Below are positions 1 to 16,055 of a stretch of DNA of 16,055 bases, piece by piece (the stretch's first letter is position 1; every line of letters begins with the position of its first letter). This stretch comes from Actinomycetes bacterium (GTDB taxonomy: Bacteria; Actinomycetota; Actinomycetes; Actinomycetales; Actinomycetaceae). The stretch lies in contig JAEZVQ010000168.1 in NCBI GenBank assembly GCA_023420745.1, positions 1-16,055 of the forward strand. Direction: 5' to 3'. The translations under genes and the position numbers were made by a program. Below the pieces are notes generated by a model that saw only the letters and a program-made list of their open reading frames with translations, was not told where the DNA came from and made no database searches.

Positions 1-809
1 GTGGTCTGCACCGAGTGTTCGTCGATGGCGACGATCTGCTTGTGGAGGTGGTCGAAAGAGGCACCCGCCGGTTTCAGCCAGTTTTGGAAACAGGCGACGT
101 AACGCACCTTGCGGTTGAGGTCGTAGAGATCCGCCATCGAGCGCGCGGTGAAATCGAAGTAGCGGTAGTGCTCTTCCGGGGTGAGTGTTCCCGACGACGC
201 CAGTTGATCCGAGGTCGAGGCGCCGTCAACGAAGTGGCGCCTCGCCACGATGACGTCGTGACCGCCGGCGAAGAACCCGTTGGCATGGGGGAGCAGCTGG
301 GAATCCGTGAGCGTATCCAGTTCCTCAGCGTCCAGCCCGGAGGCAGCGAGGCGTGCGCGCACCACGCGCATCACGTGGTCGTACCCCTCCGGCTTCGCCA
401 AGTACGCCGCCATGCGACGGTGCTGCGCCTCGGACGGCGAATGGTCGTGGTTGAGGTGCCAATAGTTGTAGGAAATGATTTCGAACAGGTTGGGGATGCG
501 GCGAAACTCCGCAACGGTGTCATCGAGCGCGTCGACGGGCAGTTCGCGAAGAATGTGCCAGTCGTCGCCCTCGCGCACGACGCGCGACTTTTCCGGCGGG
601 GTCTCGAGGTGTCGGTACTCGCAAAACGCGCAGTGGCGCCCGTGATCCGCGGGATCAAGGGGTTCGACTCGGCTCGGTGGTGTCGCCAGCGGGCGATGAC
701 CGCGCCCCGGAACTGTCCACACTTCCGTCCCCGTCAGTGGGTTCTTCTGCTTGACCGTTCCATCCGGGAGCTTCGTCAACGTCTGGAGTTCGCGCTGAGC
801 CTTCGCCAT
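1..809 (-). CDS. DUF4921 family protein, GalT/HIT-like (C-terminus cut off by window edge)
   Basis: The frame opens at 809 and runs off the left edge after 269 codons with no stop, so it is 3'-partial. Residues 21-40 (QKNPLTGTEVWTVPGRGHRP) resemble the N-terminus of actinobacterial DUF4921 proteins. C60-x2-C63 (HCAFCEYR) looks like the zinc pair of GalT-type uridylyltransferases. F241-Q-N-W leads into F253-DHLHKQ (H255 and H257 approximately), matching the GalT active-site arrangement HxHxQ of the HIT superfamily. A nucleotidyltransferase or hydrolase on a nucleotide-linked substrate is therefore inferred; the substrate is unknown. ATG 809 is chosen because TAGGCT lies exactly 6 bases upstream, and GGAG is also present there, so it can start either as a leaderless or a leadered message. 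It lies 23 bases after the ACT-domain gene. Family call is from recall, not a search. Confidence 0.72.
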   Translation of the reverse strand, partial: MAKAQRELQTLTKLPDGTVKQKNPLTGTEVWTVPGRGHRPLATPPSRVEPLDPADHGRHCAFCEYRHLETPPEKSRVVREGDDWHILRELPVDALDDTVAEFRRIPNLFEIISYNYWHLNHDHSPSEAQHRRMAAYLAKPEGYDHVMRVVRARLAASGLDAEELDTLTDSQLLPHANGFFAGGHDVIVARRHFVDGASTSDQLASSGTLTPEEHYRYFDFTARSMADLYDLNRKVRYVACFQNWLKPAGASFDHLHKQIVAIDEHSVQT

Positions 810-815
810 ATCTCC

Positions 816-821
816 AGCCTA
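816..821 (-). promoter_or_regulatory. -10 box for the DUF4921 gene (leaderless arrangement)
   Basis: TAGGCT reads on the minus strand, followed by six bases (GGAGAT) and ATG at 809. The same hexamer-N6-start geometry occurs before the ACT, AspT-like and thrC genes. No good -35 element is visible. It implies that this gene can be transcribed separately from the ACT gene just upstream. Confidence 0.5.
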
Positions 822-832
822 GTCGTTGAACC

Positions 833-1240
833 TCAGAGGGAGAGCCAACCTTTTGCCTGCTCGCGCAGATCGCGCAGAATCCGCACCGCCTCGTCAGCCT
901 TGTCGACCTGGACGAAGAGATGATCGCGGTGGAAACCGGACAGGGTATTCGAGGTGATCGAGCGCGCAGCCAGCGTCTGCGAAATCATTGCTACCAAACC
1001 AATGGTTTCAAGCGACGACGGAACGTCTAAAGAAATCCGGGTGAAACGGTTTTCGATGGGGAGGCCCGCTTCTTTTGCGCGATCCTCAGAGATCACGATG
1101 GTCACGCCCTCAAATTCGCGGACGGTGGCGAACGGTTCCACACCTTCGGGAACCTCATCGAGAGGGATGACAACGTAGGTTCCCTGCGGCTTGACGTCCA
1201 TCGTCGCCAGCAGTTCATCGAGGTTCTTCTGTTGAGTCAT
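833..1240 (-). CDS. ACT domain-containing protein
   Basis: A 135-residue protein resembling the COG3602 group of stand-alone ACT-domain proteins. The N-terminal half (TYVVIPLDEVPEGVEPFATV, then EGVTIVISEDRAKEAGL) and the C-terminal half (FTRISLDVPSSLETIGLVAMISQTLA through HLFVQVDKADEAVRILRDL) look like two successive ACT-type beta-alpha-beta modules. ACT domains bind small ligands, usually amino acids, and regulate enzymes or transporters; no catalytic residues are seen, so a regulatory role is inferred and the ligand is unknown. The length is typical for the group. There is no Shine-Dalgarno sequence, but TAATCT ends 6 bases before the ATG, which supports both the start and leaderless translation. 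The DUF4921 gene follows 23 bases downstream, so read-through is likely. Confidence 0.8.
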   Translation of the reverse strand: MTQQKNLDELLATMDVKPQGTYVVIPLDEVPEGVEPFATVREFEGVTIVISEDRAKEAGLPIENRFTRISLDVPSSLETIGLVAMISQTLAARSITSNTLSGFHRDHLFVQVDKADEAVRILRDLREQAKGWLSL

Positions 1241-1246
1241 GGCCCG

Positions 1247-1252
1247 AGATTA
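1247..1252 (-). promoter_or_regulatory. -10 box for the ACT-domain gene (leaderless)
   Basis: TAATCT on the minus strand, then CGGGCC, then ATG at 1240. The spacing predicts a transcript that begins at or next to the A of the start codon. No ribosome binding site exists, which agrees with a leaderless mRNA. Confidence 0.55.
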
Positions 1253-1284
1253 CCGGATCGAATCGCGCTGCGCCGAACGTATCT

Positions 1285-1302
1285 CACCATCCGACGATGG
1301 TG
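1285..1302. repeat. Inverted repeat in the gap between the aldo/keto reductase and ACT genes
   Basis: Perfect 7-base arms CACCATC / GATGGTG with a 4-base centre. No T-run follows on either strand, so a classical intrinsic terminator is not supported. It lies about 30-50 bases upstream of the ACT -10 box, so it could be an operator or a weak hairpin ending the reductase transcript. The rest of the 139-base gap shows nothing else recognisable. Confidence 0.35.
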
Positions 1303-1379
1303 TTGACCACGTTACCGGCACGACACCGATCTCGACATGATGGCAAGCGCTATTCCTCGCACTATTTCTACGCACTACC

Positions 1380-2228
1380 TCACAGGCGATCCATAGTGTC
1401 GGGGTGGGAGCCCGAACGCCCATCCTCTCCTCGATCAATCGCGCTGATGCGCGTCATCTGATCGTCAGTGAGCGAGAAATCGAATAGCGCGAGATTCGCC
1501 TCCATCCGCTCGCGATGCGTCGATTTGGGAAACACCACGTCGCCGCGTTGGATTGCCCAGCGAAGCGCAACTTGCGCTGGCGTTTTGCCGCATTCCTCGG
1601 CAATGGCAACCAGTGTCGGATCGTCGAGGACGCGCCCGCGCGCCAGCGGCGACCACGCTTCGGTGACGATCCCATGTTGGCGGTGGAACTCGTGAAGCTC
1701 AGGGCACTGGTGATGCGGATGGGACTCGACCTGATTGACGTGGGGAACAATATCGGTCGCCTCAATGAGGGTGCGCAGATGGTGGGTGAGGAAGTTTGAC
1801 ACCCCGATGGCGCGTGCCTGACCGCGATCGTAAATGTCTTCGAGGACCCGCCACGTCGAGACGAAATCCCCGCCGTACAGCGTGGGTAGTGGCCAGTGAA
1901 TCAAGAACAGGTCGACCCTTTCCACTCCGAGAGCATCGAGGGAACGGGCGAAGGCATCACGCGCATCCGCTGGCCGGTGGTAGGGGTTGTCGAGTTTCGT
2001 GGTGATGAAGACATCGTCGCGCGACAGTCCGCTCGCCGCCACCGCGCGCCCCACCTCGCGCTCGTTGCCATACATCTGCGCGGTGTCGATGTGGCGGTAG
2101 CCGACCTCGAGCGCACATTCGACGACGCGTTGCGCATTCACGGGGTCAACCTTGTAGGTGCCAAAACCGAGCTGCGGGATTGACACCGAGTTCGACAGGG
2201 TGAGGGAGGGGATGTGCGCAGGTGTCAT
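1380..2228 (-). CDS. Aldo/keto reductase (2,5-diketo-D-gluconate reductase type)
   Basis: A 282-residue NADPH-dependent oxidoreductase of the aldo/keto reductase superfamily, normal length. The N-terminus (IPQLGFGTYKV) and the block YRHIDTAQMYGNE are classical. The catalytic tetrad is visible: D48, Y53, K78 (FITTKLDN) and H111 (FLIHWPLP). Later come the strand GVSNF, NQVESHP, the AWSPLARG loop, and the cofactor-binding FPKSTHRERMEANL near the C-terminus. These proteins reduce aldehydes and ketones in the cytoplasm; the physiological substrate cannot be read from sequence. The start ATG has GGAG 6 bases upstream. RBS and start lie inside an 18-base palindrome, described separately. It follows the S4 gene by 70 bases on the same strand and could be cotranscribed with it. 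Confidence 0.93.
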   Translation of the reverse strand: MTPAHIPSLTLSNSVSIPQLGFGTYKVDPVNAQRVVECALEVGYRHIDTAQMYGNEREVGRAVAASGLSRDDVFITTKLDNPYHRPADARDAFARSLDALGVERVDLFLIHWPLPTLYGGDFVSTWRVLEDIYDRGQARAIGVSNFLTHHLRTLIEATDIVPHVNQVESHPHHQCPELHEFHRQHGIVTEAWSPLARGRVLDDPTLVAIAEECGKTPAQVALRWAIQRGDVVFPKSTHRERMEANLALFDFSLTDDQMTRISAIDRGEDGRSGSHPDTMDRL

Positions 2229-2244
2229 GATCGGCTCCGATCAT
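2227..2244. repeat. Palindrome over the RBS and start of the aldo/keto reductase
   Basis: ATGATCGG-CT-CCGATCAT: perfect 8-base arms around a 2-base centre. It covers the GGAG ribosome binding site and the first bases of the start codon. As DNA it has the shape of a dimer operator; as RNA a 2-base loop is too tight, so only about 6-7 pairs would form, yet it could still mask the ribosome site. Confidence 0.45.
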
Positions 2245-2298
2245 CCGAGGAATAGGTGGGTGTGGGGAGAAACGCGAAAGAAAACGGCGGGGGACTGC

Positions 2299-2685
2299 TC
2301 AATAGCGTTCAGCATTAGTGTCACGCCCGCGTAGTTCATCGAGCTGGCGTCGTTCACGTTTTGTTGGACGACCCGAACCGCGTTCGCGCACGGGCAGCAT
2401 CATCGCACGCGGAATTGTCGGGCGCGGCAACGAGTGATCGACATAGGCGGTGACCGCAATCGGTGCGCCCACTCGCGTGGGGAGTGTGCGCACGACCTCA
2501 AGTTCGGTGTCGAAACCGTCACGGCGATACGACACCCGATCGCCGGGAGCGACGGGGGTGGAGGCTTTTGCCGTGCGTCCGTTGACCTTGACGTGACCGG
2601 CTTTGCACGCGGCGGTGGCACGAGAACGCGACTTCATGTGACGCACGCTCCACAACCACGTATCGACGCGAACACTGTCAGCCAT
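2299..2685 (-). CDS. S4 domain RNA-binding protein, Hsp15-like
   Basis: A 128-residue basic protein. Residues 4-65 form an S4 RNA-binding domain: VRVDTWLWSVRHMKSRSRATAACKAG, then the VKVNG turn and the VAPGDRV strand. The C-terminal tail (ERGSGRPTKRERRQLDEL) is characteristic of the Hsp15 family (COG1188), whose E. coli member binds free 50S subunits carrying stalled nascent chains. A role in rescuing such ribosomes is inferred from family only. ATG 2685 is preferred over an in-frame ATG 13 codons upstream because GGAGG sits 5 bases before it and the conserved domain begins right after. It is divergent from the AspT-like transporter, with 62 bases between the starts. Confidence 0.87.
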   Translation of the reverse strand: MADSVRVDTWLWSVRHMKSRSRATAACKAGHVKVNGRTAKASTPVAPGDRVSYRRDGFDTELEVVRTLPTRVGAPIAVTAYVDHSLPRPTIPRAMMLPVRERGSGRPTKRERRQLDELRGRDTNAERY

Positions 2686-2735
2686 CACACCTCCATCAAC
2701 GGTCACGCCCACGCAGAATCGCACGTTTCACCGTC

Positions 2736-2741
2736 TAGGCT
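2736..2741 (+). promoter_or_regulatory. -10 box for the AspT-like transporter (leaderless)
   Basis: TAGGCT followed by six bases and then the GTG start at 2748. No Shine-Dalgarno is present. The hexamer is the same as the one before the DUF4921 gene, at the same distance from the start. No convincing -35. Confidence 0.55.
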
Positions 2742-2747
2742 AGAGCT

Positions 2748-4319
2748 GTGCTAGAGATCCTGTCCACCAACCCGATCCTCACCTTCTTCCTCGTTGTTGC
2801 CGCCGGGGCGGCGCTCGGGCAGATCAAGTTCGGACCGCTGCGTTTCGGCGCGGTCGGCGCGCTCTTCGTCGGTCTGGCTCTGTCCGCATTCCATCCTGAA
2901 CTTGGCGACGGCATGGCGGTGCTGCAATCGCTCGGTCTTGCCCTCTTCGTCTACGCCGTGGGGATTTCTGCCGGCTCGACGTTCCTCAGCCAACTGCGCC
3001 AGCAAGCGGGGCTGATGGGTGCCGGGGCGCTGGCGGCAATGCTCGGTGCCGTCATTGCGATCATCGGCGCATGGCTGCTGGGCATCCCCGCCAACCTTGC
3101 CGCGGGCGCTTACACCGGTGCGCTGACGTCGACCCCGGCACTCGACGCAGCACTGCGCATCGCCGGAAGTTCCGACCCCGGAGCCGGTTACGCGGTGGCC
3201 TACCCCTTCGGCGTGGTTGCCGGCATTATCGTCGCCTCGATTATCGTCACCCGACCGTGGGAGGGCGCGAATGACACGGCTTCGCTGGCCGGTGTCGGGC
3301 TGGTGGCACGCACCGCCGCTGTCACCCGTACCGTCAACGTTCGCCGCGTTGACGCGTGGCGGCGCCAAGACGTGCGGATCTCCTATCTGCGACGCGGCGA
3401 CGTCACCCGCGTCGTCGTTCCCGGCGAAGATCTGATGGTGGGCGACGAAGTCGTCATTGTCGGTGCGCCCGACGCGGTCGAGCGTGCCATTAGTGAGGTC
3501 GGTGAGGAACTCGACCACCACCTCGCCGACGATCGTCGCGACGTTGATTTTGAGCGTTTCACCATCTCCAACCCCGTTATCATGGGCAAAACCATTGCTG
3601 AACTTAACCTCCCGGTGAAGTTCGGCGGTGTCATTACTCGCGTGCGGCGCGGCGACCTCGAACTGCTCGCCACCGATGAACTCGTCCTCCAGCCCGGCGA
3701 CCATGTGGCCGTCGCGGTTCCCAGTGAGGAAGTCGAAGAGCTCGCACGTTTCCTCGGCAACTCCGAGCAGAAGGTCAGTGAGGTCGATGCCCTCGCCCTC
3801 GGTGTCGGTCTGGTGCTCGGCATGGTGCTCGGTCTCGTCATTTTGCCGCTACCTGGCGGAGCAATATTCTCTCTCGGCATTGCCGGTGGCCCACTGATTG
3901 CCGGTATGGTACTCGGCGCGCTGCGTCGCACCGGCCCGCTGGTGTGGTCAATGCCTGACGCGGCGAACCGTATTATTCGACAGCTGGGTCTGCTCTTCTT
4001 CCTCGCCGCACTCGGTCTGGGTGCCGGGTCGGCATTTAAAGCCGTGGTGGCGACGTCACTGGGGTGGAAAGTTGCGTTGGTCGCGACGGTGATCGCCGCG
4101 CTGTGCGCCGTGACCGTCGCCGTTGTCGGCAAACTTCTCAACCTCTCCGGGCCGCGCGTGGCCGGTGCTATTGCCGGGTTTATCGGTCAGCCAGCGATCC
4201 TCTCCGCCACCCAGGCACGGGTGGCGGATGAGCGCATCGAATCCTCCTACGCGGCGCTATTCGCCACCTGCATCGTGTTCAAGATCCTTCTCGTGCCCCT
4301 GATCTATTCACTGCTGTGA
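2748..4319 (+). CDS. AspT/YidE/YbjL-family putative transporter with two RCK_C domains
   Basis: A 523-residue membrane protein of the aspartate:alanine exchanger (AAE) family. Two homologous hydrophobic halves (about residues 8-170 and 350-523) flank a soluble middle. The first half carries GAYTGALTSTPALDAA (120-135) and the second GAIAGFIGQPAILSATQAR (473-491), the repeated signature of the AspT/YidE duplication domain. The central region holds two RCK_C/TrkA_C modules, about 185-255 (RRQDVRISYLRRGD, VGDEVVIVG) and 265-340 (VKFGGVITRVRRGDLELLA, PGDHVAVAV), which usually bind a regulatory ligand. Size and architecture match full-length YidE-type proteins. The substrate is unknown; AspT exchanges aspartate for alanine, but most homologues are uncharacterised. 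The GTG start is supported by a TAGGCT box 6 bases upstream and implies a leaderless mRNA. Confidence 0.88.
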   Translation: MLEILSTNPILTFFLVVAAGAALGQIKFGPLRFGAVGALFVGLALSAFHPELGDGMAVLQSLGLALFVYAVGISAGSTFLSQLRQQAGLMGAGALAAMLGAVIAIIGAWLLGIPANLAAGAYTGALTSTPALDAALRIAGSSDPGAGYAVAYPFGVVAGIIVASIIVTRPWEGANDTASLAGVGLVARTAAVTRTVNVRRVDAWRRQDVRISYLRRGDVTRVVVPGEDLMVGDEVVIVGAPDAVERAISEVGEELDHHLADDRRDVDFERFTISNPVIMGKTIAELNLPVKFGGVITRVRRGDLELLATDELVLQPGDHVAVAVPSEEVEELARFLGNSEQKVSEVDALALGVGLVLGMVLGLVILPLPGGAIFSLGIAGGPLIAGMVLGALRRTGPLVWSMPDAANRIIRQLGLLFFLAALGLGAGSAFKAVVATSLGWKVALVATVIAALCAVTVAVVGKLLNLSGPRVAGAIAGFIGQPAILSATQARVADERIESSYAALFATCIVFKILLVPLIYSLL

Positions 4320-4333
4320 GCCGCCACCGCGGC
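4320..4333 (+). terminator. Possible weak hairpin after the transporter gene
   Basis: GCCGC-CACC-GCGGC begins one base after the stop codon of the transporter. The stem is only 5 pairs and is followed by mixed sequence without a T-run, so termination here is a guess. Confidence 0.2.
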
Positions 4334-4337
4334 GAAC

Positions 4338-4446
4338 ACAACAGTGGAAAACTGCGGAATTTCAACGAAAACCTCGAACACAACAATTAACACACTAATC
4401 AACACAACAGTATTAGTGTGTTGATTAGTGTGTTGATTAGTGTGTT
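4338..4446 (+). repeat. Upstream copy of the repeat flanking the AlbA-like gene
   Basis: Positions 4368-4422 are identical over 55 bases to 5971-6025, and similarity continues to 4446 with three differences in 24 bases. It also reaches back to 4338 at roughly 70% with one indel, in sequence that corresponds to the 3' coding end of the AlbA-like gene (including codons for NLEHNN and a TAA). Within it, 4389-4406 and 4417-4434 are perfect 18-base inverted arms. It therefore looks like a decayed gene end plus an intact regulatory repeat. Confidence 0.8.
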
Positions 4447-4447
4447 T
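4412..4447 (+). promoter_or_regulatory. Three tandem 12-base iterons in the AlbA-like gene promoter
   Basis: ATTAGTGTGTTG is repeated three times head to tail (4412-4423, 4424-4435, 4436-4447; the last base of the third is T). The same motif is present in inverted orientation just upstream (CACACTAAT at 4391-4399). The array ends 3 bases before the candidate -10 box TACGCT (4450-4455) and thus covers the -35 position, where no normal -35 hexamer is visible. This is the layout of an operator. The winged-helix C-terminus of the adjacent protein is an obvious candidate ligand, but that is inference. Confidence 0.6.
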
Positions 4448-4449
4448 GC

Positions 4450-4475
4450 TACGCTGGGCGCTAAGGAGGCGCCAC
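4450..4475 (+). promoter_or_regulatory. -10 box and strong RBS of the AlbA-like gene
   Basis: TACGCT (4450-4455) is a plausible -10. AAGGAGG (4463-4469) lies 6 bases before ATG 4476 and decides the start. GGCGC (4457-4461) and GCGCC (4469-4473) can pair around a 7-base loop that contains most of the ribosome binding site. Confidence 0.5.
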
Positions 4476-5993
4476 ATGGACGCGAGTACTCTCGCTCAGA
4501 TCGTTGAGAATCTGCGGAAAATTGGGACGGATACATCGACGATCGAGGTCAAGGCAGCCAGCGGAGGCTGTCCCAAGAGCATCGACGCGACGATCTCCGC
4601 TTTTGCCAATGGGGCGGGTGGTCTGATCATCCTCGGGCTTGATGAGACCGCCGGATTTTCCACGGTACCGAGGTTCGATGCGAGACGATGTGCTGACGCC
4701 TTCGCCTCTCGGTGTGTTCATCATATGGATCCTCCGGTGCGAGCCGACATCGAGATTCTCTCGTTCGACGATCGAGAAGTTGTCATCGCGTCGATCCCAG
4801 CTTTCCAGCCGTTTGACAAGCCGTGTTATGTCAAGGAAAAGGGGCGCTACAACGGTTCCTATATCCGCACAGCAGACGGGGATCGTCGCCTCACTTTCTA
4901 TGAAGTTGATCGGCTTCTCGAACAGAAACAGCAGCCCCAGTGGGATCGGGAGGCAGTGGACGAAGCCACTGTCGAGGATCTCGACGCTACGTTGGTGCAG
5001 AAAGTGTTGGAGCGAGAGCGTGAGCTCCATGAGCGCTCGAAAACCGCGGACGACGCGACACTGCGTCGGCGTTTGAACATCACCCGGATGGTTGAGGGGC
5101 GCGAGGTGCCCACAGTTGCCGGTCTCGTCGCACTCGGGGACTACCCCCAGCAGTTCTTCCCGCAGCTCATGGTGTCATTTGCTGTCTATCCCGGTGATAC
5201 CAAGGCGTCCGTGACGCCAGGAGTGCGGATGCTCGACAATGTCACTTTCGTCGGACCAATTCCTGACATGATTGATGAGGGCGTGCGCGCAGTACTGAGA
5301 AACTCCAGGCGTGGCGCTGTCATCAAGGGTGTGCATCGCTTCGACCTCCCCGACTACGCGGAAGGCGCGGTGCGAGAAGCGTTGACGAATGCCCTCATGC
5401 ATCGCGACTATTCACCGACGGCGCGAGGCGCGCAGGTGATGATCGACATGTACCCCGATCGCTTGGAAATCACCAACCCTGGTGGGCTATTTGGAACGGT
5501 GACGCTCGACGCGCTCGGCACGGACGGGGTGTCGAGCTCTCGCAACCAAGCACTTTCAACACTCTTGGAGCTGACACCCGCGCGAAACGGCGGGTTCGTG
5601 GCTGAAAATCGAGGTTCGGGCTACGTCGAGATCCTCAGCGAACAACAGCGCGCCCACCTTCCTGCCCCGCACCCCGATGACCAGCTGTCGCGATTCCGTC
5701 TCACTTTCGCACGCCGCTATCTCACCGAAATCGAGGGTGGAGGTGCGATGCCAGCAACTCCGCGCGAGCTCATTCTCGATCATCTTCGACACCATGCGAC
5801 GGCAGCGAGCAAAGAACTCGCAACCGTTGCGGGGGTGTCGGTCGGACGTGTGCGCCAGATCCTCAATGAACTGTGCGATAGCGGCGAGGTCGAGCGCACC
5901 CAGCCCGCGCGAAGCCCGAAGCAGCGCTACCGCATCGCGACAACAGCTCAAAAACAGCGGGATAACAGCAAAAACCTCGAACACAACAATTAA
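4476..5993 (+). CDS. Schlafen AlbA_2 / GHKL-type ATPase / winged-helix protein (COG2865-like)
   Basis: A 505-residue soluble protein. About residues 18-145 form an AlbA_2 (Schlafen-type) domain: T22-IEVKAASGG, then SAFANGAGGLIILGLDE (41-57), and the typical end GSYIRTADGDRRLTFYEVDRLL. About 290-415 resemble the HATPase_c_4/'RecG C-terminal-like' domain: REALTNALMHRDYS (300-313) holds the N-box E301/N305 with H309-R-D, followed by DRLEITNPGGL (328-338). Residues 424-488 form a winged helix (ELATVAGVSVGRVRQILNEL). Such proteins are annotated as predicted transcriptional regulators or ATP-binding proteins; no activity is established here. ATG 4476 is chosen for its AAGGAGG site; an in-frame ATG 12 codons upstream overlaps the -10. 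The gene stands alone, bracketed by repeats, and its TAA lies inside the downstream copy, suggesting a transferable or recombining cassette and autoregulation. Confidence 0.85.
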   Translation: MDASTLAQIVENLRKIGTDTSTIEVKAASGGCPKSIDATISAFANGAGGLIILGLDETAGFSTVPRFDARRCADAFASRCVHHMDPPVRADIEILSFDDREVVIASIPAFQPFDKPCYVKEKGRYNGSYIRTADGDRRLTFYEVDRLLEQKQQPQWDREAVDEATVEDLDATLVQKVLERERELHERSKTADDATLRRRLNITRMVEGREVPTVAGLVALGDYPQQFFPQLMVSFAVYPGDTKASVTPGVRMLDNVTFVGPIPDMIDEGVRAVLRNSRRGAVIKGVHRFDLPDYAEGAVREALTNALMHRDYSPTARGAQVMIDMYPDRLEITNPGGLFGTVTLDALGTDGVSSSRNQALSTLLELTPARNGGFVAENRGSGYVEILSEQQRAHLPAPHPDDQLSRFRLTFARRYLTEIEGGGAMPATPRELILDHLRHHATAASKELATVAGVSVGRVRQILNELCDSGEVERTQPARSPKQRYRIATTAQKQRDNSKNLEHNN

Positions 5994-6049
5994 CACACTA
6001 ATCAACACAACAGTATTAGTGTGTTAATTGTTGTGTTGATTAGTGTGTT
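5940..6049 (+). repeat. Downstream copy of the flanking repeat
   Basis: Matches 4338-4446, with 55 identical bases at 5971-6025. It includes the last codons and stop (5991-5993) of the AlbA-like gene. The tail 6026-6049 differs from the upstream copy at three positions, and those changes extend the inverted symmetry. It fills most of the space between this gene and the convergent aminopeptidase gene (stop at 6092). Confidence 0.8.
5980..6049 (+). other. Two mutually exclusive long inverted repeats
   Basis: Arms 5980-6002 and 6015-6037 are perfect 23-base complements around a 12-base loop. Arms 5992-6011 and 6030-6049 are perfect 20-base complements around an 18-base loop. The two stems share bases, so only one can form at a time. 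Both are AT-rich and lack a GC stem plus T-run, so a standard intrinsic terminator is not indicated. The first stem would enclose the stop codon. Confidence 0.7.
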
Positions 6050-6091
6050 GCGCCAGGGACGTGAGTGGACGTCGATTCTGCGCCGGCAGGC

Positions 6092-7405
6092 TCAGCCGCG
6101 ACGCAGGTACTCCTCCAGTACTCGCGATAGGGCGAGGTGGTCGGCCACGTGGGTCATCTCGCGTGCCGAATGCATCGACAGCATTCCAATGCCCACATCG
6201 ACCGTAGTGATGCCGAGACGAGTTGCGGTTAACGGGCCGATTGTTGACCCGCATGGCATCGCGTTATTCGACACGAACACCTGGTGCTCGACACCGGCGC
6301 GTTCACAGGCGCGCGCCCACAGTGCCGTCCCTACCGCGTCGGTGGCGTAGCGCTGATCGGCATTGACCTTGAGCATCGGGCCGCGCCCCGGCATCGGGTG
6401 GGTTGCGGGGTCGTGGCGATCAGCGTAGTTCGGGTGCACCCAGTGCCCGGCGTCGGCAGAAATACACGACGAGCCGGCAAGCATCCGGTGGTAGCCATCC
6501 TCATCCGCACCGAGCGTCGCGGCGAGGCGCCGAAGTGTTGTTTCAAGGATCGGACCGCACGCCCCCGAGCGAGTGGAAGATCCGACTTCCTCGTGGTCAA
6601 AAGCGGCGAAAACGGCAACAGCCTGATCGTCGCAGGTGGCTGTGTCACCGCTGGTGGCAAGACGTTCAAACGCGGTCAGCCCCGCGTGAACCGAGGAGAG
6701 GTTGTCTTGGCGGCCAGCGGCAAAGAACTCACCATTGGCGCCGAAACGTCCCGGCGCCTCACAGGCAAAGGACACGAGGTCATGACCGGCGATATCCTCG
6801 GCAGAATCGAGACCTGCTTCGCGTGCGACGACGGTAAAGAACGACTCAGCCTCCGCGCCATCCGCATGCCATACAGGATGAATGTGGATTTGATGATCGA
6901 GTTTCAATCCCGTGGAATACACTTCACGATCAAGATGGATGGCAAGCTGCGGGACACGTGCGATTGCTCCGGTGCTGACGAGGTGAGAGTGCCCTTCACG
7001 GTCGATGACTCGACCGGCAAAACCGATTTCGCGGTCAAGCCAGGAATTGATGAGCGGCCCGCCGTAAACTTCGACATCAATATGTCCCCACCCGTCAGGA
7101 GTTGTTGACGACCCGAGTGGCTTGACTTTGAGCGCCGGGGAATCCGTATGGCAGCCGATGATACGGAACGACGAAGTTGGGCTGGCGTGAACGGGAACCC
7201 ACCAGGCAATCACCGCGCCATCGCGGACAAAGTAGGCGCCACCTGCGTCCCGACGCCACGCCTCTTCCTCGCGCACCCGGGAAAACCCGGCGGCGTCGAG
7301 TCGGCGCGCAATTTCCGCTGCCGCGTGGTAGGAGGACGGGGATGCGGTGATGAACGCGGAATAATCATTGACGTGGGCGATGGCTTCAGCACTCAGTACA
7401 GTCAT
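6092..7405 (-). CDS. apeB: M18 family aminopeptidase
   Basis: A 437-residue zinc metallopeptidase, typical M18 (aspartyl aminopeptidase-like) length. The dinuclear metal site can be placed: H86 in IIGCHTDSPALKVKP, D234 in GRQDNLSS (the bridging Asp), the E272-E273 pair in FDHEEVGSST, D318 in ISADAGH, and H412 in LSMHSARE. YGGPLINSWLDREIGFAGRV and NDNA-like VSNNAMPCGSTIGP are also family hallmarks. It is a cytoplasmic enzyme that removes N-terminal residues from peptides, in this family often acidic ones. ATG 7405 is preferred over the ATG at 7417, because the latter overlaps a TATGAT box that lies 7 bases before 7405 and fits a leaderless start. Convergent with the AlbA-like gene and divergent from the membrane protein gene. 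Symbol follows family usage. Confidence 0.92.
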   Translation of the reverse strand: MTVLSAEAIAHVNDYSAFITASPSSYHAAAEIARRLDAAGFSRVREEEAWRRDAGGAYFVRDGAVIAWWVPVHASPTSSFRIIGCHTDSPALKVKPLGSSTTPDGWGHIDVEVYGGPLINSWLDREIGFAGRVIDREGHSHLVSTGAIARVPQLAIHLDREVYSTGLKLDHQIHIHPVWHADGAEAESFFTVVAREAGLDSAEDIAGHDLVSFACEAPGRFGANGEFFAAGRQDNLSSVHAGLTAFERLATSGDTATCDDQAVAVFAAFDHEEVGSSTRSGACGPILETTLRRLAATLGADEDGYHRMLAGSSCISADAGHWVHPNYADRHDPATHPMPGRGPMLKVNADQRYATDAVGTALWARACERAGVEHQVFVSNNAMPCGSTIGPLTATRLGITTVDVGIGMLSMHSAREMTHVADHLALSRVLEEYLRRG

Positions 7406-7412
7406 ACGCACG

Positions 7413-7418
7413 ATCATA
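7413..7418 (-). promoter_or_regulatory. -10 box for the aminopeptidase gene (leaderless)
   Basis: TATGAT on the minus strand is a near-consensus hexamer, with 7 bases to ATG 7405 and no ribosome binding site. It lies in a 37-base gap shared with the divergent membrane protein gene, so the two promoters must overlap or abut. Confidence 0.5.
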
Positions 7419-7442
7419 GTGCTGAGGAGAAAAGAGGTGAGG

Positions 7443-8201
7443 ATGGCAGCCTACGTGCTGGCGATGACCGTACTCGGGTTGGCGAATATTGACATCACCA
7501 TTCTCGTCGTCGCGGTGTTGCTGGCGCGGCGTGGAATCGCACGCGTGCACGTCGTCGCGCTCATCGGACTGTCGACGCTGAGCGTGTGGGGCGTCAACCT
7601 CACCGTGGCACAGTTTTGCGCCCGCTGGGTTGAGGCGAAGTTCGGCGCGGACACTGGTGCGCCACGTCCGATCATCATCTTCCTCATCGCAGCAGCACTC
7701 GCGTGGTGGGCGTGGACGACATGGCGCGGCGGGCGCAGCCGAGGCGAGGAAATCCTCACATCCATCATTGACGCCAGTGCCGACTGGGTAGCTAGGCGGG
7801 TCTGGGCAGTCCCCGCCGTCGCATTCCTCAGCGCCGTCCTCATCTGCGTCGATCCCGCGGCGCTCGCGGCCTACGCGGCGAGTACCGACCAAACCACGCT
7901 CGCACGCGTTATCGGCTTCGCGGTTTTCGCTGCGGTGACGACCAGCCCCGCGCTCGTCGGATATGCCGCAATGCGGACGACTATTGGCACTACCGCGCCC
8001 AGTCATACAGCAGCGACCAGTGACACCGTAGCCGACAGTGGCACCGTGCCGGGCGGTGATACGGCAGCGCTCCACCGTCGTATCGCACAGCGTGTGAGCA
8101 ATCAGCGTGTGCGGCGAGTGGGAGCTGCGCTCGCGGCGACGACCTCAATCGGGCTCACCGTGTGGGCGGTGGTGATCCTCGCCAGCGCATCAGCGGGGTG
8201 A
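7443..8201 (+). CDS. Multi-pass membrane protein, possibly GAP/LysE-like
   Basis: A 252-residue protein with about six hydrophobic segments: 1-28, 35-55, 75-93, 121-143, 152-175 and 226-248. Segments 4-5 read VPAVAFLSAVLICVDPAALAAYAAS and FAVFAAVTTSPALVGYAAM; a proline after the helix break in each is reminiscent of GAP/Sap-type (LysE clan) exporters, but I am not certain of the family. A linker at 178-207 rich in Thr, Ser, Ala and Gly (with several TxxxTVA-like units) precedes a basic stretch (HRRIAQRVSNQRVRR) and the last helix. ATG 7443 is chosen with AGAGG about 5 bases upstream; a GTG two codons earlier is possible. It is divergent from the aminopeptidase. Function unknown. Confidence 0.75.
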   Translation: MAAYVLAMTVLGLANIDITILVVAVLLARRGIARVHVVALIGLSTLSVWGVNLTVAQFCARWVEAKFGADTGAPRPIIIFLIAAALAWWAWTTWRGGRSRGEEILTSIIDASADWVARRVWAVPAVAFLSAVLICVDPAALAAYAASTDQTTLARVIGFAVFAAVTTSPALVGYAAMRTTIGTTAPSHTAATSDTVADSGTVPGGDTAALHRRIAQRVSNQRVRRVGAALAATTSIGLTVWAVVILASASAG

Positions 8202-8253
8202 GCTGATGTGAACCGGGCTGCGCTGGCACAAACCGGGTTGTGACCGAGCGCGG

Positions 8254-8685
8254 CTAGCAGGAGTAGCGGTAGACGTTCGTCTGGCGCAGCTCGAAACCAC
8301 ATCGCTGGTAGAGGCGATTTGCTGCCTCGCGCGACGGTCGCGACGTGAGATCGACGGTACGAGCCCCCGCCTCACGCGCGTAGTCCAACGCCGCCTCAAC
8401 GAGCTGACGGCCAGCACCCTTGCCGCGCGTGGCCTCGTCGACGACGACGTCCTCGATCCAAGCGCGCAAACCGGTGGGAATGTAGAACAGCACAAGCGAC
8501 AGCATCCCCTGGATAGCGCCGGAGTCGTCGTCACGGTAGACGAAGAGTCGAACGCTGGGTTGTGAGACGAAACGCGTGGTTTCCTCGGGGGAAAGAGCGG
8601 GGGACGAGGATGACAGCTGCGGGATCAGACCCTTCATTGCATCGACAAGTTCCTGCGTGGCTGTCTCAACCATCTCAACGCTCAT
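8254..8685 (-). CDS. GNAT family N-acetyltransferase
   Basis: A 143-residue cytoplasmic protein with the GNAT fold. The acetyl-CoA pyrophosphate loop is clear: WIEDVVVDEATRGKGAGRQL, with RGKGAG (R/Q-x-x-G-x-G/A) after the central beta strand. The C-terminal motif ANRLYQRCGFELRQTNVYRY is the usual motif B region with the catalytic-type tyrosine. It transfers an acetyl group from acetyl-CoA to an unknown amine. AAAGGAGG lies 7 bases before ATG 8685, the strongest ribosome site in this part of the window. It is convergent with the membrane protein gene (52-base gap without a clear terminator) and divergent from thrC. Confidence 0.9.
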   Translation of the reverse strand: MSVEMVETATQELVDAMKGLIPQLSSSSPALSPEETTRFVSQPSVRLFVYRDDDSGAIQGMLSLVLFYIPTGLRAWIEDVVVDEATRGKGAGRQLVEAALDYAREAGARTVDLTSRPSREAANRLYQRCGFELRQTNVYRYSC

Positions 8686-8722
8686 CAGTGAGCCTCCTTT
8701 ATGTCAATAGGCAATCAATCTC

Positions 8723-8728
8723 ATTCTA
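8723..8728 (-). promoter_or_regulatory. Candidate -10 box for the acetyltransferase gene
   Basis: TAGAAT on the minus strand lies about 37 bases before ATG 8685, giving a leader of roughly 30 bases that includes the ribosome site. No clear -35 is visible. Confidence 0.35.
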
Positions 8729-8761
8729 TCGACCACACCCCGCGCAGTGGAGCGGTGTCGC

Positions 8762-8767
8762 TAGGGT
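8762..8767 (+). promoter_or_regulatory. -10 box for thrC (leaderless)
   Basis: TAGGGT, then GAGGCT, then ATG at 8774. The 6-base gap is the same as for three other genes in the window. The GAGG within the gap is too close to the start to be a normal ribosome site. No leader peptide or attenuator can fit. Confidence 0.5.
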
Positions 8768-8773
8768 GAGGCT

Positions 8774-10231
8774 ATGCGCTACCGTTCGACTCGCGACACC
8801 TCGCCCACCCCCGTCACTGTGCCGTTTCGCTATGCCCTCGAACGCGGAATCGCGCCCGACGGTGGTCTCTACGTGCCCGTCAGCGTCCCGCGCGTCGATG
8901 ACACCACCTTGCGCCGCTGGATCGACGTGTTCCACGAGGATGGGTACGCGGCACTCGCCACCGAAGTCATCGGCCGATTTGTCGACGATATTTCCCGTGA
9001 TGACCTCGAGCAGATGTGCCGGCGCGCCTACAGTATTGATACTTTCGCTAGCCGGGAAGTGACGCCGGTGAGCAAAGTCGGGCCGATGTGGTTACTCCAC
9101 CTGTCGAACGGGCCGACGGCGGCATTCAAAGACATTGCGATGCAGATGCTGGCCGAGTTTTTCGCTGACATGCTCGCTCGATCTGGACAGACGTTGACGA
9201 TTCTCGGGGCAACGTCGGGCGACACCGGATCCTCCGCGGAGTACGCGATGCGTCGTATCGAGGGCGTCAACGTCGTCATGCTCACCCCCGCCGGTCGGAT
9301 GACACCGTTCCAGCGAGCCCAGATGTACGGGCTCAACGATCCCTCGATTACTAATGTCGCTATCGACGGGGTGTTCGATGATTGCCAAGATATTGTCAAG
9401 GCCATCACCGCTGACGCTGATTGTGTTGCTCGCTACCGCATCGGCGCTGTCAACTCGATTAACGTCGCTCGCCTCGTCGCTCAGGTCGTCTACTACGTGG
9501 CGGCATGGATCCAAGTTTCAGGCGACATGAGCCGACCAGTGTCGTTCAGTGTCCCCACCGGGAATTTTGGTGACATTTGTGCGGGTCATATCGCGCGTAC
9601 TCTCGGTGTGCCAATCGACCGTCTCATCGTCGCAACGAATGAAAATGACGTGCTCGACGAGTTTTTCTCCACCGGTCGATACCGTGTGCGCGATCGCGCA
9701 CACACCCTCGCCACCTCCAGCCCCTCAATGGATATTTCCAAGGCGTCAAATTTCGAGAGATTTATTTTTGACGTTGTCGGTGCCGACGCGGTGCGGACGC
9801 GTGAACTATTCGCCCAGCGTGTGGCGGTTGAAGGGGAGTTCAATCTCGCTGGTACCGCTGAGTTTGAGGCGATATCCACTCGGTTTGGATTCCTCTCGGG
9901 TCGATCCACGCACGCCGACCGTGTGGCGACAATTCGCGCGGTTAATGAACGTTATGGCGTCCTTATCGACCCGCATACCGCGGACGCTTGGCATGTGGGG
10001 CAGACACTGCTCGACACCGGTGCTGTCACTACCCCGCTGGTGGTGTTGGAGACGGCGCTGCCGGTGAAATTTGCCGACACCATCGTGGAGGCCACCGGCG
10101 AGGAACCGCCAATTCCCGCGCGATTCCGAGGGATTCTCGACACCGATCAGCATGTCGTTGAGCTCCCCGCCGATGTCGATGCAGTACGTGCTTTGATTGA
10201 GCAGAAGGCAGCAAATAGCAACATTGAGTGA
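8774..10231 (+). CDS. thrC: Threonine synthase
   Basis: A 485-residue PLP enzyme that converts O-phospho-L-homoserine to L-threonine, the last step of threonine synthesis, in the cytoplasm. The N-terminal block RYRSTRDTSPTP...ALERGIAPDGGLYVP is that of the long (E. coli/yeast-type) class, and the length agrees. The PLP lysine is K119 in LSNGPTAAFKDIAMQML. The phosphate-binding loop is LGATSGDTGSSAEYA (144-158), and SFSVPTGNFGDICAGHIA is a further conserved block. No other threonine pathway gene (hom, thrB) is adjacent. It starts from a leaderless-type promoter. Its stop codon (10229-10231) lies inside a HspR operator for the downstream dnaK gene, so the two loci are packed very tightly. Confidence 0.95.
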   Translation: MRYRSTRDTSPTPVTVPFRYALERGIAPDGGLYVPVSVPRVDDTTLRRWIDVFHEDGYAALATEVIGRFVDDISRDDLEQMCRRAYSIDTFASREVTPVSKVGPMWLLHLSNGPTAAFKDIAMQMLAEFFADMLARSGQTLTILGATSGDTGSSAEYAMRRIEGVNVVMLTPAGRMTPFQRAQMYGLNDPSITNVAIDGVFDDCQDIVKAITADADCVARYRIGAVNSINVARLVAQVVYYVAAWIQVSGDMSRPVSFSVPTGNFGDICAGHIARTLGVPIDRLIVATNENDVLDEFFSTGRYRVRDRAHTLATSSPSMDISKASNFERFIFDVVGADAVRTRELFAQRVAVEGEFNLAGTAEFEAISTRFGFLSGRSTHADRVATIRAVNERYGVLIDPHTADAWHVGQTLLDTGAVTTPLVVLETALPVKFADTIVEATGEEPPIPARFRGILDTDQHVVELPADVDAVRALIEQKAANSNIE

Positions 10232-10243
10232 ATGTGACTCAAC
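10223..10243. promoter_or_regulatory. HAIR-type HspR operator 1, overlapping the thrC stop codon
   Basis: TTGAGT-N7-ACTCAA (10224-10242) is the core of the HspR-associated inverted repeat CTTGAGT-N7-ACTCAAG, with the outermost base changed on both sides. It includes the thrC TGA. Its centre is 62 bases from that of the second site, close to six helical turns, so two HspR dimers would sit on the same face of the DNA. Confidence 0.72.
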
Positions 10244-10258
10244 TTTCGTCGCTTCGGC

Positions 10259-10286
10259 TTGACAGCCCGCGCCATCGGATTAGACT
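10259..10286 (+). promoter_or_regulatory. dnaK operon promoter (-35 TTGACA, -10 TAGACT)
   Basis: TTGACA at 10259-10264 and TAGACT at 10281-10286, with a 16-base spacer. This is the only promoter in the window with a perfect -35, fitting a strong vegetative promoter held down by a repressor. The expected transcript start is near 10293, inside the second HspR site, giving a leader of about 40 bases. Confidence 0.72.
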
Positions 10287-10305
10287 TGAGTGCAACAGAC
10301 TCAAC
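10285..10305. promoter_or_regulatory. HAIR-type HspR operator 2, overlapping the dnaK promoter
   Basis: CTTGAGT-N7-ACTCAAC differs from the HAIR consensus by a single outer base. It overlaps the last two bases of the -10 box and the predicted transcript start, so bound HspR should block RNA polymerase directly. Confidence 0.85.
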
Positions 10306-10331
10306 TTGATCTGATAGAAGGAGATCACATC

Positions 10332-12194
10332 ATGGCACGTGCAGTCGGTATCGACCTCGGCACTACAAACTCGGCGATCGCTGTCCTCGAAGGTGGCGAA
10401 CCCACGATCATCGCGAACGCGGAAGGCGCTCGCACCACCCCGTCCGTCGTCGCCTTTTCCAAGACTGGCGAAGTCCTTGTTGGCGAAATCGCGAAGCGTC
10501 AGGCGGTGACCAATGTTGACCGCACGATCAGCTCCGTCAAGCGCCACATGGGCACCGACTGGAGCATCGACGTCGACGACAAGAGCTACACTGCGCAAGA
10601 AATCTCCGCGCGCATCCTGTCCAAGCTCAAGCGCGACGCGGAAGAATACCTCGGTGAACCGGTGACCGACGCGGTCATCACCGTTCCCGCCTACTTCAAC
10701 GACGCGGAACGTCAGGCGACCAAGGATGCCGGTCGCATTGCCGGCCTTAACGTCACTCGCATCGTCAACGAACCGACCGCGGCGGCGCTCGCCTACGGGC
10801 TGGAAAAGGGCAAGGAAGACGAACTGATCCTGGTCTTCGACCTTGGTGGCGGCACCTTCGACGTGTCGCTGCTCGAAATCGGCAAGGACAGTGAAGACGG
10901 CTCCGAATTCTCGACGATCGAGGTGCGCGCCACCTCCGGCGATAACCGTCTGGGCGGTGACGACTGGGATCGTGCCATTGTCGAGTGGCTGGTTACCCAG
11001 GTCAAGGTGAAGTCCGGCAACGACCTGTCGAAGGATCCGGTGGCGATGCAGCGTCTGCGTGACGCCGCTGAACAGGCGAAGAAGGAACTGTCGTCCTCGA
11101 CCTCCACCACGATTTCGCTGCAGTACCTCACCATGGTTGACGGTGTGCCCGTCCACCTCGACGAGACGCTGACGCGCGCGAAGTTCGAGGAAATGACCTC
11201 GCACCTCATTGAACGCACCAAGACGCCGTTCCACGCGGTCGTGCGCGACGCGGGGATCTCCGTATCTGACATCGATCACGTCATCCTCGTTGGCGGCTCG
11301 ACCCGTATGCCCGCCGTGGCCGAGGTGGTCAAGGAGCTGACCGGCGGGAAGAACCCGTCGAAGTCCGTCAACCCCGATGAGGTTGTCGCCATGGGTGCCG
11401 CACTGCAGGCGGGCGTCATGCAGGGCGACCGTAAGGACGTGCTCCTCATCGACGTCACCCCGCTGTCGCTCGGTATCGAAACTAAGGGTGGCTTCATGAC
11501 GAAGCTGATCGACCGCAACACGGCGATCCCGACGAAGTCTTCCGAAGTGTTCTCCACCGCGGAAGATAACCAGCCGTCGGTGCTGATTCAGGTGTTCCAG
11601 GGCGAGCGCGAGTTCGCTCGCGACAACAAGCCGCTGGGCACCTTCGAGCTCACCGGTATTGCACCGGCGCCGCGCGGCGTGCCGCAGATCGAGGTCACCT
11701 TCGATATTGACGCCAACGGTATCGTCCACGTTTCCGCGAAGGATCGCGGCACCGGCAAGGAACAGTCGATGACGATCACCGGCGGCTCCGCACTGCCGAA
11801 GGAAGAAATCGACCGCATGGTCAAGGAAGCGGAGGCGCATGCTGCCGACGACAAGAAGCGTCGCGAAGATGCTGAAACCCGCAACCTCGCTGAGCAGACC
11901 GTCTACACCACCGAAAAGGTGTTGAAAGACGAGGCGGATAAGGTCTCGGATGAGACGGCAACCGCTGTCAAAGCCGATATTGACGCGGTGAAGAAAGCGC
12001 TGGAAGGCGACGACATTGACGCGGTGAAGTCCGCTCTGGAGAAGCTCAACGAATCCGGGATGAAGATCGGTCAGGAGATCTACGCTGCCGCGCAGGCCGC
12101 TCAGGCAGAGCAGCAGGCGGAGGGTTCTGACGCAGCCACCGGTGACGACGACGTGATCGACGCGGAAGTTGTCGATGACGAGGACACCAAGTGA
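10332..12194 (+). CDS. dnaK: Chaperone protein DnaK (Hsp70)
   Basis: A 620-residue Hsp70. The ATPase domain begins with [15 protein letters not shown] (phosphate loop 1), followed by [52 protein letters not shown] and [10 protein letters not shown]. The linker [19 protein letters not shown] leads to the substrate-binding domain ([38 protein letters not shown]). An acidic tail ending [13 protein letters not shown] is typical of actinobacterial DnaK. It binds unfolded polypeptides in an ATP cycle driven by DnaJ and GrpE; in Streptomyces it also acts as corepressor with HspR. ATG 10332 has AAGGAG 8 bases upstream; an in-frame ATG-less extension into the HAIR site is not supported. First gene of the operon; its TGA overlaps the grpE start. 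Confidence 0.98.
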
Positions 12195-12874
12195 GCGGCG
12201 AGGATATCTCGCGCGACGAGGACACCTCGCGCAGTGACGATACCCAGCGCGTCGACGATACCGAACGCGTGACCGACGTGGCGGGTGAGGTGTCGCAGGA
12301 TCAGCCCGGCGACACCTCCCAGCCCGCGGGCGCGGTCGACGACCTCGCTGACCTCGAAGCCGAATTTGAAGACAGCGACCTCGTTGCCGCGCACGACGAA
12401 CTCGCTCAGCTGCGCGAACGTGTCAGCGAACTTGAATCGCATCACGCGGAGCTGACGGACAGTCTTGCGCGGGCGCGTGCCGACCACTACAACCTCAATC
12501 AGCAGCACAACAACTACGTCAAGCGGTCAAAAGCCGACATTGCTGCCGCGCGGGGGATGGGGCACGGCGAGGTTGTCGAGGCGTTGCTTCCCGTGCTCGA
12601 CGACATCGAGGCCGCGCGCCAAGCCGGCGATCTCGACGGGCCGTTCGCGGCGATTGCCACAAAGTTCGAGTCCATCCTCGCCAATCACTACCATGCCGAG
12701 CGTTTCGGTGAGGTCGGCGAGGAATTTGACCCGACGATTCACGAGGCGATGCTCGCTGCACCGTCGAATGATGTCGAGGTCGAGACGATCACCCAGGTCG
12801 TCCAGCACGGGATTCGTATCGGCGAGCGCGTGGTGCGTGCCGCCAAGGTGATTGTCGCCAGCCCGCAGCAGTAA
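12191..12874 (+). CDS. grpE: Nucleotide exchange factor GrpE
   Basis: A 227-residue GrpE. Residues 1-60 are an acidic, low-complexity tail rich in Asp, Glu, Ser and Thr, with repeated [23 protein letters not shown] units. Residues 63-120 form the long coiled-coil dimerisation helix. The core carries [12 protein letters not shown] (132-143) and the signature [13 protein letters not shown] (176-188), ending in the beta-wing ([21 protein letters not shown]). It releases ADP from DnaK. The start is GTG, within the sequence GTGA that also contains the dnaK stop (4-base overlap), so translational coupling is expected; no separate ribosome site is obvious. 17 bases separate it from dnaJ. Confidence 0.96.
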
Positions 12875-12891
12875 GAGGGAGGTGAATCGGG

Positions 12892-13935
12892 ATGGCAGCT
12901 CAGGAATGGTTCGGTAAGGATTTCTACGCCACGCTCGGCGTATCGAAAGACGCGGATGCCGACGCCATTAAGAAGGCCTATCGCAAGCTTGCGCGTGCCA
13001 ACCACCCCGACCAAAATCCCGGTGATGCGGGCGCTGAGGAACGATTCAAGAACATCAACGAGGCCTACCAGGTGCTCTCCGATGCCAAGTCACGCAAACA
13101 GTACGACACCATGCGTGCCATGGGAGGTGCGGGTGCGCGTTTCGCTGGCGCTGGATCACCCTTCAGCGGTGCGGCGGGCAGTTTCGACGCCAACGACATC
13201 TTCTCGATGTTCGCGGGAGGACAGGGCGGGGAGGACATCCTCCACAACCTGTTCAACATGGGCAAGAAAGCCTCGGCGGGCGGTTTTGGCGCCTCGGGCG
13301 GGTCACCGTTTAGCGGGGGCGCGTCGTTTAGTTCCGGTTCGTTCGGTGCTGACGCGTTCGCTGGGGGAGGATTCCCACAGCGACCGATGCGCGGTGCCGA
13401 CCTCCAAACCTCGACAACGCTAACCCTGCGCCAAGCAGTCGAAGGAGCCACGCTCAAGCTCACCGTCGAAGGACGCAGCGTCACCGTCAAGGTGCCAGCC
13501 GGTGTCAACGACGGTCAGACGATTCGGCTGCGCGGGCGCGGTCGCCCCGGTCACAACGGGGGTGAGGCGGGGAATCTTCTGGTCACCGTGAAGATTGCCA
13601 AGCACCCGGTGTTCCAACTTGATGGTGATGACCTGCGGATGCGTCTGCCGATCACGTATAGCGAGGCGCTCCTCGGCGCCAAAGTCGAGGTGCCGCTGCT
13701 GGACGGCTCGCACGTCACCGTCAAAATCCCGGCGGGCACCACCTCGGGCACGCAACTGCGGGTGCGCAAACGCGGCGTCACTGCGGGACGGAAGAAAGGT
13801 GACCTCCTGATTGAGGTGACGATTGCCGTGCCCGATCGGGTGAGCGCGGAGATGAAGCGTGCCGCTGAGGCGTTGAACGCCGCGCAGGGCGAGTGGAATC
13901 CGCGCGCCGACCTCGCCGCGAACGCTCGAGGATAA
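12892..13935 (+). CDS. dnaJ: DnaJ-type co-chaperone without zinc finger
   Basis: A 347-residue J-protein. The J domain (about 8-76) contains H38-P39-D40 in RANHPDQNPGD, needed to stimulate DnaK ATPase. Residues 78-165 are Gly/Phe-rich. The C-terminal substrate-binding domains follow (170-318), with VTVKVPAGVNDGQTIRLRGRG and VTVKIPAGTTSGTQLRVRKRG as paired hinge motifs. The four CxxCxGxG zinc-binding repeats of class A DnaJ are missing and the protein has no cysteine at all, so it is a class B (CbpA/DnaJ1-like) member. GGAGGTGA lies 6 bases before ATG 12892, an ideal ribosome site. It sits in the usual operon slot between grpE and hspR, so it is the heat-shock partner of this DnaK; a zinc-finger DnaJ may exist elsewhere. 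Confidence 0.94.
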   Translation: MAAQEWFGKDFYATLGVSKDADADAIKKAYRKLARANHPDQNPGDAGAEERFKNINEAYQVLSDAKSRKQYDTMRAMGGAGARFAGAGSPFSGAAGSFDANDIFSMFAGGQGGEDILHNLFNMGKKASAGGFGASGGSPFSGGASFSSGSFGADAFAGGGFPQRPMRGADLQTSTTLTLRQAVEGATLKLTVEGRSVTVKVPAGVNDGQTIRLRGRGRPGHNGGEAGNLLVTVKIAKHPVFQLDGDDLRMRLPITYSEALLGAKVEVPLLDGSHVTVKIPAGTTSGTQLRVRKRGVTAGRKKGDLLIEVTIAVPDRVSAEMKRAAEALNAAQGEWNPRADLAANARG

Positions 13936-13976
13936 AGCGACCCCGTTGACGGGCAACAACACGAAAGGAGATCACA

Positions 13977-14459
13977 ATGTCGAGTGGCGAGCACACCACC
14001 TACGTCATTTCGGTGGCGGCGGAGCTGGCTGGGATGCACCCGCAGACCCTGCGGCAATACGACCGGCTCGGCATTGTGATCCCTGCTCGCACCAAAGGAC
14101 GCGGGCGACGCTACACACCCGGTGACGTGGAGCGGTTACGCCTCGTGCAGCGACTGTCTCAGGACGAGGGGATCAACCTCGAGGGGATTCGCCGGATTCT
14201 TCAGTTGCGGCGCGAACTTGATGCGGCACGCAGCGAAGTCGAACAGCTGCGTCGCGAAGTTGAGCGGATGCGTGCCCAGGTTGAGCAGTTTGAAACGCGC
14301 CGGGATCGCGTGTTCGCGGCATCTCCCAGCGGCGACGTATTCACCACGAGGCGCGGGATTCGCGTGTCGGCGCGTGAGAGCATCGGTGCGCGAGGTGAAT
14401 TGATCCGGTTGCCTATTGGCAGCGCTCTCGTGGTATTTGACCGCGACGCGCAGCGCTAA
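13977..14459 (+). CDS. hspR: Heat-shock repressor HspR (MerR family)
   Basis: A 160-residue DNA-binding repressor. Residues 8-75 form the MerR winged helix-turn-helix: YVISVAAELAGMHPQTLRQYDRLGIVIPART, then GRGRRYTPGDVERLRLVQRLSQDEGINLEGIRRIL, the wording typical of HspR. A coiled-coil dimerisation helix follows (76-110, LRRELDAARSEVEQLRREVERM). The C-terminal third (RGIRVSARESIGARGELIRLP) is longer than in some HspR proteins and its role is unclear. HspR represses the operon by binding HAIR sites with DnaK as corepressor in related species; two such sites lie upstream of dnaK here, so it should repress its own synthesis. AAAGGAG lies 6 bases before ATG; the gap from dnaJ is 41 bases. Convergent with the lipoprotein gene, 11 bases away. 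Confidence 0.95.
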   Translation: MSSGEHTTYVISVAAELAGMHPQTLRQYDRLGIVIPARTKGRGRRYTPGDVERLRLVQRLSQDEGINLEGIRRILQLRRELDAARSEVEQLRREVERMRAQVEQFETRRDRVFAASPSGDVFTTRRGIRVSARESIGARGELIRLPIGSALVVFDRDAQR

Positions 14460-14470
14460 ACGCGAAGACT

Positions 14471-15094
14471 TTACTTCCCCGGCGTCAGGGTCAGTGAAGC
14501 ACCGCCGTCAACGGAACAGACAAATGTGTTTTCGCTCGTCGCTTCACAGGTGAGAGGACCGACAACCACGCGCTCCCCGACCTTCACCGCTGTCGACGAA
14601 TACCAGTCGCGCTGGCACTGCGGATCGTCTGACCCGCCGTTGTCGGATGCGCACACCACGCTGATGGGGACATCCGACCGGCACCCACCGACCTGGGCTT
14701 CTCCAGCATGGAGCGTCGCGGTGTCGGTGATGTAGTCGCCCTCAGAACACCACGGTTCACTCTCCGGCGCACCGGTCTTGAACGGCAGTGACGTGTCGCA
14801 GCGCAGTGTCGGATCCGAATCCTCACCACTGATATAGCACTGCATCGTGCGTGCCTCGTTGGCAAACCAGTACTTCGCCCCCGTGCTCGCAAGGACGCTA
14901 TCAGGATTCATTGCCAGCGCGGCGAGGTCGAGCGCGGGCTGCTCACTCGGTGTTGCCGACACGCTTGCGCTCGCCTGGTCGGTGGCGCTCGGCGAATCAT
15001 CGGAGGAGGTGGACTGTCCGGTCGAGCAGCCGGCGAGCGTGACAACCGCGGTCATGCAGGCGGCGGCGACTGCGAGGAAACGAGGAATACGCAT
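14471..15094 (-). CDS. Cysteine-rich lipoprotein of unknown function
   Basis: A 207-residue secreted protein. The signal peptide (MRIPRFLAVAAACMTAVVTLAGC) ends in a lipobox LAGC, so C23 would be lipidated and the protein anchored outside the membrane. A Ser/Thr/Asp-rich spacer (about 24-55) leads to the domain. The mature domain has eight cysteines (in MQCY, LRCD, PWCS, GGCR, VVCA, PQCQ, LTCE and FVCS), suggesting four disulfides. I recognise no family. ATG 15094 is preferred over upstream in-frame ATGs because TAGGAT lies 7 bases before it (leaderless pattern) and because the ATG at 15103 overlaps that box; the signal peptide also starts naturally here. Its 3' end lies 11 bases from hspR, tail to tail. 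Confidence 0.82.
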   Translation of the reverse strand: MRIPRFLAVAAACMTAVVTLAGCSTGQSTSSDDSPSATDQASASVSATPSEQPALDLAALAMNPDSVLASTGAKYWFANEARTMQCYISGEDSDPTLRCDTSLPFKTGAPESEPWCSEGDYITDTATLHAGEAQVGGCRSDVPISVVCASDNGGSDDPQCQRDWYSSTAVKVGERVVVGPLTCEATSENTFVCSVDGGASLTLTPGK

Positions 15095-15101
15095 GTCAGA
15101 C

Positions 15102-15107
15102 ATCCTA
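15102..15107 (-). promoter_or_regulatory. -10 box for the lipoprotein gene (leaderless)
   Basis: TAGGAT on the minus strand, followed by 7 bases and ATG 15094. It overlaps the alternative ATG at 15103 and argues against it. No ribosome site precedes 15094. Confidence 0.45.
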
Positions 15108-15201
15108 GTGATACTCGTGTTGAGTGCTCCGAATACGCGGGGCGAGAAACAGACTCCCCTAGGGTATCGCATGGTTTCGCCCGCACTGACGCTACCCCGA
15201 C

Positions 15202-15207
15202 TAGACT
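15202..15207 (+). promoter_or_regulatory. Candidate -10 box for the two-TM membrane protein gene
   Basis: TAGACT, the same hexamer as in the dnaK promoter. It would give a leader of about 67 bases. No good -35 can be seen. The intervening leader has no obvious structure. Confidence 0.35.
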
Positions 15208-15280
15208 GAGGGAGACGAGAAAGCGGGAGGATCGTATCCCAACCTCCTGCGTGACGGCATCATGACGAAAAGAGACAATA

Positions 15281-15940
15281 ATGAGTGACCCGAATTTCCA
15301 GCCCGGAACGTCCCAACCCGTTGGCGCACAGCCGACCTACGGTCAGCCGGCACCTCAGCCCGCACCCTACGGACAGCCCGCTGCGAAGCTTCCCGCGCGC
15401 TGGTGGTCGATCACGATGATCGTCATCGGCGTGCTGATGATCTTCCCAATTTCGCTGATTGTCGGCACGATCGGGATGGTTGCGACCCTTGCTCAAGACG
15501 GCGGCGAACAGTTCACCTCGGAAATGCAAAACTCGCTCACACCCATCGACGCCCACGGCGGCACGCTCACTGTTAACAGTGACGGGGTGGCCATCTTGTC
15601 GATTCCGGATCGGTCGGTTGACGCGACGTGCACGCTCAATGGCTCCACTTTGGCCTACGAGCTCAACACCCAGCGCAATAGTGGTAGCACGACCTTCGTC
15701 GGCTCCGACATCGACCCGGGCACCTACACGCTCGACTGCGAGGGGCTGACCGGCGACGAGCAACTCGTCGTTATCGACTACGACGGGGTCATGGGCACGA
15801 TGAGTACCTTCACGCCCGCACTCATCGCGGGGATCGTCACCGCGGTGATTGGTTTGGCGCTGGTGATTGCCGGCATCGTGTTCCTCGTGCGCACCAACCG
15901 CAAACGCCGGCAAATCCAACTCCAAACCTACGGGTGGTGA
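15281..15940 (+). CDS. Two-TM membrane protein with proline/glutamine-rich N-terminus
   Basis: A 219-residue protein. Residues 1-35 are a presumably cytoplasmic tail with imperfect repeats of YGQPAPQPAPYGQPA. TM1 spans about 42-70 and TM2 about 179-203, followed by a basic tail (RTNRKRRQ) that should stay inside. The region 72-178 would then be extracytoplasmic: a beta-rich domain with only two cysteines (C117 and C153), a likely disulfide pair. The P/Q/Y-rich tail plus membrane helix architecture is frequent in actinobacterial membrane proteins, but I cannot name a family. ATG 15281 has only a weak AAAAGAGA site 5' to it; no better start is available. Tail-to-tail with the peptidase fragment to the right. 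Confidence 0.8.
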   Translation: MSDPNFQPGTSQPVGAQPTYGQPAPQPAPYGQPAAKLPARWWSITMIVIGVLMIFPISLIVGTIGMVATLAQDGGEQFTSEMQNSLTPIDAHGGTLTVNSDGVAILSIPDRSVDATCTLNGSTLAYELNTQRNSGSTTFVGSDIDPGTYTLDCEGLTGDEQLVVIDYDGVMGTMSTFTPALIAGIVTAVIGLALVIAGIVFLVRTNRKRRQIQLQTYGW

Positions 15941-15960
15941 CACCTCGCAGGTGAGCTGAC

Positions 15961-16055
15961 TTACCGGTCAGCGAGACGCTGGAGGAGGAACTCCCAAGCC
16001 AGTGCAGCCATGCGGGCACCTTTGGGCGAAAATGCCCCGCCCGCGTGGCCGCCGG
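15961..16055 (-). CDS. C-terminus of a probable S9 prolyl oligopeptidase (5' end outside window)
   Basis: The last 31 codons of a minus-strand frame ending in TAA at 15961. The visible peptide includes GGHAGGAFSPKGARMAALAW followed by EFLLQRLADR. A His in a GGH-x-GG loop followed by a final amphipathic helix is the usual C-terminus of prolyl oligopeptidase family (S9) serine peptidases, where this His is part of the catalytic triad. The nucleophile and Asp lie outside the window, so the assignment rests on a short piece. Confidence 0.55.
   Translation of the reverse strand, partial: GGHAGGAFSPKGARMAALAWEFLLQRLADR

Follow-up and report, generated by a model that had tools for sequence, protein, structure and literature searches.

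A palindrome-gene-palindrome unit of actinobacteria: a candidate single-gene mobile element encoding a Schlafen AlbA_2, GHKL ATPase and winged-helix protein

Within the window, the 16,055-nt stretch of actinobacterial DNA analysed here, one gene stands alone between two near-identical repeats. The locus raises the question of whether gene and repeats travel together as one unit and, if they do, whether the encoded protein takes part in the movement. As argued below, the window is best explained as carrying a copy of a single-gene mobile element that is widespread in actinobacteria, built palindrome-gene-palindrome and about 1.6-1.7 kb in length.

The gene and its repeats in the window

The features of the locus are listed in Table 1. 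An initial annotation had described the repeats as direct, palindromic, AT-rich, identical over 55 bases and nearly so over about 79. Each of these properties was recovered: the repeats have a 79-nt core, the first 55 bases of which are identical, span 99 nt overall and recur with a period of 1603 nt. Inverted-repeat detection identified both copies as quasi-palindromes, and the GC content of the core was 33%, against 54.5-68.5% in 200-nt windows away from the repeats. The open reading frame begins with ATG and ends within the downstream repeat, where its stop codon lies. The gene stands alone between two unrelated ones, for an AspT-like transporter on its left and for an M18 aminopeptidase on its right. 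No Rfam match and no tRNA were found in the window.

Table 1. Positions of the features of the locus in the window.
Feature	Position	Strand	Remarks
Upstream flanking repeat	4348..4446	.	99 nt, 91% identical to 5951-6049; core 4368-4446 a quasi-palindrome with units of 12-nt period
Downstream flanking repeat	5951..6049	.	Core 5971-6049; the repeat takes in the gene's final codons and stop
Single gene of the element	4476..5993	+	505 aa; SLFN_AlbA_2, HATPase_c_4 and winged helix
SLFN_AlbA_2 domain	4533..4892	+	Pfam match; codons of D19, E24 and E57 at 4530, 4545 and 4644
HATPase_c_4 (GHKL-type ATPase) domain	5427..5708	+	Pfam match, residues 318-411, 1.4e-21
Winged-helix domain, presumed palindrome binder	5757..5936	+	HTH_24 and MarR_2 below cut-off; model helices 429-468; covariation with palindrome sequence
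AspT-like transporter gene, to the left of the insertion site	2748..4319	+	Adjoins M18 in relatives
M18 aminopeptidase gene, to the right of the insertion site	6092..7417	-	Adjoins AspT in relatives

The domain composition first read from the translation was largely borne out by Pfam. SLFN_AlbA_2 (PF04326; residues 20-139, 6.5e-14) scored 52.9 bits against a curated cut-off of 25.3, and HATPase_c_4 (PF13749) scored 76.7 bits against 26. The winged helix (residues 433-470) fell slightly short, with 20.3 bits for HTH_24 against a cut-off of 21.9 and MarR_2 also under its cut-off; in an AlphaFold2 model of the protein (mean pLDDT 86.7, pTM 0.71), structure searches gave MarR-type winged-helix matches. 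The nearest solved structures to the model were DIP2311 of Corynebacterium diphtheriae (3LMM), an AlbA_2 domain (2KYY) and MarR-type proteins, followed by weaker matches to the centromere binder AspA of pNOB8 and to SLFN13. DIP2311 was the best by E-value (3.8e-20), but whole-chain superposition was poor (TM 0.33-0.40) and the match is therefore one of domains; by sequence, the HATPase stretch of DIP2311 matched and the winged helix did so weakly. No known recombinase, transposase or integrase domain, of the kind that marks a classical insertion sequence, was found in the protein with Pfam and other models at E values up to 0.001, and neither a Pfam match at E 0.001 nor a fold among the 50 structural matches listed indicated an HUH or tyrosine transposase.

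Among 7997 candidates scored, 1622 were homologues at E 0.001, bearing database names such as 'ATP-binding protein', 'divergent AAA domain protein' and 'ATP-dependent DNA helicase RecG'. Differences between copies of the element gene amounted to 0.05-0.07, 0.02-0.05 and 0.27-0.35 at codon positions 1, 2 and 3, respectively, and the gene is thus under purifying selection. D19, E24 and E57 were invariant in all 32 homologues of the alignment examined. By a Schlafen motif, D19 and E24 would correspond to E205 and E210 of SLFN13, a stretch that the HMMER alignment places differently. In the HMMER alignment E57 fell on SLFN13 D248, given chain numbering through E221, E229 and E249. The AlbA_2 domain would thus share with the SLFN13 N-domain (5YD0) acidic residues at corresponding places. 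According to PMC5862951, SLFN13 is a mammalian tRNA/rRNA endonuclease with a putative nuclease site at E205, E210 and D248, each mutation of which lowered RNase activity. For the bacterial AlbA_2 domain, nuclease activity is a prediction.

Palindromes as the ends of a family of units

To place the locus in its family, the best 80 of 389 loci encoding a relative were fetched and joined with the window to give 81. A direct repeat scoring at least 22 between the two gene flanks, within 350 nt, was present in 52 of the 81 loci and in 3 of 1008 control windows cut with identical geometry from these loci, which rules out chance repeats. By eye, two of the 52 (L050 and L070) held another kind of repeat, and in two more (L046 and L060) the repeats were short and unlike the others. 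Such a direct pair was absent from 29 of the 81 loci, and 28 of the 81 had no flanking pair at all (score below 18, direct or inverted). One locus, L008, carried two palindrome copies upstream of the gene in place of a flanking pair. A Corynebacterium set that shared some of these loci had a flanking pair, direct or inverted, in 21 of 30 close-family loci, the best 30 places of a profile search, and in only 1 of 20 for the longer, DIP2311-type paralogues of 570-600 aa, picked near E 1e-100. The flanking repeats therefore belong mainly to the close subfamily and not to the longer paralogues.

The palindromes were compared in 45 loci, namely the 47 with a direct score of at least 30 within 350 nt less L050 and L070, whose repeats by eye resembled coding or tRNA-like sequence. 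This set also lacks L051 and L053, where the palindromes pair better inverted, and L012 and L022, which were below the score. A 12-nt period was evident (autocorrelation 0.488; shuffled sequences 0.248; z 28.5), a dyad score of at least 14 was reached by 34 of the 45 palindromes and by 1% of shuffles, and the palindromes averaged 45% GC inside loci of 61%. The repeat units varied by lineage, among them CTTCCCAC, AACACTC, CTCTCAA and TTATTCAC. The sequence of the repeats thus differs between lineages, and their architecture, 12-nt units around a dyad, is common to them.

The ends of the element are the two palindromes, usually in direct orientation. The palindromes score in both orientations, and inverted pairing outscored direct pairing in 4 of the 81 loci; in the Corynebacterium set the upstream palindrome was inverted relative to the downstream one at four loci (L243, L249, L252 and L254). 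Even among near relatives at one insertion site, the rmlA site described below, inverted and direct pairing differed, as if palindromes flip. The direct repeat extended past the dyad by at least 20 nt on the left in 10 and on the right in 6 of the 45 loci, with no consistent side; L010 (80 nt) and L049 (148 nt) are examples of repeats extending beyond the palindrome. The window and L062 had hinted at a remnant of the 3' end of the gene upstream of the left palindrome. This was not upheld as a family feature: a count that left out stretches within the repeat itself gave 3 of 45 loci, against 1 of 45 for the control direction.

When the palindrome of L045 was searched against eight whole genomes at E 0.01, it was found only beside the gene, in two places in each genome and in three in one of them (G006, an extra tandem copy). 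At the sensitivity of this search, at which single 12-nt sites would escape detection, the palindrome is therefore neither a dispersed REP or REPIN family nor a regulon operator. The copy number of the element is about one per genome.

Palindrome similarity over the 45 loci was then set against protein distance, with proteins longer than 350 aa. The correlation was -0.76 for the winged helix, -0.74 for the middle of the protein and -0.61 for the N-terminal part. The partial correlation was -0.36 for the winged helix given the middle (P 0.0005 in a permutation test that ignores shared descent) and -0.23 for the middle given the winged helix. The slightly closer agreement of the palindromes with the winged helix than with the middle makes it probable that the protein binds its own ends; we consider such recognition likely, and on the best reading of these comparisons the winged helix would be the part through which it is achieved. 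Against a specific role of the winged helix stands the middle of the protein, which correlates almost as well. By eye, the recognition helices of the CTTCCCAC group were SRTAVQK-like and those of the AACACTC and CTCTCAA groups mostly GGxR-like.

Occupied, solo and naive sites and transfer between genera

Had the gene been present at the same place in all relatives, with no empty sites, mobility would have been difficult to maintain. At the window's own site, nine relatives (AspT 63-70% identical) had AspT adjoining M18 without the gene, across gaps of 12-1101 nt. Some of these gaps held other sequence, and no palindrome of the window type was seen in them by eye, nor was a solo-palindrome allele found at this locus among the nine. 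The single repeat expected in relatives lacking the gene was thus not seen among the nine at the window's own site, and was found at three other sites of the family, the first of them in Corynebacterium beside a gene that we take, from its sequence, to be rmlA.

The left flank of the rmlA site was found in 104 of 201 Corynebacterium genomes, and among the best 30 of these there were 5 occupied alleles, 5 with a clear solo palindrome, 1 with a divergent palindrome and 15 naive ones; the other four showed gaps of about 180 and 500 nt (L128 and L138) or had no right flank (L130 and L133). A site was called naive when both flanks lay within 50 nt (rmlA) or 76 nt (the L067 site) without a match to the reference palindrome or gene, a call that could miss strongly diverged palindromes. 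In a tree of the rmlA left flank, occupied L115 and solo L116 were sisters (support 100/99) and L113 paired with L114 (86/88). Occupied and solo alleles interleave, and loss and regain are not separable by the tree alone.

At the L067 site, the flank of which occurred in 183 of the 201 genomes, the gene was present in 4 of the 30 examined; 3 were solo, 1 was decayed, 21 were naive and one (L227) had a 211-nt gap. Solo L191 was 90-91% identical to occupied L067 in both flanks and carried one palindrome. The third site was in Gleimia, where L202 had the flanks of occupied L038 joined by one palindrome. No clear target-site duplication was seen at the rmlA and L067 sites, where even the nearest naive flanks, at most 79% identical, have diverged too far to reveal one reliably. 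As naive sites have no palindrome, both ends arrive with the unit.

Palindrome matches occurred in 39 of the 201 Corynebacterium genomes, in one or two places in each. Among 30 Corynebacterium palindrome loci, 16 lay beside a complete gene and 2 beside a fragment; the other 12 had no gene within 1.5 kb, and for four of these (L178, L181, L185 and L186) no link to an occupied site was established.

The boundaries of the unit were clearest in five species of four genera, two of Brevibacterium and one each of Pseudoglutamicibacter, Gleimia and Gulosibacter (L034, L035, L037, L038 and L045), which share it. In all 10 pairs, DNA similarity was 84.4-88.2% over the gene together with both palindromes, and no similarity outside the unit was found at E 1e-5 on either strand in up to 6 kb of flank. 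In the five-species alignment, blocks of 50 columns had identities of 0.79-0.91 over the left palindrome and the gene and of 0.60-0.91 where gaps interrupt the right palindrome, two gapped blocks there being at 0.60 and 0.66; the left-edge block was at 0.45 and those beyond the unit were at 0.31-0.37. The element gene was 84.8-88.2% identical among these genomes and dnaK 71.5-81.7%; vertical descent therefore does not explain the distribution of the element. Closer naive sites were sought in Brevibacterium, where the flank was found in 3 of 57 genomes, the query genome and two without a right-flank match, and in Gulosibacter, where 1 of 11 genomes had it, the query genome itself.

A shared unit that stops at its palindromes, the occupied, solo and naive alleles, and the own-site relatives without the gene together indicate that the unit is mobile. 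We hold with high confidence that it moves as a palindrome-bounded whole, and the mobile cassette first suggested for this locus is sustained by these empty and solo alleles.

What moves the unit

How the unit moves is a matter of weaker inference. On balance we lean, by a little, towards a mobile unit that moves with the participation of its protein. We infer this role for a protein that resembles no known DNA-moving enzyme. In a fuller version, which we put forward tentatively and rate at somewhat under an even chance, the Schlafen-type AlbA_2 nuclease, GHKL ATPase and winged helix would make up the moving enzyme, acting on ends of palindromic 12-bp units and leaving a solo palindrome; the unit would then represent a new class of transposable element, in which ends and winged helix co-evolve and each lineage has its own end code. 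The winged helix would bind the arrays of 12-bp units in the element's own two ends, which an ATP-dependent clamp of the GHKL domain would bring together, and the AlbA_2 domain, which keeps the acidic nuclease-site residues, would cut the structured ends. Gene and one palindrome would leave, probably as a circle, while the solo palindrome stays, and rejoining elsewhere would make a new copy of the element.

Several observations weigh against a self-moving protein. A known recombinase or transposase domain is absent, loss of the gene is explicable by homologous recombination between the repeats, and to these are added the loci without a direct pair and the lack of a clear target-site duplication. 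The best-studied Schlafen nuclease, SLFN13, cuts tRNA and rRNA in the account of PMC5862951, which speaks against cutting of DNA by AlbA_2. A copy number near one argues against an active transposon, and the inverted upstream palindromes argue against a simple direct-repeat model. A host recombinase may take part, as tyrosine-recombinase-like matches below cut-off were present in 12 of 12 genomes examined.

The loss of a gene that leaves one repeat behind needs direct repeats alone, and a winged helix with regularly spaced sites resembles a regulator with its operator. The cassette could accordingly be passive, a regulator or stress gene at home in the host and flanked by operator arrays that are direct repeats by coincidence, deleted by host recombination and spread by ordinary uptake, with a protein that does not move DNA; the single copy or so per genome would suit this as well. 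We regard it as unlikely, about half as credible as participation of the protein, because homologous uptake needs shared flanks, whereas the unit found in four genera has none and stops at both palindromes, and because both ends come with the unit into naive sites. Less probable again is a defence or toxin module, in which an AlbA_2 RNase would harm the cell on a trigger sensed by the GHKL domain, the palindromes would be autoregulatory and patchiness would reflect fast gain and loss. The invariant D19, E24 and E57, with their putative SLFN13 counterparts, would fit such a module, and so would the patchy distribution, 65 of the 201 Corynebacterium genomes matching the profile at E 1e-80 with longer paralogues included. 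PADLOC gave partial matches only, to three Argonaute-related models (best E 3.4e-15) that are longer and span other domains, and exact palindrome boundaries and solo palindromes would be left unexplained. The defence reading is compatible with mobility, and the two are not exclusive.

It is very improbable that the unit belongs to a known class (RAYT/REP, IS200/IS605, integron cassettes with attC, or Xer/dif-driven modules), and none of the classes tested fits. An integron cassette is likewise a single gene with a palindromic site, giving direct repeats and precise loss that leaves one site, which counts in favour of this assignment. Here the ends consist of 12-nt units, and the integron integrase model TIGR02249 was over cut-off in 0 of 12 genomes, its matches below cut-off (12 of 12) being as frequent as in controls (14 of 14). 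A 9-mer resembling a dif arm was held by 3 of the 45 palindromes, and an E. coli-type dif core, XerC arm, 6 nt and XerD arm, by none of the 45. LTR elements also have long direct terminal repeats, between which recombination leaves a solo LTR; the present unit is bacterial, has palindromic ends and is without reverse transcriptase or integrase. Carriage as phage or plasmid cargo was likewise rejected: plasmids gave no match by DNA, nor by protein at a strict E 1e-60, and phages gave 35 records, each below 60% identity and 5 of them covering 80%, with 2 weak loci in IMG/VR. A close parallel is RAYT/REP. According to PMC2817692, RAYT genes encode tyrosine transposases related to IS200/IS605 and are flanked by two inverted REPs, which usually number more than 100 copies per genome; one gene, two flanking palindromes that co-vary with the protein and the look of a transposable unit are shared traits. 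The protein here is instead of the SLFN_AlbA_2, GHKL and winged-helix type, with no HUH or tyrosine transposase domain; the flanking repeats are mostly direct, and no dispersed palindromes were found, in the eight genomes or in the Corynebacterium ones.

In the PMC literature, searched by title and the start of the abstract, we found no description of such a unit among the papers listed. The names under which the family is filed say nothing of function, and the finding that in an actinobacterial branch its gene is the sole one of a mobile unit makes an orphan family testable. The protein may be a DNA-mobilising enzyme without a known recombinase domain, and rules of recognition could be learned from the natural pairing of end sequences with DNA-binding domains. 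Should the protein be passive, the unit would still be a widespread cassette of gain and loss with readable scars.

Contig ends and orientation of the flanking palindromes

By hand count, the longest contig measured 1571-1741 nt for about 25 of the 120 listed proteins (out of 1622 homologues), and it was not shorter than this for any of those listed. It looks as if the assemblies carrying these genes were broken within the flanking repeats.

The orientation of the upstream palindrome relative to the downstream one differed among near relatives at the rmlA insertion site of Corynebacterium, where L111, L112 and L113 were compared with L109 and L115. Some of these close relatives had the two copies inverted, others had them direct, and the same was seen at the loci L007, L015 and L053. 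The upstream palindrome behaves as if it were flipping between near relatives.

Variant, paired and decayed units

L276, one member of the longer paralogue subfamily resembling DIP2311 (PDB 3LMM), was also flanked by a repeat, of 69 nt with CAGTGA/TCACTG units. Direct repeats in the flanks of L022 and L070 appeared tRNA-like by eye, unlike the palindromes. Two different family genes stood side by side in L026, the second of which was 97% identical to the L022 unit of another genome. A decayed element was found in L206 and L177 (one genome, L067 insertion site); the gene start was retained, most of the gene was gone and two palindrome copies lay on one side.

The AspT-M18 interval was occupied by other sequence in five relatives (L139, L140, L141, L146 and L148), in which an apparent ArsR-type regulator gene was noted by eye. 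Apparent histidine-rich repeat genes, also judged by eye, were present in three of the five, two of these with AAGGTACGTG-type repeats.

Repeats extending beyond the palindrome

In L049 an additional palindrome preceded the gene, giving the order palindrome-X-palindrome-gene-palindrome-X, where X is the stretch of about 150 nt that is repeated together with the palindrome. By eye, the 80 nt next to the palindrome in the L010 repeat resembled the end of the gene lying next upstream. The L010 repeat hints at integration via recombination in a shared flank.

Positions of paired units and extended repeats
Locus	Positions	Feature
L026	6001-10019	Two family genes
L049	5705-7674	Whole arrangement palindrome-X-palindrome-gene-palindrome-X, with X of ~150 nt
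L010	5823-5959 and 7507-7643	Direct repeat, including 80 nt beside the palindrome
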